DNA from: Oceanibaculum nanhaiense
GTDB taxonomy: Bacteria; Pseudomonadota; Alphaproteobacteria; Oceanibaculales; Oceanibaculaceae
Assembly: GCF_002148795.1 (NCBI RefSeq)
Contig: NZ_MPOB01000003.1
Span: 124,001 to 188,000, forward strand
DNA: 64,000 nucleotides
Direction of reading: 5' to 3'
This document shows positions 1 to 64,000 of this stretch, piece after piece (position 1 is the stretch's first letter; each line of letters begins with the position of its first letter). Made by a program: the position numbers and the translations under genes. Under the pieces are notes generated by a model. The model saw nothing but the letters and a program-made list of their open reading frames with translations, did not search any database and was not told where the DNA came from.

Positions 1-26
1 GACGCGTCGGTAAGAGGAGAAAACGC

Positions 27-1241
27 ATGGCGAAAATCAAGGTTAAGAATCCGATCGTCGAACTCGACGGCGACGAGATGACCCGCATCATCTGGCAGAT
101 GATCAAGGACAAGCTGATCCTGCCCTATCTCGACGTCGATCTGAAGTATTACGACCTCGGCATCGAAGCCCGGGACAAGACCGACGACCAGATCACCATC
201 GATTCCGCCAATGCGATCAAGAAGTACGGCGTGGGCGTGAAGTGCGCCACCATCACCCCGGACGAAGACCGGGTGAAGGAATTCGGCCTGAAGAAGATGT
301 GGCGGTCGCCGAACGGCACCATCCGCAACATTCTGGGCGGTACCGTGTTCCGCCAGCCGATCATCTGCCAGAACGTGCCGCGCCTGGTGCCGGGCTGGAC
401 CCAGCCCATCGTCATCGGCCGCCATGCCTTCGGCGACCAGTACCGCGCCACCGACTTCAAGGTGCCCGGCCCCGGCAAGCTGACCATGACCTTCCAGCCG
501 GCCGATGGCGGCCCGGCCCAGACCTACGACATCTATGACTTCGCATCGAGCGGCGTCGCCATGGGCATGTATAATCTGGACGATTCGATCCGCGATTTCG
601 CCCGCGCCTGCTTCAATTACGGCCTCGATCTCGGCTGGCCGGTCTATATGTCCACCAAGAACACCATCCTGAAAGCCTATGACGGCCGCTTCAAGGACCT
701 GTTCCAGGAAGTGTTCGACGCGGATTTCGCTTCGAAGTTCAAGGCCAAGGGCCTGACCTACGAGCATCGCCTGATCGACGACATGGTGGCCTGCGCCATG
801 AAGTGGTCCGGCGGCTATGTCTGGGCCTGCAAGAACTATGATGGCGACGTGCAGTCCGACACCGTGGCCCAGGGCTTCGGCTCGCTCGGCCTGATGACTT
901 CGGTGCTGATGACCGCCGACGGCAAGACCGTCGAGGCCGAGGCCGCGCACGGCACGGTGACGCGCCATTACCGCCAGCACCAGCAGGGCAAGGAAACCTC
1001 GACCAACCCGATCGCCTCGATCTTCGCCTGGACGCGTGGCCTCGCCTTCCGCGCCAAGATGGACGAGACGCCGGAAGTCGCGAAGTTCGCCGATACGCTG
1101 GAGAAGGTCTGCATCCAGACCGTCGAATCCGGCCAGATGACCAAGGATCTGGCGATCCTGATCAGCCCGGACCAGCCCTGGCTGACCACCAACCAGTTCC
1201 TCGATGCACTGGACAAGAACCTGCAGAAGGCGATGGCCTGA
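27..1241 (+). CDS. icd: NADP-dependent isocitrate dehydrogenase
   Basis: Oxidatively decarboxylates isocitrate to 2-oxoglutarate with NADP in the TCA cycle (cytosolic). The 404-residue protein is full length for the dimeric eukaryote-like class of IDH found in alphaproteobacteria. Visible family motifs are [12 protein letters not shown] near the N-terminus, the substrate loop RSPNGTIRN at about residue 95, and the dehydrogenase signature [17 protein letters not shown] at about 270. The ATG is preceded by AGAGGAG with 8-nt spacing. A strong intrinsic terminator follows 25 bp after the stop, so the gene is probably monocistronic or last in its unit. The call is seen in sequence plus family knowledge; alternatives are unlikely. 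Confidence 0.97.
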
Positions 1242-1265
1242 GCGCCATCCCTTCTGGGAACACAG

Positions 1266-1293
1266 AAAGGGCGCCGTTCATCTGGCGCCCTTT
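1266..1293 (+). terminator. Intrinsic terminator of icd
   Basis: A perfect 10-bp stem, AAAGGGCGCC pairing with GGCGCCCTTT, with an 8-nt loop, followed by TTTTTC. It lies between icd and the convergent lytic transglycosylase gene and may act in both directions, although the T-run is on the plus strand. Confidence 0.9.
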
Positions 1294-1305
1294 TTCTTTA
1301 CAGAA

Positions 1306-2145
1306 TTAACGGGTTACGAGACTTTCCGGAACCGCCTGGAAAGTCTCCGGCGTGTGCACCACACGCTTGCGGTAGGCGGCAAGGCCACCGCTCGCCGCGG
1401 CCGCGTCGCGCTGCGCCACCTGCTGCCGGGCACCGGCGGCGATGCGCGCCGAGGCCGGAACAGCAGCCGCGGTTTCCGCCGCACCGCCACTCTTCGCCCA
1501 GACCGGCATCATGGTCGGAAGCTGCCGGCGCGCCGCCGAGCGCGCGGTTTCGGAGAAGCGAACCTCCTCTTCCACGCTGGCATAATCATTGTCGCCCACG
1601 CCCTGCCACAGCCGCAGCACCTTGGCGCGGTAGCGCTGGTTGAATTCCGGCGTGGCGGAATGGTAATAGCCGACCGCATTCTGCCAGCTGCGCCGTTCCT
1701 CCTTCAGCCGCGACAGGAAGTCGGCGGCATAGGCGACATTGGCCTCCGGCTCGAAGGCGTCTGCCAGGCCGGCGAAGGCCTTGCCATGCCAGTACAAATT
1801 CACCTGCATGCAACCGACATCGATGGATTTGATCCCGCGCCCCTGCAACCGGCGCACGGCGGCAATCGCTGCCGCCTTGGTGGGGTAATAATTGCCCTCC
1901 CCTTCCGCCGTCACGGTCCAGGGCCAGGGCACGCCCTGCTCGGCCCTGGTGTCCCAGCGGCCGGATTCGGCAAGCCCCACGGCACGCAGGAAATTTCGCG
2001 GAATCCCGCGCGCCTGCTCGGTCCGGGCAATGGCCGCGCCGCACAGGTCAGGCAGCGAGCCGGCCGTCGTGCCGATAGCGTCAGCGCGCTGCGGCAGCAG
2101 CGCGGCACCGGCGAGGAGGATCAGAGTGAGGATCGTTTTCTTCAT
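1306..2145 (-). CDS. Secreted lytic transglycosylase (SLT domain)
   Basis: A 279-residue protein with a signal peptide (MKKTILTLILLAGAALLP, cleavage probably after about residue 23). The SLT-type domain covers about residues 30-200: GLAESG near residue 60 carries the presumed catalytic Glu60, GCMQVNL is the conserved substrate-binding motif, and AVGYYHS is the late domain motif. It probably cleaves peptidoglycan glycan strands in the periplasm. The C-terminal 80 residues are Ala/Arg-rich and unassigned. It is convergent with icd. No clear ribosome binding site precedes the ATG. Enzyme class is confident; the physiological role is not visible. Confidence 0.88.
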   Translation of the reverse strand: MKKTILTLILLAGAALLPQRADAIGTTAGSLPDLCGAAIARTEQARGIPRNFLRAVGLAESGRWDTRAEQGVPWPWTVTAEGEGNYYPTKAAAIAAVRRLQGRGIKSIDVGCMQVNLYWHGKAFAGLADAFEPEANVAYAADFLSRLKEERRSWQNAVGYYHSATPEFNQRYRAKVLRLWQGVGDNDYASVEEEVRFSETARSAARRQLPTMMPVWAKSGGAAETAAAVPASARIAAGARQQVAQRDAAAASGGLAAYRKRVVHTPETFQAVPESLVTR

Positions 2146-2183
2146 GGCACAGAGACATAAGCAACCCCCGTGCCAAGGCGGGG

Positions 2184-2525
2184 TTAGTCTATTGTAACGG
2201 CTTTCTCACGCACCCACACTGTCAACTCTTCAGCCCCTATTTCTCCGGCAGCCAAAGCGACGAAATTGCTTTCACCCTCTTCATCGGTCGTTTCGATGCG
2301 ATAACCATTGGCGCGCAGAAACACCATAAGGCCTAGTGCAGCGATACGTTTGTTCCCGTCCACGAAACCATGATTCTTCGCAAGCCCATGGGCAAGAGAA
2401 GCGGCCAATGCGGCCATATCCGGCTGAGGGTCGCCGTAAGCCCAGAGCTGCATGGGCCGGGCAAGCGCGGATTCGATCAGGTTCATATCCCGGATACCGG
2501 GCGAGCCTCCATAGGCATCGATCAA
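2184..2525 (-). CDS. doc: Doc/Fic-family toxin, apparent 5' frameshift
   Basis: Death-on-curing family protein. The Fic core motif HGFVDGNKR is intact, as is the N-terminal family block GGSPGIRD followed by ESALARP. Known Doc proteins phosphorylate EF-Tu; activity here is inferred. The longest frame with a usable start opens at a TTG with no ribosome binding site. The homologous reading frame clearly continues upstream to about 2573 (EPVWLSVNDVIRLQQK), but no start codon exists in that stretch. An ATG overlapping the stop of the upstream partner gene (2576-2578) would fit, except that it is out of frame by one base. Either one base is missing (mutation or assembly error) or translation starts unusually. 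A full product would be about 131 residues, typical for Doc. Confidence 0.75.
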   Translation of the reverse strand: MIDAYGGSPGIRDMNLIESALARPMQLWAYGDPQPDMAALAASLAHGLAKNHGFVDGNKRIAALGLMVFLRANGYRIETTDEEGESNFVALAAGEIGAEELTVWVREKAVTID

Positions 2526-2574
2526 TTTTTGCTGAAGGCGAATGACATCATTGACGGAGAGCCAGACCGGCTCG

Positions 2575-2742
2575 TCATTTGGCGAGTGCCTTAAACATCT
2601 TGTCGTAACGCGTCATCGCTTCATCGGCAAAGGCGTCCAACTCCGTCGCGCTCACTTCCGGCTTTGCCGGACGAGGCGGAAGCGGCTTCACCGATGGCGC
2701 ATCGGCATCGCGGACAGGTGCTTTATGGATCGACTTGCTCAT
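2575..2742 (-). CDS. Small protein upstream of Doc, candidate antitoxin
   Basis: A 55-residue ORF beginning MSKSIHKAPVRDADAP and ending MFKALAK. The N-terminal half is Pro/Lys-rich; the C-terminal half (SATELDAFADEAMTRYDKMF) looks helical and acidic. Its stop codon overlaps the ATG expected for the downstream Doc gene, the usual antitoxin-toxin arrangement with translational coupling. It does not resemble Phd and I do not recognise the family. The antitoxin role rests on position, size and coupling only. Confidence 0.6.
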   Translation of the reverse strand: MSKSIHKAPVRDADAPSVKPLPPRPAKPEVSATELDAFADEAMTRYDKMFKALAK

Positions 2743-2780
2743 ATGCCTAATATAGCCCTCCGTCGCTGGCTGTACCAGCC

Positions 2781-3959
2781 CTAGCGCGTCAGCTCGCGGA
2801 TGCCGCGGTCGAGCCCGTCGAGGGTAAGCGGGAACATGCGCCCGCCCATCATCTGGCGCAGAGCCTGGATCGATTCGAACCACGGCCAGCGCCCCTCCGC
2901 CACCGGGTTCAGCCAGATGGCGCGCGAATAGGTCTCCAGCAGCCGGTGCATCCACACCGCGCCGGCCTCCTCGTTCCAGTGCTCGACCGAGCCGCCGGGC
3001 TGGAAAACCTCGTAGGGACTCATCGAGGCATCGCCGACGAAGATCACGCGATAATCGGCGGGGTAGGTGCGCAGCACCTCGAAGGTCGGGATCTTGTCGG
3101 TGCCGCGCCGGCTGTTGTCCTTCCACACCCGCTCGTACGGGCAATTGTGGAAGTAGAAATATTCCATGTGTTTGAATTCGGCGCGCGCGGCGGAGAACAG
3201 CTCCTCGCAGACGCGGATATGGCCATCCATCGAGCCGCCGACATCGAAGAACAGCAGCAGCTTCACCGCATTGTGCCGTTCCGGGCGCATCTTCAGGTCG
3301 AGCAGCCCGGCATTGCGCGCGGTCGAGCGGATGGTGTCGTCGAGGTCCAGCTCGGTCGGCGCCCCTTGCCGGGCAAAGCGGCGCAGCCGGCGCAGCGCTA
3401 CCTTGATGTTGCGGGTGCCGATCTCCACGCTGTCGTCGAGATTGCGGTAGGCGCGCTGGTCCCACACTTTCACCGCGCGGAAATTGCGGTTGCCTTCCTG
3501 GCCGACGCGCACGCCCTCGGGGTTATAGCCATAGGCGCCGAACGGCGAGGTACCGGCGGTGCCGATCCATTTATTGCCGCCCTGGTGACGCTTCTTCTGC
3601 TCCTCCAGCCGCTGGCGCAGCGTCTCCATCAGCTTGTCCCAGCCGCCCAGCGCCTCGATCTGGCGCTTTTCCTCCTCGGAGAGGTGCCGTTCGGCCAGCT
3701 TGCGCAGCCATTCCTCGGGAATTTCCGCGCCGAACACGCCGTCCAGCAGTTCCAGCCCTTTGAAGACATGGCCGAACACCTGGTCGAAGCGGTCGAGATG
3801 GCGTTCGTCCTTCACCATCGCGGCGCGGGAGAAATAATAGAAATTCTCGACCGAATAGCCGGGCACGCCGGCCTCGACGCCTTCCAGCAGGGTCAGATAT
3901 TCGCGCAAAGACACCGGCACGCCGGCCTGGCGCAACTCAAGGAAGAAGCTGACGAACAT
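2781..3959 (-). CDS. vWA-domain protein, CoxE-like
   Basis: A 392-residue protein of the CoxE-like von Willebrand factor A family. The C-terminal vWA domain begins at about residue 230 with LLFFDVGGSMDGH, a variant MIDAS motif (D-x-G-G-S). The N-terminal part (MFVSFFLELRQAGVPVS) is characteristic of the family. It follows the MoxR-type ATPase gene by 21 bp in the same direction. Such ATPase/vWA pairs act together in cofactor insertion or protein-complex remodelling; no client is encoded nearby, so the substrate is unknown. Family call confident, role not. Confidence 0.88.
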   Translation of the reverse strand: MFVSFFLELRQAGVPVSLREYLTLLEGVEAGVPGYSVENFYYFSRAAMVKDERHLDRFDQVFGHVFKGLELLDGVFGAEIPEEWLRKLAERHLSEEEKRQIEALGGWDKLMETLRQRLEEQKKRHQGGNKWIGTAGTSPFGAYGYNPEGVRVGQEGNRNFRAVKVWDQRAYRNLDDSVEIGTRNIKVALRRLRRFARQGAPTELDLDDTIRSTARNAGLLDLKMRPERHNAVKLLLFFDVGGSMDGHIRVCEELFSAARAEFKHMEYFYFHNCPYERVWKDNSRRGTDKIPTFEVLRTYPADYRVIFVGDASMSPYEVFQPGGSVEHWNEEAGAVWMHRLLETYSRAIWLNPVAEGRWPWFESIQALRQMMGGRMFPLTLDGLDRGIRELTR

Positions 3960-3980
3960 CCGCCTCCTCCGATCCCGCGC

Positions 3981-4841
3981 CTAGCGGCCTTCGCGGCGGG
4001 CGAGGAAGGCCAGGCGCTCGAACAGCTGCACGTCCTGCTCGTTCTTCAGCAGCGCGCCATAGAGCGGCGGAATGGCGCTTTTCGCATCCTTGGCGCGCAG
4101 TGCCTCCGGCGGGATATCCTCGACCAGCAGCAGCTTCAGCCAGTCCAGCAGTTCCGAGGTGCCGGGCTTCTTCTTCAGGCCGGGCGCGTCGCGCAGCTCG
4201 TAGAAGCTGGCCAGCGCCTCGCGCAGCAGCGCCTGCTTGATGCCGGGAAAATGCATCTCGACGATGTCGGTCATCGTCTCCGCATCGGGGAAGCGGATGT
4301 AATGGAAGAAGCAGCGGCGCAGGAAGGCGTCCGGCAGTTCCTTCTCATTGTTCGAGGTGATGATGACGATGGGCCGGCGCGCCGCCTTCACCACTTCGCC
4401 GGTCTCATAGACGAAGAATTCCATGCGGTCGAGTTCCAGCAGCAGATCGTTCGGGAACTCGATATCCGCCTTGTCGATCTCGTCGATCAGCAGCACGGTG
4501 GGGCGCTCGGCGACAAAGGCCTCCCACAGCTTGCCGCGGCGGATGTAGTTGGCGATGTCCTTCACCTTCGCGTCGCCAAGCTGGCTGTCGCGCAGCCGGC
4601 TGACCGCGTCATATTCGTACAGCCCCTGCTGCGCCTTGGTGGTCGATTTCACATGCCATTCGATGAGATCGAGGCCAAGCGAGCGCGCCACCTCATGCGC
4701 CAGTACGGTCTTGCCGGTGCCGGGCTCGCCCTTCACCAGCAGCGGCCGCTGCAGCGTAATGGCGGCATTCACCGCCAGCGTCAGATCGGCGGTCGCGACG
4801 TAGGAATCGGTGCCGCCGAAGCGCAGAGTGCCGCCATCCAT
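3981..4841 (-). CDS. MoxR-family AAA+ ATPase
   Basis: A 286-residue AAA+ ATPase. Walker A is GEPGTGKT at about residue 38, Walker B is VLLIDEIDKAD at about 115, and sensor 1 is IITSNNEKELPDAF, followed by the arginine-containing RRCFFHYIRFP. It is likely a chaperone-like remodelling ATPase working with the vWA protein encoded directly downstream. The start codon lies 2 bp after the stop of alaS, so alaS, this gene and the vWA gene probably form one transcript. Confidence 0.92.
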   Translation of the reverse strand: MDGGTLRFGGTDSYVATADLTLAVNAAITLQRPLLVKGEPGTGKTVLAHEVARSLGLDLIEWHVKSTTKAQQGLYEYDAVSRLRDSQLGDAKVKDIANYIRRGKLWEAFVAERPTVLLIDEIDKADIEFPNDLLLELDRMEFFVYETGEVVKAARRPIVIITSNNEKELPDAFLRRCFFHYIRFPDAETMTDIVEMHFPGIKQALLREALASFYELRDAPGLKKKPGTSELLDWLKLLLVEDIPPEALRAKDAKSAIPPLYGALLKNEQDVQLFERLAFLARREGR

Positions 4842-4843
4842 GA

Positions 4844-7516
<2,673 letters not shown>

Positions 7517-7805
7517 GCGTGCAATCTTCTAGGTTCATTCAGGTTTCGCGTCGGTTACGGCCCGTCCGAGCCGGCCTGCCGTTTCTCGTGCCGTATTCCC
7601 CTATATCGTGCCATCCGGCGCCGTCGTGAAGCCCTGTCGATGCAGGCCTCCTCTACGACGCACACAGACGGCGCACATGGCAAGGCGGCGCGAACGGCCC
7701 GAGCCTGCCACGAGAGGCAGGCCAAGGCATCCACGCCGCCGATCACCAGCGGGTCTTCGCTTATACGGGCCGCCGGGAACACTGTCCAGCGGCGGAAGGC
7801 CGATC
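7517..7805. other. alaS-recA intergenic region, no gene seen
   Basis: Both flanking genes are on the minus strand, so this holds the recA 3' end and the alaS promoter or leader. The only structure noted is a 7-bp hairpin, GCCTGCC/GGCAGGC at 7703-7722, which has no T-run. Open frames here have no ribosome binding site or family resemblance. Confidence 0.5.
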
Positions 7806-8885
<1,080 letters not shown>

Positions 8886-8941
8886 GGCAATGCTCCCTGT
8901 TATTTCACAGCGCGGCGCCGACTGGCAACGCAGGGATCAAT

Positions 8942-8956
8942 GTACATGATTTGTTC
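8942..8956 (-). promoter_or_regulatory. Imperfect LexA box 1 upstream of recA
   Basis: Plus strand reads GTAC-ATGATTT-GTTC, one mismatch from the alphaproteobacterial LexA operator GTTC-N7-GTTC. It lies 57-71 bp upstream of the recA start. The last 10 bases (TGATTTGTTC) are repeated exactly 30 bp further upstream. Confidence 0.5.
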
Positions 8957-8971
8957 CCATTCGCAACAGGT

Positions 8972-8986
8972 TTTCCTGATTTGTTC
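8972..8986 (-). promoter_or_regulatory. Imperfect LexA box 2 upstream of recA
   Basis: Plus strand reads TTTC-CTGATTT-GTTC, again one mismatch from GTTC-N7-GTTC. It shares TGATTTGTTC with box 1 at a 30-bp period (about three helical turns). Confidence 0.5.
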
Positions 8987-9027
8987 TCAAAGCAACGGCT
9001 CGATAACCCCACTGGCGCGGATTGCCG

Positions 9028-10704
9028 CTACCCCTCCAGCAGCTCCTTCACGCGGCCGGCCAGCTGCTTCAGGCTGAACGGCTTGGACAGGAAGGCGATG
9101 TCGGCCTGCTCCGCGATGCGCTGGCGCAGCGCATCCTCGGAATAGCCGGAAATGCACAGTACCTTGATGTGAGGCCGGTGTTCGCGCACGAGGCGGATCA
9201 GCGTCGGCCCGTCGATCCCTGGCATGACCACATCGGTGATCAGCAGGTCGATCTGCTCATCCTCGGCGGCCAGGATTTCCATCGCCGCCTCGCCGGAACG
9301 CGCCTCGATCACCTTGTAGCCCTTGTTACGCAGGGCCCGGGCGCTGAACAGCCGGACCGGATCCTCATCCTCGACCAGCATGATCGTGCCGGCCCCGGTC
9401 AGGTCGCGGTGGCGGGTCTCGGCATCCTCCCCCGGCTCCGCGCTCTGCGCCCCGTCCGCGGCATAGGCCGGCAGCAGGATCGAGAAGCAAGTGCCGTGGC
9501 CAAGCTCGCTGCTGACCAGCACATGGCCGCCGGTCTGCTTCACGATGCCATAGACGGTGGACAGGCCAAGGCCGGTGCCCGAGCCGACCGCCTTAGTGGT
9601 GAAGAAAGGTTCGAAAATGCGCGGCACCACCTCGGGCGGGATGCCGGTGCCGGTATCGGACACCTCGATCTTCACATATCGGCCGGGCAGGATCTCCTCC
9701 GTGCCGATCTGCTGCATGTGGGTGATTTCGGTATTCTCCGTGGCAATGGTGAGCGCCCCGCCCTCCGGCATGGCGTCGCGCGCATTCACGGCGAGGTTCA
9801 GGATCACCTGCTCAATCTGCCCCTGATCGACCTTCACGAGATCGAGATTGCGGCCATGGCGCATGTCGAGCCGGATATTCTCGCCCATCAGCCGGCGCAG
9901 CAGGTGCGACAGTTCCGACACCACCTCCGAGACGTCCAGCACCCGCGGCCTGAGCGTCTGCTGGCGCGAGAAGGCCAGCAGCTGGCGCACCAGATTGGCC
10001 GCCCGGTTGGCGTTCTGCTTGATCTGCATGATGTCGGCGAAGGACTGGTCGCCGGGCGAATGGCGCAGCAGCAGCAGGTCGCAGAAGCCGATCATCGCGG
10101 TCAGCAGATTGTTGAAATCATGCGCCACGCCGCCGGCAAGCTGGCCCACCGCCTGCATCTTCTGCGACTGCACGAACTGCACTTCCAGCTTCTTGCGCTG
10201 GCTGACATCGATCAGATGCAGCATCAGGCGGGGCTCTTTTCCTTCGGACCCATTCGCCAAATCCGCGCCCTGCAGAACACGCACGAAACCGGCGGCCACC
10301 AGATCGGCGTCCCGCGCCATGCGGATTTCCACCGGAAGTCCGGGCGGCGATCCGGCCAGCGCCAGTTCGACGGCCTCGGCGAGCTGGCCGGCATCCTCGG
10401 CCTGCACCAGCGCCGACAGCGCCAGACTTCCCTCGGGCGGCACGCTGTCCAGACCGGCCAGGTCGCAGAACATGCGGTTACCGGCCAGCACCCGCCCCGC
10501 GCGGTCGGCGAAGACGATGGCCAGCGGCGCATTCTCGAAGGCCTGGGCAAGCTGGTCATTGCCGATACCGCTACCAGCCCCTCCCGAACCGATAGCCGAA
10601 CCGATACCGGATTCGCCGCCGGAATCGGCGCCACGGCCAAACAGCCGGGCGATATCGCCAAACAATCCGCCGGAGGCGGTGTTATTGCCGGGTTGTTCCG
10701 CCAT
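9028..10704 (-). CDS. cckA: CckA-type hybrid histidine kinase, no membrane segment
   Basis: A 558-residue kinase-receiver protein resembling CckA, which phosphorylates CtrA via ChpT in alphaproteobacteria. Order: Gly/Ser-rich N-terminus (1-50), one PAS-like domain (about 51-168), HisKA with H195 in GGVAHDFNNLL, HATPase (N box NLAVNARDAM, G boxes SDTGTGIP and GSGTGLGLS), and a receiver (about 440-558) with phosphoacceptor D491 in LLITDVVMPG. Caulobacter CckA has two N-terminal transmembrane helices; none is visible here, so the protein looks cytosolic. It overlaps flhB by 23 bp and has its own AGGGA ribosome site inside the flhB end, so it is probably translated with the flagellar operon. A motility-specific paralogue is possible. 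Confidence 0.85.
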   Translation of the reverse strand: MAEQPGNNTASGGLFGDIARLFGRGADSGGESGIGSAIGSGGAGSGIGNDQLAQAFENAPLAIVFADRAGRVLAGNRMFCDLAGLDSVPPEGSLALSALVQAEDAGQLAEAVELALAGSPPGLPVEIRMARDADLVAAGFVRVLQGADLANGSEGKEPRLMLHLIDVSQRKKLEVQFVQSQKMQAVGQLAGGVAHDFNNLLTAMIGFCDLLLLRHSPGDQSFADIMQIKQNANRAANLVRQLLAFSRQQTLRPRVLDVSEVVSELSHLLRRLMGENIRLDMRHGRNLDLVKVDQGQIEQVILNLAVNARDAMPEGGALTIATENTEITHMQQIGTEEILPGRYVKIEVSDTGTGIPPEVVPRIFEPFFTTKAVGSGTGLGLSTVYGIVKQTGGHVLVSSELGHGTCFSILLPAYAADGAQSAEPGEDAETRHRDLTGAGTIMLVEDEDPVRLFSARALRNKGYKVIEARSGEAAMEILAAEDEQIDLLITDVVMPGIDGPTLIRLVREHRPHIKVLCISGYSEDALRQRIAEQADIAFLSKPFSLKQLAGRVKELLEG

Positions 10705-11800
10705 TTCGTCCCTGGTTCTGGTTCTGATTCTGGTTACGGCCCTGGTTCAGGCGGAAGACGTAGGAGATGATCTCGGCAATGGCCTGATACTGCTCCGGCT
10801 TGATTTCCTGATCGACCTCGACCGAGGCGTACAGCATGCGGGCAATCGGCGGATTCTCGACCACCGGCACCTTGTGCTCCTCCGCCATCTCGCGAATGCG
10901 CAGCGCCACCGCGTCAATGCCCTTGGCCACCACCATCGGCGCCTGCATGCTGTCGCGCTCATACTTGATGGCAACCGCATAATGGGTCGGGTTGGTGACC
11001 ACCACGGTGGCCTGCGGCACGGCGGACATCATGCGCTGGCGCGCGCGCTGCATGCGCAGATTGCGCAGGCGGCCCTTGATCATCGGGTCGCCTTCGGTCT
11101 GCTTGTATTCGTCGCGCACTTCCTGCTTGGTCATGCGCATCTGCTTGTTGAAGGCATAGCGCTGATAGACCAGATCGGCAAAGGCGATGACCGCCATCAC
11201 ACAGACCGCCCCGCCCAGCAGCAGGATCAGCATCCAGCGGATTTCCTCCAGCATTTCCACCGGATCCAGCTGCATGATCTCTTCCAGCCGGGCCAGTTCC
11301 GGATACATGATCAGGCCCAGCAGCGCGCCCACCAGGACAATCTTGAAGATGCCCTTCAGGAACTCGACCAGCCCCTTGGAGGAGAACATCTTCTGCAGCC
11401 CTTTTATGGGCGAGATGTTCTGCAGCTTCGGCGCAATCGCCTCGGGGGCGAACAGCACGCCATTCTGCATAAGGTTCGCGCTCACCCCCAGGAACAGGAA
11501 CAGCAGCACCGGGATGCTGAGTGCGATGGCCGTGCCGGCGACCACATAGGCGAAGACGCTGCCGACATTGGCCGCATCCAGGATCAGCTCATGCGGCTTT
11601 TCGATGAAAGGGCGGATGGAGGTGTAAATCTGCTTCGATACGAAGCCGGCGAACAGGCTGACGATCAGCAGCCCGCCAACCAGCGAGAACCAGCTCGCCA
11701 CCTCCTGCGAGACGGCAACCTGGCCCTTCTCCCGGGCGTCCGACAGTTTCTTGTCTGTCGGGTCTTCTGTTTTGGACGCTTCGTCCTGATCGTCGGACAT
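10682..11800 (-). CDS. flhB: Flagellar export switch protein FlhB
   Basis: A 372-residue export-gate protein. The N-terminal motif EDPTDKKLSDAREKGQVAVS is followed by four membrane segments (about 36-55, 83-105, 150-168, 188-212). The cytoplasmic domain carries the self-cleavage site N270-PTH in VVVTNPTHYAVAIKY, needed for the rod/hook to filament export switch. The last 18 residues are a Gln/Asn-rich repeat (RNQNQNQNQGRN). Part of flgBC-fliEQR-flhB-cckA. A separate FlhB C-domain homologue is encoded at 14453-14896. Confidence 0.96.
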   Translation of the reverse strand: MSDDQDEASKTEDPTDKKLSDAREKGQVAVSQEVASWFSLVGGLLIVSLFAGFVSKQIYTSIRPFIEKPHELILDAANVGSVFAYVVAGTAIALSIPVLLFLFLGVSANLMQNGVLFAPEAIAPKLQNISPIKGLQKMFSSKGLVEFLKGIFKIVLVGALLGLIMYPELARLEEIMQLDPVEMLEEIRWMLILLLGGAVCVMAVIAFADLVYQRYAFNKQMRMTKQEVRDEYKQTEGDPMIKGRLRNLRMQRARQRMMSAVPQATVVVTNPTHYAVAIKYERDSMQAPMVVAKGIDAVALRIREMAEEHKVPVVENPPIARMLYASVEVDQEIKPEQYQAIAEIISYVFRLNQGRNQNQNQNQGRNGGTTRQ

Positions 11801-11923
11801 GGCCTCCGCCGTCTGGATCCGGCCCCGCGCGGGGTTGATCCGTCTCCGATTCGCAAATATTGGGGCACCTGACGTGGCAAGCGCCCCCCGGACTTATCAC
11901 ATCGATCGCGGCTGCACTCTAAA

Positions 11924-12688
11924 TCAAAGCGCCAGCATGCGCATCACCACGCTTTCATAATAGCGCAGGAACCACATCATCGAGGCCGACAATATCAGCG
12001 AGAACAGGAAAACACCGAGCAGCAGCTGGAACGGCAGCACGATGAAGAAGATCTGCAGCTGCGGCATCAGCCGCGACAGCACGCCGACGCTGACCTGGAA
12101 CAGCACGCCGATGACCAGCAGCGGCGCGCCGATCTGCAGCGCGATGCGGAAACCGTCGGCGACCGCCCGCGTGACCGCCATGGAGAAATCCTGCACCGGC
12201 AGCGGCGCGCCAGGCGTGAACACCGTATAGCTGTCCACCACCCCCAGCATGAAGATGTGATGCAGGTTGGTCGCCAGGATCAGCAGCACGCCGATCGTGC
12301 TCAGCAGCGCGCCGGGCAGCGAGCCCTGCGCGCCCAGGCTGGGGTTGAAGGCCTGCGCCGAGGCGAGGCCGATCTGCATCGAGATGATGAAGCCAGCCAT
12401 TTCCAGAATCGTCAGCGCGATGCGCGACAGGGTGCCGATGAACAGGCCGATCACCACCTCGCCGGCCACCAGCAGGGCCAGTTGCGGCGCAGTCGGCGGC
12501 ATTGCCGGCAGCGTATCCTGTACCAGCGGCACTGTCAGGAAACTGACCAGCATGGCGAAGGCCAGCCGGACCCGCATGGAGACCAGCCCCTCACCAAGTC
12601 CCGGCATCATCGAGAGCGCCGCACCGACGCGCGAAAACACCAGGAAGAAGGCGAAAAACTGGGCGGGTAGGAACAGCTCGAAAGGCAT
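11924..12688 (-). CDS. fliR: Flagellar export gate protein FliR
   Basis: A 254-residue polytopic membrane protein of the export gate, hydrophobic throughout. Typical family stretches are FFLVFSRVGAALSMMPGLGE at the N-terminus and SVGVLSRLMPQLQIFFIVLP near residue 205. It is 18 bp downstream of fliQ. The order fliQ-fliR-flhB is the standard export-gate arrangement. Confidence 0.95.
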   Translation of the reverse strand: MPFELFLPAQFFAFFLVFSRVGAALSMMPGLGEGLVSMRVRLAFAMLVSFLTVPLVQDTLPAMPPTAPQLALLVAGEVVIGLFIGTLSRIALTILEMAGFIISMQIGLASAQAFNPSLGAQGSLPGALLSTIGVLLILATNLHHIFMLGVVDSYTVFTPGAPLPVQDFSMAVTRAVADGFRIALQIGAPLLVIGVLFQVSVGVLSRLMPQLQIFFIVLPFQLLLGVFLFSLILSASMMWFLRYYESVVMRMLAL

Positions 12689-12706
12689 CGGCCAGCCGTG
12701 CCTCCG

Positions 12707-12973
12707 TTAATTCAGCGCGATAATGCGGTCCACCAGCGTCGCCGAGAAATCCAGGAGCGTGCTGAGCATGAAGGGCATGAAAACAAACAGGCTGGCAAAC
12801 ACCACAATAATCTTCGGCACGAAGACCAGCGTCATTTCCTGGATATGCGTCAGCGCCTGAAACAGCGCGATGACAAGACCGATGGCGAGGCCGATGAGCA
12901 TGGCCGGCCCGCAGATAACGAGCGTGGCCACCAGCGCCTCACGGGAAACGTCGATTACGTCGCTCGGATTCAT
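12707..12973 (-). CDS. fliQ: Flagellar export gate protein FliQ
   Basis: An 88-residue two-helix membrane protein of the export gate. It contains the family motifs VISREALVAT near the N-terminus, LIGLAIGLVIALFQALTHIQEMTL and VPKIIVVF. Length and position between fliE and fliR are as expected. Confidence 0.95.
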   Translation of the reverse strand: MNPSDVIDVSREALVATLVICGPAMLIGLAIGLVIALFQALTHIQEMTLVFVPKIIVVFASLFVFMPFMLSTLLDFSATLVDRIIALN

Positions 12974-13020
12974 GACTCGGCCCCTCGCCCCCCGGCCTTT
13001 ACCAACGCAGAACCGGGCCG

Positions 13021-13320
13021 TCAGATCGGCATACGCAGGATTTCCTGATAGGCCTGGATCATCCGGTCGCGCAGTCCGACGACGGTCTGCAGCGTCACCT
13101 CGGCGTCGTTCACCGCGACGATAACATCGTTGAGGTCGGCTTTTCCGGTGATGGCCTTCATGCTCATCTCCTCGCCGCCCTTCATCACCTCATGCGCCTC
13201 CTGGACGCTGTCGCGCAGGAAGCTGGCGAAATCCTTGCCAGGCTCGCGCGTCTCCAGACCGCCTTCGATCTGGCCGGTCTTGGCATAGGCAGCAATCGCA
13301 TCACCGATCCGGGCAACCAT
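13021..13320 (-). CDS. fliE: Flagellar hook-basal body protein FliE
   Basis: A 99-residue MS-ring to rod junction protein. The C-terminal FliE signature (DLNDVIVAVNDAEVTLQTVV, then RDRMIQAYQEILRMPI) is clear. It is located between flgC and fliQ in the usual flgB-flgC-fliE order. Confidence 0.94.
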   Translation of the reverse strand: MVARIGDAIAAYAKTGQIEGGLETREPGKDFASFLRDSVQEAHEVMKGGEEMSMKAITGKADLNDVIVAVNDAEVTLQTVVGLRDRMIQAYQEILRMPI

Positions 13321-13360
13321 GGTCTGTTCCTCCTTCGCGCTTACAGCCCTCTATTTATCA

Positions 13361-13777
13361 TCAACCGCGCAGAAGATCGATGGTTCTGGTCAGCATCGAC
13401 ATCGAGGTCTCGATGACGTTCAGATTGGCTTCGTAGCTGCGCTGTGCCTCGCGCATGTCCATCGTCTCGATCAGCGCCGAGACGTTCGGCGCCATGATGT
13501 AGCCATCCTGGTCCGCATAAGGATGCGTCGGGTCGTATTTGGTCTGGAACTGCGAGGGGTCGTTGGTGACCCTGCTTACCGAGACCTTGTGCATGTTGTC
13601 GGCGCGGTCCAGCTCATTCCGGAACATCACGATCTTGCGCCGGTAGGGCTCCTGCCCCGGACCCTCCGCCACTGAATTGGCGTTCGCCAGATTCTCCGAA
13701 ATCACCCGCAGACGCAGACCCTGGGCCTTCATGCCCGAGGTCGAGATCGTCATCGCACCCATCAGATCCTGTGCCAT
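13361..13777 (-). CDS. flgC: Proximal rod protein FlgC
   Basis: A 138-residue rod subunit. The N-terminal rod signature GMKAQGLRLRVISENLANAN and the C-terminal EANLNVIETSMSMLTRTIDLL are both present, as in all flagellar axial proteins. It follows flgB and precedes fliE. Exported through the type III apparatus without a signal peptide. Confidence 0.96.
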   Translation of the reverse strand: MAQDLMGAMTISTSGMKAQGLRLRVISENLANANSVAEGPGQEPYRRKIVMFRNELDRADNMHKVSVSRVTNDPSQFQTKYDPTHPYADQDGYIMAPNVSALIETMDMREAQRSYEANLNVIETSMSMLTRTIDLLRG

Positions 13778-13809
13778 CCTGCTCTCTCCTTATTCCTGCG
13801 GCGGCGCCC

Positions 13810-14223
13810 TTACGCGCCCGGCTGGCGGCCGATCGCCAGTTTCATCATGGTGAGGTTCTGCCGGTACAGGCTGCTCGCGAGGCGGAAATCCGCCTGGTTC
13901 TGCGACACGTTGGTCAGCTGGTTCTCCAGCGAGACCGCGTTCTGGTTGATGCTGACTTCGTAGGCGTTCCGCGGACGCTCCTCATTGACGCGGAATTCCG
14001 GCTCGCGCCGGATGCCGGTCAGGTGGTTCGCGGTGGTGGCGGCCATGTTCACCCGCGGGGTTTCCTTCACCATGGCGCGGAAATCCAGCGGCTTCAGATC
14101 GCGCGCCCGATAACCCGGCGTGTCGGCATTGGCGACATTCTCCGCCAGCACGGTATGGCGCTGGGCCAGCCAGTCCATCTTCTGCTTCATGCCCTGAAAC
14201 AGTGCCAGATTGCCCATGCTCAT
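13810..14223 (-). CDS. flgB: Proximal rod protein FlgB
   Basis: A 137-residue rod subunit. The rod signature RHTVLAENVANADTPGY is at about residue 20. The start at 14223 (MSMGNLALFQG) is preferred over one 20 codons upstream because AAGGAG lies 8 nt before it and homologues begin here. First gene of the flgBC-fliEQR-flhB-cckA operon, with a sigma-54 promoter 57-72 bp upstream. Confidence 0.95.
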   Translation of the reverse strand: MSMGNLALFQGMKQKMDWLAQRHTVLAENVANADTPGYRARDLKPLDFRAMVKETPRVNMAATTANHLTGIRREPEFRVNEERPRNAYEVSINQNAVSLENQLTNVSQNQADFRLASSLYRQNLTMMKLAIGRQPGA

Positions 14224-14279
14224 GTCGTTGTCTCCTTGCCTTGCATCCGGTTCGGCCGTTTGCCTTGCCAGAATTGAAA

Positions 14280-14295
14280 GCAATCCGCGTGCCGG
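14280..14295 (-). promoter_or_regulatory. Sigma-54 promoter of flgB operon
   Basis: Minus strand reads CGGCACG-CGGA-TTGC, one mismatch from TGGCACG-N4-TTGC with the invariant GG-N10-GC spacing (GG at 14293-14292, GC at 14281-14280). The predicted transcription start is near 14268, giving a leader of about 45 nt. Confidence 0.82.
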
Positions 14296-14356
14296 AACAC
14301 AACATATTGAAAAATATAGAAAAATTCTGCCACACCCGGCTGCGAGGCAGAGAATT

Positions 14357-14372
14357 CCGGCCTACCGCTTGC
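14357..14372 (+). promoter_or_regulatory. Weak sigma-54-like promoter for flhX-fliOP
   Basis: CCGGCCTACCGCTTGC has GG-N10-GC spacing and a good TTGC -12 element but a poor -24 flank. Its predicted start (about 14384) would fall inside the inverted repeat at 14378-14392. Confidence 0.35.
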
Positions 14373-14377
14373 CGCCC

Positions 14378-14392
14378 CGGCAAGAATTGCCG
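14378..14392. promoter_or_regulatory. ftr-like inverted repeat A
   Basis: CGGCAAGAATTGCCG, a near-perfect dyad whose centre lies 92-93 bp upstream of the flgB -24 GG. The same motif recurs before other sigma-54 flagellar promoters (26036, 31128, 38040, 41125). It resembles the ftr enhancer bound by FlbD in Caulobacter; that identification is from memory and not tested. Confidence 0.7.
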
Positions 14393-14452
14393 CATCGGCG
14401 CAGTCGCTTCCGTGAAAGAGAGAAAGGCTCTAGGATAGGTCAGCGCATTCGA

Positions 14453-14896
14453 ATGGAATATGGCATGGAGCCGAAAAAGCCACCGCACTTGCCTCCCCAG
14501 AAGCCCTCCCAGAAACCATCGCTGGGTGACCGGCTGTTCGACATCATCGACGAACTGGACGTCGCTCCGCTGCCGCCCCGCGACGGCAAAAAGGGCGATC
14601 GGCAGATTGCCGTGGCGTTGCATCACGAACATGGCGCCGACAGGGCGCCGATGGTGGTGGCCCAGGGCTATGGCGCGATCGCCGATAAAATCCTGCGGCT
14701 GGCCTTCGATCATGATGTGAAGGTGCGCCGCGATCCCGAACTCGCCCAGGTGCTGATGGCCGTGGAGGTCAATCAGGAAATCCCCGTCGAGGCCTTCGCC
14801 GCCGTGGCGGAAATCCTGTCCTATGTGTACCAGGCCAACAGCCGGTTGGCCGAGGAGGCCCCGCCTGCCCCGTCCGCCGATACAACCGCGTCATAA
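14453..14896 (+). CDS. FlhB cytoplasmic-domain homologue (FlhX/FhlB)
   Basis: A 147-residue protein whose residues 50-130 align with FlhB downstream of its NPTH cleavage site: QIAVALHHEHGADRAPMVVA matches FlhB YAVAIKYERDSMQAPMVVA, and AEILSYVYQAN matches AEIISYVFRLN. It has no membrane segment and no NPTH. Stand-alone FlhB C-domains (FlhX in epsilonproteobacteria) can substitute for the cleaved FlhB fragment. The N-terminus is Pro/Lys-rich. A second ATG at 14465 is an alternative start. First gene of flhX-ORF104-fliO-fliP, divergent from flgB. Confidence 0.82.
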   Translation: MEYGMEPKKPPHLPPQKPSQKPSLGDRLFDIIDELDVAPLPPRDGKKGDRQIAVALHHEHGADRAPMVVAQGYGAIADKILRLAFDHDVKVRRDPELAQVLMAVEVNQEIPVEAFAAVAEILSYVYQANSRLAEEAPPAPSADTTAS

Positions 14897-14903
14897 CCGC
14901 GCC

Positions 14904-15218
14904 ATGTCACTCGCCGACGCCCGCCAGAACCTCGCCCGCATCCTGACCGATATCGACGCTGCCGGCCGCGCGCTGGACGCCGGCGAACCGGTCCGCCTGG
15001 CCAGCCTGACCGGTGCGGTCGCGGCAGCCTGCGCCGGGGCGACCGCCCTGCCCGCCGCCGAGGCCCGGACCCTGCTGCCGGAGATGGAGCAGGCAATCGA
15101 GGCACTGGGCACGCTGGCCGGCCGGCTGGAGCAGAAGACCGGCGGCAAGGCGAAGCAGGAGCCCGCCAGCGCGCAAAGGCTGCATGCCTCGCGCGCCTAT
15201 GATAAAGGCTTCCGATAA
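14904..15218 (+). CDS. Hypothetical flagellar-operon protein, 104 residues
   Basis: Begins MSLADARQNLARILTDIDAA and ends ASRAYDKGFR. It is Ala/Leu-rich and probably all-helical, with no signal peptide or membrane segment. It lies 7 bp after the flhX stop and 22 bp before fliO in the same direction, so a flagellar role is likely. A small export-chaperone-like role is possible, but I do not recognise the family. The longer frame starting at 14823 would overlap flhX and is not favoured. Confidence 0.65.
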   Translation: MSLADARQNLARILTDIDAAGRALDAGEPVRLASLTGAVAAACAGATALPAAEARTLLPEMEQAIEALGTLAGRLEQKTGGKAKQEPASAQRLHASRAYDKGFR

Positions 15219-15240
15219 TGCTCCCCGGAAAGGCCGGCAC

Positions 15241-15660
15241 ATGAACATCGAAAGCTATCTCTACGCCGTCCTTGCGTTGGTCTTCGTGCTGGCACTGCTC
15301 GGCCTGCTCTATCTGGTCATACGGCGGCTGGGGATTGGCGGCGCGCTGCCCCGCACACGCGGCGAGCGGCGGCTGCGGCTGGTCGAGGTGCTGCCGGTGG
15401 ACGCCAAGCGCCGGCTGCTGCTGCTGCGCCGCGACGGCCGGGAACATCTGGTGCTTCTGGGGCCGGAAAGCGATCTGCTGATCGAATCCCTCGAAGAGGA
15501 TGAGCAGGACAGCGCCGGCGATTTCGATGCGATGCTGGACCGCACGCCCCCGTCATCGCCCCCGTCATCGACCAGGCCGGCGCCGAAAGCGCCACCGGCA
15601 CCCCCGGGCCCGCGCGAACCGCGCCTGGGCCGCCGCACCGGCACGGAGACGGCGGAATGA
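15241..15660 (+). CDS. fliO: Flagellar biosynthesis protein FliO
   Basis: A 139-residue bitopic membrane protein that helps assemble FliP in the export gate. One transmembrane segment at about 8-27 (VLALVFVLALLGLLYLVIRR) is followed by the FliO cytoplasmic fold (LRLVEVLPVDAKRRLLLLRR, then HLVLLGP) and a Pro-rich tail. The stop overlaps the fliP start (ATGA), implying coupling. Confidence 0.88.
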   Translation: MNIESYLYAVLALVFVLALLGLLYLVIRRLGIGGALPRTRGERRLRLVEVLPVDAKRRLLLLRRDGREHLVLLGPESDLLIESLEEDEQDSAGDFDAMLDRTPPSSPPSSTRPAPKAPPAPPGPREPRLGRRTGTETAE

Positions 15661-16403
15661 GCCGCCGCGTTCTTGCGAAAACCGCGCTGCTGGCGCTGCC
15701 TGTCCTGCTGCTGCCGGGACTGGCGGCGGCGCAGAGCTTCAACCTGGATCTCGGCTCGCCCGACGGCTCCACCACGGCGCGGATCATCCAGCTTATCGCC
15801 ATCTTCACCGTCCTGTCGATCGCCCCCGGCATCCTGGTGATGGTGACCTCCTTCACCCGCATCGTCGTGGTTCTGTCCTTCATGCGCTTCGCGCTGGGCA
15901 CGCAGCAGAACCCGCCAAACATCGTACTGATCAGCCTGGCGATGTTCCTGACCTTCTTCATCATGCAGCCGACGCTGGAGCGCGCCTATAATGAGGGGGT
16001 GGTGCCGCTGCTTGACCAGCAGATCGACGAGGCGGAGGCGCTGCAACGGGTGATCGAACCGTTCCACAGCTTCATGCGCAGCCATGTGCGCGAGCAGGAT
16101 CTGGATCTTTTCCTCGGCATGGCCAAGGCAACGCCGGAGCAGGTTGGCGAGAACACGCCGCTGCGCGCCCTTGTCCCCGCCTTCATGATCAGCGAGTTGC
16201 GCCGCGCCTTCGAGATCGGCTTCCTGATCTACATCCCGTTCGTCATCATCGACATGGTGGTCGCCTCGATCCTGATGTCGATGGGCATGATGATGATCCC
16301 GCCGGTCATTGTCTCCCTGCCCTTCAAGCTGATCTTCTTCGTGCTGCTGGACGGCTGGTACATGATCGCCGGCAGCCTGGTGCAGAGTTACGGCCCGTTA
16401 TAG
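15657..16403 (+). CDS. fliP: Flagellar export gate protein FliP
   Basis: A 248-residue export-gate protein. It has a signal peptide (LLALPVLLLPGLAAAQ), then four membrane segments. Signature stretches are MVTSFTRIVVVLSFMRFALG at about residue 63, PAFMISELRRAFEIGF at about 173 and MMMIPPVIVSLPFKLIFFVL near the end. It overlaps fliO by 4 bp and converges with the AMIN/TPR gene 15 bp away. Confidence 0.96.
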   Translation: MSRRVLAKTALLALPVLLLPGLAAAQSFNLDLGSPDGSTTARIIQLIAIFTVLSIAPGILVMVTSFTRIVVVLSFMRFALGTQQNPPNIVLISLAMFLTFFIMQPTLERAYNEGVVPLLDQQIDEAEALQRVIEPFHSFMRSHVREQDLDLFLGMAKATPEQVGENTPLRALVPAFMISELRRAFEIGFLIYIPFVIIDMVVASILMSMGMMMIPPVIVSLPFKLIFFVLLDGWYMIAGSLVQSYGPL

Positions 16404-16418
16404 AGCCGGAGATCGCCG

Positions 16419-19400
16419 TCAGTTGATGGCGCTGAGCTGGCTGGCCTTCAGCCGTTCCCGGTAGTCGCTGAGGAAGGACTGGAAGCGTTCGACCTCCTGG
16501 AAACGCTGGGTCAGCGTGCGCAGATCGTTCAGATCGCCCGACGTCGTGTTGGTAATCAGCCGGAAGGCCTCGCGGAAACGGGTATCGTCCATCGCCTGGG
16601 CATAGTTCTGCCGGATCAGTACCACAGCCGGGGTATCCTCGCTCATCGAGGCGGAAATCGCCCAGTTCAGCACCAGGGTTGCCTCACGCTCCGTCAGGTC
16701 GCGCTTGTCCGCCAGCGGCTCGGCTAGGCGGGTGAACACTTCGGCCGCTCCGGCCCAATCCTGCTGCCGCCACAGAATGTCGGCGCGCAGCAGATCGGCC
16801 TCCCGGCTGGTATCCGGCTGCAACAAAGCGATGGCCTGATCCGGATTGCCGAGATCGAACTGCGCGCGCGCCCGCAGCCGGTTGCGCTCACGCGCCAGAT
16901 CGACCGGGATACCGGGAACAGCACTTTCATCCAGCGCGCCGACAGCCGCCTCCGGCCGCCGGTCGAGCAGCCGGATGAGCGCAAGCCGGGCGCCGATCCG
17001 CGCTTTCTCGACCCCTTCCAGGCGGAATTTCACCTGCCGGTCCAGCAGGTTGGCGGCACGGTCCAGAAGATCGACCGTGACCAGCCGGTCGGCCAGACGC
17101 TGAATCATCTCGTTGCCGCGGGCACCCGGCGGGGTCAGCTCACGGAAATCGTCGTACAGGGCCAGCGCGGTCAGCGGCGGCATGCGCTCCGCGCCACCTT
17201 CGAGATACAGCTTGGCAAAGGCATCGGTCATGGTGCGTGCCAGGGTCGGCGTTTCCGGATGGTCCGGGAACAGGGTCGCCGCCTCACGCAGGGTCGCCAG
17301 ACCGTTGCGATAATCATTCTCCGCCAGATACAGATCGCCCAGCCGGCGCAGCAGGTCGAACTCGAGTTCGTCGCCGCGCCAGGCGAAGCGCAGGCTTTCC
17401 AGCCGCTGCAGCGCGTCGGCGTTGGATATCTTCTCCTGCGCCAGCTCCTCCTCGATGACCGCGCGCGCCGCGCGTACACGGGCCCAGCGGTCCGCGCCCT
17501 CGGCCAGCGGACGCCACAGATCGAAAGCCGCATCGGTATCGCCCGTCGCCTGCAGCACACGCCCGCGCAGATAGTTGATGCGCGCCTGCTCGCTGTCGGT
17601 CGGCGCGCCGGCGGCGACCACGTTCAGGAACTGGCCGGCACCGCGATTGTCGCCGACGCGGATCGCGGCCTGTGCCGCCAGCAGCGCGATCTCGGTCGTG
17701 AAATTACGCGGATAATCGGCAGGGATTTCGCCGGCACGGGCAAACTGCTCGACCGCCTCGTTCCACTTGCCGAGCGCCGCGTAAGCCGCGCCGCGCCACA
17801 GCGCCACCTCGCGGATACCGTCCAGTGCCCTGTCGGACAGATCATTCAGCGCATCCTGATGGCGCCCCATCATAAACTGGGTCGCCCCGCGCAGCGCCTT
17901 GAAGCTGGGCAGGTTGGCATAGTCCGAATCGCCCTCCGCGATGACCCGCAACAGGCCCGTCGCCTCCGGCGCCAGGCCGTTGGCGAAATAGAAGCGCGCC
18001 AGGTCCATGCGCGGCTTGGTGCGGGCGATGCTGGTGGCATCGGCCAGCGCGAACTGCAATTGCTGCCGCTTGGGATAGAAGCCCTGGCCGGGCGCCTGAT
18101 TGCCGCGCCATTCCAGCATCGAGAACGGCTTGCCGCTGCGGATGTCGGAATCCGACGCCACTTCGCCGAACGTATCGGAGCGTTCCGGCAGATCGCGCGA
18201 CAGCACCAGCCCGTCGCCGCCGGTGATCGCCACACCGTCCGGCAGTTGCCGCACGGCCACGCCATCGGCCAGCGGCACCACGGCAATGCCCTGCACCGTC
18301 GCCAGCAATTCGAATTCGGCGAAACGCCTGTCGCCCTCAATGCCACGGCCCAGCATCGACAAGGGTACGATATGAAGTTCGTCTCCGACCTCGGGATCGC
18401 GAACCACGGTGGTCTCGCCGATGCCGGTAACCGGAATGAACAGGCGCGGCCCCTGCGGGCTGACCGGCTGCATCTCGGTATTCAGCGCCACGTCCGGGCG
18501 CAGCGGCTGCGCCCGCAGCTCGATCACCCAGGTTGGTCCGTCGCGCCAGATCCGCGGATTGATGCCCGGCACCAGCCGGGCGCGCGCCGCTGAGCCGTTC
18601 GGGACAGGAAGCTGCGTGAGTTCGGAGAAAATACCCGCATCGCTTTCGGAAATTGCCGAGAAATCGAACCGCCTGGCGCCATCGAAGACGATCCAGAGAT
18701 GCGCCGCACGGCGGAACACAGCGGCCGCATTGGCATCCTCGAACTGGAAGCGCAACGCCACAAGGTCACCCTCGCGGCGCAAGGTCACCGGCACCGGCGT
18801 GCCCTGCAACTGCTCCAGCGGCACCGGCGCGCGGATGCGCTGCGGCGACAGCGAGGACGCCAGCGGTTGCGTCGGCATGATCCTGTCTGCGGATTGCGGC
18901 CCGGATTGCGGCGCCGCACCGGTGACCGGGCCGGCCTCTGCCGTCGGTTCGGCGATAACCGGCGCGACCGGCTGTGCCGGCAGGGCGGGGCCGCGCGTCC
19001 CGGCCGGGCGGGCGGGCGGCTGGCCAGATGGCTGGGCAGATGGCTGGGCCGGGGCCTGCGCCTGCTGTTGTGGCGGCTGAGCCGGCGCTTGCGATTGGCT
19101 GCGCTCGCCCGCCGGCGGTTTCGGCGCCGGTGTCGGCGCGGCCGCCTGCTGCGGTGCTGCCTGCTGGGCACCCGCTGGCGCCTCGGATGCCGGGTTCAGG
19201 ACATCGACCACGATGCGGGTACCGCTGCGGAAATGCCGGAGCCGGGCATCGCTTGGAATCTGCAAGGTCATCCCGCGCGAATCATTGCCCGTCGGCTCCA
19301 CGCGCCGCACATTGCGCAGCGGTCGGCTGTTCAGCGTGCCGGTTTCAAAGCTGGCGGGACGGTCGAACCGCAGGGTCGCCTGCCCGTTCCGGTTATCGAC

Positions 19401-19964
19401 CGTGTAATCGACCGGCTGGTTCCAGTCGAAAACCAGGCGGGAATAGCCCTCGTGATCGGCACCGCGTACCTGGAGGCTGGGGATATCGGGGCTTGCGGGC
19501 AATGGGCTGGGAGGCGGCGGCGCGGACGCGGTCTCGGCACCGCCCTGACGCAACAGGTCGAGCACCACCGAGGTGCCGATCTTGAAGCTGCGCAGGCCAA
19601 AATCGCCATTGGCGAGCACGAAGGACAGGGTGCGCCCGTCCGGCTCCAGCGATCCGCCGGCCAGGAAGCTCCGCAGATTGGCGAGCGCGCCGGAGAGGTC
19701 CGCGCGCAGCGGCCGGTCGAACTGGATGACCAGCGAGCCATCCTCGACAGCAGCGGTATAGTCCACACTGCCGGGCCAGTCGAACACCAGCCGGCCATAC
19801 CCCTCATGCAGGCCGCCGCGGACCGGTACCTGGGTCGGTGTCGCCTGGGGTGCTGCCTGGGGGGCCACCGGTTGCCCGGATTGCTGGGCCAGGACCATGC
19901 GGTCCGTGACGGGCAAAAGGCCGATCATGACCGCCAGCAGGAAAAGGAGCGCGGCGCGCATCAT
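16419..19964 (-). CDS. Giant periplasmic AMIN-like/TPR protein of the mot operon
   Basis: A 1,181-residue exported protein. The signal peptide is about residues 1-27. Two repeats of about 95 residues follow (about 48-142 and 165-258), sharing HEGYGRLVFDW / HEGYSRLVFDW, an FDRP strand, and VVLDLL / VVDVLN endings; they look like AMIN-type beta domains, which bind cell wall or secretin-class partners. Next is a Pro/Gln/Ala-rich linker (about 260-370), another beta-rich part (to about 600), and a helical TPR-like C-terminal half. It overlaps the upstream MotB-like gene by 4 bp (ATGA), so translation is coupled. I know no described motility protein with this architecture. A scaffold anchoring stators is a guess. 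Confidence 0.7.
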   Translation of the reverse strand: MMRAALLFLLAVMIGLLPVTDRMVLAQQSGQPVAPQAAPQATPTQVPVRGGLHEGYGRLVFDWPGSVDYTAAVEDGSLVIQFDRPLRADLSGALANLRSFLAGGSLEPDGRTLSFVLANGDFGLRSFKIGTSVVLDLLRQGGAETASAPPPPSPLPASPDIPSLQVRGADHEGYSRLVFDWNQPVDYTVDNRNGQATLRFDRPASFETGTLNSRPLRNVRRVEPTGNDSRGMTLQIPSDARLRHFRSGTRIVVDVLNPASEAPAGAQQAAPQQAAAPTPAPKPPAGERSQSQAPAQPPQQQAQAPAQPSAQPSGQPPARPAGTRGPALPAQPVAPVIAEPTAEAGPVTGAAPQSGPQSADRIMPTQPLASSLSPQRIRAPVPLEQLQGTPVPVTLRREGDLVALRFQFEDANAAAVFRRAAHLWIVFDGARRFDFSAISESDAGIFSELTQLPVPNGSAARARLVPGINPRIWRDGPTWVIELRAQPLRPDVALNTEMQPVSPQGPRLFIPVTGIGETTVVRDPEVGDELHIVPLSMLGRGIEGDRRFAEFELLATVQGIAVVPLADGVAVRQLPDGVAITGGDGLVLSRDLPERSDTFGEVASDSDIRSGKPFSMLEWRGNQAPGQGFYPKRQQLQFALADATSIARTKPRMDLARFYFANGLAPEATGLLRVIAEGDSDYANLPSFKALRGATQFMMGRHQDALNDLSDRALDGIREVALWRGAAYAALGKWNEAVEQFARAGEIPADYPRNFTTEIALLAAQAAIRVGDNRGAGQFLNVVAAGAPTDSEQARINYLRGRVLQATGDTDAAFDLWRPLAEGADRWARVRAARAVIEEELAQEKISNADALQRLESLRFAWRGDELEFDLLRRLGDLYLAENDYRNGLATLREAATLFPDHPETPTLARTMTDAFAKLYLEGGAERMPPLTALALYDDFRELTPPGARGNEMIQRLADRLVTVDLLDRAANLLDRQVKFRLEGVEKARIGARLALIRLLDRRPEAAVGALDESAVPGIPVDLARERNRLRARAQFDLGNPDQAIALLQPDTSREADLLRADILWRQQDWAGAAEVFTRLAEPLADKRDLTEREATLVLNWAISASMSEDTPAVVLIRQNYAQAMDDTRFREAFRLITNTTSGDLNDLRTLTQRFQEVERFQSFLSDYRERLKASQLSAIN

Positions 19965-20746
19965 GGCAGGATCGCAGCCTGCGACGGGTAGAGCACGATA
20001 TCGACACGGCGCGCCAGCGCCTCGCGCCGGGGCGAGACGATGTCACGGGCGAGAAAGACGAACCGCGTATCGGCGAAACCTTGAACGATCATAGGCTTAT
20101 CATAACCTGATTCCAGCAGCGCCGTCGCTACGGACTGTGCACGCGCCAACGAAAGCTCCCAGTTCCCGCGATAGGGACCGGAGCGGATCGGCGCGGGATC
20201 GGTATGACCATGCACATCCGTCCGATTGCTGAGATTGCCCAGCAGACCGCCCAGCTCGAACAGCGCCCGGCGGGCCTGATCGTTCAGGGTTGCACTGTTC
20301 AGGGCGAACAGCAGATCGGACGGCATCGACAGGATCAACCGGTCCGGGAAACGGTGAAGCACGGTTCGTGCCAACAGCGGATCGCTATCGAGATGGCCAC
20401 GCAACAGCGAGACCAGATAGTCGAGATTGAGGCCCGGCGCGACCTTGTCCTCGTCGATGGTCAGCGCGGTGGGCGGGGCCGGTTTCGCGGTTTCCACATT
20501 CGGCGCCAGACGGTCGGCCAGGGTCGCCGAAAGGTCCACCCAGGCCGCTGTCCTGGGGTTCGACATCGCGAACAGCATGATGAAAAAGGCCAGCAGCAGA
20601 CTGATGACATCGAGAAAGGTCAGCAGCCAGAATGGTCCGCCAACCTTGGGCAGGATATGGAACGGGCTGTAAGGCGGCGGCGAGGCCGGCGCGGATGCCT
20701 TGTCGCGTTCGCTTTCGTGCAGGCCGGCCAGCGGGTCGAGCGCCAT
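19961..20746 (-). CDS. motB: MotB-like stator protein with OmpA domain
   Basis: A 261-residue MotB-type protein. A single transmembrane segment (about 40-62, FWLLTFLDVISLLLAFFIML) carries Asp46 at the position of the proton-binding Asp32 of E. coli MotB. The C-terminal OmpA-like domain has the peptidoglycan-binding pattern DVHGHTDPAP...NWELSLARAQSVATALL. It starts at an ATG sharing bases with the stop of the preceding MotB-like gene (TGATG). No motA is in this window. The complete motif set makes this the likely functional MotB; it could equally be a specialised paralogue. Confidence 0.85.
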   Translation of the reverse strand: MALDPLAGLHESERDKASAPASPPPYSPFHILPKVGGPFWLLTFLDVISLLLAFFIMLFAMSNPRTAAWVDLSATLADRLAPNVETAKPAPPTALTIDEDKVAPGLNLDYLVSLLRGHLDSDPLLARTVLHRFPDRLILSMPSDLLFALNSATLNDQARRALFELGGLLGNLSNRTDVHGHTDPAPIRSGPYRGNWELSLARAQSVATALLESGYDKPMIVQGFADTRFVFLARDIVSPRREALARRVDIVLYPSQAAILP

Positions 20747-21447
20747 CACCGGGTCTCCGGCCCGAAAGTGACGGCGGTGGCGGCGCTGCCCCGGATATGG
20801 AACAGGAAACTCATGGCCTGGCCGCTGCCATTTCCATTTCCGTTGCCGAAGCCCTGACCGATCGACAGCGCACTGGACGGCGCACCGGCCTGCACCAGCG
20901 CCTGCACCAGATTGGCAAGGCGCCGCATGGTCGGCGTTTCGGCAGCGCTGGGATTCTCGATCAGGGCGGCGGGCTGATCGGGGATCAGCAGCTCAAGCTC
21001 GATCCGCGCGCCAGAGGGCGGGCGCTGCAGAATATCGGCAAGCTGGTCGAGGAAGCTGCCGACGCGCGGGTTCAGCGCCTCGCCCGGACCGGCGAATAGT
21101 TCGGAAAGCGGCACGGATATGCGGTAGCTGTCAGCCGCCGTCATGCGCGCCGTTGGCGACAGGGTAAAATGGGATTCGAAAAGCGGACCGAGCCGCGCCG
21201 AGGCTTCAGCACCATCGGCCAGGCCGCCGCTGGTCATCCGGTCGCCGCCGACCGTGCCGGATTTCAGGAAGGAGGGAAAGCTGCGGTTCACACCCTCCAT
21301 CACTTCGCCGGCGCGCTGATCCTCGAAGGTGGAGATCGATTGCAGCAGGATGAAGAAGGCCAGCAACAGCAAATACAGGCTCAACAGAGCCTGGGCGCTT
21401 GCCGCTGCGGGGTGCTTCGCCTCGTTCTGCCCGTCCTCGCCCTGCAT
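20746..21447 (-). CDS. MotB-like paralogue lacking ion-binding Asp
   Basis: A 233-residue protein with a MotB-like N-terminal transmembrane segment (about 20-38, ALLSLYLLLLAFFILLQSI). Aligned on the shared AFF with the neighbour at 19961, the critical Asp is replaced by Ser23. The C-terminal domain is OmpA-like in outline, but the peptidoglycan-binding residues seen in the neighbour (TD...N..LS..RA) are absent; a Gly/Asn run (GFGNGNGNGSG) sits near the end. It lies in an operon between cheZ and the intact motB. Likely an accessory or heteromeric stator subunit; function is inferred. Confidence 0.7.
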   Translation of the reverse strand: MQGEDGQNEAKHPAAASAQALLSLYLLLLAFFILLQSISTFEDQRAGEVMEGVNRSFPSFLKSGTVGGDRMTSGGLADGAEASARLGPLFESHFTLSPTARMTAADSYRISVPLSELFAGPGEALNPRVGSFLDQLADILQRPPSGARIELELLIPDQPAALIENPSAAETPTMRRLANLVQALVQAGAPSSALSIGQGFGNGNGNGSGQAMSFLFHIRGSAATAVTFGPETR

Positions 21448-21483
21448 AGACCCCGGCCGTTCGTTAACCTAACTGCCTCTAGT

Positions 21484-22161
21484 CTAGTCGAAACTCGCCA
21501 GAATTGCGTCGATATCTTCCTGCGAATTCGCATTGCCAGGCAATTGCGGCCCGTTCAGCAGATCGGCGTCCGGCTTGTCGTCCGTCGCCTTCGGTTTGGC
21601 GGCGGCCGGCGGCTGTTTCGCCGCAGCGGCCTTCGCCGTGCCGACACCCGCCCCGAACGCTTCCAGGAGCTGTTCGATCTTGTCTTCGATATGCTTCAGC
21701 GTGCCGACCACCTTGGTGATGCGCTGGCCGGTAATGTCCTGGAAGTTGCAGGCCTCGTAAATCTCGGTAACGGCCGTCATCGTGCGTTCCGCATCCTCCG
21801 CCGACAGCTTGCCGGAGACTTCGGAGAACACTTCGCACGCGTCCAGAATGCGGCCCGTCGCCTCCTCGGTGGCGCCAATCACCGCATCCAGCTCGTCGGT
21901 CGCACTCGGGATATGATGGTCCCTTATGTCCTCCGGCCGGATTTCCGCCAGATCGTGACGCGCATCGCGGATGAAGCGCGCCAGATCCTCCAGCTCGCCA
22001 TACAGCTGCATCGCGCCCGGCGACAGGTCACCGCGCAGGTTGGAGAGCATCTGCTCGACAATGGCAACCACCTCATCGGTGGTCACGGCAGGGCCGGCCG
22101 CCAGATCGGCAGCGTCCTCGCCGGCAGACTGCTTTGCCGAAAATTTTGACGGAACGGCCAT
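21484..22161 (-). CDS. cheZ: CheY-P phosphatase CheZ
   Basis: A 225-residue chemotaxis phosphatase. The long helical hairpin contains the catalytic stretch CNFQDITGQRITKVV (Asp and Gln positions of E. coli Asp143/Gln147). The C-terminal tail ends DIDAILASFD, the CheY-binding peptide, after an Ala/Lys/Pro-rich linker. Directly downstream of cheY (14 bp), so kinase output and removal are encoded together. AAAGGG precedes the ATG. Confidence 0.9.
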   Translation of the reverse strand: MAVPSKFSAKQSAGEDAADLAAGPAVTTDEVVAIVEQMLSNLRGDLSPGAMQLYGELEDLARFIRDARHDLAEIRPEDIRDHHIPSATDELDAVIGATEEATGRILDACEVFSEVSGKLSAEDAERTMTAVTEIYEACNFQDITGQRITKVVGTLKHIEDKIEQLLEAFGAGVGTAKAAAAKQPPAAAKPKATDDKPDADLLNGPQLPGNANSQEDIDAILASFD

Positions 22162-22175
22162 GGCAGAACCCTTTG

Positions 22176-22562
22176 TCAGAAGTTCCCGATAACGGCCGAC
22201 AGCTTCATTTTCAGCGTGGCGGCGTTGAACGGCTTCACGATGTAATTGTTCACGCCGGCCTGTTTGGCGGCGATCACGTTCTCGGTCTTGCTTTCCGCCG
22301 TCACCATGATGAACGGCGTATGCTTCAGCTTGGCGTCCGCGCGCACTTCCTTGAGGAGCTGGAGGCCGGTCATCGGCTCCATGTTCCAGTCGGAAATGAC
22401 AAGGCCGTAGCTTTTCTCGCGCATCTTCTTGAGCGCCATGCTGCCATCGGTGGCTTCATCGACATTGTCGAAGCCGATCTGTTTCAGCAGATTGCGGATG
22501 ATCCGAAGCATCGTGCGATAATCATCGACGATGAGGATCTCCATATTCATATCGACGCTCAT
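22176..22562 (-). CDS. cheY: Chemotaxis response regulator CheY
   Basis: A 128-residue single-domain receiver. Acidic pocket is ILIVDDYRTM, phosphoacceptor is D58 in VISDWNM, Thr in VTAES, and Lys in NYIVKPF: all receiver key residues are present. GAGGTGATGA precedes the ATG. First gene of the cheY-cheZ-MotB-like-MotB-AMIN/TPR operon, with a perfect CtrA box 71-85 bp upstream. It would bind FliM, encoded 1.5 kb away. Confidence 0.95.
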   Translation of the reverse strand: MSVDMNMEILIVDDYRTMLRIIRNLLKQIGFDNVDEATDGSMALKKMREKSYGLVISDWNMEPMTGLQLLKEVRADAKLKHTPFIMVTAESKTENVIAAKQAGVNNYIVKPFNAATLKMKLSAVIGNF

Positions 22563-22632
22563 TCATCACCTCGATTTAAAGCGTAGGATTCTGTGGTTAA
22601 CGGGCGACAGGGGCCACTGTAATCGCCGTTAA

Positions 22633-22647
22633 TTAAACAAGAGTTAA
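22633..22647. promoter_or_regulatory. Perfect CtrA box upstream of cheY operon
   Basis: TTAA-ACAAGAG-TTAA, exact TTAA-N7-TTAA, in the 144-bp gap between motE and cheY. It is the only perfect copy noticed in intergenic DNA of the window. CtrA is the end of the CckA pathway, and cckA is encoded at 9028-10704. Confidence 0.65.
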
Positions 22648-22706
22648 GACGATCACTATCATTTTTTCCAGCGCCCGGAGGCCCGGTTCCGCTGCGCCGG
22701 TTTTGG

Positions 22707-23423
22707 CTACTGGGTCGGCTGGACGCCCAGATTGGGCATTTGCCGGCGCGTGGCGATTTCCGCGGTCAGTTCGTTGGCCCGCTTGGGGCTCATATCGGCC
22801 AGGATCGGCGCAACACGGCGTTCGGCCATACGCTCCACGACCTGCAGCAGGATATTCATGTCGAGCTGATCGAAGATGCGCGCCGCGTCCTTCGGCTTCA
22901 TCGCCTCGTAAATCTTAACGAGGCGCTGCACCTCCGCCTCTTCCTGCTCATTATATTTCTTGATCAGCGCCTCGATGTCGGAGCGGATGGTATCGAGCTC
23001 CGCAATCTTCTTGTCGATGCGCTGTTCGGCCGCCGCCAGCAGCCCTTCCTTCTGCACCAGCGTCTGCTCGCGCTGGTCCAGCTCGTCGCGGCGACGCGAC
23101 AATTCCTGCAGCAATTCGATCTCGGAGCGGCTGAACAGGATCGGGTCGACAGCGGTGCCGCCTTCCCCTTTGCCAGCGGCATCCCCCTGCTTCACGTCCG
23201 ATTGCGCCCCCGCTTGCCCACCCGGTTGCTGCTGGCTGTCGGCCGGCGGCTGGTTAGCGGGCGCCTGCTGTTGGGCCTGTTGTTGGGCCTGAACAGGCAC
23301 GGTGCCGATGCCGGCCTGGATCCGGGACACGCCGTCCCAGATACCGCCCAGCTTCACGGTCAGCAGCAACAGCGCGGCCAGGATGGTGACCGGCAAGAGA
23401 CGGGGAATCGAAAGCATCGGCAT
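22707..23423 (-). CDS. motE: MotE-family flagellar protein
   Basis: A 238-residue protein with an N-terminal membrane anchor (about 8-25, LLPVTILAALLLLTVKLG), a Gln/Ala/Pro-rich stretch, a coiled coil (about 105-165), and a C-terminal MgtE-N-like domain (VKIYEAMKPKDAARIFDQLD, then VAPILADMSPKRANELT), the fold shared with FliG and MotE. In Sinorhizobium MotE is a periplasmic chaperone for MotC. Last gene of the fliL-fliM-DUF6468-motE block. A second ATG two codons in is an alternative start. Confidence 0.8.
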   Translation of the reverse strand: MPMLSIPRLLPVTILAALLLLTVKLGGIWDGVSRIQAGIGTVPVQAQQQAQQQAPANQPPADSQQQPGGQAGAQSDVKQGDAAGKGEGGTAVDPILFSRSEIELLQELSRRRDELDQREQTLVQKEGLLAAAEQRIDKKIAELDTIRSDIEALIKKYNEQEEAEVQRLVKIYEAMKPKDAARIFDQLDMNILLQVVERMAERRVAPILADMSPKRANELTAEIATRRQMPNLGVQPTQ

Positions 23424-23491
23424 TCCACTCGGTTCTATGATGCGGGCGGCAGACGCCCTGCGTCACATCGTAAAATCAATAGCGTCACCCG

Positions 23492-24001
23492 CTAGCGGGC
23501 ATCGCGGAGGGCGCGCAGCAAGTCCCGCTCCGCCTTGGAGCGGCCTGCCCCATCCTCGTCATTCTCATTCTCGGAGGATGCGCCCCTGTCCTGCGCCGGC
23601 GCGGCCTGACGCGGGTTTCGATCCCGCCTCGGCATCGTTGCGGACGTATCGGAAGCGTCCGGGGCGCGCGGTTCCCGCGCCGCCGAAATGCGGCCCGACA
23701 GTTTTTCCGACAGCGAATCGCCGCGTTCGATCATGAACACCAGCTCGTCGCGTACCGCCATGGCCCGGTCGATCGGCTGCTGCAGGGACCGGCCGGCCTC
23801 GTCGGAGGTTGCCTTCAGCTGCTTGATGCTGGCCTCGGCGCGCAGCGTGCACTCCACGAAACGGGCGATCTGCGCCTCCAGCGCGGCGCGGTCGGCGCGC
23901 AACCGGCCCAGCTTGCGGTTCAGGATGGCGGCATAGATGATGGTGGCGACCAGCAGGGCAGCCACCAGCGCTTCCAGCATCAGCGACATTCCCACACCCA
24001 T
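23492..24001 (-). CDS. DUF6468-type flagellar protein
   Basis: A 169-residue protein with one N-terminal transmembrane helix (LEALVAALLVATIIYAAIL), a helical cytoplasmic part containing ECTLRAEASIKQLKATSDEA, and a charged low-complexity tail. It matches small membrane proteins conserved in alphaproteobacterial flagellar clusters between fliM and motE. Role unknown. The ATG at 24001 is chosen because AAGGGA precedes it; a TTG seven codons upstream is possible. Confidence 0.72.
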   Translation of the reverse strand: MGVGMSLMLEALVAALLVATIIYAAILNRKLGRLRADRAALEAQIARFVECTLRAEASIKQLKATSDEAGRSLQQPIDRAMAVRDELVFMIERGDSLSEKLSGRISAAREPRAPDASDTSATMPRRDRNPRQAAPAQDRGASSENENDEDGAGRSKAERDLLRALRDAR

Positions 24002-24052
24002 CGCGCACACATCCCTTTCCAAGACCGCCGGCAGCGTGCCGGCGGCAGCTTG

Positions 24053-25108
24053 CTACATCTTGCGATGACGCTTCTCGATGCGAATGGCAATGTCCGTTCC
24101 CTTGCGCCCCATGCGGCCGCCGAACAGGGTAACGTTGCCGCAGCGCAGATCAATCGTCGAATCCGCTTCGGTGTTCAGCAGCATGCGGCTACCGACTTTC
24201 CAGTTCAGCACATCGCCCAGCGGCACCGGCACCTCGTCCAGCACCGCTTCCAGCTCGACATCGGTATGCCACAGCTCGGTCGCCAGATGGCCTTCCCAGA
24301 TCGAATCGCGACCGAACTTCTCGCCCATGAACATCTGCAGCAGCAGCTCGCGCACCGGCTCCAGCGTGGCGTAGGGCAGCAGCAGCTCCAGCCGGCCACC
24401 ACGATCTTCCATATCGATGCGCAGCCTGGCCACGATGGCAGCGTTGGCGGGCCGGGCGATGGTGGCGAAGCGCGGGTTGGTCTCCAGCCGCTCGAAGCGG
24501 AAGGTCACCGGCGACAGCGGATCGAAGGCGGCCGACAGGTCGGACAGCACGACATTGATCAGGCGCTCCACCAGATTGCGTTCGATGGTGGTGTAGGGCC
24601 GCCCCTCGATGCGCATTGCCGCGGTGCCGCGCCGGCCGCCGAGCAGCACGTCCACGATGGAGTAGATCATCGCTGAGTCGACCACCAGCAGGCCGAAATT
24701 GTCCCATTCGTCGGCCTTGAACACCCCCAGCATGGCGGGCAGCGGGATCGAGTTCAGATAGTCGCCGAAACGGATCGAGTTGATGTTGTCGAGCGAGACC
24801 TCGACATTGTCCGAGGTGAAGTTGCGCAAGGACGTGGACATCATGCGCACCAGGCGGTCATAGACCACCTCCAGCATCGGCAGGCGTTCATAGGACACCA
24901 GCGCCGAATTGACGATGGCGTGGATGCCGGAATTATCGCCCGACCCGTCGCCATCCTCATCGAACCCCAGCAGCGAATCGATTTCCGCCTGGTTCAGAAC
25001 ACGGGCTGTGGCCTCGTCCTCGTCACCGCCCATGGCGGCGGCCATATCCTCGTCATCTTCGCCCGCGGCGGCCCATTCGTCGGCGAGGGCGTCCTGGTCG
25101 TTGCTCAT
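24053..25108 (-). CDS. fliM: Flagellar motor switch protein FliM
   Basis: A 351-residue C-ring protein. The N-terminal CheY-binding peptide is LNQAEIDSLLGF at about residue 37. The middle CheC-like domain begins near YERLPMLEVVYDRLVRMMST, and the C-terminal SpoA domain contains VPLGDVLNWKVGSRMLLN. GGAGG precedes the start by 4 nt. It sits between fliL and the DUF6468 gene. The 36 residues before the CheY peptide are acidic. Confidence 0.96.
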   Translation of the reverse strand: MSNDQDALADEWAAAGEDDEDMAAAMGGDEDEATARVLNQAEIDSLLGFDEDGDGSGDNSGIHAIVNSALVSYERLPMLEVVYDRLVRMMSTSLRNFTSDNVEVSLDNINSIRFGDYLNSIPLPAMLGVFKADEWDNFGLLVVDSAMIYSIVDVLLGGRRGTAAMRIEGRPYTTIERNLVERLINVVLSDLSAAFDPLSPVTFRFERLETNPRFATIARPANAAIVARLRIDMEDRGGRLELLLPYATLEPVRELLLQMFMGEKFGRDSIWEGHLATELWHTDVELEAVLDEVPVPLGDVLNWKVGSRMLLNTEADSTIDLRCGNVTLFGGRMGRKGTDIAIRIEKRHRKM

Positions 25109-25140
25109 CTTGCCTCCGTCTTCTCCCGGCGCCGCATCTG

Positions 25141-25656
25141 CTACTGCACCAGCATCTCGCGGAACAGCACGTCGCGCACACGCGCCGGACGCACCGCCAG
25201 ATTCACCCGCCGCAGCAATTCCTCGCGCAGGCGGTACATGCCGGCCGAGCCCTGAAGATCCTCGATCCTCAGCTCACGCAGATAGACCTGGAAATTATCG
25301 ATGATGCGCGGCATCACCTCGTTGATCCGTCCGATATCGGACGGATTCTGCAACTCAAGACTGATGTTCATCTTCAGGAAGGTCGAACGCCGGCCGCTGC
25401 TGTTCAGATTGACGATGATCTCCGGCAGATCGAAGAACACGGCCTGAGCCGGCGGCGGTGGCGGCGCCGCTTCCTGGGAGGTTTCCTCCGGCACCGGATC
25501 GGACCCGAGCAGGCCGGAGAAGTAAACGCCCACGCCGACGCCGATCAACAGCAGCAACGGCAGCACAATGAAAAGGATCAGCTTCTTGCCGCTGAACTTT
25601 TTCTTGGGCGGGCCGCCGCCTTCCTCGAAATCTTCGCCGACCGCGTCAGCCGCCAT
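25141..25656 (-). CDS. fliL: Flagellar basal body-associated protein FliL
   Basis: A 171-residue membrane protein that surrounds and supports stators. It has a short cytoplasmic N-terminus, a transmembrane helix (about 25-47, LILFIVLPLLLLIGVGVGVYF), a Pro-rich linker, and a periplasmic stomatin-like domain (FFDLPEIIVNLNSSGRRSTFLK) ending in VNLAVRPARVRDVLFREMLV. First gene of the fliL-fliM operon, with a sigma-54 promoter about 100 bp upstream. Confidence 0.93.
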   Translation of the reverse strand: MAADAVGEDFEEGGGPPKKKFSGKKLILFIVLPLLLLIGVGVGVYFSGLLGSDPVPEETSQEAAPPPPPAQAVFFDLPEIIVNLNSSGRRSTFLKMNISLELQNPSDIGRINEVMPRIIDNFQVYLRELRIEDLQGSAGMYRLREELLRRVNLAVRPARVRDVLFREMLVQ

Positions 25657-25755
25657 CTTGTTCTACCTGTCTGTCACTCTTGCGAAACCGCCCGGACCGG
25701 ACGGACTGCGCCAATGGTGTGGCACCGGGGTGTGGCGCCTGAAAAAGCAGGGAAA

Positions 25756-25771
25756 GCAAAAACCGTGCCTC
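25756..25771 (-). promoter_or_regulatory. Sigma-54 promoter of fliL operon
   Basis: Minus strand reads AGGCACG-GTTT-TTGC, one mismatch from TGGCACG-N4-TTGC, with GG-N10-GC exact (GG at 25769-25768, GC at 25757-25756). The predicted start near 25744 gives a leader of about 90 nt. Confidence 0.82.
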
Positions 25772-25932
25772 CCTGGTTGCATCCTGGGCCGCATTTTGCC
25801 CGGCGATCCGGCATGGCTTCATACATAACGCTTTTTGCAGTTTAGCGGAATCATGTCCGTGTTGAAAGGATTGGCTGTCTCTTAACCCTATACCTTGTCG
25901 TTTTTTCCACGGCGACCGCGCGATCTTGTGGT

Positions 25933-25960
25933 CCTGATCTTACGCGCCTGATCTTACGCG
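25933..25960. repeat. 14-bp perfect tandem duplication
   Basis: CCTGATCTTACGCG occurs twice, head to tail, in the divergent fliL/flgF control region. Function not evident. Confidence 0.85.
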
Positions 25961-26035
25961 GGGGCATTCCATTACAAGCGTGGTCCTCCCGTGCGGCGGC
26001 GCTGGCCGCCCCGCCCCCTCCTGCCCCGACTGCCT

Positions 26036-26050
26036 TGGCAAGAATTGCCG
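26036..26050. promoter_or_regulatory. ftr-like inverted repeat B
   Basis: TGGCAAGAATTGCCG, identical to repeat A except the first base. Its centre is 94-95 bp upstream of the flgF -24 GG and about 275 bp upstream of the fliL promoter, so it could serve both. Confidence 0.7.
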
Positions 26051-26134
26051 GGCAAAGCCTGCCGCCAGGGTGTCGCGGCCGTCCCGGAACCGGAATTTTC
26101 CGCAAAGAATGGCGGAATTCTGGGATTTTTCAGT

Positions 26135-26151
26135 TTGGCACACCTCCTGCA
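26135..26151 (+). promoter_or_regulatory. Sigma-54 promoter of flgF operon
   Basis: TTGGCAC-ACCTCC-TGCA, with GG (26137-26138), N10, then GC (26149-26150). The predicted start near 26162 lies 57 nt before the flgF ATG. Confidence 0.8.
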
Positions 26152-26218
26152 TCTGATCTGGCAAGCCCGACGCGCCGGACAGTTCCCGGTCATCGAACCA
26201 GGCAGGAGAGATACGACT

Positions 26219-26950
26219 ATGGAAGCCACTTCCTTCATCGCCTTGTCACGTCAGAGTGCATTGCAGCGCGAGATGTCCACGATCGCGAACAATATCGCCA
26301 ACGTGAACACGGCCGGCTTCAAGGGGCAACGCGTGCTGTTCGCCGAATATCTGGAAGAGCCCCGCTTCGGCGAGAAGCTGTCCTACGTGATCGACAAGGC
26401 GATTGCCTTCGACATGTCGGAAGGCCCGCTGATGACAACCGCCAACGATTACGACCTGACGGTAAGCGGTGACGGTTACTTCGTGGTCGAGACGCCGGCG
26501 GGTCCGCGCTATACGCGCACCGGCAGCTTCAAGCCCAACGAGGATGGCGAACTGGTCACCACCGAGGGCTATGCCGTTCTCGACGCGAACAACAACCCGG
26601 TGTCGATCCCGATGGATCAGGGGCCGCTGCTGATTGACGAATTCGGCTTCATCCGCACCCGGGACGGTGCGCAGATCAGCCAGATCCAGATCGTCGCCTT
26701 CGAAAACCCGCAGACGCTCCAGCGCGCCGGCAATAATCTGTTCGTCTCCCTGGAGGAGCCGATCGAACCACAGGATTCGCGGGTGGTGCAGGGTGCCCTG
26801 GAAGGGTCGAACGTGAATGCGGTCGGCGAGATCACTCGGATGATCGAAATCCACCGCAGCTACGAACGCACCTCCAACCTCATCCAGCAGGAACATGACC
26901 GCATGCGCGACGGCATCCGCCGCCTCGGCAAGCCGTCATCCGGCGCCTAA
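26219..26950 (+). CDS. flgF: Proximal rod protein FlgF
   Basis: A 243-residue rod subunit. The N-terminal signature is LSRQSALQREMSTIANNIAN and the C-terminal signature region is GEITRMIEIHRSYERTSNLI. The start with AGGAGAG upstream is chosen over longer in-frame extensions because homologues begin MEATSFIALSRQ. First gene of flgF-flgG-flgA-flgH. Confidence 0.95.
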   Translation: MEATSFIALSRQSALQREMSTIANNIANVNTAGFKGQRVLFAEYLEEPRFGEKLSYVIDKAIAFDMSEGPLMTTANDYDLTVSGDGYFVVETPAGPRYTRTGSFKPNEDGELVTTEGYAVLDANNNPVSIPMDQGPLLIDEFGFIRTRDGAQISQIQIVAFENPQTLQRAGNNLFVSLEEPIEPQDSRVVQGALEGSNVNAVGEITRMIEIHRSYERTSNLIQQEHDRMRDGIRRLGKPSSGA

Positions 26951-27003
26951 CACCTAACGAACCCTGATTAACGGCCCAAAAGCCAGACACGGAGTAACAG
27001 ACC

Positions 27004-27789
27004 ATGCGATCCCTTAATATTGCCGCCACCGGCATGCAGGCGCAGCAGATCAATGTGGAGGTCATCTCCAACAACATCGCCAACATGAGCACGGTCGGCT
27101 TCAAGCGCATGCGGCCGGAATTCCAGGACCTGCTGTATCAGGATCTGCGCCGGGTTGGCGCCCAGTCTGCGCAGGAGGGCAATGTGGTTCCCTCCGGCCT
27201 GCAGATCGGCGTCGGTGTCCGCGCCGCGGCGACCTACCGGATCAATGAGCAGGGCAACCTGATGCTGACCGACAACCAGCTCGACGTCGCCATCCAGGGC
27301 GAAGGGCTGTTCCGCATCGAACTGCCCAATGGCGAGACCGGCTACACCCGCGACGGCTCCTTCCAGCTGAACCCGGAAGGCCAGCTGGTGACCGCCGACG
27401 GCTTCCTGGTGCAGCCCGCCATCGCGGTGCCGCAGAACGCCGTATCGGTGACCATCAATGCCAGCGGCGAAGTGCTGGCGAAGCTGGACAACCAGGTGCA
27501 GCTGCAGAATCTGGGCCGTATCGACCTGGCGGTATTCCCGAACATGGCCGGCCTCGAATCCATCGGCAACAATTTGCTGCTCGAATCCCCCGCTTCCGGC
27601 GCCGAAATTGCCGGCAATCCGGGCGAGCCGGGCTATGGCACGCTGCTGCAGGGTTATCTGGAAACCTCGAACGTGAACCCGGTGACCGAGATCACCTCGC
27701 TGATCACCGCACAGCGCGCCTACGAGATGAACTCGAAGGTTATCGAAGCCACCGACCAGATGATGCAGACCGTCACCCGCCTGCGCTGA
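27004..27789 (+). CDS. flgG: Distal rod protein FlgG
   Basis: A 261-residue distal rod subunit. It begins MRSLNIAATGMQAQQINVEV with the rod signature ISNNIANMSTVGFKR, and the C-terminus is TSLITAQRAYEMNSKVIEAT followed by DQMMQTVTRLR. Length is exactly that of typical FlgG. It lies 53 bp after flgF. Confidence 0.97.
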   Translation: MRSLNIAATGMQAQQINVEVISNNIANMSTVGFKRMRPEFQDLLYQDLRRVGAQSAQEGNVVPSGLQIGVGVRAAATYRINEQGNLMLTDNQLDVAIQGEGLFRIELPNGETGYTRDGSFQLNPEGQLVTADGFLVQPAIAVPQNAVSVTINASGEVLAKLDNQVQLQNLGRIDLAVFPNMAGLESIGNNLLLESPASGAEIAGNPGEPGYGTLLQGYLETSNVNPVTEITSLITAQRAYEMNSKVIEATDQMMQTVTRLR

Positions 27790-27862
27790 TCCCGGATCAA
27801 GCGCCAGCGCCGGATAGCGCGCGAGCGATTAAGCGACACACGCAGAATAAGGAGCAGACATC

Positions 27863-28930
27863 ATGCGAGCCAGCGACAAGACCGCCCCCCGGAATGCCAC
27901 CCGGAACGCCTCGCGTCAGCTTCGGATGTACGGCCTGGGCCTCGCCGTTCTGGTCCCCGTCCTGGCCATCGGCCTGGCCGCGACACCTGTATCGGCGCAG
28001 CAGTCCACGGCACGCGATCGTGTGCTGGCGCCTGCCGCCGCGCTGCTGCCCGTGTCGCTGCAGAACGTCACCATGGTACAGGAGCGCGAGGTGCGCCTCA
28101 GCCATCTGTTCGCCGGCGTCACGGACGACAAGAACAGCGTCGTCGATCACGCGCCGCTGCCCGGCGAACGCCGCATCTATACCGCCAGCCATCTCTATGC
28201 CCTGGCGCGGCAGCACGGTCTCGACTGGCGGCCGAACAGCCCGCTGGACAAGGTCGCCATCGAACGCGCCAGCGTCATCGTGCCAACGGAGGAGATCGAG
28301 CGCGAGATTCGCGACGCGCTGGCCAGCCAGGACCGGTTCGAGGAGATCGACGTCGATCTGTTCAATCGCGGCGTGCGGATCCATATCCCGACGGACCGGC
28401 CGATGACCATGCGGGTGGAGCAGTTGAGCTACGATGCCCGCTCGCAGCGCTTCCAGGCCACCATCACCGCGCCGGCGAACGATCCAGAGGCGCAGAGCGT
28501 ACAAGTTACCGGCCGCGTCTATACGCTGGTCGATGTCCCGGTGCTGGCCCGCGCCGTGCTGCCCGGCGCCGTGATCCAGCAGAGCGACATCGTCTGGAAG
28601 AAGGTGCGGCAGGTCAGCCTCGCCGGCAATATCGTGGCGCAGCCGGAGGAGATTATCGGCGCGGTCACCCGGCGGCCACTGGCCCCGAACCGGCCGCTGC
28701 GCACCACCGACCTGAAGCCGAACCTGCTGATCACACGCAACGACCGCGTCACCATCGTGGCCTACACCGCCAACATGCGGCTGACCGCCACCGGCATCGC
28801 CATGCAGAACGGCGCCGAGGGCGATGTGGTCCAGGTTACCAACACGGCCTCGAAAAAGACCATCCAGGGCCGCGTCATCGGGCCGAACCTCGTCGAGGTC
28901 GGCACCCGTGGCCAGGTGGCCCTGAACTGA
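27863..28930 (+). CDS. flgA: P-ring assembly chaperone FlgA
   Basis: A 355-residue periplasmic protein needed for FlgI P-ring assembly. It has a long N-region, then a signal peptide (LGLAVLVPVLAIGLAATPVSAQ). The C-terminal SAF domain starts near VLARAVLPGAVIQQSDIVW and contains RRPLAPNRPLRTTDL and GDVVQVTN. It is longer than enterobacterial FlgA (219 residues), the extra length being N-terminal. Between flgG and flgH. Confidence 0.9.
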   Translation: MRASDKTAPRNATRNASRQLRMYGLGLAVLVPVLAIGLAATPVSAQQSTARDRVLAPAAALLPVSLQNVTMVQEREVRLSHLFAGVTDDKNSVVDHAPLPGERRIYTASHLYALARQHGLDWRPNSPLDKVAIERASVIVPTEEIEREIRDALASQDRFEEIDVDLFNRGVRIHIPTDRPMTMRVEQLSYDARSQRFQATITAPANDPEAQSVQVTGRVYTLVDVPVLARAVLPGAVIQQSDIVWKKVRQVSLAGNIVAQPEEIIGAVTRRPLAPNRPLRTTDLKPNLLITRNDRVTIVAYTANMRLTATGIAMQNGAEGDVVQVTNTASKKTIQGRVIGPNLVEVGTRGQVALN

Positions 28931-29023
28931 GCGCAACATCACCAACCGGGGGGCGGCTGCCCTTACCGTCCCCCCTTTCGCCCCACTCTTCGCCCAACGC
29001 TTGCCCGAAGAAGGATAGTCGAG

Positions 29024-29815
29024 ATGAACGCACCGAAACCCCATAACCCGAAGCGCCCCAGCCTGAAGCGCTCACGCGCCCTGCTGCTGACCTGCACCGC
29101 CCTTGCCGCGTTTGGCCTCTCGGCCTGCGGTACGGCCGACAGGCTGAGCCAGGTAGGCCGGACGCCGGCGCTGAGCGGCATCGACAACCCAACCCACGCC
29201 AGAAACTACACCCCGGTCAGCATGCCGATGCCGGAAACCCGGCCGCAGGTGCGCCAGGCGAATTCGCTGTGGAGCATGGGCTCGCGCGCTTTCTTCAAGG
29301 ATCAGCGCGCCGCACAGGTTGGCGATCTGATCACCGTCATTATCGAGATCGCCGACAATGCGCAGCTTACCAACACCACCCAGCGCAGCCGCGCCAACAG
29401 TGAGGATGCCGGCCTGACCGGCCTGTTTGGCCTGGAAGCCGAACTCGGCAAGGTGCTGCCCGATGCCGTGAACCCCGGCAATCTGCTGGGGCTGGAGAGC
29501 GGCAGCAGCAGCTCCGGCAGTGGCACGATCAACCGCCAGGAGGCGATCAACCTGCGGGTCGCCGCCGTGGTCGCCCAGAAGCTGCCGAACGGCAATATGG
29601 TGGTCTATGGCCGGCAGGAGGTGCGGGTGAATTTCGAGGTCCGCGAACTGATCGTCGGCGGCATCATCCGGCCCGAGGATATCAGCTCGACCAACACCAT
29701 CGATTATGACCGTCTGGCCGAGGCGCGCATCGCCTATGGCGGCCGCGGCCACATCACCGACGTGCAGCAGCCGCGTTACGGCCAGCAGGTGATGGACATC
29801 ATCATGCCGTTCTGA
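29024..29815 (+). CDS. flgH: Flagellar L-ring lipoprotein FlgH
   Basis: A 263-residue outer-membrane L-ring protein. The lipoprotein signal ends in LSAC with Cys35 as the lipidated residue. Family motifs follow: SLWSMGSRAFFKDQRA, GDLITVIIEIADNA, RQEVRVNFEVREL and the C-terminal GGRGHITDVQQPRYGQQVMD. Last gene of flgFGAH, followed by a terminator. Confidence 0.96.
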   Translation: MNAPKPHNPKRPSLKRSRALLLTCTALAAFGLSACGTADRLSQVGRTPALSGIDNPTHARNYTPVSMPMPETRPQVRQANSLWSMGSRAFFKDQRAAQVGDLITVIIEIADNAQLTNTTQRSRANSEDAGLTGLFGLEAELGKVLPDAVNPGNLLGLESGSSSSGSGTINRQEAINLRVAAVVAQKLPNGNMVVYGRQEVRVNFEVRELIVGGIIRPEDISSTNTIDYDRLAEARIAYGGRGHITDVQQPRYGQQVMDIIMPF

Positions 29816-29952
29816 CGACGGCAGGATTTACGCCGGCAGAAGGCCGGACGGCGACAAAAGGCGGTGGGCAGAAAGCTCAGGGCAGAAGGTTCTGGCCCGC
29901 CTCGTCGAAAGGGCAAGCAAGGGCAAGTTACGGCCGGCAGAAGGCTGAACCG

Positions 29953-29989
29953 AAAGACCGCCTCCCGAAACCGGGGCCTGGCGGTCTTT
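29953..29989 (+). terminator. Terminator of flgFGAH
   Basis: AAAGACCGCC pairs with GGCGGTCTTT, with further pairing inside, followed by TTTTCCTTTT. About 140 bp after flgH; the stretch between contains degenerate copies of GCCGGCAGAAGG (29832-29843 and 29933-29944) but no gene. Confidence 0.85.
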
Positions 29990-30009
29990 TCCTTTTCGCG
30001 CAAAAAAAC

Positions 30010-30037
30010 AAAGGCCGCACCCGAAGATGCGGCCTTT
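30010..30037 (-). terminator. Terminator of dksA
   Basis: A perfect 10-bp stem AAAGGCCGCA/TGCGGCCTTT with an A-run at 30002-30012 that becomes a T-run on the minus strand, just after the dksA stop. Confidence 0.85.
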
Positions 30038-30063
30038 GCTTATTGATGTATCCGTCTGCGGGA

Positions 30064-30486
30064 TCAGTCGTCGCGGTGGGTGCGTTCCATCCGCTCGTGC
30101 CGCTCCTGCGCCTCCAGGCTCAGTGTGGCGATCGGGCGTGCCTCCAGCCGTCGCAGGCTGATCTGCTCGCCGGTCTCCTCGCAATAGCCATAGCTGTCGT
30201 CGTCGATCCGCTCTAGTGCGGAGTCGATCTTGGCGAGCAGCTTGCGCTCGCGGTCACGGGTGCGCAGCTCGAGGGCATGCTCGGTTTCCAGCGAGGCGCG
30301 GTCAGCCATATCCGGCTGCTGCAGGTTTTCCTTGCTGAGATGGTCGAGAGTCTGCCCTGCTTCCACCAGAATTTCCTGTCGCCATCGCAACAGCTTCTGG
30401 CGGAAATATTCCCGCTGCATCGGATTCATGAACGGCTCGTCCTCGGACGGCCGGTAGTCGGGGGGCAGCAAAGGCGATGCTGACAT
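30064..30486 (-). CDS. dksA: DksA-family regulator with degenerate zinc finger
   Basis: A 140-residue RNA-polymerase secondary-channel regulator of the DksA/TraR family. The coiled-coil tip motif DMADRAS, with the acidic residues needed for activity, is intact and followed by LELRTRDRERKLLAKID. The C-terminal zinc finger keeps only one of four cysteines (YGYCEETG; the second pair reads TLSLEAQ). Start at 30486 is chosen because GTGGAG sits 6 nt upstream. It lies downstream of fliX with a 145-bp gap. A link to motility is positional inference. Confidence 0.85.
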   Translation of the reverse strand: MSASPLLPPDYRPSEDEPFMNPMQREYFRQKLLRWRQEILVEAGQTLDHLSKENLQQPDMADRASLETEHALELRTRDRERKLLAKIDSALERIDDDSYGYCEETGEQISLRRLEARPIATLSLEAQERHERMERTHRDD

Positions 30487-30631
30487 ACTCCACTCCACGC
30501 TACGCAGAACCGAAAGCGCGCGGAGTATAGGGATCGTATTGTCCCTGAACAAGAGTAAGTTTTATTAAATGGAAAGCTGGTGGAAATCCGAAATAACGCA
30601 ATGAATTTCGGTATTTACTAATATAACAACG

Positions 30632-31039
30632 CTAGCTGTCTCGGCCCAGCTTCGCCAGCTCTACGCGCACCCGCAGCTCGATATCGTTCAGGATATCGGA
30701 AAGATTGGGATCGAGATCGCGCTCGCGCTGCCGCTTCACCATCTCGGAAAGCTGCTCCAGCCGGGAGAGCGGAATCTCCCCCATCAGCAGACCGTGGCGA
30801 ATCTCGTCCAGCCGGCTCAGCAGATCCTCGCCATGGCGCCTGGCGCGGCGCTCAGGCCGTTCATCCACCTGCTGCACTGCCAGGAGGGAATCGACAGAGG
30901 ACACCCCCGCCACCGGCTGGGCCGCGCCGGATTCCTCCGTGGCGCTCAGATGGCGCGCAAATTCGGCGCCGCGGCCCTTGGCCTTGTCAGACCGGCGGGC
31001 GGCGTCGGACCGAATAGAGCCTGTTGAACCGACTTTCAT
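30632..31039 (-). CDS. fliX: Flagellar assembly regulator FliX
   Basis: A 135-residue class II flagellar regulator. It begins MKVGSTGSI and ends in the conserved helical part RHGLLMGEIPLSRLEQLSEM, then LDPNLSDILNDIELRVRVEL. In Caulobacter FliX couples assembly of the class II structure to FlbD activity at sigma-54 promoters. Start at the ATG (31039) with GGAG 5-6 nt upstream; a GTG two codons earlier is possible. Divergent from flgI. FlbD itself is not encoded in the window. Confidence 0.87.
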   Translation of the reverse strand: MKVGSTGSIRSDAARRSDKAKGRGAEFARHLSATEESGAAQPVAGVSSVDSLLAVQQVDERPERRARRHGEDLLSRLDEIRHGLLMGEIPLSRLEQLSEMVKRQRERDLDPNLSDILNDIELRVRVELAKLGRDS

Positions 31040-31127
31040 ATGCACTCCGTCCCAATGCCTCTATATATGGCCATATCAGCCATCGGATCAACAAATTACG
31101 CTGATACCACAAGGCACTTCCCCGCAA

Positions 31128-31144
31128 CCGGCAAATTTTTCCGG
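31128..31144. promoter_or_regulatory. ftr-like inverted repeat C
   Basis: CCGGCAAATTTTTCCGG, a variant of the CCGGCAA-N3-TTGCCGG motif, in the fliX/flgI divergent region. Centre is about 138 bp upstream of the flgI -24 GG, further than the other copies. Confidence 0.5.
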
Positions 31145-31272
31145 CCAAAGCGGGATAGGGAACATGATAGCGGGAAAGCCTTGCCCGGCAGCGGCCGGGC
31201 CGGCTGCCCTGATAAGCCGAAAGAGCCATCATTTTCCGCGCCTTACCGCCACCCCCGTCGCGCCACAAGAGA

Positions 31273-31289
31273 TGGCACGCTTTTCGCAA
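31273..31289 (+). promoter_or_regulatory. Sigma-54 promoter of flgI operon
   Basis: TGGCACG-CTTT-TCGCA, one mismatch from TGGCACG-N4-TTGCA, with GG (31274-31275)-N10-GC (31286-31287). It lies 50 bp before the flgI ATG. Confidence 0.82.
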
Positions 31290-31337
31290 GATGGGTGGCG
31301 AGACATTACGCGACGCTTGCACTTACGAGGAAGCGAC

Positions 31338-32465
31338 ATGCTGCGATCAATCGGCAAGACCCTGTTTTCGACGGCCCTTATTGCCGCGTTCCTGATGGCC
31401 GGGCTCCAGCCCGCCGCCGCCAATTCGCGGATCAAGGACATCGCCAGCTTCGAGGGCGTGCGCGACAACATTCTGGTCGGCTACGGCCTCGTGGTCGGGC
31501 TGAACGGCACCGGCGACGATCTGACCAAGTCGGTCTTCACCCGCGAAAGCCTGGTCGGCATGCTGGAACGACTCGGCGTGAACGCCCGCGACAACGGGCT
31601 GGAAGTCGATAACATCGCCGCTGTCATGGTGACGGCCACGCTGCCGCCCTACGCCCGTCAGGGCACCCGGATCGACGTGAACATCTCGACCATCGGCGAC
31701 GCCTCCAACCTTCTGGGCGGCACCTTGCTGGTGACACCGCTGATCGCCGCCGATGGCGAAGTCTATGCCGTGGCGCAGGGCCCGGTGGCCGCATCCGGCT
31801 TTTCCGCGCAGGGGGCGGCCGCTTCCATTACCCGTGGCGTGCCGACCGCCGGCCGCATCTCCAATGGCGGCATCGTGGAGCGCGAGATCGATTTCCAGAT
31901 GACCCAGCTGGAATCGGTGAAGATTTCCCTGCGCAATCCCGATTTCACCACCTCGCGCCGCGTCGCCCAGGCGATCAACGCCTTCCTCGGCCAGCCGATC
32001 GCGCAGCCGCTGGATCCGGCGACCGTGCGCATGGCGCTGCCGCAGGAATATGCCAATAACGCGGTCGGCCTGATCACCGATATCGAGCAGCTGCGCGTCT
32101 CGCCGGACTATATCGCCAAGGTCGTGATCGACGAGAAGTCCGGCGTCATCGTGATGGGCGAGAATGTGCGCATCAGCACAGTCGCCATCGCCCAGGGCAA
32201 CCTGACGATCCGTATCACCGAGACGCCGCAGGTCTCCCAGCCCAACCCGTTCAGCGAAGGGGGCGAGACCGTTGTGGTGCCGCGCACCCAGATCGAGATC
32301 GATGAAGATCAGGACCGCCGCCTGACCGTGCTGCCCTCGGGCGTCACGCTGCAGGAGCTGGTGGATGGGCTGAACGCCCTGGGTGTCGGCCCGCGCGACA
32401 TGATCGCCATCCTGCAGGCGATCAAGGCATCCGGCGCGCTGCAGGCCGAGATCGAGGTGATCTGA
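31338..32465 (+). CDS. flgI: Flagellar P-ring protein FlgI
   Basis: A 375-residue periplasmic P-ring subunit. The signal peptide (LFSTALIAAFLMAGLQPAAA) is followed by the hallmark RIKDIASFEGVRDNILVGYG and LVVGLNGTGDD. Further family motifs are YARQGTRIDVNISTIGDASN and the C-terminal LNALGVGPRDMIAILQAIKA. GAGGA lies 7 nt before the ATG. The stop overlaps the next gene by one base. Confidence 0.97.
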   Translation: MLRSIGKTLFSTALIAAFLMAGLQPAAANSRIKDIASFEGVRDNILVGYGLVVGLNGTGDDLTKSVFTRESLVGMLERLGVNARDNGLEVDNIAAVMVTATLPPYARQGTRIDVNISTIGDASNLLGGTLLVTPLIAADGEVYAVAQGPVAASGFSAQGAAASITRGVPTAGRISNGGIVEREIDFQMTQLESVKISLRNPDFTTSRRVAQAINAFLGQPIAQPLDPATVRMALPQEYANNAVGLITDIEQLRVSPDYIAKVVIDEKSGVIVMGENVRISTVAIAQGNLTIRITETPQVSQPNPFSEGGETVVVPRTQIEIDEDQDRRLTVLPSGVTLQELVDGLNALGVGPRDMIAILQAIKASGALQAEIEVI

Positions 32466-32797
32466 TGAGCGCCCCGGTTTCCAGTTCGGTCGACCTTTCG
32501 CTGGCCGCCAGCCAGGCGACCAGCGGCAGGCCCACGGTCCCCAGCGGCCCGGGCATGACGGTCGACAAGGCCCGCAAGGCCGCGGAAGAGTTCGAGGCGG
32601 TCTTCATCTCGGAAATGCTGAAGCCGATGTTCGAATCGCTGCCGACCGAAGGTCCCTTCGGCGGCGGCCCCTCCGAAGGCATCTGGCGCTCCCTGCTCGT
32701 CACTGAGATGGGCAAGGAAATCTCCAGGCGCGGCGGGTTCGGCATCGCCGACAATGTGCAGGCCGAAATGCTGAGACTACAGGAGACAAGCAAATGA
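32465..32797 (+). CDS. flgJ: Rod-binding protein, FlgJ N-domain type
   Basis: A 110-residue rod-capping protein equivalent to the FlgJ N-terminal domain: KAAEEFEAVFISEMLKPMFE, then FGGGPSEGIWRSLLVTEMGK and the end GGFGIADNVQAEMLRLQ. The muramidase domain of enterobacterial FlgJ is absent, as usual in alphaproteobacteria, so glycan cleavage must be provided elsewhere. Starts in the stop of flgI (TGATG). Confidence 0.9.
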   Translation: MSAPVSSSVDLSLAASQATSGRPTVPSGPGMTVDKARKAAEEFEAVFISEMLKPMFESLPTEGPFGGGPSEGIWRSLLVTEMGKEISRRGGFGIADNVQAEMLRLQETSK

Positions 32798-33279
32798 ACA
32801 GTGCATTCGCAGCCATGACGCTGGCCCAGGAGGCGCCCCCGCCGCCGGTCAACCTCAGCCGCTTCGTCGAGGTCATCGACCGCCTGATCGACGTGCTCAG
32901 CCGCGAGACCCAGCTGCTGGAACAGCGGCTGCTGAAAGAGATCGGCACGCTGCAGACGGAAAAGACCATGGCGTCGAGCGACTATGTGAAGCTGCAGACC
33001 GCGCTGCAACAGAACCCGGCGCCGGTCAACCAGGCGCCGGAAGAGCAGCGCAGCCTGCTGCGCGAGAAAATGAACGTGCTGCAGGACTGGGTCAGCCGCA
33101 ACATGCTGGCGCTGGCCAGCGCCGTCGAGGCCGGCGAGCGCGTCTTCAAGGTCATCAAGGACGCTGTGCAGAGCAAGCGGGCGGAGACCGGCGGCTATAC
33201 CGCGACCGGCGCCTTCAGCTACGGCGTCAGCGCGCCCAAGCACGACAAGGTATCGATCGCCGTCAACCGCGAGATCTGA
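32794..33279 (+). CDS. FlgN-like flagellar chaperone
   Basis: A 161-residue helical protein, with LSRFVEVIDRLIDVLSRETQ, LLEQRLLKEIGTLQTEKTM, YVKLQTALQ, and a C-terminal VKRAE-type region here reading VFKVIKDAVQSKRAETGGY. The pattern fits FlgN-type export chaperones for FlgK/FlgL, as found after flgI-flgJ in alphaproteobacteria. It overlaps the flgJ-type gene by 4 bp (ATGA). Similarity is moderate; a basal-body protein of unknown role is the alternative. Confidence 0.68.
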   Translation: MNSAFAAMTLAQEAPPPPVNLSRFVEVIDRLIDVLSRETQLLEQRLLKEIGTLQTEKTMASSDYVKLQTALQQNPAPVNQAPEEQRSLLREKMNVLQDWVSRNMLALASAVEAGERVFKVIKDAVQSKRAETGGYTATGAFSYGVSAPKHDKVSIAVNREI

Positions 33280-33340
33280 CGCGAGATCTAACGCCCTGCC
33301 CCTTTCCGCCCCTTTCGTTAGCCGAAGCGGGCGGGAGCTA

Positions 33341-33371
33341 CGGCCCGGACCGCAGAACGCGGACCGGGCCG
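33341..33371 (+). terminator. Probable terminator after flgI-flgJ-flgN
   Basis: A 13-bp stem with one A/A mismatch (CGGCCCGGACCGC / GCGGACCGGGCCG) and a 5-nt loop, followed by TTATTATG; 62 bp after the stop. Confidence 0.65.
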
Positions 33372-33434
33372 TTATTATGTTCGCGCTGAAATCAACCGGA
33401 TGAAAAGATACTGGCGGGTGCGGGCCAAGGCCCC

Positions 33435-34004
33435 TCAGGCCACGATGTCGAGTACCTGTCCCACGCTGGCACCGGCTTGCTGGCGCAGCGGTTCTGCATC
33501 TCCGCTGCCCGGACCGCCGGCGACCGGAGGCTGCGCCACGCCCGAAACCTCCTGGGGGATATCCTGCGCAGCCGCCTGCGATACCGGGACCGCCTGGCCG
33601 ACTGTGCCATCCTGGCCAGCCCCCTGCCCAGCTCCCTGGCTGGCATCCTCACCGGACTGTCCCGGCAGCGGGCTTTGGCGCACCTCCTCGAACAGCCGGT
33701 AGCGTTTCACCGCGCTTTCCAGCGGCACCTGACGGGTGGTGTCGCCGGACACGAAGGCGCGCTGCTCGAAGAACAGGGTGCTGGTGCTGTCGTCAAAGCG
33801 ATAGACCGGGCTGAGATAGCCATTGCCCCAGACCTGCGGACCGTTCACCTCGGTCGGGCCGGGCGCACGGGGCCGGGCGGGCTGATCGGCAGCGGCATTG
33901 CCGGCACTAAGCGGCGACGCGGGACCGGATCGGTCGGACGCGCCGCGCGCCGCCGGTTGAATGCCGGTCCTCGTAACCTCGCCAGTTCCAACGCCCGTAA
34001 TCAC
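33435..34004 (-). CDS. Hypothetical protein with FlaG-like core
   Basis: A 189-residue protein. Low-complexity Gly/Gln/Ala/Pro flanks surround a conserved-looking core at about 60-110 (YLSPVYRFDDSTSTLFFEQR, then TTRQVPLESAVKRYRLFEEV), which resembles the short FlaG domain (D-x-x-T-G-x-x-x-R-Q-x-P). GTG start at 34004 is chosen with GGGAG 8 nt upstream. It lies downstream of flgL on the same strand but 380 bp away. FlaG proteins influence filament length; the assignment is tentative. Confidence 0.5.
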   Translation of the reverse strand: MITGVGTGEVTRTGIQPAARGASDRSGPASPLSAGNAAADQPARPRAPGPTEVNGPQVWGNGYLSPVYRFDDSTSTLFFEQRAFVSGDTTRQVPLESAVKRYRLFEEVRQSPLPGQSGEDASQGAGQGAGQDGTVGQAVPVSQAAAQDIPQEVSGVAQPPVAGGPGSGDAEPLRQQAGASVGQVLDIVA

Positions 34005-34140
34005 GCCCAATGCTCCCGTCTTCGTCGTTCCCTGCTAAAAGACGTTTTTTATATATAAGCGAAAGACAGCAGACCACAACAGGGGTTAGCGCTTCAGAAA
34101 TGTCGCCGTTGGAAATACCGGTAGGCAGGGGATGAGGCTC

Positions 34141-34243
34141 TCATTGTCACCCCCGGTCTTGTACCGGGGGGCCAGGCTTCCGCTTGCTGGATGCTGACCG
34201 AGCAGGCTGCCCCCTGGATTCCCGCAACAAGTGCGGGAATGAC
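34141..34243. repeat. Intergenic palindromic repeat element
   Basis: Two hairpins in a 374-bp gene-free gap: CCCCCGGT/ACCGGGGG at 34150-34170 and TTCCCGCA/TGCGGGAA at 34219-34239, flanked by TCATTGTCA and AATGAC. This resembles the dispersed small palindromic repeats common in alphaproteobacterial genomes. The rest of the gap (34011-34384) holds an AT-rich promoter-like stretch near 34045 and no gene. Confidence 0.6.
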
Positions 34244-34384
34244 GCATGAGAGTGCTTCACCGCTTGCGCGCGTTTTCCCTAAACTAAACCCCTAAACCAA
34301 ACATCGCCCGCCCGATGATACGGAGCGGACGATGCGTGAAGGCGCAGACGGAGAGGCGCAGGATAGTGGCAAAGCGCCAGGACC

Positions 34385-35419
34385 TTAGATGAAGTTCACC
34401 AGGCTGAGATTGGCCAGCTGCGACGTGACCTGGTAGGAGCCCTGAAGCTGGACCTGCAGGCGCTGCAATTCGGTGATTGCCTCATAGACGTCGGCGTCCT
34501 GGATCTCGGAAATGCTCTGGGTCAGGATGTCGATGGTGGATTCGTGACCCAGGCGGGTCGTCTCCATCTTCTGACGCTGGATGCCAAGCTGGCCGACCGC
34601 GCCGTTCACCGCGTCATCGCCCTGCTCGATCACCGTCCGGGCATTCTCGTAGGCGGTGTCGAAACTGCCCTGCGCCGTGCCTTCCAGATCGTCATAGCGC
34701 GACACCGACAGCGAGGTCATCAGATAGCCCTTCAGCACCGTGCGGAAGGCATCGTCATCGGCGGTCACGCCATAGGTCAGTTCCTGGCTCGCATCGATCC
34801 GCACGGCGATCTCGTCGCTGGAGCCGGATTCGTAGTAGCCGGCGGCGGCGGCCGGCGCGATGCCGAGATATTCGTCCACCGCCGCTTCGATATCGGCAGG
34901 GGTGATCGGCTGCGTGCCGGCCGGAAAACCATTCGCGACCAGCACCGCTTCAGCACCGGCAATGACATCCGCCGCCGTATCGTCAATCGGCTTGGTGGCG
35001 AGTTCGTAGCCGGAGAACAGGAAGCGCCCCTCGAACTGCGCGTTCAGCGCGCTGATCGTGGTGCCGATCGCCTCCTCCGAACGGGTCAGCACATTCTGCC
35101 GGACCGACGCATCATTCATGAACGGGAAGGTCGCGATATTGTCCGCGCGCATATCCTTGGCGATATCGCTGACCTGCAGCATCGCCGCATCCATCACCTT
35201 GGCGCGCCGCTCGGCCGCCATGATGCTATCGACATAGGTCTCCAGGCTGCTCTTCGCCTGGTCGAAATCCAGCAGCTTCTTCGACTCGCCGCCAAGGCCG
35301 CTGAAAACCTGGGATTTGTAGCCGCTGGCGATCTGCTGCTCGACGATCTGCAGGCGCGACTGCGTCTCCAGCGTCTGGTTGCGAATCAGCAGGGTCTGGG
35401 CGAGGTTTGCGATCCTCAT
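34385..35419 (-). CDS. flgL: Hook-filament junction protein FlgL
   Basis: A 344-residue flagellin-like junction protein. N-terminal D0/D1 helices: LETQSRLQIVEQQIASGYKS and FSGLGG. Middle: ALNAQFEGRFLFSGYE, the typical FlgL motif. C-terminal: DVYEAITELQRLQVQLQGSY and SLVNFI. Downstream of flgK by 30 bp in the same unit. Confidence 0.93.
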   Translation of the reverse strand: MRIANLAQTLLIRNQTLETQSRLQIVEQQIASGYKSQVFSGLGGESKKLLDFDQAKSSLETYVDSIMAAERRAKVMDAAMLQVSDIAKDMRADNIATFPFMNDASVRQNVLTRSEEAIGTTISALNAQFEGRFLFSGYELATKPIDDTAADVIAGAEAVLVANGFPAGTQPITPADIEAAVDEYLGIAPAAAAGYYESGSSDEIAVRIDASQELTYGVTADDDAFRTVLKGYLMTSLSVSRYDDLEGTAQGSFDTAYENARTVIEQGDDAVNGAVGQLGIQRQKMETTRLGHESTIDILTQSISEIQDADVYEAITELQRLQVQLQGSYQVTSQLANLSLVNFI

Positions 35420-35449
35420 GGCACTATTCCCCTTTCAGTCCGGGCATCA

Positions 35450-36955
35450 TCAGCGCCGGATGGCGATCAACTGGTCGAACGCCTCGGTGATGGTGGAGAT
35501 CACCCGCGCCGAGGCGGCATAGGAGGTTTGCAGCTGAATCAGCGTCGAGATTTCCTCGTCGATATTCACGCCGCTCTCGTTCTTCAGCCGCTGGTCGAGC
35601 GACAGTTTCAGACCGGATTCGAAGTTGAGCTGCGCCTGAACGCCGGCGCGGGTCTGACCCTGATAGGCGACGATGCCGGCGGCATAGCTCTGCAGCGTGA
35701 CGCCGGTGCCGACATCGAGATCGAGGCCCGCCCCCGGCCCGACATCGCCTGGTTCCGTCGTCGTGAAGGCGCGCGTCGTTTCGAACATGGTCAGGATCGA
35801 CTGCAGGACGGCGGTATCGCCGGTATCCAGGCTTTCCGCCACCACCGTCGCCGGGTCGGAGCCTTCGCGCAGACGCCAGGGCTCGTCCAGAATGTCCTGA
35901 TTGAGCGTCAGGCGCTGCGAAAAACCCACGACATTCACGTCATCGACGCCGCGCGCGAAGGTCGCGCCATTATCCATGAACAGTTCGACACGGTTATCGT
36001 AGGGCGGTGCGGCGGGCGGCGGCGTGCCCGACCCCTGGAACGCCTCGGCCATGGTCGCGGCCAGCTCGTCGAGCTGGCCCTGCGCCTGCACCAGCCGCGT
36101 GTCGCGCATCTCCAGCAGACCGCCGATCTTGCCGGTGGTAACCTCTGCCGTGATATCGACGCCGTTCAGCGTCAGACCGCCGACATTGGTGGGATAGCGT
36201 GAGGACGGATCGAAATTCGCGGTGGTGGAAAATTCGAGTGCGAAATCCTCGTATTCGACCAGATAACGGCTGGTTTCGGTCATGATGACCAGCTTGCCGT
36301 CGCTCTGCTCGAAATACTTGATGCCGATATTCTCCGCGACCTTCTGCAGCTCCATATCGCGCTGGTCTTCGAGATCGGCCGTGCTCTTGCCCTGCGCCTG
36401 GCGGCGCGCAATCTCGTCGTTCAGCGACTTGATGTTGGCCGTCGCCGCATTGGTTTCGGTGACAGCCGTCGCGATTTCTGCATCGGCCCGGGCGCGCTGA
36501 TCCTGGATCTGCTCCGACAGGCTGCCGATCGTATCGATGAAGTTCTGCGCCTCGCCCAGCACTTTCTGCTGCGAGGTCAGATTCTCCGGATTGGCGTAAA
36601 GCTGTTCGAAGCTGTTGCGCAGCAGGTTCAGCCGGCCGGCGATGGAATTATTCTCCGACGGCTTGCCGAAGGCCAGTTCCAGTTCCGACAGCGCCTTGTC
36701 CACCACGGTCAGGCGCGCCTCGCTGGAGATCGAGGTCTCCAGTTCACGGCGCAGCCCGGCATCCACATTGCGGCGGATTTCCGCGAGATAGGCCCCTGCC
36801 CCTTCGCCGCGAATGACGGTGGGAAGCTGCTGGGCAATCTTGCGGGTATAGCCCTCGGTATTCGCGTTCGTGACGTTGCGCGCGACAATATCCAGCCCGC
36901 CCTGCGCCACACGCAGGCCGCTCAGCGAATTCTGCAACGCAATATCGAGGCTCAT
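35450..36955 (-). CDS. flgK: Hook-associated protein FlgK
   Basis: A 501-residue hook-filament junction protein. The N-terminal rod/hook signature is GLDIVARNVTNANTEGYTRK and the C-terminal coil is STLIQLQTSYAASARVISTI. Slightly shorter than E. coli FlgK (547), with the reduction in the variable middle domain. Its own sigma-54 promoter lies 75-90 bp upstream, in the gap after the flagellin gene. Confidence 0.95.
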   Translation of the reverse strand: MSLDIALQNSLSGLRVAQGGLDIVARNVTNANTEGYTRKIAQQLPTVIRGEGAGAYLAEIRRNVDAGLRRELETSISSEARLTVVDKALSELELAFGKPSENNSIAGRLNLLRNSFEQLYANPENLTSQQKVLGEAQNFIDTIGSLSEQIQDQRARADAEIATAVTETNAATANIKSLNDEIARRQAQGKSTADLEDQRDMELQKVAENIGIKYFEQSDGKLVIMTETSRYLVEYEDFALEFSTTANFDPSSRYPTNVGGLTLNGVDITAEVTTGKIGGLLEMRDTRLVQAQGQLDELAATMAEAFQGSGTPPPAAPPYDNRVELFMDNGATFARGVDDVNVVGFSQRLTLNQDILDEPWRLREGSDPATVVAESLDTGDTAVLQSILTMFETTRAFTTTEPGDVGPGAGLDLDVGTGVTLQSYAAGIVAYQGQTRAGVQAQLNFESGLKLSLDQRLKNESGVNIDEEISTLIQLQTSYAASARVISTITEAFDQLIAIRR

Positions 36956-37029
36956 TGCTGAAATCTCCCTGAGTTACGGTGAGCGTTACGGTGGATCATG
37001 GTCGAATTGAACGTCATGCGTTTGTTAAA

Positions 37030-37044
37030 GCAAGAAACGGGCCA
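37030..37044 (-). promoter_or_regulatory. Sigma-54 promoter of flgKL
   Basis: Minus strand reads TGGCCCG-TTTC-TTGC, one mismatch from consensus, GG-N10-GC exact (GG at 37043-37042, GC at 37031-37030). No ftr-like repeat was found at the expected distance, which lies inside the flagellin gene. Confidence 0.75.
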
Positions 37045-37070
37045 GCGCCCGGTTCACCTGCTCTCCCGGC

Positions 37071-37892
37071 TTAGCCGAACAGCTGCAGGATGACCTGCGG
37101 ACGCTGGTTGGCGATGCTGAGGGTCTGGGTGCCAAGCTGCTGCTTCACCTGGATCGCCTGCAGCCGCGCCGATTCCTTGGCGAGGTCGGCATCCACGATG
37201 TCGCCCAGGCCGGTCGTCGTCGCATCGTCCAGCACGCTGATGAACTGGTCCTGATAACTGATGGTGCGGCTGTCCGCGCCAAGATTGCCCAGCACCGTGT
37301 TGACCGTGCCGATATAGGTGTTGATCGCGGCCAGCGCGGAGGTTGCATTGGCCACATCGTCGAGATTTGTGTTCGTCGCCAGATCAACCTGGCCGGTCAT
37401 CAGATCATTCGCGCGCACCGGAATAGTCGCGCCATCGATATTGCTGATGACGTTCACATCGGTCGCGCCGCTGACCAGCAGATTCCGGTCATTATAGGTG
37501 GAATTATCGATCAGCCGGTCGATCTGGGCGACCAGCTGCGCGTAGTCGGCCGACAGAATCGCCTGCTGCTGGGAGGTGTTCGCCGGGTTCATCCCCTCGA
37601 TCACCTTCTTCTTGATGTCTCCCAGCAGGTCGGAAATCGTGGTGACGCCGGCCAGAGTTACGGTCAGCAAGCCCTTGGCGTTGGAAATGCCCTGGGACAC
37701 CGCCGCATAGGACTTCAGATCGCTGCGGATGCCCTGCGCGATCGAAAAGCTGGAAGCGTCATCGACCGCACCCGTGACCTTGAGGCCAGTGGAAATGCGG
37801 TCCTGGACGGTATCCAGCTCCCGGTTCGTCGCATTGAGCGCCTGCAGGGCGACCAGAGCCGATGTATTGGTGTTGATCGAATTGACCGGCAT
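37071..37892 (-). CDS. fliC: Flagellin 1 (divergent copy)
   Basis: A 273-residue short flagellin with D0/D1 domains only and a small central part. N-terminus: SINTNTSALVALQALNATNR and GLKVTGAVDDASSFSIAQGI. C-terminus: LAKESARLQAIQVKQQLGTQ, TLSIANQ and the terminal LFG. It is clearly diverged from the other two flagellins (different middle region and Gly C-terminus). It has its own sigma-54 promoter and ftr-like repeat upstream. Symbol is generic. Confidence 0.95.
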   Translation of the reverse strand: MPVNSINTNTSALVALQALNATNRELDTVQDRISTGLKVTGAVDDASSFSIAQGIRSDLKSYAAVSQGISNAKGLLTVTLAGVTTISDLLGDIKKKVIEGMNPANTSQQQAILSADYAQLVAQIDRLIDNSTYNDRNLLVSGATDVNVISNIDGATIPVRANDLMTGQVDLATNTNLDDVANATSALAAINTYIGTVNTVLGNLGADSRTISYQDQFISVLDDATTTGLGDIVDADLAKESARLQAIQVKQQLGTQTLSIANQRPQVILQLFG

Positions 37893-37939
37893 GTCTCAAC
37901 TCCCAAGTCGATGCCATGTTCTCTTTGGCATGGGAGAGA

Positions 37940-37954
37940 GCAAACGCGGTGCCA
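37940..37954 (-). promoter_or_regulatory. Sigma-54 promoter of flagellin 1
   Basis: Minus strand reads TGGCACC-GCGT-TTGC, one mismatch from consensus, GG-N10-GC exact. Predicted start near 37928, a leader of about 36 nt. Confidence 0.83.
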
Positions 37955-38039
37955 GTTCCGGCAATAGACATTAAATAATTGTTTTCAAAAGATAATTTGT
38001 AAAGTCCCGACAGCCATTGCGACGTGCGCCGATTGCCCC

Positions 38040-38054
38040 CGGCAATTCTTGCCG
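38040..38054. promoter_or_regulatory. ftr-like inverted repeat D
   Basis: CGGCAATTCTTGCCG, the exact reverse complement of repeat A. Centre is 94-95 bp upstream of the flagellin 1 -24 GG. Confidence 0.7.
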
Positions 38055-38139
38055 CCTATTCCGGGGAGTCAAAGGGGAGAATGTGCCGGGCATGGCCCGA
38101 AAGCGCCCCCTCTCAAAAGACTGGTGTAAAAACAAAAAA

Positions 38140-38165
38140 GCCCGCCCCTGTTTCCAGGGCCGGGC
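38140..38165 (-). terminator. Terminator after flbT2-flaF2
   Basis: An 11-bp stem with one mismatch, GCCCGCCCCTG/CAGGGCCGGGC, TTTC loop, with six A's adjacent on the plus strand (T-run on the minus strand). About 30 bp after the flaF2 stop. Confidence 0.85.
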
Positions 38166-38195
38166 ATCAGCAGCCGGATGGGCGGAAGGACCGTA

Positions 38196-38540
38196 CTAGC
38201 GCAGCCCTTCCATAATGATCGTATTGATTTCAATCAGGGATTTTATGTCGCTGTCGCCATCCAACACACGATAGGTTTCGCGCAGCACCCAGATTCCGAC
38301 CTTCACCATCGAGGCCCGCAGATCCGCAGGCAACTGGTTGTCCTCGGCCTTCAGTTCGATGATGAGGTTGTCCCAGACCTTCTTGTTCCACAGCAAGGCC
38401 TTGACCTGCTGCTGCTTTTCCTCAGGGTTCCGGTCGGCGGCGATCAGGGCCGCAGTCACCTCGCCCAGCAGCCGATGCTCCGCACTGCGCGGGCTGATCG
38501 TGGTCCTGGCGGCTTTCTGATAGGCGTTATATCCATACAT
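38196..38540 (-). CDS. flaF: Flagellin regulator FlaF, copy 2
   Basis: A 114-residue FlaF: MYGYNAYQKAARTTISPR, RSAEHRLLGEVTAALIAAD, LLWNKKVWDNLIIELKAEDN, LIEINTIIMEGLR. FlaF promotes and FlbT restrains flagellin synthesis post-transcriptionally in Caulobacter and relatives. Four bp after flbT copy 2, as a coupled pair. Usual FlaF length. Confidence 0.88.
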   Translation of the reverse strand: MYGYNAYQKAARTTISPRSAEHRLLGEVTAALIAADRNPEEKQQQVKALLWNKKVWDNLIIELKAEDNQLPADLRASMVKVGIWVLRETYRVLDGDSDIKSLIEINTIIMEGLR

Positions 38541-38543
38541 GGA

Positions 38544-38963
38544 TCACCCCGCCCTGGCGGCCTCGGCGATGGCCAGAACTTCCTTCTCGAACAGGACAAG
38601 CGCCCGGCAGGCCTGCAGCGCTTCATACTGCCGGCCGGCTTCGACGCATTGCATGATGATGCGCAGATTTTCGCGCACCTCCCTGATGGTTGTCGCCTGC
38701 AACAATTCGATCATCCGGTCCATGAAAGGCAGATAGGTTGCATCATAGCTCGACGGATCAAGATACATCACCAGCAGCAGAAAGTAGATCCGCGTTGCCG
38801 GGGTCGTCGCCTCGTCCTCGCTCAGCAGCTCGTCTTCCGTGAGCACGGGGGTTTTAAGGTCCAGCTCAAGACTGGAACCATCACTCCCCATGCGGACCAC
38901 TGCCCCGTTGATCACAAGCTTCTGGCCCGGCCGCAAGGGCATGGTCTTTATTTGTTCGGTCAC
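38544..38963 (-). CDS. flbT: Flagellin mRNA regulator FlbT, copy 2
   Basis: A 139-residue FlbT: LRPGQKLVINGAVVRMG, RIYFLLLVMYLDPSSYD, FMDRMIELLQATTIREVREN, RQYEALQACRALVLFEKEVL. FlbT binds flagellin mRNA 5' regions and lowers their stability in Caulobacter. A GTG start at 38963 is chosen because GGGAG lies 6 nt upstream; the frame extends 14 codons further. Only a half ftr-like repeat (CCGGCAATTCTC, 38999-39010) lies upstream. Confidence 0.88.
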   Translation of the reverse strand: MTEQIKTMPLRPGQKLVINGAVVRMGSDGSSLELDLKTPVLTEDELLSEDEATTPATRIYFLLLVMYLDPSSYDATYLPFMDRMIELLQATTIREVRENLRIIMQCVEAGRQYEALQACRALVLFEKEVLAIAEAARAG

Positions 38964-39065
38964 GCGACGCTCCCTTCCCGCACTGCGGAATGCTCGCTCC
39001 GGCAATTCTCATGCTGGCCAGCCCCGTGTAAGAGCGTCAGCTTACAGCCGTCGCGACCGAACCGT

Positions 39066-39611
39066 CTAGGAGCGGATGGACATCCCGTGGCTCTTGCCAC
39101 CCTGGCTGGCACCATAGCCCCTTAACGGCGCGTTTGCAGACATCGCTGCCGTCAGCGGATGGGCGGGTATATTATCCTGCGGGCTGGCCGAAGACGAGGT
39201 CGATACCGGCGCGGAGGATGCCCTCTTGCCCTGCTCCTCATCGACGCCGACAGCAGGCGGCTTCAGCCCCTGCATGATGATCTGGTTGATCTCGATCAGC
39301 GTGCTGCAATCCGTCTTGCGGTCCATGACGCTGCGGACTTCCTTGTTCACCCAGATGCCGATATTGACCAGGGAAACCCTCAGCTCCTTGGGCAGCTTGT
39401 TCTCTTCATGGGTCAGATCGACCATCAGATGGTCCCAGATCTGCTTGTTCCAGTAGGCCGCATCGACCCGTGCCGGAAAGCGCGCAGAATCGGGCTTCTT
39501 TTCCGCCTCGATCATTGCCGCCGTCACCATGCCGAGCAGACGATATTCGAGGGCGCGCGGATTTTCCGTCACGGAGTTGGTCCGCTGATATGCGCCGTAA
39601 TTCCCTACCAT
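39066..39611 (-). CDS. flaF: FlaF with C-terminal extension, copy 1
   Basis: A 181-residue FlaF homologue. The first 120 residues match FlaF (YGAYQRTNSVTENPRALEYR, LLGMVTAAMIEAE, WNKQIWDHLMVDLTHEENKL, LIEINQIIMQGLK). The last 60 residues are a Ser/Ala/Gly/Pro-rich tail absent from copy 2. ATG at 39611 is chosen with AGGTGA 7 nt upstream. Paired with flbT copy 1 immediately before it. Confidence 0.85.
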   Translation of the reverse strand: MVGNYGAYQRTNSVTENPRALEYRLLGMVTAAMIEAEKKPDSARFPARVDAAYWNKQIWDHLMVDLTHEENKLPKELRVSLVNIGIWVNKEVRSVMDRKTDCSTLIEINQIIMQGLKPPAVGVDEEQGKRASSAPVSTSSSASPQDNIPAHPLTAAMSANAPLRGYGASQGGKSHGMSIRS

Positions 39612-39627
39612 AGCGTATTCACCTTTC

Positions 39628-40068
39628 TCACGTCGGCTTTCCAGCCATTTCCAGATCCGAAGGCTCGACTTCTCCGCCATAGGTATTCAGCAGTTCTTCC
39701 TCGAACTTCATCAGCGCCTTGCAGGCTTTCATGGCCTGGAAGAAACGCTTTTCCTGAACATCCCGGAAAATCACCATCAACGTGTCTCGCACCTGCGGCA
39801 GTGTCGTCGTCCGCAGCAACTCGATCATGCGATCCATATATTCGTTGTAGTAGCCCTGGTAGTTTTCCTGATCTAAGTACATAAGCATTAAGGAGAAGTA
39901 AATTCGCCGGACCGGCGTGTTCGCTTCTTCAGGCTGCATGATGTCCTTCTCGCGCAGGAAGGTCGCTTGATTCTGCAGCACGATATAGCTCGCACCCTCA
40001 CCCATGGTAATGACCGCGCCATTGATGACGATTTTTTCGCCAGGCTTGACATTGATTTTCAGTGCCAT
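39628..40068 (-). CDS. flbT: Flagellin mRNA regulator FlbT, copy 1
   Basis: A 146-residue FlbT: INVKPGEKIVINGAVITMG, RIYFSLMLMYLDQENYQGYY, YMDRMIELLRTTTLPQVRDT, FFQAMKACKALMKFEEELLN. ATG at 40068 is preferred (GAGGA 7 nt upstream) over the GTG two codons earlier. Downstream of flagellin 2 but separated by an intrinsic terminator, so expression may be by readthrough or from an unseen promoter. Confidence 0.88.
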   Translation of the reverse strand: MALKINVKPGEKIVINGAVITMGEGASYIVLQNQATFLREKDIMQPEEANTPVRRIYFSLMLMYLDQENYQGYYNEYMDRMIELLRTTTLPQVRDTLMVIFRDVQEKRFFQAMKACKALMKFEEELLNTYGGEVEPSDLEMAGKPT

Positions 40069-40103
40069 GTCCACATCCTCGGGTTTAGCCGCTTGTCCAA
40101 CTT

Positions 40104-40131
40104 GAAAAAAGCACGGGATCGTCTGATCCCG
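40104..40131 (-). terminator. Terminator between flagellin 2 and flbT1
   Basis: CGGGATC/GATCCCG stem, GTCT loop (plus-strand reading), with AAAAAA at 40105-40110 giving a T-run on the minus strand; 25 bp after the flagellin 2 stop. Confidence 0.8.
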
Positions 40132-40155
40132 GCCTTTATCTTACCAGAACTGGCG

Positions 40156-40983
40156 TTACTGGAACAGGCTGAGCAGGATCGACGGCCGCTGGTTGGCGAT
40201 GCTGAGCGACTGAGAAGCCAGCTGCTGCTGGATCTGCAGGGCCTGCAGTTTCGCCGATTCCTTCGCCAGATCGGCATCGACGATCGACCCGAGGCCCACT
40301 TCCACGGCATCTGAAATCTTGCCGATGAAATCGTCCTGGAAGTTCAGCTGACGGGTATCCGCGCCGATATTGCCCAGCGCCGTGTTAACGGCGGACTCGA
40401 AGGTGGCCAGTGCGTCCAGCGTCGAGGTCGCCGACGACGCGTCGCTGACGTCCGCGGCACCCGAGAAGGTGTCCAGATCGCCGATCAGGTCGTTCGGCCG
40501 CAGTTCGATGGTCGAACCGTCGATATCGGAGATGACATTGACCGTGGCGGCACCGGAGTTCAGCAGGTTGGTGCCCTGGAACGTCGCCTGGTTGAGGAAG
40601 GCGCGGGCCTGATCGACCAGCTGATTGAAGTCGGCCGTCAGGATCGAACGCTGCGCCGTCGTGATGGCGGCGTTCGCCAACTCGACGACCTTTTTCTTGA
40701 TGTCGCCGACAAGGTTAGACACCGACGTGGCGCCCGCCTCGGCAACTGTCATCACGCCGCGCGCCTGGGCAAGGCCCTGGGAGACGGCGCTGTACGCCTT
40801 CAACTCACCGCGCAGCCCCTGAGCGATCGAGAAGCTGGAGGCGTCATCGACCGCACCCGTGACCTTGAAACCGGTCGAGACACGGTTCTGTGTCTGATCC
40901 AGACGGCTGTTGATGCTGTTCATATTCTGCAGCGCGACAAGCGCGCCGACATTGGTGTTAATCGAATTCTGACCTGCTGGCAT
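40156..40983 (-). CDS. fliC: Flagellin 2
   Basis: A 275-residue flagellin. N-terminal NSINTNVGALVALQNMNSIN, then STGFKVTGAVDDASSFSIAQ. Middle VISDIDGSTIELRPNDLIGD. C-terminal LAKESAKLQALQIQQQLASQ ending SLFQ. Roughly nine in ten residues match flagellin 3, so the two are recent duplicates. Preceded by a consensus-perfect sigma-54 promoter and followed by a terminator. Confidence 0.95.
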   Translation of the reverse strand: MPAGQNSINTNVGALVALQNMNSINSRLDQTQNRVSTGFKVTGAVDDASSFSIAQGLRGELKAYSAVSQGLAQARGVMTVAEAGATSVSNLVGDIKKKVVELANAAITTAQRSILTADFNQLVDQARAFLNQATFQGTNLLNSGAATVNVISDIDGSTIELRPNDLIGDLDTFSGAADVSDASSATSTLDALATFESAVNTALGNIGADTRQLNFQDDFIGKISDAVEVGLGSIVDADLAKESAKLQALQIQQQLASQSLSIANQRPSILLSLFQ

Positions 40984-41023
40984 AGCGAGGCTCCTATCCG
41001 TAGATGACTACGGGCATTCCAAA

Positions 41024-41038
41024 GCAACCGGCGTGCCA
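41024..41038 (-). promoter_or_regulatory. Consensus sigma-54 promoter of flagellin 2
   Basis: Minus strand reads TGGCACG-CCGG-TTGC, a perfect match to TGGCACG-N4-TTGC. Predicted start near 41012, leader of about 30 nt. Confidence 0.9.
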
Positions 41039-41124
41039 CAGCGGTTATTCTATCTAACAATTTGTTTTTAAACGATTTATTTGAATTCCTTCGACCGCCG
41101 GATGAAACAGGACGGGATTGCCCC

Positions 41125-41139
41125 GGCAAGAAGTTCCTA
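41125..41139. promoter_or_regulatory. Degenerate ftr-like repeat E
   Basis: CGGCAAGAAGTTCCT: left half matches repeat A exactly, right half is degraded. Centre is 95-96 bp upstream of the flagellin 2 -24 GG, the same spacing as repeats A, B and D. Confidence 0.5.
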
Positions 41140-41294
41140 GTCAGTGGCCGGCTATGCACAAAACTGCCCGGTGCGGCAGGCGCTCAGGAGCAGCCCTGCC
41201 CGGGGAAGGTAACGTCCGGCAGGTGGCGCCCCAAGCCATAAGACAGGAGTCCTCGGCGGGGAAGGAACCGCGGCAGGAGAAACAACAGACAAAG

Positions 41295-41323
41295 AAAAAG
41301 GGCGGGACCTTGCGGTCCCGCCC
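41295..41323 (-). terminator. Terminator of flagellin 3
   Basis: A perfect 10-bp stem GGGCGGGACC/GGTCCCGCCC with TTGC loop; AAAAA adjacent on the plus strand gives the minus-strand T-run. Located 25 bp after the stop, isolating flagellin 3 from flagellin 2. Confidence 0.92.
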
Positions 41324-41347
41324 TTCCGGTAAAACCGGTTTCCGTGA

Positions 41348-42175
41348 TTAACGGAACAGGCTGAGCAGCACCGACGGGCGCTGGTTGGCAATGCTGAGGG
41401 ACTGCGAAGCCAGCTGCTGCTGGATCTGCAGGGCCTGCAACTTCGCCGATTCCTTTGCCAGGTCGGCATCGACGATGGACCCCAGGCCCACTTCCACGGC
41501 ATCAGCGATCTTGCTGATGAAATCGTCCTGGAAGTTCAGGCGACGGGTGTCGGCACCGATGTTGCCGAGCGCCGTGTTGACCTCACCCTCGAAGGTGGCC
41601 AGCGCTGTCAGCGTCGACGTCGCCGCCGATGCGCTGCTGACGTCTGCGGCACCGGAGAAGGTGTCCAGACCGGAGATCAGGTCGTTCGGCCGAAGTTCGA
41701 TCGTCGAACCATCGATGTCCGAGATGACGTTGGTCGTCGCGGCACCCGAGCTGAGCAGATTGTTGCCCTGGAACGTCGCCTGATTGACGAAAGCCCGGGC
41801 CTGGTCAACCAGCTGGTTGAAGTCGGCGGTCAGGATCGAACGCTGCGCCGTCGTGATGGCGGCGTTCGCCAGCTCGACGACCTTCTTCTTGATGTCGCCG
41901 ACCAGATCGGACACCGCAGTGGCGCCAGCTTCGGCGACCTTCATGACACCGCGCGCATTGGCGAGGCCCTGAGAGACGGCACCGTAAGCCTTCATCTCGC
42001 CGCGCAGACCCTGAGCGATCGAGAAGCTGGAGGCGTCATCGACGGCGCCAGTCACCTTGAAACCGGTCGAGACGCGGTTCTGGGTCGAATCCAAACGGGT
42101 GTTGATGCTGTTCAGATTCTGCAGGGCGACGAGCGCGCCGACATTGGTATTGATGGAGTTATTACCTGCGGCCAT
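41348..42175 (-). CDS. fliC: Flagellin 3
   Basis: A 275-residue flagellin nearly identical to flagellin 2 (NSINTNVGALVALQNLNSIN at the start, SLFR at the end). The second ATG (42175) is chosen because AAGGA lies 8 nt upstream; the first ATG, two codons earlier, is too close to it. It has a strong terminator but, unlike the other two flagellins, no convincing sigma-54 promoter: only a poor GG-N10-GC match at 42262-42276. Confidence 0.95.
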   Translation of the reverse strand: MAAGNNSINTNVGALVALQNLNSINTRLDSTQNRVSTGFKVTGAVDDASSFSIAQGLRGEMKAYGAVSQGLANARGVMKVAEAGATAVSDLVGDIKKKVVELANAAITTAQRSILTADFNQLVDQARAFVNQATFQGNNLLSSGAATTNVISDIDGSTIELRPNDLISGLDTFSGAADVSSASAATSTLTALATFEGEVNTALGNIGADTRRLNFQDDFISKIADAVEVGLGSIVDADLAKESAKLQALQIQQQLASQSLSIANQRPSVLLSLFR

Positions 42176-42261
42176 GATCATATTCCTTTTTCTAAGGGTT
42201 AGCCGATATGCCAGCCACGCCTTCGTTTTGATTGCGTAAAATGCCAGCTATCGAGATAGAT

Positions 42262-42276
42262 GCCTTTTCACTGCCT
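42262..42276 (-). promoter_or_regulatory. Poor sigma-54-like match before flagellin 3
   Basis: Minus strand reads AGGCAGT-GAAA-AGGC: spacing GG-N10-GC is right but the -12 TTGC and the -24 CACG are poor. Listed because it is the only candidate seen. Confidence 0.25.
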
Positions 42277-42342
42277 GCGTGTCAAATAAAAAACATCAGC
42301 AAAGTGAAATTTTCTCCGCACGGCGGTTTTTAAGCGTGGGGG

Positions 42343-43164
42343 TCAGGTGCCGACGCGCATCGGCGCCACCAGCCCGCGCAGGCAGGCAATCGCGCTGAGA
42401 GCGGTGATCTTGCCGGTTTTCGGATTCTCCTCCGACGGCACATTTTCGATGCTCATGGAAAAACGCGCGCTGTCCGCCTCCACCTCGATGCGGTGGGTGT
42501 TGCGCGTTACCGCCGGATCCGCCCAGATCTGCAGGCGGGTGCGGTCCGGCCCGATGCCGGCGAGGCTAAGGGCCGCCGCGACATTCACATTGGCCGGGAA
42601 GCCCTTGGCGCCGTCCCTGGCCGAACCGTCGAAGATCAGCTTGGCCTCGTTCAGCCCTTCCAGCGAGATGTTGTTTTGTTCCAGATAGGGTGCCCCCATC
42701 AGCCCGCGCGGCGGCTTGCGCGTCACCATGGTCACGCTCTCGATGGTGCCCTCGGCGGCGGCGCGCACCGCGTCCAGCCCGATCAGCGCGCCGGTCGGCA
42801 CCACGATGCGGCCGCCATGGGCGATGGCGATGTCCTTCAGATCATCATGCACGAGCAGCTGGCCGACACTGAGCGGCACGAAAATGCGGCCCGCCTTCAG
42901 CGCCGGTTCGGCAATGGAGCGGAACACGCTGGAAGGCGCGCACTCGACGACGATATCGGCAAGTTCCGCCAGCGCTTCCAGATCGACCACGGTGACCGGC
43001 GCCCGGAACCCGGCCATCCTGTCGGCGGCCTTCTTCTTGTCGCGCGCGGAAACCGCCGCCAGCGCCAGCCCGTCAATGCCATCGTCCAGCGCCTTCGCCA
43101 GAGCAAAGCCGATGGCCCCGAAACCGCCCACCGCAACACGCAGAACTGAGTTGGTGCTGGTCAT
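42343..43164 (-). CDS. nadX: L-aspartate dehydrogenase
   Basis: A 273-residue NAD(P)-dependent dehydrogenase. The Rossmann motif VAVGGFGAIG is at the N-terminus, the family motif VVECAPSSVFR at about residue 75, VPTGALIGLDAV at about 125, and the substrate domain has GFPANVNVAAALSLAG. The enzyme converts aspartate to oxaloacetate or iminoaspartate, feeding NAD synthesis or aspartate catabolism. The start at 43164 follows a GGGGGAG tract at 13-nt distance; the frame extends 22 codons further. No nadA/nadC nearby, so the pathway is uncertain. Confidence 0.8.
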   Translation of the reverse strand: MTSTNSVLRVAVGGFGAIGFALAKALDDGIDGLALAAVSARDKKKAADRMAGFRAPVTVVDLEALAELADIVVECAPSSVFRSIAEPALKAGRIFVPLSVGQLLVHDDLKDIAIAHGGRIVVPTGALIGLDAVRAAAEGTIESVTMVTRKPPRGLMGAPYLEQNNISLEGLNEAKLIFDGSARDGAKGFPANVNVAAALSLAGIGPDRTRLQIWADPAVTRNTHRIEVEADSARFSMSIENVPSEENPKTGKITALSAIACLRGLVAPMRVGT

Positions 43165-43329
43165 CTTTTCTTCTCCCCCTCGCCCGTTCCGGGCGGCTTG
43201 CCTCTTGCCGGCGATTTTCCGGCAACCCATGCCGTTTGTTCCGCATAGGACTTACTGTGGGGTAAGGAGGATTGTCCAGCCCCGCCTGTTCCGACACAGG
43301 GCGCGGCTGGCATGCAGCCGCTCAGCCGC

Positions 43330-43653
43330 TCAGTCGCTGAGCACCACGCATGCCACCACACCGGGGATCTGGGCAAGGCAGCGGCCCACATACTGGGCGG
43401 TATCGGCATCGCGCAGATGGCACTCGATCTCCACCTGCAGCACGTCACCCTCTGGCCCGTCCGCGCGCTGGCTCAGCCAGCGCTCCGGCACGAGGCTGCG
43501 CTTGGCGAAATGCTCCAGCAAGCGCGACAGCATGTTGGGGTCGGCCAGGGCCGTCAGGCGGAAATGGGCGAGAACAGGATCGCCGGCGGCGGGAAACTCA
43601 GCGGCGCCAGCAGAAAGGCTACCGGTAAGACCGGCAGGAAGAACGGTGGACAT
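43330..43653 (-). CDS. ACT-like small protein near acetolactate-synthase-like gene
   Basis: A 107-residue protein whose C-terminal 75 residues look like an ACT domain (HFRLTALADPNMLSRLLEHF, AKRSLVPERW, LQVEIECHL, QIPGVVACVVL), similar to the short regulatory subunit of acetolactate synthase (IlvM/IlvH). The ATG at 43653 has GAGG 9 nt upstream; an in-frame GTG/ATG 13-15 codons earlier would add a Leu/Val-rich stretch (MNRVLFPFVRVHP). It is divergent from the TPP enzyme at 43934. A regulatory subunit role is inferred from fold and neighbour. Confidence 0.6.
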   Translation of the reverse strand: MSTVLPAGLTGSLSAGAAEFPAAGDPVLAHFRLTALADPNMLSRLLEHFAKRSLVPERWLSQRADGPEGDVLQVEIECHLRDADTAQYVGRCLAQIPGVVACVVLSD

Positions 43654-43933
43654 GGGATGTACCCTCACAAACGGAAACAGAACGCGATTCATCAGCACCC
43701 GGCGTCTCGACAGACGCCGGGGCGATAATTCGAATCGCGCCGTTCCGGACCAGATACATCATGGAAATATAATTACCCGTCTCTGCCGGGCCGGTCAACA
43801 GGCGGCCGATGCTTGGCGTGCCGCCTTTCCTGCATGACAGGCCTCCCCATATGGGGCTTGCCCATGAGCGGGCGAGGCTTTAGCCATTCTGTACACATCT
43901 GGATACACTTACCGCAGCGCAGGAATCCCCCCG
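43654..43933. promoter_or_regulatory. Divergent control region, ACT gene / TPP enzyme
   Basis: Contains a perfect 9-bp hairpin CCGGCGTCT/AGACGCCGG with CGAC loop at 43699-43720, directly before the ACT gene's 5' end, and a palindrome around ATTCGAAT near 43730. No T-run follows the hairpin, so it is not a simple terminator. No gene seen. Confidence 0.4.
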
Positions 43934-45568
43934 ATGCCGAATGCCGCCCAGACCCTTGTCGAGATTCTGCACCGAAACGGTATCGACCGGCTGTTCTGCG
44001 TGCCCGGCGAAAGCTTCCTCGGCATCATGGACGCGCTGCACGATTCGGCAATCGATGTGGTCACGGCCCGGCATGAGGCTAGCGCCGGCTTTATGGCGGT
44101 CGCCGATGCCAGGCTGACCGGCCGTCCCGGCGTGCTGCTGGTCAGCCGCGGACCGGGCGCCACCAACGCCGCCATCGCCCTGCACACGGCGGAACAGGAT
44201 GCCGTGCCGCTGATCCTGATCGTCGGCCAGATCGAGAAGAAGGATCTGCGGCGCGAGGCGTTCCAGGAAATCGACTATGGCCGCATGTATGGCGGCATCG
44301 CTAAATGGGTGGCCGAAGCCATCGACGCCGAACAGGTGCCGGAGCTGACAGCCAAGGCGGTGCGCATCGCAACCAGCGGCACGCCGGGACCGGTCGTCCT
44401 CGTGATCCCGGAGGATCTGCAGTTCCCGGAAGCGCCGATGCCGGCCGACGTTGTGCAGAAGCGCCGGCCGTCGGTGCCGGCACCAGCCGATGTGGCCGAA
44501 GTCCGCACGCTGCTGGAAAAGGCGGAGCGCCCGCTCATCATCGCCGGCGGCGGTCTGGATGTGCCGGGCGGGCGCGAGGCGCTGCTGGCCTTCGCCGAGC
44601 GCTGGAACGTGCCGGTCGCGGTCAGCTTCCGCCGGCAGGATCTGTTCCCCAACGCGCATCCGCTCTATGCCGGCGATCTTGGCCTCGCCAACCCGAAGCA
44701 GCAGATCGCCACCTTCCAGAACAGCGATCTGATCCTGGCGCTGGGCACGCGGCTGGGCGACATCACGACGCAGAATTACAGCTTCCCGGATTACCCGCGC
44801 CCGCGCCAGATACTGGTGCATTGCCATGACGATGCCCGCATCGTCGGCCAGCATTTCATCGCCGATGTCGGTATCGCCGCCGCGCCCAAGGCGCTGGCGG
44901 AAAGTCTGGCGCAGGGGCCCGCCCTGCCGGCGCGCGACTGGTCAGGCAAAATCCGTGCGCTCTATGAAGACTATGCGACCTGGACCGTAAAGACCGCGCC
45001 GGACGGTGTGGTGTTCGGCAATGTGGTGCACGCGCTGAACGCGGTGCTGGCAGAGGACGGCATCGTGGTTGCCGATGCCGGCACCCTGTCCAGCCATGTC
45101 TATCGCCATGTGCCGTTCCGCTATCCACAGCGCCTGCTGGCGCCGATCTCGGGCGCCATGGGCTATGGCGTGCCCGGCGCGGTCGCCGCCGCCTTGCGGC
45201 ATCCCGGCCGGCAGGTGATCTGCCTGGTCGGCGATGGCGGCTTCATGATGACCGGCTCCGAGTTCATGACCGCCGTGGCGCGCAAGCTGCCGCTGCTGAT
45301 CCTGCTGTCGAACAACAGCAGCTATGCCTCGATCCGCATCCATCAGGAACAGCATTATCCGGGCCGCGTGGTCGCCACCGATCTGGTCAATCCCGATTTC
45401 GCGGCGCTGGCGCGTGCCTATGGTGCCGCCGCCTACAGCATCGACCGGGAGGAGGACATCCTGCCGGTGCTGCGCGAAGCGGCCCAGGCCACAGGTCCGC
45501 GCCTGATCGAGGTGAAGGCCAGCCTGGAAACCTACCTGCCTGTCACCCGCCCCAAAGCGGCGGACTGA
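43934..45568 (+). CDS. Acetolactate-synthase-like TPP enzyme
   Basis: A 544-residue thiamine-diphosphate enzyme of the acetolactate synthase/benzoylformate decarboxylase superfamily. Activating Glu48 lies in TARHEASAGFMA; the central domain begins near ERPLIIAGGGLDVPGG; the TPP/Mg motif is GDGGFMMTGSEFMTA...NNSSYASIR. Substrate is not readable: biosynthetic IlvB is usually longer and linked to ilvH, ilvC. The lone divergent ACT gene may be its regulator. Annotated relatives are often simply called thiamine pyrophosphate-binding protein. Confidence 0.85.
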   Translation: MPNAAQTLVEILHRNGIDRLFCVPGESFLGIMDALHDSAIDVVTARHEASAGFMAVADARLTGRPGVLLVSRGPGATNAAIALHTAEQDAVPLILIVGQIEKKDLRREAFQEIDYGRMYGGIAKWVAEAIDAEQVPELTAKAVRIATSGTPGPVVLVIPEDLQFPEAPMPADVVQKRRPSVPAPADVAEVRTLLEKAERPLIIAGGGLDVPGGREALLAFAERWNVPVAVSFRRQDLFPNAHPLYAGDLGLANPKQQIATFQNSDLILALGTRLGDITTQNYSFPDYPRPRQILVHCHDDARIVGQHFIADVGIAAAPKALAESLAQGPALPARDWSGKIRALYEDYATWTVKTAPDGVVFGNVVHALNAVLAEDGIVVADAGTLSSHVYRHVPFRYPQRLLAPISGAMGYGVPGAVAAALRHPGRQVICLVGDGGFMMTGSEFMTAVARKLPLLILLSNNSSYASIRIHQEQHYPGRVVATDLVNPDFAALARAYGAAAYSIDREEDILPVLREAAQATGPRLIEVKASLETYLPVTRPKAAD

Positions 45569-45578
45569 CCCGCAAGCG

Positions 45579-45617
45579 CCCGCGCAGCGATCCCGCGCAG
45601 CGATCCCGCGCAGCGAT
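45579..45617. repeat. Three tandem 13-bp repeats
   Basis: CCCGCGCAGCGAT occurs three times without interruption just after the TPP enzyme gene. Confidence 0.9.
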
Positions 45618-45879
45618 AAAGCAGAGAAAATTTGCGCGCTTATTAAAAAAAATTCGCGGAAAAATTTCGTCAATACCGTTTCTTGAATGCAATTAACTCC
45701 GCCTGTAATTATTTGTAATTATTGAATTAATTTACCAATTTTAAAAATTAACCAATAATATCATTGATTATCAAACCGCTGCGTAAACCCTTCGTTAAGA
45801 AACAGGAAAGGGTTTGTTAAGCAATTCACCCGATGCTCCGCCCTGCACAGCCCACACTTGCATATCGGAGCATGCAGCC
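45618..45879. promoter_or_regulatory. AT-rich control region before sensor/chemoreceptor operon
   Basis: About 200 bp of strongly AT-rich DNA, unlike the rest of the window, with several TTAA tetramers (none at CtrA N7 spacing) and an inverted repeat AAACCCTT/AAGGGTTT at 45785-45815. It may bind a nucleoid-type or other regulator. No gene seen. Confidence 0.5.
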
Positions 45880-46497
45880 ATGAAACCCTTCTCTCTTTCC
45901 CTTTTCGCCGCCATGCTGGCTCTGTCCGCAGTGCTGGGGATGCCGGCACAGGCATCCGATCCCGCCGCGCCGGCGCAGATCGATGATGCGCTGATCGAAC
46001 AGATGCGCGAGATCGCCAGCCATTCGACCGTGCTGATCTCGATCAAGGCGCAGAATGAGCGCCACACGTCCCTGACCCAGGCGGATATCGACGCGTTGGA
46101 CAAGCAGTGGGTCGCGGAACGCAAATCGGATAATCAGCCACTGATCGCCAAGGTCCTGGGCTCCCCGCTTTCTGGCTACCTGATCCGTCAGATGGCCCAG
46201 TCCCGTGGCCTGTTCGTCGAGATGTTCGTGATGGACAACAAGGGTCTGAATGTCGGCCAGAGCAGCATCACCGGCGATTATTGGCAGGGTGACGAGGCGA
46301 AGTACCAGAAGACCTTCCTGGTCGGCCCCGATGCGGTATTCCCCGACAAGGTTTCAGTCGAGAAAGATACCGGCCATCGCCTGCAGCAGGTGAATTTCAC
46401 GATCAAGGATCCGGTCGATGGCAAGCCTGTCGGTGCGATCACCGTCGAAGTCGATCTCGACATGCTGGCAATGCGACGCCAGCAGGCCGTCCGCTGA
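45880..46497 (+). CDS. Secreted PDC/Cache-like sensor protein
   Basis: A 205-residue periplasmic protein. The signal peptide (LFAAMLALSAVLGMPAQA, cut near residue 24) is followed by a helix and a PDC/Cache-like domain: LFVEMFVMDNKGLNVGQSS, TGDYWQGDEAKYQKTF, VNFTIKDPVDGKPVGAITVE. This fold normally forms the ligand-binding part of chemoreceptors and kinases; here it stands alone without a membrane anchor. The next gene, 27 bp on, is a chemoreceptor with a different sensor domain. Probably a soluble ligand-binding partner; inference. Confidence 0.7.
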   Translation: MKPFSLSLFAAMLALSAVLGMPAQASDPAAPAQIDDALIEQMREIASHSTVLISIKAQNERHTSLTQADIDALDKQWVAERKSDNQPLIAKVLGSPLSGYLIRQMAQSRGLFVEMFVMDNKGLNVGQSSITGDYWQGDEAKYQKTFLVGPDAVFPDKVSVEKDTGHRLQQVNFTIKDPVDGKPVGAITVEVDLDMLAMRRQQAVR

Positions 46498-46524
46498 ACC
46501 CGACAAGCTTAAGGAATCCCTCCC

Positions 46525-48210
46525 ATGCTCAATAATCTTCGTATTTCCACGAAGCTGCCTCTCGCCTTCGCGGTCATCGTCGCCATCATGTTCGCGGTCA
46601 GCGCCGTGGCCTTCTGGAAGGTGTCGGTCGTGCAGACCGCCATCGAGGACACCGAACACGCCGACACCATTCTCGGCAATATCACCAGCATGACCGCTGC
46701 CATCGTCGATCAGCAGAGTGGCATCCGCGGCTATCTGATCAGCGGCGATCCGGCCTATCTGGCGCCCTATGAGAGCGGAAGCAAGCGCTACGAAGAGGCG
46801 ATCAAAAGCCTGAAAGCAGACCTCGCGGCCGATAGCGACCCCAAGCAGCGCGAACGTCTCGCTCAGATCGAGATGCTGCACAAGGAATGGATCGACACCG
46901 TGGCGACGCGCCAGATCGCGGCCATGCGCGCTGTCGATACCATTGAGGAGGCCCGCACGCTGGAAGCCGTTGGCGCCGGCAGGCGCTTTATCGACGGTAT
47001 CCGTTCCCTTGAGACAGAGATGGCCGATACCGAGCAGGCGCAGGTCGCGCATGCCATCGAGGTGCAGGTCGCGGCGATCTCAACCACCTACATGGTGATC
47101 GTCGTCGGCGGCATCGCCGCGCTGGCAGTCGCCATCCTTCTCGCCGTTCTGCTGTCGCGCGGCATCGTCACGCCAATCGGCCGGATGACGGGCGCCATGA
47201 CCCAGCTTGCCGGCGGTGACAAGAGCGTCGAGATTCCGGCGATCGGCCGCAAGGACGAGGTCGGCGAAATGGCCGAAGCAGTCCAGGTCTTCAAGGACAA
47301 TCTCATCCGCAACGAGGAGATGGCTGCGGAAGCCGCCCGCCAGCAGGAGGAGCGCAACGCCCGCGCCGCCCGCATCGAGCAGCTGACCAATAACTTCCGA
47401 AGCAATGTGGAAACGCTGCTGGAAAACGTGTCGCACTCGGCAGAAACCATGCAGGCAACCGCCCGCTCGATGAGCAGCACCGCGGTCGAGACGACCGAAC
47501 GTGCCACCTCCGTCGCGGCAGCCGCCGAACAGGCCTCGCAGAATGTGAACGCGGTTTCCGCCGCTGCCGAGGAGCTGGCCAACTCCATCGCCGAAATCAG
47601 CCGTCAGGTGTCGCAGTCCACCGTCCTGGCGACCGAGGCCGCACGGGACGCCGAGCAGACCAACGGCGTGGTGCAGGAACTGGCGGACGCTGCCAGCCGC
47701 ATCGGCGAGGTGATCAGCATGATCAACGACATCGCCGAGCAGACCAACCTGCTGGCGCTGAACGCCACCATTGAGGCGGCCCGCGCTGGCGAGGCGGGCA
47801 AGGGCTTCGCGGTCGTTGCTTCCGAGGTCAAGAACCTGGCCAGCCAGACTGCCAAGGCGACCGAGGATATCGGCAACCAGATCGGCTCGATCCAGACCAC
47901 GACAAACTCGGCCGTCGAGGCGATCCGCCGGATCAGCGAGCGCATCAACGAGATGAACGGCATTACCACGATGGTCGCCGCGGCCGTCGAGGAGCAGCAG
48001 GCCGCCACCTCCGAGATCGCCCGTAATGTCGAGCAGGCCGCCGCCGGCGCCAATGAGGTGTCGAGCAACATCGGCAGCGTCAGTTCGGCCGCCCAGGTCA
48101 CCGGCGCCTCCGCTGGCGAAGTGCTGGACTCCTCGGTCGAGCTTGGCCACAAGGCGACCAGCCTGCAGCAGGAGGTGAGCGGCTTCCTGACGAATGTGCG
48201 GTCCGCCTGA
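46525..48210 (+). CDS. Methyl-accepting chemotaxis protein with CHASE3 domain
   Basis: A 561-residue chemoreceptor. TM1 is about 10-30, the periplasmic four-helix CHASE3 domain about 35-185 (motif [20 protein letters not shown]), TM2 about 190-212, then HAMP ([18 protein letters not shown]) and a signalling domain about 290-555 with the hairpin tip [20 protein letters not shown] and [19 protein letters not shown]. No C-terminal CheR-binding pentapeptide. Downstream partner of the secreted sensor protein gene, followed by a strong terminator. Confidence 0.95.
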
Positions 48211-48260
48211 CCGGTAACGCCCGGCGGATCCAACACCGGCAAAACACGGCAAACTTCCTA

Positions 48261-48290
48261 ACGGCCCGGCGCGAAAACGCGCCGGGCCGT
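48261..48290 (+). terminator. Terminator of chemoreceptor operon
   Basis: A perfect 13-bp stem ACGGCCCGGCGCG/CGCGCCGGGCCGT with AAAA loop, followed by TCCTTTATT. Confidence 0.9.
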
Positions 48291-48335
48291 TCCTTTATTC
48301 TACGCACGTGACAGGAATGCCGTTACCTTTTGGTG

Positions 48336-48887
48336 ATGCCCAGCAAAACCTCCTCGCCGGAAATCCCGGTCATCCGACCGACCATCCGCCGTCTTCTGGA
48401 CCTGTGGCGAAGCAACCGAAGACGACGGAACGGGCTGTTGCCGGAGCGCCAGGATTTCGATCCGCTGGAGCTGGGGGCGAAACTGCTGCCCTATATCAGC
48501 ATCGTCGAGCTGGATGAGGGCCGCCTGCGCTTCCGGCTGTGCGGCACCGGCCTTGCCAAGGCTGCCGGCCTCGACCTGACCGGCGCCTATGTGGATGAAC
48601 TGAATCCCAACAAGGACTATGCGCGCTACATCACCGGCCTGTACGAACAGGCCATGAGCCACCGTCTGCCGGTGCTGTCCGAATCGGTGTTCATTGGTGC
48701 CCGGGAGATTGCCAAGGGCCACACCCAGCGGCTGGTCTGCCCCCTCGCCTATGATGGCGAGAGGGTGGATCATTTCATCGGGATGCAGGTCTTCGAGACG
48801 AGCAAGGATTCGATCGGCGACCTGACGATGACCTACGCCGCCGGCTTTTTGCCGGGCGAGACCAGGGTGATTGAGGACGAGGCCTGA
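48336..48887 (+). CDS. PAS-domain protein
   Basis: A 183-residue protein with a single PAS-like domain of the type found as stand-alone proteins in alphaproteobacteria: LLDLWRSN at the N-terminus, LLPYISIVELDEGRLRFRLC, GTGLAKAAG, and the closing strands RLVCPLAYDGERVDHFIGMQ. No output domain. The last 55 bp overlap the convergent aminotransferase gene. Role unknown. The ATG at 48336 is chosen; ribosome site is weak. Confidence 0.72.
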   Translation: MPSKTSSPEIPVIRPTIRRLLDLWRSNRRRRNGLLPERQDFDPLELGAKLLPYISIVELDEGRLRFRLCGTGLAKAAGLDLTGAYVDELNPNKDYARYITGLYEQAMSHRLPVLSESVFIGAREIAKGHTQRLVCPLAYDGERVDHFIGMQVFETSKDSIGDLTMTYAAGFLPGETRVIEDEA

Positions 48888-50083
48888 TCCTGCCGCCGCC
48901 GCGCATGGGCGATGCTCTGGATCGCGGCATCGACGCCGCCCTTGCCGTAGGGAATGTCGAGATAAGTCAGCGAGGCTTCGACCGCCGCCAGCGCACCCAG
49001 CAGCATCGGCTCGTTCATGTCGCCCATATGGCCGATGCGGAAGGCCTTGCCCTGCAGCTTGCCGAGGCCGCCGCCGAGACCGGTCTGGAACACTTCGCGG
49101 GCAACCTCGCGGATCGCCGCCCCGTCATAGCCGTCAGCGACCAGAATGGTGGTGACGCCGTTGGAACGCTCGGCCGGGTTGATGGCATTGAAGGACAGCG
49201 CGTTGCCCCGGCTCCACACATCGATGGCGGCGCGCGTCGCGTCGGCCAGCATCTGGTGGCGACGGAAGGCATTCTCCAGCCCCTCCTCCAGCAGCATGTC
49301 GAGCGCGGCGCGCATGCCGAACATGTGGTGCTCCGGCGCGGTGCCGCAGAATTTGCGATAGCTCTCCGGCTCCATCCGGGCGCCCCAGTCCCAGTAGCGG
49401 CGCGGCGATGTTGCCTTGCGGTGCGCCTCGATGGCGCGCGGACTGGCGGCGACGATGCCCAGGCCCGGCGGCATCATCAGCCCCTTCTGCGAGGCGGCGA
49501 CGGCAACGTCCACGCCCCAGTCATCCATGCGGAAATCGACCGTGCCCAGCGAGGCGATGGTATCGACCATCAGCAGCGCCGGATGGCCGACCTTGTCGAT
49601 GGCCTCGCGCACCGCCTTCACATCGGCGGTGATGCCGACCGCGGTGTCCGTATGCACCAGCAGCACAGCCTTGATCTTCTGGTCCTTGTCGGCGGCAAGG
49701 CGCGCGGCGATCTGCGCCGGGTCAATGGCCGTGCGCCAGTCGTTCGGCACTTCCTCGATCTCGGCGCCATAGGCCGCCGCGACATCGCGCCAGCCGGCGG
49801 AGAAATTGCCGGTTTCCGGCACCAGCAGCTTGTCGCCGGGGCTCAGTATATTGACCAGGGCGGCTTCCCAGGCGCCATGGCCATTGGTGATGTACATGAA
49901 GATGCGGCCATCCCGGGTGCGGAAGACCGTCTTCATATCCTCGAAGCAGGACGCGACGGTATCGAGCAGGATAGGATCGTTCAGATCCACCGCCGGGGTG
50001 TGCATCGCACTCAGCACGCGGTCCGGTACATTCGTCGGCCCCGGCGTGTTCAGGAAGCCCTTGCCCCGTTTCACCTGTTTCAT
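48833..50083 (-). CDS. Serine-glyoxylate aminotransferase family protein
   Basis: A 416-residue PLP enzyme of the alanine/serine-glyoxylate aminotransferase class V family. NTPGPTNVPDRVLSAM at the N-terminus binds glyoxylate, Lys200 in AVAASQKGLMMPPG forms the Schiff base, and the C-terminal domain has FRIGHMGDMNEPMLLGALAA. Likely converts serine and glyoxylate to hydroxypyruvate and glycine. ATG at 50083 is chosen as the family start. The 3' end overlaps the PAS gene on the other strand by 55 bp. Confidence 0.88.
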   Translation of the reverse strand: MKQVKRGKGFLNTPGPTNVPDRVLSAMHTPAVDLNDPILLDTVASCFEDMKTVFRTRDGRIFMYITNGHGAWEAALVNILSPGDKLLVPETGNFSAGWRDVAAAYGAEIEEVPNDWRTAIDPAQIAARLAADKDQKIKAVLLVHTDTAVGITADVKAVREAIDKVGHPALLMVDTIASLGTVDFRMDDWGVDVAVAASQKGLMMPPGLGIVAASPRAIEAHRKATSPRRYWDWGARMEPESYRKFCGTAPEHHMFGMRAALDMLLEEGLENAFRRHQMLADATRAAIDVWSRGNALSFNAINPAERSNGVTTILVADGYDGAAIREVAREVFQTGLGGGLGKLQGKAFRIGHMGDMNEPMLLGALAAVEASLTYLDIPYGKGGVDAAIQSIAHARRRQDQASSSITLVSPGKKPAA

Positions 50084-50230
50084 CGCTTCTCGTCTCGGCT
50101 GCTGGTCATGGATCGAACCACCGCGAATCAGGCATCCACGGTGCGGTTCACGAGTGGGCATTTTTCAGGCCGCACTGGTCAAGCCTTTTCTTGTATCGGC
50201 GACATTCGCGGAGATAAAGAGTTCGCCCCC

Positions 50231-51685
50231 TTACGCCGCATAGGAAGGCGGCGGCACGAACCCGCCATAGCCCTTCTCGATCAGCCCGGCGAAGTGGATG
50301 GTGCTGCGGTCGCCATATTGCGGACCGACAATCTGCACGCCGACCGGCAGCCCCTCCGGCGTCAGGCCGACGGGCGCCATGGTCGAGGGCAGGTAGAAGG
50401 CCCCCGTATAGCCGGCCCAGAACAGCTGGTCGGTCGAGGGCTGGTCCTTGCCGTTCACCGGGATCATGCGCTCCCAGCGCTCGCCCTTCTGGTTCTGCCT
50501 GAAGGCTGCCGTGGTTGCGGTCGGGCACAGCAGCAGATCGTACTGGGTGAAGAATTCGGCCCATTTCAGGCGGATCTGGTGGCGCCGCTCGTTACAGGCC
50601 AGCCAGTCCTTGTGCGGCATGGTGACGGCCCGCAGCATGCGCGCGGCATAGCTCTCGTCCTTCGGGTCGAGCTTTTCCGCCAGCGCCAGGTTGGCCTTGT
50701 ACTGCTCCGCCGTCTGCCGGCCGGAGGTGGCGCCGCGCAGCAGCGCCACATAGATCGCCATCGCCTCGCCGGTGTCGATGTCCGGGCGGGCGCGCTCGTC
50801 CACCGTCGTCCCCTCCTTGCGCAGGAAATCCGCCAGCGCCAGCAGCCGGTCCTGCACGCTCTTGTCCACCTCGGCATTCGGGTCGTCCAGCATCAGGGCG
50901 ACCTTGTACTCCTTCAGGCTCTTCTTCTTCGGCGCCGGCAGGACGAGTTTCATCCCCGCCGCCTCAATATCGTCCGGCCCGGCCATGGCATCGAGGCCGA
51001 TGGCGAGGTCGGCGGCGCTGCGCGCCATCGGGCCGATCACCGAAATGTCGGAGGCCGACACCCGACCCGGCAGCGCCTGGCCGCGCGGCGGGCAGATGCC
51101 ATAGGTCGGCTTATGGCCATAGACGCCGCAATAATGCGCCGGGTTGCGGATCGAGGCGCCGATGTCGCTGCCCGCCTCGATGCCGCAGAAGCCGGCCGCC
51201 AGCGACGCCGCCGAGCCGCCGGAGGAGCCGCCGGGCGTGCGCGTCAGATCCCAGGGGTTGTTGGTGGTACCATAGACCTCGTTATAGCTCTGCCAGTCCG
51301 ACAGCAGCAGCGGCACGTTCGACTTGCCATACAGCGTCACGCCGGCCTGCTTCAGGCGCGCGACCGACAGCGCATCCTGCTTGGGAAAATTGTCCTTCAG
51401 TTCCGGCAGGCCCCAGGTGGTGGGCATGCCGACCACGTCGAAGGATTCCTTGATGGTCATCGGCACGCCGTGCAGCGGCCCCCAGACGGCACCCCTGGCC
51501 AGCGCCTTGTCGGCTTCCTTCGCGCGCTTGCGGGCGCCATCGACATCCTTCACGACCACGGCATTGATGTCGCGATCATGCTTTTCGACCCGCGCCAGGC
51601 AGTGATCCAGCAGTTCGAGAGCGCTGATCTTCTTGTTCCTGATGGCCGCCGCCTGCTTCTTCGCCGGCCAGAATGCGATGTCCAT
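50231..51685 (-). CDS. Amidase-signature family hydrolase
   Basis: A 484-residue amidase. The catalytic triad is visible: Lys79 in GVPMTIKESFD, the cis-Ser in TPGGSSGGSAAS (about residue 154), and nucleophile Ser178 in GSDIGASIRNPA. Related enzymes hydrolyse diverse amides; the GatA partners are absent here, so it is a stand-alone amidase of unknown substrate. An aminotransferase gene follows 147 bp downstream on the same strand. Confidence 0.9.
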   Translation of the reverse strand: MDIAFWPAKKQAAAIRNKKISALELLDHCLARVEKHDRDINAVVVKDVDGARKRAKEADKALARGAVWGPLHGVPMTIKESFDVVGMPTTWGLPELKDNFPKQDALSVARLKQAGVTLYGKSNVPLLLSDWQSYNEVYGTTNNPWDLTRTPGGSSGGSAASLAAGFCGIEAGSDIGASIRNPAHYCGVYGHKPTYGICPPRGQALPGRVSASDISVIGPMARSAADLAIGLDAMAGPDDIEAAGMKLVLPAPKKKSLKEYKVALMLDDPNAEVDKSVQDRLLALADFLRKEGTTVDERARPDIDTGEAMAIYVALLRGATSGRQTAEQYKANLALAEKLDPKDESYAARMLRAVTMPHKDWLACNERRHQIRLKWAEFFTQYDLLLCPTATTAAFRQNQKGERWERMIPVNGKDQPSTDQLFWAGYTGAFYLPSTMAPVGLTPEGLPVGVQIVGPQYGDRSTIHFAGLIEKGYGGFVPPPSYAA

Positions 51686-51992
51686 GATACTGAGGCTCCC
51701 TGCTTGGCTTTATTTTCGCGGATGGTAAGAAATGTTAGCGATGCTGACAGGAAGCGCCAAGCCGAACCGCCGCATGGCCGGTCTGCAAACACCAAGGCAA
51801 ACCGCCGGAACCGAAAATCGACAGGGGACACGACCGACTTTTCTGGACAGCACGCGGGATATTCGCTTTATTTCGCCAGCCTCGCGCCAATAAGGACGGC
51901 ACAAAGCGGATCAACCGCGCCGCGCATCGAGACAGCCTCACACAGTCCCATCCGGACAGGGCATACGTCGCAGGGAGACGCAAGGGATACCG
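51686..51992. other. amidase/mrp divergent intergenic region
   Basis: A 307-bp region between divergent genes, so it must hold both promoters. No convincing conserved element or gene was recognised. AAGGGA precedes the mrpA start by 6 nt. Confidence 0.5.
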
Positions 51993-54857
51993 ATGAGCCT
52001 CCTTCTGATCGTTTTGCTGCCGTTTATCGGCGCCATTTTCGCTGCGCTGTCGATACGGGCAGGACGCAATGCCTGCAGCATCGCCGCACTCGCCACCACA
52101 CTGACCAGCCTCACCTTGCTGCTGACGCACGCGCCCGCCGTGTTCCGCGGCGAGGTGGTGACAGCGCGCTACGAATGGCTGCCGGCGCTGGGCCTCAATG
52201 TGAATTTCTTCATCGACGGGCTGGGGCTGTTCTTCGCCGGACTGATCCTCGGCATCGGCGCGCTGATCATCATCTATGCCCGCGCCTACCTGTCGAAGGA
52301 CGATCCGATGGGCCGCTTCATGGCCTATCTGCTGCTGTTCCAGGGCGCCATGGTCGGCATCGTGCTGTCCGACAACATCCTGCTGCTGCTGGTGTTCTGG
52401 GAGCTGACCAGCCTGTCCTCCTTCCTGCTGATCGGCTACTGGAACCATCTGCCGGAAGGCCGACAGGGTGCCCGCATGGCGCTGGCTGTTACCGGCGCCG
52501 GCGGGCTGTCGCTGATCGCCGGCATGCTGCTCCTGGGCAATATCGCCGGCTCCTACGATCTGACCGTGATCCTGGAAAGCGGCGAGGCGATCCGCCAGTC
52601 GCCGATGTATCTCCCGGCGCTGTTGCTGATCCTCGGCGGCTGCTTCACCAAATCGGCGCAGTTCCCGTTCCATTTCTGGCTGCCGCACGCGATGGCGGCG
52701 CCCACGCCGGTCAGCGCCTATCTGCACAGCGCCACCATGGTGAAGGCCGGTATCTTCCTGATGGCCCGGCTGTGGCCGGCGCTGGCCGGTACCGAGGAAT
52801 GGTTCTATCTGGTGACGACCGCCGGCCTGACGACCATGGTGATCGCCGCCTGGATCGCGCTGTTCAAGGATGATCTGAAAGGGCTTCTGGCCTTCTCCAC
52901 GGTCAGCCATCTCGGGCTGATCACCATGCTGCTGGGCTTCGGTACGCCGATGGCCGCCGTGGTCGCGGTGTTCCATATCCTAAACCATGCGACCTTCAAG
53001 GCCGCCCTGTTCATGACCGCCGGCATTGTCGATCACGAGGCCGGCACGCGCGACATCAAGCGTCTGGGCGGACTGCTGTTCCTGATGCCGATCACCGGCA
53101 CCATCGCCATGGTGACCGCCGCCTCGATGGCCGGCCTCCCCTTGCTGAACGGCTTCCTGTCCAAGGAAATGATGCTGGAGGAAGCCTCGCACACCCTCTG
53201 GCTCGGCCAGAACTGGGTCGTGCCGGTGCTGGCGACGTTGGGCGCGCTGTTCTCCGTTGCCTATTCCTTCCGCTACATCTTCCATGTCTTTCTCGGCAAG
53301 GAGCGGCACGACTACCCGCATCACCCGCATGATCCGCCCTTCCTGATGTGGGCGCCGCCCGCCCTGCTGGCGGTTCTGGTGGTGCTGATCGGCATCCTGC
53401 CGGCACTCGTCGCCGGGCCGCTGGTCGCCACCGTGTCCGCCGCCGTGATCGGCGGTCCGCTGCCCGAGTACAGCCTGGCGCTGTGGCACGGCTTCACTCC
53501 GGCGCTGCTGATGAGCGTGATCGCGGTCGCCGGCGGCGCGCTGCTGCTGTGGCGCCACAGGCAGGTCAAGGCAATCCGCGAATCGGTGCCGCGCCCCGAG
53601 GCGAAGACGATCTTCGAGACCGCGATCGGCGTGCTGGTGACGCTGGCCGGCCAGGTCACCAACAGGCTGCAGAACGGCTCGCTGCAAGGCTATCTCGCCT
53701 GGCTGGTGGGGGCGGCGCTGGTCGTTGGCTATGCCGGCTATTTCGGCACCACGAGCGCGCCGGGCGGCCGGCCGTCCCTGCCCGCCCCGCCGCTTGCCAT
53801 CGTCGCCTGGGTGCTGCTGATCGCCGCCAGCATCGGCGTTGTGGCGATGCACCGCCAGCGGCTGTACACCCTGCTGCTGGTCAGCGTGGTCGGCCTCATC
53901 GTGTCGCTGGGCTTCCTGTATTTCTCGGCCCCCGATCTTGCGCTGACGCAGATCTCCGTCGAGGTCGCGACCGTCATTCTGATGCTGCTGGCGCTGAACT
54001 TCCTGCCGAAAGCCACCCCGGCCGAAAGCAGCATGCCGCGCAAGGCCCGTGACGGCGTGCTGGCCGGCCTGGCCGGGCTTGGCGTCGGCGGCGCGGTCTG
54101 GGCGGTGATGACCCGCGATTTCGAGACCATCTCCGGCTATTTCCTGGAGAATTCCAAGACCGGCGGCGGCGGCACCAATGTGGTGAATGTCATCCTGGTC
54201 GATTTCCGCGGCTTCGACACGTTCGGCGAGATCACCGTGCTGGGCATCGCGGCGCTGGTCATCTTCGCGCTGCTGGACAGCGCGATGCATGGCGAGTGCC
54301 GGCGCAAGCTGATGAGCTGGCAGTTCGAGACCGCGCGCGCCGCCGACCGGCACCCGCTGATGATGGTGGTGGTCGCGCGCGTCATGCTGCCGCTGGCGCT
54401 GATGGTCGGCGTCTATATCTTCCTGCGCGGCCATAACGAGCCGGGCGGCGGCTTCATCGCCGGCCTCGTTGTCGCCATCGCGCTGATCATGCAGTACATG
54501 GCCAGCGGCCTGGGCTGGGCGACGCAGCGCATCCGCATCGACTATCACGCGACCATCGGCCTAGGCGTGCTGATCGCGGCCCTGACCGGCGTCGGCGCCT
54601 GGCTGGCCGACCGGCCCTTCCTGACCAGCGACTTTGGCTATTTCACCCTGCCGCTGGTCGGCACCTTCGAGCTGGCAACCGCCATGCTGTTCGACACTGG
54701 CGTGTTCCTGACCGTGGTCGGCGCGGTGATGCTCGCCCTGGCCAACCTGTCGCGCATCGGCATGAAGGCGGAACATCTGACTGTCTCCAGGGAACCGATG
54801 GACCTCGACCCGTCACGCGAAACCACGGCCGCGAAACCGGCCGGACAGGAGGGCTGA
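51993..54857 (+). CDS. mrpA: Mrp cation/H+ antiporter subunit A with fused B domain
   Basis: A 954-residue polytopic protein. The N-terminal NuoL-like part contains conserved Glu137 in LVFWELTSLSSF and Lys220 in FTKSAQFPFHFWLP; the C-terminal part from about residue 760 is MrpB-like (RVMLPLALMVGVYIFLRGHN, EPGGGFIAGLVVAIALI). The A-B fusion defines the six-gene group 2 Mrp type (Pha of rhizobia). First gene of mrpAB-C-D-E-F-G. Exports Na+ or K+ in exchange for protons at the inner membrane. Confidence 0.95.
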   Translation: MSLLLIVLLPFIGAIFAALSIRAGRNACSIAALATTLTSLTLLLTHAPAVFRGEVVTARYEWLPALGLNVNFFIDGLGLFFAGLILGIGALIIIYARAYLSKDDPMGRFMAYLLLFQGAMVGIVLSDNILLLLVFWELTSLSSFLLIGYWNHLPEGRQGARMALAVTGAGGLSLIAGMLLLGNIAGSYDLTVILESGEAIRQSPMYLPALLLILGGCFTKSAQFPFHFWLPHAMAAPTPVSAYLHSATMVKAGIFLMARLWPALAGTEEWFYLVTTAGLTTMVIAAWIALFKDDLKGLLAFSTVSHLGLITMLLGFGTPMAAVVAVFHILNHATFKAALFMTAGIVDHEAGTRDIKRLGGLLFLMPITGTIAMVTAASMAGLPLLNGFLSKEMMLEEASHTLWLGQNWVVPVLATLGALFSVAYSFRYIFHVFLGKERHDYPHHPHDPPFLMWAPPALLAVLVVLIGILPALVAGPLVATVSAAVIGGPLPEYSLALWHGFTPALLMSVIAVAGGALLLWRHRQVKAIRESVPRPEAKTIFETAIGVLVTLAGQVTNRLQNGSLQGYLAWLVGAALVVGYAGYFGTTSAPGGRPSLPAPPLAIVAWVLLIAASIGVVAMHRQRLYTLLLVSVVGLIVSLGFLYFSAPDLALTQISVEVATVILMLLALNFLPKATPAESSMPRKARDGVLAGLAGLGVGGAVWAVMTRDFETISGYFLENSKTGGGGTNVVNVILVDFRGFDTFGEITVLGIAALVIFALLDSAMHGECRRKLMSWQFETARAADRHPLMMVVVARVMLPLALMVGVYIFLRGHNEPGGGFIAGLVVAIALIMQYMASGLGWATQRIRIDYHATIGLGVLIAALTGVGAWLADRPFLTSDFGYFTLPLVGTFELATAMLFDTGVFLTVVGAVMLALANLSRIGMKAEHLTVSREPMDLDPSRETTAAKPAGQEG

Positions 54858-54858
54858 G

Positions 54859-55221
54859 ATGGAATTCCTGGTTGCATCCGGCATTGGCGTGATGACGGCG
54901 GCGGGCGTCTATCTGCTGCTGCGCGCGCGCACCTTCCCGGTCATCGTCGGCCTGACTTTCCTGTCCTACGCGGTGAATGCCTTCATCTTCGCCATGGGAC
55001 GGCTGGAAACCGAGAAGCCGCCGATCCTGGCACTGAAACTGGCGAGCTATACCGACCCGCTGCCGCAGGCGCTGGTACTGACCGCCATCGTCATCGCCTT
55101 CGGCATGACAGCGATGGCGGTGGTGCTGGTGCTGCGCGCCTATCTCGAGGTCGATAGCGACCATGTGGATGGCGACCATGTCGATGGCAATAGGGCCAAC
55201 CGGAAGGGGACCGGGCAATGA
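54859..55221 (+). CDS. mrpC: Mrp antiporter subunit C
   Basis: A 120-residue three-helix membrane protein related to NuoK (GVMTAAGVYLLLRARTFPVI, YTDPLPQALVLTAIVIAFGM). One base separates it from mrpA, and it overlaps mrpD by 4 bp. The tail contains an imperfect repeat VDSDHVDGDHVDGNRAN after the last helix. Confidence 0.93.
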   Translation: MEFLVASGIGVMTAAGVYLLLRARTFPVIVGLTFLSYAVNAFIFAMGRLETEKPPILALKLASYTDPLPQALVLTAIVIAFGMTAMAVVLVLRAYLEVDSDHVDGDHVDGNRANRKGTGQ

Positions 55222-56732
55222 ACCACTGGATCGTCATGCCGGTGGTGGTGCCTGCCATCGCCGCCTGCCTGCTGCTGCTGGGCCTGAACCGGGAACAGGC
55301 GCTGGAGCGCACCGTCGCGCTGGCCGCGACCGCCGCGCAATTCGCCATCGCCGTTGCGCTGGTTGCGGCAGCGACGCAGACTCCGGCGGAAGCCTATCTG
55401 CTGGGCAACTGGCCGGCGCCCTTCGGCATCGTCATGGTGCTGGATCGGCTGTCGGCGATGATGCTGTTGCTGACTGCCGTGCTGGCGCTGTTCGTGCTGC
55501 TCTATGCCATCGGCGGCTGGGACAAGCGTGGCAAGCATTTCCACGCGCTGTTCCAGTTCCAGCTGATGGGGGTGAACGGCGCCTTCCTGACCGGCGACCT
55601 GTTCAACCTGTTCGTGTTCTATGAAGTGCTGCTGATCGCCTCCTACGGGCTGATGGTGCATGGCAGCGGCGGCGAGCGGCTGAAGGCCGGCACGCATTAC
55701 GTTGTCACCAACCTGACCGCCTCGGCGCTGTTCCTGATCGGCGCCACCCTGATCTACGGCGTCACCGGCACGCTGAACATGGCCGATCTCGCGCTGAAGG
55801 TGCCGCAGGTGGGGGCTGCCGATCAGGGTTTGCTGCAGGCCGCAGCACTGCTGCTGCTGCTGGTGTTCGGCATCAAGGCCGCGCTGGTACCGCTGCATTT
55901 CTGGCTGCCCGGCACCTATGCCGCCAGTGCCGCCCCGGTGGCAGCGCTGTTCGCGATCATGACCAAGGTCGGCGCCTATTCGATCCTGCGCGTCTATACG
56001 CTGGCCTTCGGGGCAGATGCGGGCGAGGCTGCCTGGATCGCCGGCCCCTGGCTGCTGCCTGCCGCACTGGTCACCATGGTGCTTGGCATGGTCGGCATGC
56101 TGGCCGCCCGGCAATTGCGCTGGCTGGTCGCCTTCGGCGTCGTCGGGTCGATGGGTACGCTGCTGACCGGCTTCAGCCTGTTCACGGTCGAGGCCCTGTC
56201 GGCGGGCATGTATTACATGCTGCACTCGACCTTCATCGCCGCCGGGCTGTTCCTGCTGGTCGAGCAGATATCGATCCGCCGTGGCAGCGATGCCGTGGCG
56301 CCGGGCGCCGGCTTCGCCGGTATCGGCCTGCTGTCGGCGCTGTTCATGGCCGCCGCCATCGCCATGGCCGGCCTGCCGCCGCTGAGCGGCTTCCTCGGCA
56401 AGCTGCTGATCCTGGACGCCGCGCGCGACAGCCAGTCGATGGGCTGGATCTGGACGCTGATCCTGGTGACATCCTTCCTGTCCATCATCGCCTTTGCCCG
56501 CGCCGGCAGCCTGGTGTTCTGGAAGCGCGGCGGGGATGTTCCCGAGGCCGTCCCCGCGGCGCATCCCGTGCTGCCGCTGGTCGCCACGATCGGTGTGCTG
56601 GCGATGACAGCGCTGTTGTCGGCCTTCGCCGCCCCCGTCACCGGCTATCTGGACGAGACCGCCCGGCAGCTGATCGCGCCCACGGACTACATCGCCGCCG
56701 TCCTGGGCAGCGACGCGCTGGCGTCGCGCTGA
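55218..56732 (+). CDS. mrpD: Mrp antiporter subunit D
   Basis: A 504-residue NuoM/N-like membrane protein. The conserved Glu136 lies in NLFVFYEVLLIASYGLM and Lys in VFGIKAALVPLHFWLPGTY. About 14 membrane helices. Start overlaps the mrpC stop (ATGA), implying translational coupling. Essential ion-path subunit in known Mrp complexes. Confidence 0.95.
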   Translation: MNHWIVMPVVVPAIAACLLLLGLNREQALERTVALAATAAQFAIAVALVAAATQTPAEAYLLGNWPAPFGIVMVLDRLSAMMLLLTAVLALFVLLYAIGGWDKRGKHFHALFQFQLMGVNGAFLTGDLFNLFVFYEVLLIASYGLMVHGSGGERLKAGTHYVVTNLTASALFLIGATLIYGVTGTLNMADLALKVPQVGAADQGLLQAAALLLLLVFGIKAALVPLHFWLPGTYAASAAPVAALFAIMTKVGAYSILRVYTLAFGADAGEAAWIAGPWLLPAALVTMVLGMVGMLAARQLRWLVAFGVVGSMGTLLTGFSLFTVEALSAGMYYMLHSTFIAAGLFLLVEQISIRRGSDAVAPGAGFAGIGLLSALFMAAAIAMAGLPPLSGFLGKLLILDAARDSQSMGWIWTLILVTSFLSIIAFARAGSLVFWKRGGDVPEAVPAAHPVLPLVATIGVLAMTALLSAFAAPVTGYLDETARQLIAPTDYIAAVLGSDALASR

Positions 56733-56748
56733 GGGAAGGAGGATAGTG

Positions 56749-57237
56749 ATGCAACGTTACCTTCCGCACCCGATCATGGCCCTTGTCCTCACCCTGCTCT
56801 GGATGATCCTGCTGAACGATTTCTCGGTCGGCGGCCTGGTGCTGGGCGTCTTTCTGGGCATCGGCATCACACTGCTGACCAGCCGGCTGTGGCCGGACGC
56901 GCCACGCATCGGCAGCTACCCCAAGGCCTTTGCCTATTTCTTCCTGGTCCTGTGGGATATCGTCATCGCCAATGTGCAGGTCGCCGGGCTGATCCTGTTC
57001 AGGCGCAATGCCGATCTGAAGCCGGGTTTCATCTCGATCCCGCTGGATGTCCGCACGCCGGAAGCGATCACCCTGCTGGCCGGCACCATCACCATGACGC
57101 CAGGCACCGTCTCCTGCGATCTGTCGGCCGATGGCCGCAGCCTGCTGGTGCATGGGCTGAACATTGAGGACGGACCGGCCACTGTCGCGGACATCAAGCG
57201 GCGCTACGAGGCCCGCCTGAAGGAGATTTTCGAATGA
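56749..57237 (+). CDS. mrpE: Mrp antiporter subunit E
   Basis: A 162-residue MrpE: PHPIMALVLTLLWMILLNDF, YFFLVLWDIVIANVQVAGLI, and the conserved cytoplasmic ITLLAGTITMTPGTVSCDLS. The ATG at 56749 has AAGGAGG 6 nt upstream. Overlaps mrpF by 4 bp. Confidence 0.94.
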   Translation: MQRYLPHPIMALVLTLLWMILLNDFSVGGLVLGVFLGIGITLLTSRLWPDAPRIGSYPKAFAYFFLVLWDIVIANVQVAGLILFRRNADLKPGFISIPLDVRTPEAITLLAGTITMTPGTVSCDLSADGRSLLVHGLNIEDGPATVADIKRRYEARLKEIFE

Positions 57238-57503
57238 TCTTCTACGCCATCACCTTCTGCTTCGCCTGCATCGGCCTGGCGCTGCTGATGAATCTCTGGC
57301 GCCTGGCCACCGGCCCGACCATGCCGGACCGCATCCTGGCGCTGGACACCATGACCATCAACGCCATCGCGCTGATCGTGCTGTACAGCCTGATGAGCGA
57401 TACATCGATCCTGTTCGAGGCGGCGATCCTGTTCGCCATGGTCGGCTTCATCTCGACCGTGGCCTACTGCAAGTTCCTGCTGCGCGGCGACGTGATCGAG
57501 TAA
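57234..57503 (+). CDS. mrpF: Mrp antiporter subunit F
   Basis: An 89-residue three-helix protein: RLATGPTMPDRILALDTMTI, FEAAILFAMVGFISTVAYCK. Length and position between E and G are typical. ATGA overlap with mrpE. Confidence 0.93.
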   Translation: MIFYAITFCFACIGLALLMNLWRLATGPTMPDRILALDTMTINAIALIVLYSLMSDTSILFEAAILFAMVGFISTVAYCKFLLRGDVIE

Positions 57504-57513
57504 GGGGAACATC

Positions 57514-57894
57514 ATGGATTTCATCCTCGAGCTGCTGCTCTCCGCCTTCATCGTCATCGCCGGCTTCTTCTCGCTGGTGGGTTCCTTCGGCCTGCTGAAA
57601 CTGCCGGACGTGATGACAAGGCTGCATGCGCCCACCAAGGCAACGACGCTGGGCGTCGGCGGCATTCTGATCGCCTCCATTCTCTACAATCTGCTGGCCC
57701 ATGGGGGCGTGTCGGTGCATGAGCTGGCGATCACGCTGTTCCTGTTCATTACCGCGCCAATCACCGCCAACTTCATCGCCAAGGCGCATATGCACCTGGA
57801 GCGCAAGAAGGTTCAGGACACGTTGCCCGCTCCTGCCGGAAAGAAAATCGGCTGGAGCACCTATGACACGCCGCACCGTCAGACGGAGGGCTGA
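57514..57894 (+). CDS. mrpG: Mrp antiporter subunit G
   Basis: A 126-residue three-helix protein with the signature GSFGLLKLPDVMTRLHAPTK and TTLGVGGILIASIL. Last gene of the operon. Its 3' end overlaps the convergent gene at 57879 by 16 bp. Confidence 0.93.
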   Translation: MDFILELLLSAFIVIAGFFSLVGSFGLLKLPDVMTRLHAPTKATTLGVGGILIASILYNLLAHGGVSVHELAITLFLFITAPITANFIAKAHMHLERKKVQDTLPAPAGKKIGWSTYDTPHRQTEG

Positions 57895-58379
57895 GCCTCC
57901 AGTAGCCAGTCCAGCGCTTCCGCCCGGTCTTTGAACAGGCGGTGATTGGCCTTCGGAAAGATCCCGGCGGCGATCTTGACGAGCTGGAAGAAGAAGCCGT
58001 CCCGGGCAACATAGGCGACGCGGGATTCGGGTGGCGGGGCGCTGCCCCAGGGCGCCAGGCGGAAGATGTCGTACATCGTCTCCCATTCGACGATGCCGTA
58101 GAATTTCGTGGCATCCACAAGCGTCAGCATGTTGGTGCGTACCAGACCGCGCGCCAGCCCTTCCGCCAGGCAGGCGTGGATATCGCTCAGCTCCGCCTCA
58201 TTCTCGACCGTGATGAACATCAGATTGCCCGTGACGGACAGGGTTACCCGGTTATCGGCGAAGCCGCTGACGATTTCTCCTGCTTTTTCATTGTCATTCG
58301 CCTGTCCTGCCTGATTGCTGTTCGAAGCATCGCCGTCTCGGCCCGTCATCCCGCCCCCGGTTGGAGAATTGAGCAGCAT
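57879..58379 (-). CDS. SpoIIAA/STAS-like hypothetical protein
   Basis: A 166-residue protein. After a hydrophilic N-terminus (to about residue 40), the rest has the alternating pattern of a SpoIIAA-like domain: VTLSVTGNLMFITVENEAEL, LTLVDATKFYGIVEWETMYD, and a final RLFKDRAEALDWLLEAQP, the typical end of this family. Role unknown; relatives are often linked to membranes or stress. Start uncertain (58379, or an ATG ten codons downstream). Confidence 0.65.
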   Translation of the reverse strand: MLLNSPTGGGMTGRDGDASNSNQAGQANDNEKAGEIVSGFADNRVTLSVTGNLMFITVENEAELSDIHACLAEGLARGLVRTNMLTLVDATKFYGIVEWETMYDIFRLAPWGSAPPPESRVAYVARDGFFFQLVKIAAGIFPKANHRLFKDRAEALDWLLEAQPSV

Positions 58380-58465
58380 AGTATCTTCAGCGATACCATC
58401 ACTCTCGCAAGGGGAACAGGATTAAAGCTCTATAATGCAACGATAATTCGGCATGGCAGCTATCA

Positions 58466-59893
58466 TCAGGCGCGGCCGAAGGCGTCCTCGATGCGCACGA
58501 TGTCGTCCTCGCCCAGATAGGCGCCGGACTGCACCTCAATCAGGTTCAACGGCACCTTCCCGGGATTCTCCAGCCGGTGCACGCAGCCCAGCGGCAGATA
58601 GACCGATTCATTCTCCTGCAGCAGCATCTGTTCCTCGCCACGCGTAACCAGCGCGGTGCCGTTCACCACCACCCAATGCTCGGCGCGGTGGAAATGCTTC
58701 TGCAGCGACAGCTTGCCGCCCGGCTTCACGGTCAGCCGCTTCACCTGGAAACGGTCGCCGGCATGCAGCGTCTGGTAATAGCCCCAGGGACGGTAGATCT
58801 GGCGATGGGTGCTCGCCTCTTTGCGGCCCTCGCGCTTCAGCAGATCAACCGCATCCTTCACCTGCTGTACGGACTCCTTGGAAACCACGAGCACCGCATC
58901 CTCGGTGGCGACGACGATCAGATTCTCGACGCCCACCGCCACGGTCGCGATGCCCTCGCCGCGCACCAGGCTGTTCTTCGTGCCGATGGCCCAGGCATCG
59001 CCCTGCAGGACATTGCCGTCCGCGTTCTTCTCGCCAACCTGCCAGAGCGAGGACCAGGAACCGAGATCGGCCCAGCCGATATCCGCCGGCACCACGGCGG
59101 CATGGTCGGTGCGCTCCATGACCGCATAGTCGATGGAGATCGAGGGCGCCTCGGCGAAGCCCGCCCCCAGCCGCAGGAAGGACAGGTCGCTGGTTGCCGT
59201 GGCCACAGCATCTTCCGCCGCCTTCAGCACTTCCGGGGCGTGACGCGCGATCTCGTCCAGGCAGGTTCTGGCCGACAGCAGGAACATGCCGGAATTCCAC
59301 AGATAGCCCTCGGCAACGAAACGCTCCGCCGTGGCGCGGTCCGGCTTCTCGACGAAGCGTTCGACGGCGCACACGCCCGCGCCCAGTGCGGCACCCGGCT
59401 TCACATAGCCATAGCCGGTCTCCGGCGCGTCCGGCACCATGCCGAAGGTGACAAGTTTTCCCGCACGCGCCAGCGGCAGCCCCGCCGCCACAGCGGCGCG
59501 CAGCCCCGCCGGATCGGCGATATGGTGGTCGGCCGGCAGCACCAGCAGGATGGAGTCGGGCGCCTTTTCGCGCGCGACCAGCGCAGCCGCAGCCAGCGCC
59601 GGCGCGGTGTTGCGGCCCTGCGGTTCCAGGAGGATGCCCGCCGGCTCGATATCGAGCTGGCGCATATGTTCGGCGACGATGAAGCGGTGATCCTCGGCAC
59701 AGACGATCATCGGCGCGGCGAAGCCATGCGCCGGCGCGGTGCGTTGCACGGTTTCCTGGATCAGGCTGCTCTCGCCCAGCAGAGGCAGGAACTGCTTGGG
59801 ATAGCTGAGGCGGGACACCGGCCACAGCCGCGAACCGCTGCCGCCAGACAGGATAACGGGAATGACAGAATGGAAAACTTCGGGTTGGGGCAT
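58466..59893 (-). CDS. manC: Mannose-1-phosphate guanylyltransferase/mannose-6-phosphate isomerase
   Basis: A 475-residue bifunctional ManC/AlgA type II enzyme. The N-terminal nucleotidyltransferase has GGSGSRLWPVSR and ERFVEKPD; the C-terminal cupin isomerase domain has KPGGKLSLQKHFHRAEHW. Makes GDP-mannose for surface polysaccharides. The start MPQPEVFHSVIPVILSGG is preferred; the frame extends 26 codons upstream. No glycosyltransferase genes are adjacent. Confidence 0.93.
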   Translation of the reverse strand: MPQPEVFHSVIPVILSGGSGSRLWPVSRLSYPKQFLPLLGESSLIQETVQRTAPAHGFAAPMIVCAEDHRFIVAEHMRQLDIEPAGILLEPQGRNTAPALAAAALVAREKAPDSILLVLPADHHIADPAGLRAAVAAGLPLARAGKLVTFGMVPDAPETGYGYVKPGAALGAGVCAVERFVEKPDRATAERFVAEGYLWNSGMFLLSARTCLDEIARHAPEVLKAAEDAVATATSDLSFLRLGAGFAEAPSISIDYAVMERTDHAAVVPADIGWADLGSWSSLWQVGEKNADGNVLQGDAWAIGTKNSLVRGEGIATVAVGVENLIVVATEDAVLVVSKESVQQVKDAVDLLKREGRKEASTHRQIYRPWGYYQTLHAGDRFQVKRLTVKPGGKLSLQKHFHRAEHWVVVNGTALVTRGEEQMLLQENESVYLPLGCVHRLENPGKVPLNLIEVQSGAYLGEDDIVRIEDAFGRA

Positions 59894-59974
59894 CGCGCTA
59901 TCCGCATACGGACGAAAGGGTCCGTCATCCCTTCGCACAAGCCCCTCCTGCCCGCAAGCGTTAGGCGCCAAGCC

Positions 59975-60097
59975 TTAGGCTATTGCCGCCGTTTCATGGC
60001 CAAGCGACAGCAACAGCCCGGCCACCGCCGTAACCAGCATGCCCAGCGTGACCGATCGCCATACGATTCCCGCCAGCTTCTTCTTGTCGTCCATCAT
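59975..60097 (-). CDS. 40-residue single-span membrane protein
   Basis: ORF starting MMDDKKKLAGIVW with a hydrophobic segment SVTLGMLVTAVAGLLLSLGH and ending ETAAIA. GGAGG sits 5 nt before the first ATG (8 nt before the second), one of the best ribosome sites in the window. Positively charged N-terminus suggests N-in topology. It lies upstream of manC on the same strand, with a strong palindrome 22-56 bp before it. I do not recognise the family. Confidence 0.6.
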   Translation of the reverse strand: MMDDKKKLAGIVWRSVTLGMLVTAVAGLLLSLGHETAAIA

Positions 60098-60118
60098 GAC
60101 CGCCTCCATCGCGGCTCA

Positions 60119-60153
60119 GTCGCAAACTAGATGCATTCTAATTTAGTTGCGAC
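60119..60153. promoter_or_regulatory. Palindrome upstream of the 40-residue ORF
   Basis: An outer dyad GTCGCAA(A)CTA...TAGTTGCGAC (10 bp with one bulge) encloses an inner dyad TAGA-TGCAT-TCTA. It is AT-rich in the middle and lacks a T-run. Possible metalloregulator (Fur-like) operator, or a weak terminator of the amidohydrolase gene. Confidence 0.5.
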
Positions 60154-60176
60154 CGGCTCGCAATCAAGGAGTCGTC

Positions 60177-61625
60177 TCACATCTCCTCCAGGACCAGCGG
60201 CGAGATGTCGCGGCCAGTCAGCCCCTTCGGGTTGCGCTGGGCGACCGTCGCCTCGGCGCGACGCTGGCCCTGCTCCACCGCTTCGGCGGCGGCGCTGAAA
60301 TCGAAGGTCAGCACCTGGCCGTCCTCGACGCGCAACACGCCATCGACATAGACATCACGCACCGCGCGCTCGGCTGCCGTATAGACCAGGCTGCGCAGCG
60401 GATCGCGCAGCGGCCGCATGATCGGATGGGTGGCATCGACCAGCACGATGTCGGCCTTTGCCCCCGGCGCCAGCCGTCCGATATCGTCGCGTCCCAGCGC
60501 CTTGGCCGGGCCGGTGGTGACGGCGTTGAACATGTCGGCGGTGGTGACGGCCCTGAAATCCTTTGCGTTCACCCGCGCCAGGATGGCGGCAGTACGCATT
60601 TCCTCCCACAGATTATGCGGGTGGGTGTCGGTGCCGATCGCCATATTCACCCCGGCCTCCAGATAGCTACCGAAATGCTCGAGCGTGTGGCCATAGCGCG
60701 AGAACACCGTCGGGCAATGCGCCACCGTTACGCCGCGCTTCGCCAGCAGGCCGAGATCGCTGCGGCTTTCCCAATGGATCAGCGAGTGATGGTCGAGGAA
60801 CATGCCATGGCCAATGGTCACGTCCGGCGCCAGGAAGCCCACCTCGTCCAGCCACTGAATCGGCGTGATGCCATGCCGCCGCGTCATCTCGTGGAACTCG
60901 ACGACGCTCTGCGCCGCATGGGTCTGCAGCGGCAGCTTGCGGGCGCGCGCCGCCTTCACCGACTCCTGGAACATCTCGGCCGAGCAGGTATCGATCTGCG
61001 CCGGCATGACGATGCCCGACAGCCGCCCGGACGGGTGCGCCACCGCCTCGTCCACCAGCGCCAGCGCCTTCTCGAACTGCTTCTGGCCAGCCGCCTTGTC
61101 CCAGACGAAGTCCAGCCGGTGGCCGGTCGGCACGTCCCAGCGCGCCTCGCGGAACTGCGGCGTCACATAGGCGCGCAAGCCGCTGCGGGCCAGCAGCTCG
61201 ATCCATCCGGGATAGCTGGGCGACAGATCGGCGATGGTGGTCACGCCGGACAGCAGCATTTCCGACAGCGCATAGGCGCAGGGGCCTTCCGGGCCGCCCT
61301 CATGATCCTGGAACAGCGCCGTGCGGTCGTACAGCGCGCTCATATAGAGCTTCGGATTGCCCAGCTCCTCGCGCACGCCCTTGTAGGTCGGCTGGTTGTA
61401 GGGATGGCAGTGGATGTTGATGAGGCCCGGCAGCACGACCGACTGGCGCCCGTCGATCTCGCTGTCCGCCGGCCCGTCATAATCCGGCCCGACATGCAGG
61501 ATCGTGTTGCCCCGGAAGGCGATGTCGATGCCGCGGCGATAGACATGGCGCTCCGTACCCGGATCCCAGGCGACGACCCAGTCGGCCTTGCGGATCACAG
61601 TAGTCTTGGCGTCGGCGTTGTTCAT
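60177..61625 (-). CDS. Amidohydrolase (ATZ/TRZ-like)
   Basis: A 482-residue metal-dependent hydrolase of the amidohydrolase superfamily. Metal ligands: HxH in LPGLINIHCHP (about residue 72), His in LPLQTHAAQS, His in TIGHGMFLDHHS, Asp in AIGTDTHPHN. The C-terminal beta-sandwich ends with GAKADIVLVDATH. Relatives deaminate or dechlorinate N-heterocycles; substrate here unknown. Divergent from the methyltransferase gene. Confidence 0.88.
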   Translation of the reverse strand: MNNADAKTTVIRKADWVVAWDPGTERHVYRRGIDIAFRGNTILHVGPDYDGPADSEIDGRQSVVLPGLINIHCHPYNQPTYKGVREELGNPKLYMSALYDRTALFQDHEGGPEGPCAYALSEMLLSGVTTIADLSPSYPGWIELLARSGLRAYVTPQFREARWDVPTGHRLDFVWDKAAGQKQFEKALALVDEAVAHPSGRLSGIVMPAQIDTCSAEMFQESVKAARARKLPLQTHAAQSVVEFHEMTRRHGITPIQWLDEVGFLAPDVTIGHGMFLDHHSLIHWESRSDLGLLAKRGVTVAHCPTVFSRYGHTLEHFGSYLEAGVNMAIGTDTHPHNLWEEMRTAAILARVNAKDFRAVTTADMFNAVTTGPAKALGRDDIGRLAPGAKADIVLVDATHPIMRPLRDPLRSLVYTAAERAVRDVYVDGVLRVEDGQVLTFDFSAAAEAVEQGQRRAEATVAQRNPKGLTGRDISPLVLEEM

Positions 61626-61755
61626 CTAAGCCCCCCAGCTTGTTCGTGTCATTGACAGGTAGCATGGCAAGGATTTGCGACCGCTCATAGAGCCTATCGT
61701 CTCGACCGTAAGCATCTTCTGCGCTATGCCGGTCCGGCGCAGAGAGGAACATGGC

Positions 61756-62961
61756 ATGACCGACCCGGTGCAGGACCAGTACGAGGCCTATCCTTATCCC
61801 GGCCGCAACCCGGCAGAGGAAGCCACGCGGCTCGTCACCGGCTCACCCAGCCGGGTGCTGGAGATCGATCACTACCTGTTCGGCGGGCAGCGCGACTGGA
61901 GCAAGCCCTTCCGCGTGCTGGTGGCCGGCGGCGGCACCGGCGACGCGACGGTGATGATGGCGCAGCAGCTGCACGATAAGGGCGTGAAAGCCGAGATCAC
62001 CTATCTCGACCTGTCCAGCGCCTCACGCCGCATCGCGGAGCAGCGCCTTGCCGCGCGCGGCCTGACCAACGTGACCTTCCTGAATGGCTCGTTGCTGGAT
62101 TTGGCGGCAATGGGCCTCGGCGGCTTCGACTACATCGATTGCTGCGGCGTGCTGCACCATCTCCCCGACCCGGATGCCGGCCTCGTCAGTCTTGCCGGCG
62201 CGCTGGCGCCCGGCGGCGGCATCGGGATCATGGTCTATGGCGAATATGGCCGCGCCGGCCTCTACCCGCTTCAGGCGGCCCTGCAGCAGCTGGCCGGCGA
62301 CATGCCGCTGAAGGAGCAGGTGACGCTGGCGAAGAAGCTGCTGCCCGCCCTGCCCGTCACCAACGGCTTCCGCAACAACCGCTTCCTCGGCGATCACCAG
62401 CGCGGCGATGCGGAGCTGGTCGATCTGCTGCTGCACCGTCAGGACCGCGCTTATACCGTGCCGCAACTGGCCACGCTGGTGGCGGGTGCGGGCCTGCACA
62501 TCGCCAGCTTCATCGAGCCGCTGCGCTATGACCCCGGCTTGTACCTCACCGACCCGGCGCTGGCGAAGCGGGCGGCGTCGCTGCCAATGCTGGAACAGGC
62601 AGCGCTGGCCGAGCGGCTGGCCGGCAATATGAAGCTGCACATCGCCTATCTGACCCACAAGACCGATACCGTGGCGGTGCCCGTGCCCGATGCGATCCCG
62701 CTCTTCATCGAGTGGGAGGCGGAGACCATCGCCAGGGCGGTCCAGCAACAGGGCGGCATCAAAGGCGCGTTCGACGGGCTGCCGGTCACCCTGCCGCTGC
62801 CGCGTCAGGCCCCCGCGATCCTGAAACTGATCGACGGCGCACGCACGCTGGACGCCATTCGTCAGCAGGCCGGCTTCGCCGACTGGGAAGGCTTCATCGC
62901 AGTGTTCCGCCCCATCTGGCGGGCGCTGAACGGCATCAACCGGCTGGTGCTGCGGTTCTGA
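61756..62961 (+). CDS. SAM-dependent methyltransferase
   Basis: A 401-residue class I methyltransferase. It begins MTDPVQDQYEAYPYPGRNPA, a known N-terminal motif of this family; SAM motif I is VLVAGGGTGDATVMMA and the later strand is FDYIDCCGVLHHLPDP. The C-terminal 130 residues form an additional domain (GLPVTLPLPRQAPAILKLID) resembling a cupin-like or small regulatory module. GAGG lies 8 nt before the ATG. Substrate unknown. Confidence 0.85.
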   Translation: MTDPVQDQYEAYPYPGRNPAEEATRLVTGSPSRVLEIDHYLFGGQRDWSKPFRVLVAGGGTGDATVMMAQQLHDKGVKAEITYLDLSSASRRIAEQRLAARGLTNVTFLNGSLLDLAAMGLGGFDYIDCCGVLHHLPDPDAGLVSLAGALAPGGGIGIMVYGEYGRAGLYPLQAALQQLAGDMPLKEQVTLAKKLLPALPVTNGFRNNRFLGDHQRGDAELVDLLLHRQDRAYTVPQLATLVAGAGLHIASFIEPLRYDPGLYLTDPALAKRAASLPMLEQAALAERLAGNMKLHIAYLTHKTDTVAVPVPDAIPLFIEWEAETIARAVQQQGGIKGAFDGLPVTLPLPRQAPAILKLIDGARTLDAIRQQAGFADWEGFIAVFRPIWRALNGINRLVLRF

Positions 62962-63116
62962 CCCCCCTCTCCCCTTGCGGGAGAGGGTTGCGCAGCCTTA
63001 TGAGCGAAGCGAATTAGGCGAAGCTGGGTGAGGGGTAATCCCACGGACCGAGCCGCCCCCTCACCCGGTTCGCTGACGCGCACCACCCTCTCCCGCAAAG
63101 GGAGAGGGTTTAGATT
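62962..63116. repeat. Compound intergenic inverted repeat
   Basis: Two copies of CCCTCTCCC/GGGAGAGGG hairpins (62965-62987 and 63086-63108) flank a third dyad GGGTGAGGGG/CCCCTCACCC (63026-63066). This is the common alphaproteobacterial intergenic repeat type; it may terminate both convergent genes. Confidence 0.8.
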
Positions 63117-64000
63117 CTACTTCCCGCCATGCAGCGCTGCCTTCGGCAGCATGGCGTGGATGCCCTTATGCTGGTTCACCAGCTGGCTGACGCGCAGGTC
63201 GCAGGCCAGGCTGCACAGGGTATAGGCGTCCTCGCGGCTGAGATTGGACTTGGCGCAGATCAGCTCGATCATGCCGCGCAGCGCGATCTTCGCCGCCTCG
63301 TCCAGGTCCGGGTCGAGGCCGATGGTGATGTAATGTTTCGCGGTTTCCGCCTGCGGTAGCTTCAGGCTCATATCCTTGCGGACGATGAATTCGAAGGTGC
63401 CGCTGAGCGCGGTCTCGATGGCGGTGATGCAGACCTCGCCATCGCCCTGCACGGCATGGCCGTCGCCGCAGGAGAACAGCCCGCCCTCGTTGAACACCGG
63501 CAGATAGAGCGTGGCGCCGGGGCGCAGCTCCTTGATGTCGAGATTGCCGCCCATGGCGCGCGGGATGATCGAGGTCTGCGCGCCCCAGCCCGGGGGCGGT
63601 GCTACGCCCATCACACCGAAGAACGGGTCGAGCGGCAGATCCACGCCCCAGGGCAGCTTCGCCACCATCTTCTCGAGATCCATGCGGATATGCAGCAGCC
63701 GCGTATCCGGGAACTCGTCCGGCAGCGTGCCGCCCAGCGGCCGGATGATGTTCCAGCCCCAATCGTCGCGCAGCTTCACGTCGATGATGCGCACTTCCAG
63801 CACGTCGCCGGGCATCGCCCCCTTCACCGCCACCGGACCGGTGAGGATATGGCCGGGCAGCAGGCGCGGCGATTTCGCGTGGATTTCCTTCAGTTCCGGG
63901 CGGACGACGATGCCCTCGCCCTGCGTCACCTCCGGCGCGCCGGAAACGGTGTGGATGGTCACCCGGTCGCCCGATTCCACTTCCAGTACCGGCGGGATCT
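63117..64000 (-). CDS. Acetamidase/formamidase family protein (5' end beyond window)
   Basis: At least 294 residues; the frame is open through the window edge (upstream residues read IPPVLEVESGDRVTIHTVSG), so the N-terminus is missing. FmdA/AmdA family features: GHILTGPVAVKGAMPGDVLE, GVDLPLDPFFGVMGVAPPPG, GLFSCGDGHAVQGDGEVC. Hydrolyses formamide or related short amides to ammonia. Ends in LPKAALHGGK before the compound repeat. Confidence 0.92.
   Translation of the reverse strand, partial: IPPVLEVESGDRVTIHTVSGAPEVTQGEGIVVRPELKEIHAKSPRLLPGHILTGPVAVKGAMPGDVLEVRIIDVKLRDDWGWNIIRPLGGTLPDEFPDTRLLHIRMDLEKMVAKLPWGVDLPLDPFFGVMGVAPPPGWGAQTSIIPRAMGGNLDIKELRPGATLYLPVFNEGGLFSCGDGHAVQGDGEVCITAIETALSGTFEFIVRKDMSLKLPQAETAKHYITIGLDPDLDEAAKIALRGMIELICAKSNLSREDAYTLCSLACDLRVSQLVNQHKGIHAMLPKAALHGGK

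Follow-up and report, generated by a model that had tools for sequence, protein, structure and literature searches.

The window analysed here is a 64,000-nucleotide stretch of one contig of the alphaproteobacterium Oceanibaculum nanhaiense. It hosts a run of genes that follows a sigma-54-like site, flgB-flgC-fliE-fliQ-fliR-flhB-cckA, in which the last gene encodes a CckA kinase without transmembrane helices (Table 1). A preliminary description of the locus placed cckA in a sigma-54-driven flagellar operon and reported that it overlaps flhB by 23 bp. The overlap is confirmed, and the sigma-54 statement holds as a sequence observation, the site before flgB being conserved across G000, G001 and G003, all of this genus. 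The same is true of the CtrA box that had been noted before cheY: apart from this TTAA-N7-TTAA sequence the window has no perfect match, with 0.03 expected, and each of the four genomes of the genus has the box in the corresponding position. Among relatives, recA is often the next gene after cckA. At its 3′ end flhB codes for an Asn-Gln repeat (NQNQNQNQGRN, window positions 10682-10740) that extends as far as the overlap with cckA.

Table 1. Features discussed in the text, in window coordinates.
Feature	Position	Strand	Remarks
recA	7806..8885	-	Downstream neighbour of cckA; the order flhB-cckA-recA is common among relatives
cckA	9028..10704	-	No transmembrane helices; ATG start, ORF of 558 aa
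CckA protein layout			Amphipathic stretch 14-24; Gly/Ser linker 25-48; PAS 49-166; DHp (His195); CA; REC (Asp491)
Codons 14-24 of cckA (LFGDIARLFGR)	10633..10665	-	Putative membrane-targeting amphipathic helix
flhB	10682..11800	-	Overlaps cckA by 23 bp (10682-10704)
fliR	11924..12688	-	Family matches
fliQ	12707..12973	-	Position and sequence
fliE	13021..13320	-	Pfam
flgC	13361..13777	-	Flg_bb_rod and Flg_bbr_C domains
flgB	13810..14223	-	First gene of the run; position and sequence
Sigma-54-like promoter CGGCACGCGGATTGCT	14279..14294	-	CGGCAC-N5-TTGCT, about 56 bp before flgB
cheY	22176..22562	-	
CtrA box TTAACTCTTGTTTAA	22633..22647	-	TTAA-N7-TTAA, about 70 bp before cheY

CckA is a master kinase in the control of the cell cycle and of motility, and it is ordinarily anchored in the membrane. 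The protein is a real variant of CckA, from which the typical N-terminal hairpin (usual, not universal) is missing. It has a DHp domain with the phospho-His, a CA domain, a C-terminal REC domain with the phospho-Asp and CckA-specific similarity, and the order flhB-cckA-recA further supports its orthology. Pfam places HisKA at residues 187-249, HATPase_c at 293-413 and REC at 441-552, and it finds a single PAS region, within residues 51-129, which bears out the one PAS-like domain of the preliminary description. His195, Asp491 and the CA motifs are invariant in an alignment of 21 members. The best NCBIfam models are two CckA equivalogs, with 628 and 506 bits. The equivalog cut-off of 1000 bits, made for full-length proteins, is not reached by the 558 residues, as fits the absent N-terminal half; the NF046020 cut-off is passed in just 5 of 387 genomes of the class and is an unfair bar for this group. 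This is also the sole CckA-like kinase of a 98.8%-complete genome, scoring 1208 bits where the next kinase reaches 71, and the search for a second, membrane-bound cckA that had been proposed as a check returned none.

Comparison with known proteins shows what has been kept and what has gone. In Caulobacter, CckA combines two PAS domains with a pair of transmembrane helices (PMC9981736). The protein described here shares its DHp-CA-REC core (51% identity over DHp-CA, by Foldseek), the DHp-proximal PAS, the phospho-His and the phospho-Asp, and ChpT and CtrA are encoded in the same genome; in contrast, it has no two-helix anchor, one PAS rather than two, and no CpdR was found in the genus. The nearest solved structures are the DHp-CA (5idj) and CA (5idm) parts of Caulobacter CckA, together with the REC entry 6tne. 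The best family match is the CckA of the Brucella and Rhodospirillales type (NF046020), with an alignment that begins at the last PAS and extends to the C-terminus, and here too the flhB-cckA neighbourhood is that of many relatives. Hairpin-bearing relatives have a median length of 833 aa, most of them with a longer sensor part, whereas the present protein has 558. In the AlphaFold model the PAS domain (49-166) is mostly confident, and the N-terminal 47 residues are of very low confidence.

The missing membrane anchor is well supported. Membrane helices were called from a hydropathy window rather than a trained topology predictor, and by this measure the highest Kyte-Doolittle 19-residue mean is 1.25 over the whole protein and 1.02 before the phospho-His, compared with 1.6-3.1 in relatives that were scored as having membrane helices. 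The absence of N-terminal transmembrane helices, a claim of the preliminary description, thus stands. An upstream start adding membrane segments had been named as a possible refutation. It can be ruled out, because the frame is open for just 14 codons upstream of the ATG (open frame 572) and that DNA is occupied by flhB. A frameshift artefact is also unlikely, since the gene is the same in the sister species G001 and flhB leaves no upstream room.

Within the genus the anchor has a varied history. The sister species G001 has a helix-less cckA like the one described here (G000), and the CckA of G003 begins with a two-helix hairpin that is followed directly by the single PAS. In G002 a membrane helix is visible at the place of the hairpin, in a hydrophobic segment that is cut by the end of the contig. 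None of the readable members of the genus has the additional PAS domains seen in more distant relatives. Since helices are present in most relatives, it is simpler to suppose that the hairpin was lost within the genus. That said, the near relative L157 is also helix-less, and its fork with the genus is compatible with either direction, loss or regain.

Helix-less CckA is also found in Ferrovibrio and other lineages. Our sample holds 18 such genes, with at least 11 changes of state on two trees, and several other alphaproteobacterial lineages appear to lack the CckA membrane part independently. A count of 14 helix-less genes in 268 genomes of the class is a lower bound and no frequency, as genes with short frames were chosen for closer reading. 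Short relatives without a clear loss were left out: L079, L088 and L158, where the membrane half lies in a separate upstream ORF, L153 and L156, which look frame-shifted, L152, which is cut by a contig end, and L160, which has an uncertain start. In L079, L088 and L158 (and L206), CckA is divided into a membrane-PAS half and a PAS-DHp-CA-REC half, encoded by adjacent ORFs. A genuine split of the gene seems a better explanation than a sequencing error: three assemblies have the break in the same position, their junctions differ, and the genes form one supported clade. No description of recurrent helix-less CckA was found in the open-access literature that was searched. An exception to the two predicted transmembrane domains has been reported, the CckA of Wolbachia strain wNo (PMC4426382); it differs in coming from an endosymbiont, and it is not known to carry a replacement anchor.

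What might take the place of the hairpin? Codons 14-24 encode a short stretch, LFGDIARLFGR, with a hydrophobic moment of 0.74 (0.73 in G001), a value reached by none of 500 shuffles. The membrane-targeting sequences of MinD and FtsA are C-terminal and experimentally shown. They are likewise short amphipathic helices that combine basic residues with a bulky hydrophobic face, and they gave moments of 0.48-0.84; the CckA helix differs in being N-terminal and predicted only. AlphaFold draws a helix at residues 14-23, with a pLDDT under 50. The stretch is kept in G001, mostly via synonymous changes, as its flanks and the linker drift: between the two species codons 12-25 carry 2 replacement and 5 silent changes, and codons 2-11 carry 6 and 1 (Fisher p 0.10, from small numbers). 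Similar amphipathic N-termini occur in L167, L187, L170 and L190, and weakly in L025. In Ferrovibrio, L157, L163, L169, L161 and L154/L155 the helix is absent or not significant, and therefore it is not a general replacement for the hairpin. Taken alone, membrane contact by this helix is a tentative proposal that we rate a little below an even chance. The broader idea, that several alphaproteobacterial lineages including this genus have exchanged the hairpin for a peripheral amphipathic anchor, and thus a fixed polar kinase for one that binds the membrane reversibly as MinD does, is doubtful, and we put it at about one chance in four.

The relay in which this kinase would act is encoded throughout the genus. 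ChpT, CtrA and PopZ are present in all four genomes, with CtrA assigned by sequence match to a CtrA query, at 71-72% identity. CpdR was not found in the genus (G000-G003), where the only match was CckA's own REC domain, below the cut-off. With CtrA, ChpT and PopZ present, this suggests that the control of CtrA proteolysis differs from that in Caulobacter. An NCBIfam scan limited to ten kinases recognised no DivL.

The reading that we favour, and hold to be rather probable, is that this is the only CckA of the organism, that it starts the CckA-ChpT-CtrA relay, and that its hairpin has been replaced by a probable amphipathic contact with the membrane or a polar partner. The kinase would most likely drive motility genes through this phosphorelay, presumably passing phosphate to ChpT and CtrA. 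The transmembrane hairpin is missing in the species and its nearest sister, with the DHp-proximal PAS, DHp, CA and REC domains kept, and the protein would probably touch the membrane or a polar partner via LFGDIARLFGR instead of spanning the membrane. Counting against this reading are the low pLDDT of the amphipathic helix, the helix-less lineages that have no significant helix of this kind, and the lack of a CpdR match and of a recognised DivL, which point to a control unlike that of Caulobacter. When the cytosolic part of Caulobacter CckA is placed on liposomes, its kinase activity increases with surface density, an effect mediated by PAS-A, and control by c-di-GMP works through PAS-B (PMC4853435). 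Density-dependent activation may have been lost here, with the missing PAS-A.

In the main alternative, CckA is truly cytosolic: having lost its membrane and polar control, it would work as a soluble kinase-phosphatase governed by a ligand, c-di-GMP or another, that acts via the remaining PAS and CA domains, and the N-terminal stretch would be no anchor. The lack of any hydrophobic segment, the very low model confidence of the first 47 residues and the several helix-less relatives without an amphipathic N-terminus all agree with this. So does the retention of the Tyr and Lys that align with Y514 and K518 of the Caulobacter protein (by a numbering deduced from the motif), as Y514D compromises c-di-GMP binding there (PMC5189948). 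However, the amphipathic stretch is conserved between the two species amid drifting surroundings, similar N-termini recur in several lineages, and the full kinase activity in vitro of Caulobacter CckA without its transmembrane part depends on surface density (PMC4853435). We consider this alternative unlikely, though it deserves to be taken seriously. The cytosolic kinase of the preliminary description thus stands in part: the helices are absent, and a cytosolic location is not established, as the amphipathic N-terminus may keep the protein membrane-bound.

That description went further and proposed a flagellum-coupled CckA. The gene lies directly downstream of flhB in 92 of 137 hairpin-bearing relatives and in 12 of the 18 helix-less ones, two collections that may share a few genomes, and 17 membrane-bound CckA genes in the set of 137 overlap the flhB ORF. 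The linkage is widespread and looks independent of membrane anchoring, and because it is equally common with membrane-bound CckA it is no sufficient argument for a soluble kinase coupled to the flagellum. The position beside flagellar genes is old and common to ordinary membrane-bound versions, and for Rhodospirillum rubrum a link between flagellar genes and ctrA, cckA and chpT has already been published (PMC12363192). That expression together with flhB couples the phosphorylation of CtrA to basal-body assembly is thus very improbable: the overlap, the conserved sigma-54-like site and the conserved CtrA box are in its favour, and this same neighbourhood around membrane-bound kinases, with the six helix-less genes that are not directly behind flhB, speaks against it; cckA may also have a promoter of its own inside flhB.

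The switch of CckA between its kinase and phosphatase states is thought to hinge on polar clustering at the membrane (PMC4853435). In this genus the relay and the gene neighbourhood are the same, yet the hairpin is present in one species and absent from its sisters, a natural experiment that bears on whether CtrA control requires a membrane anchor.
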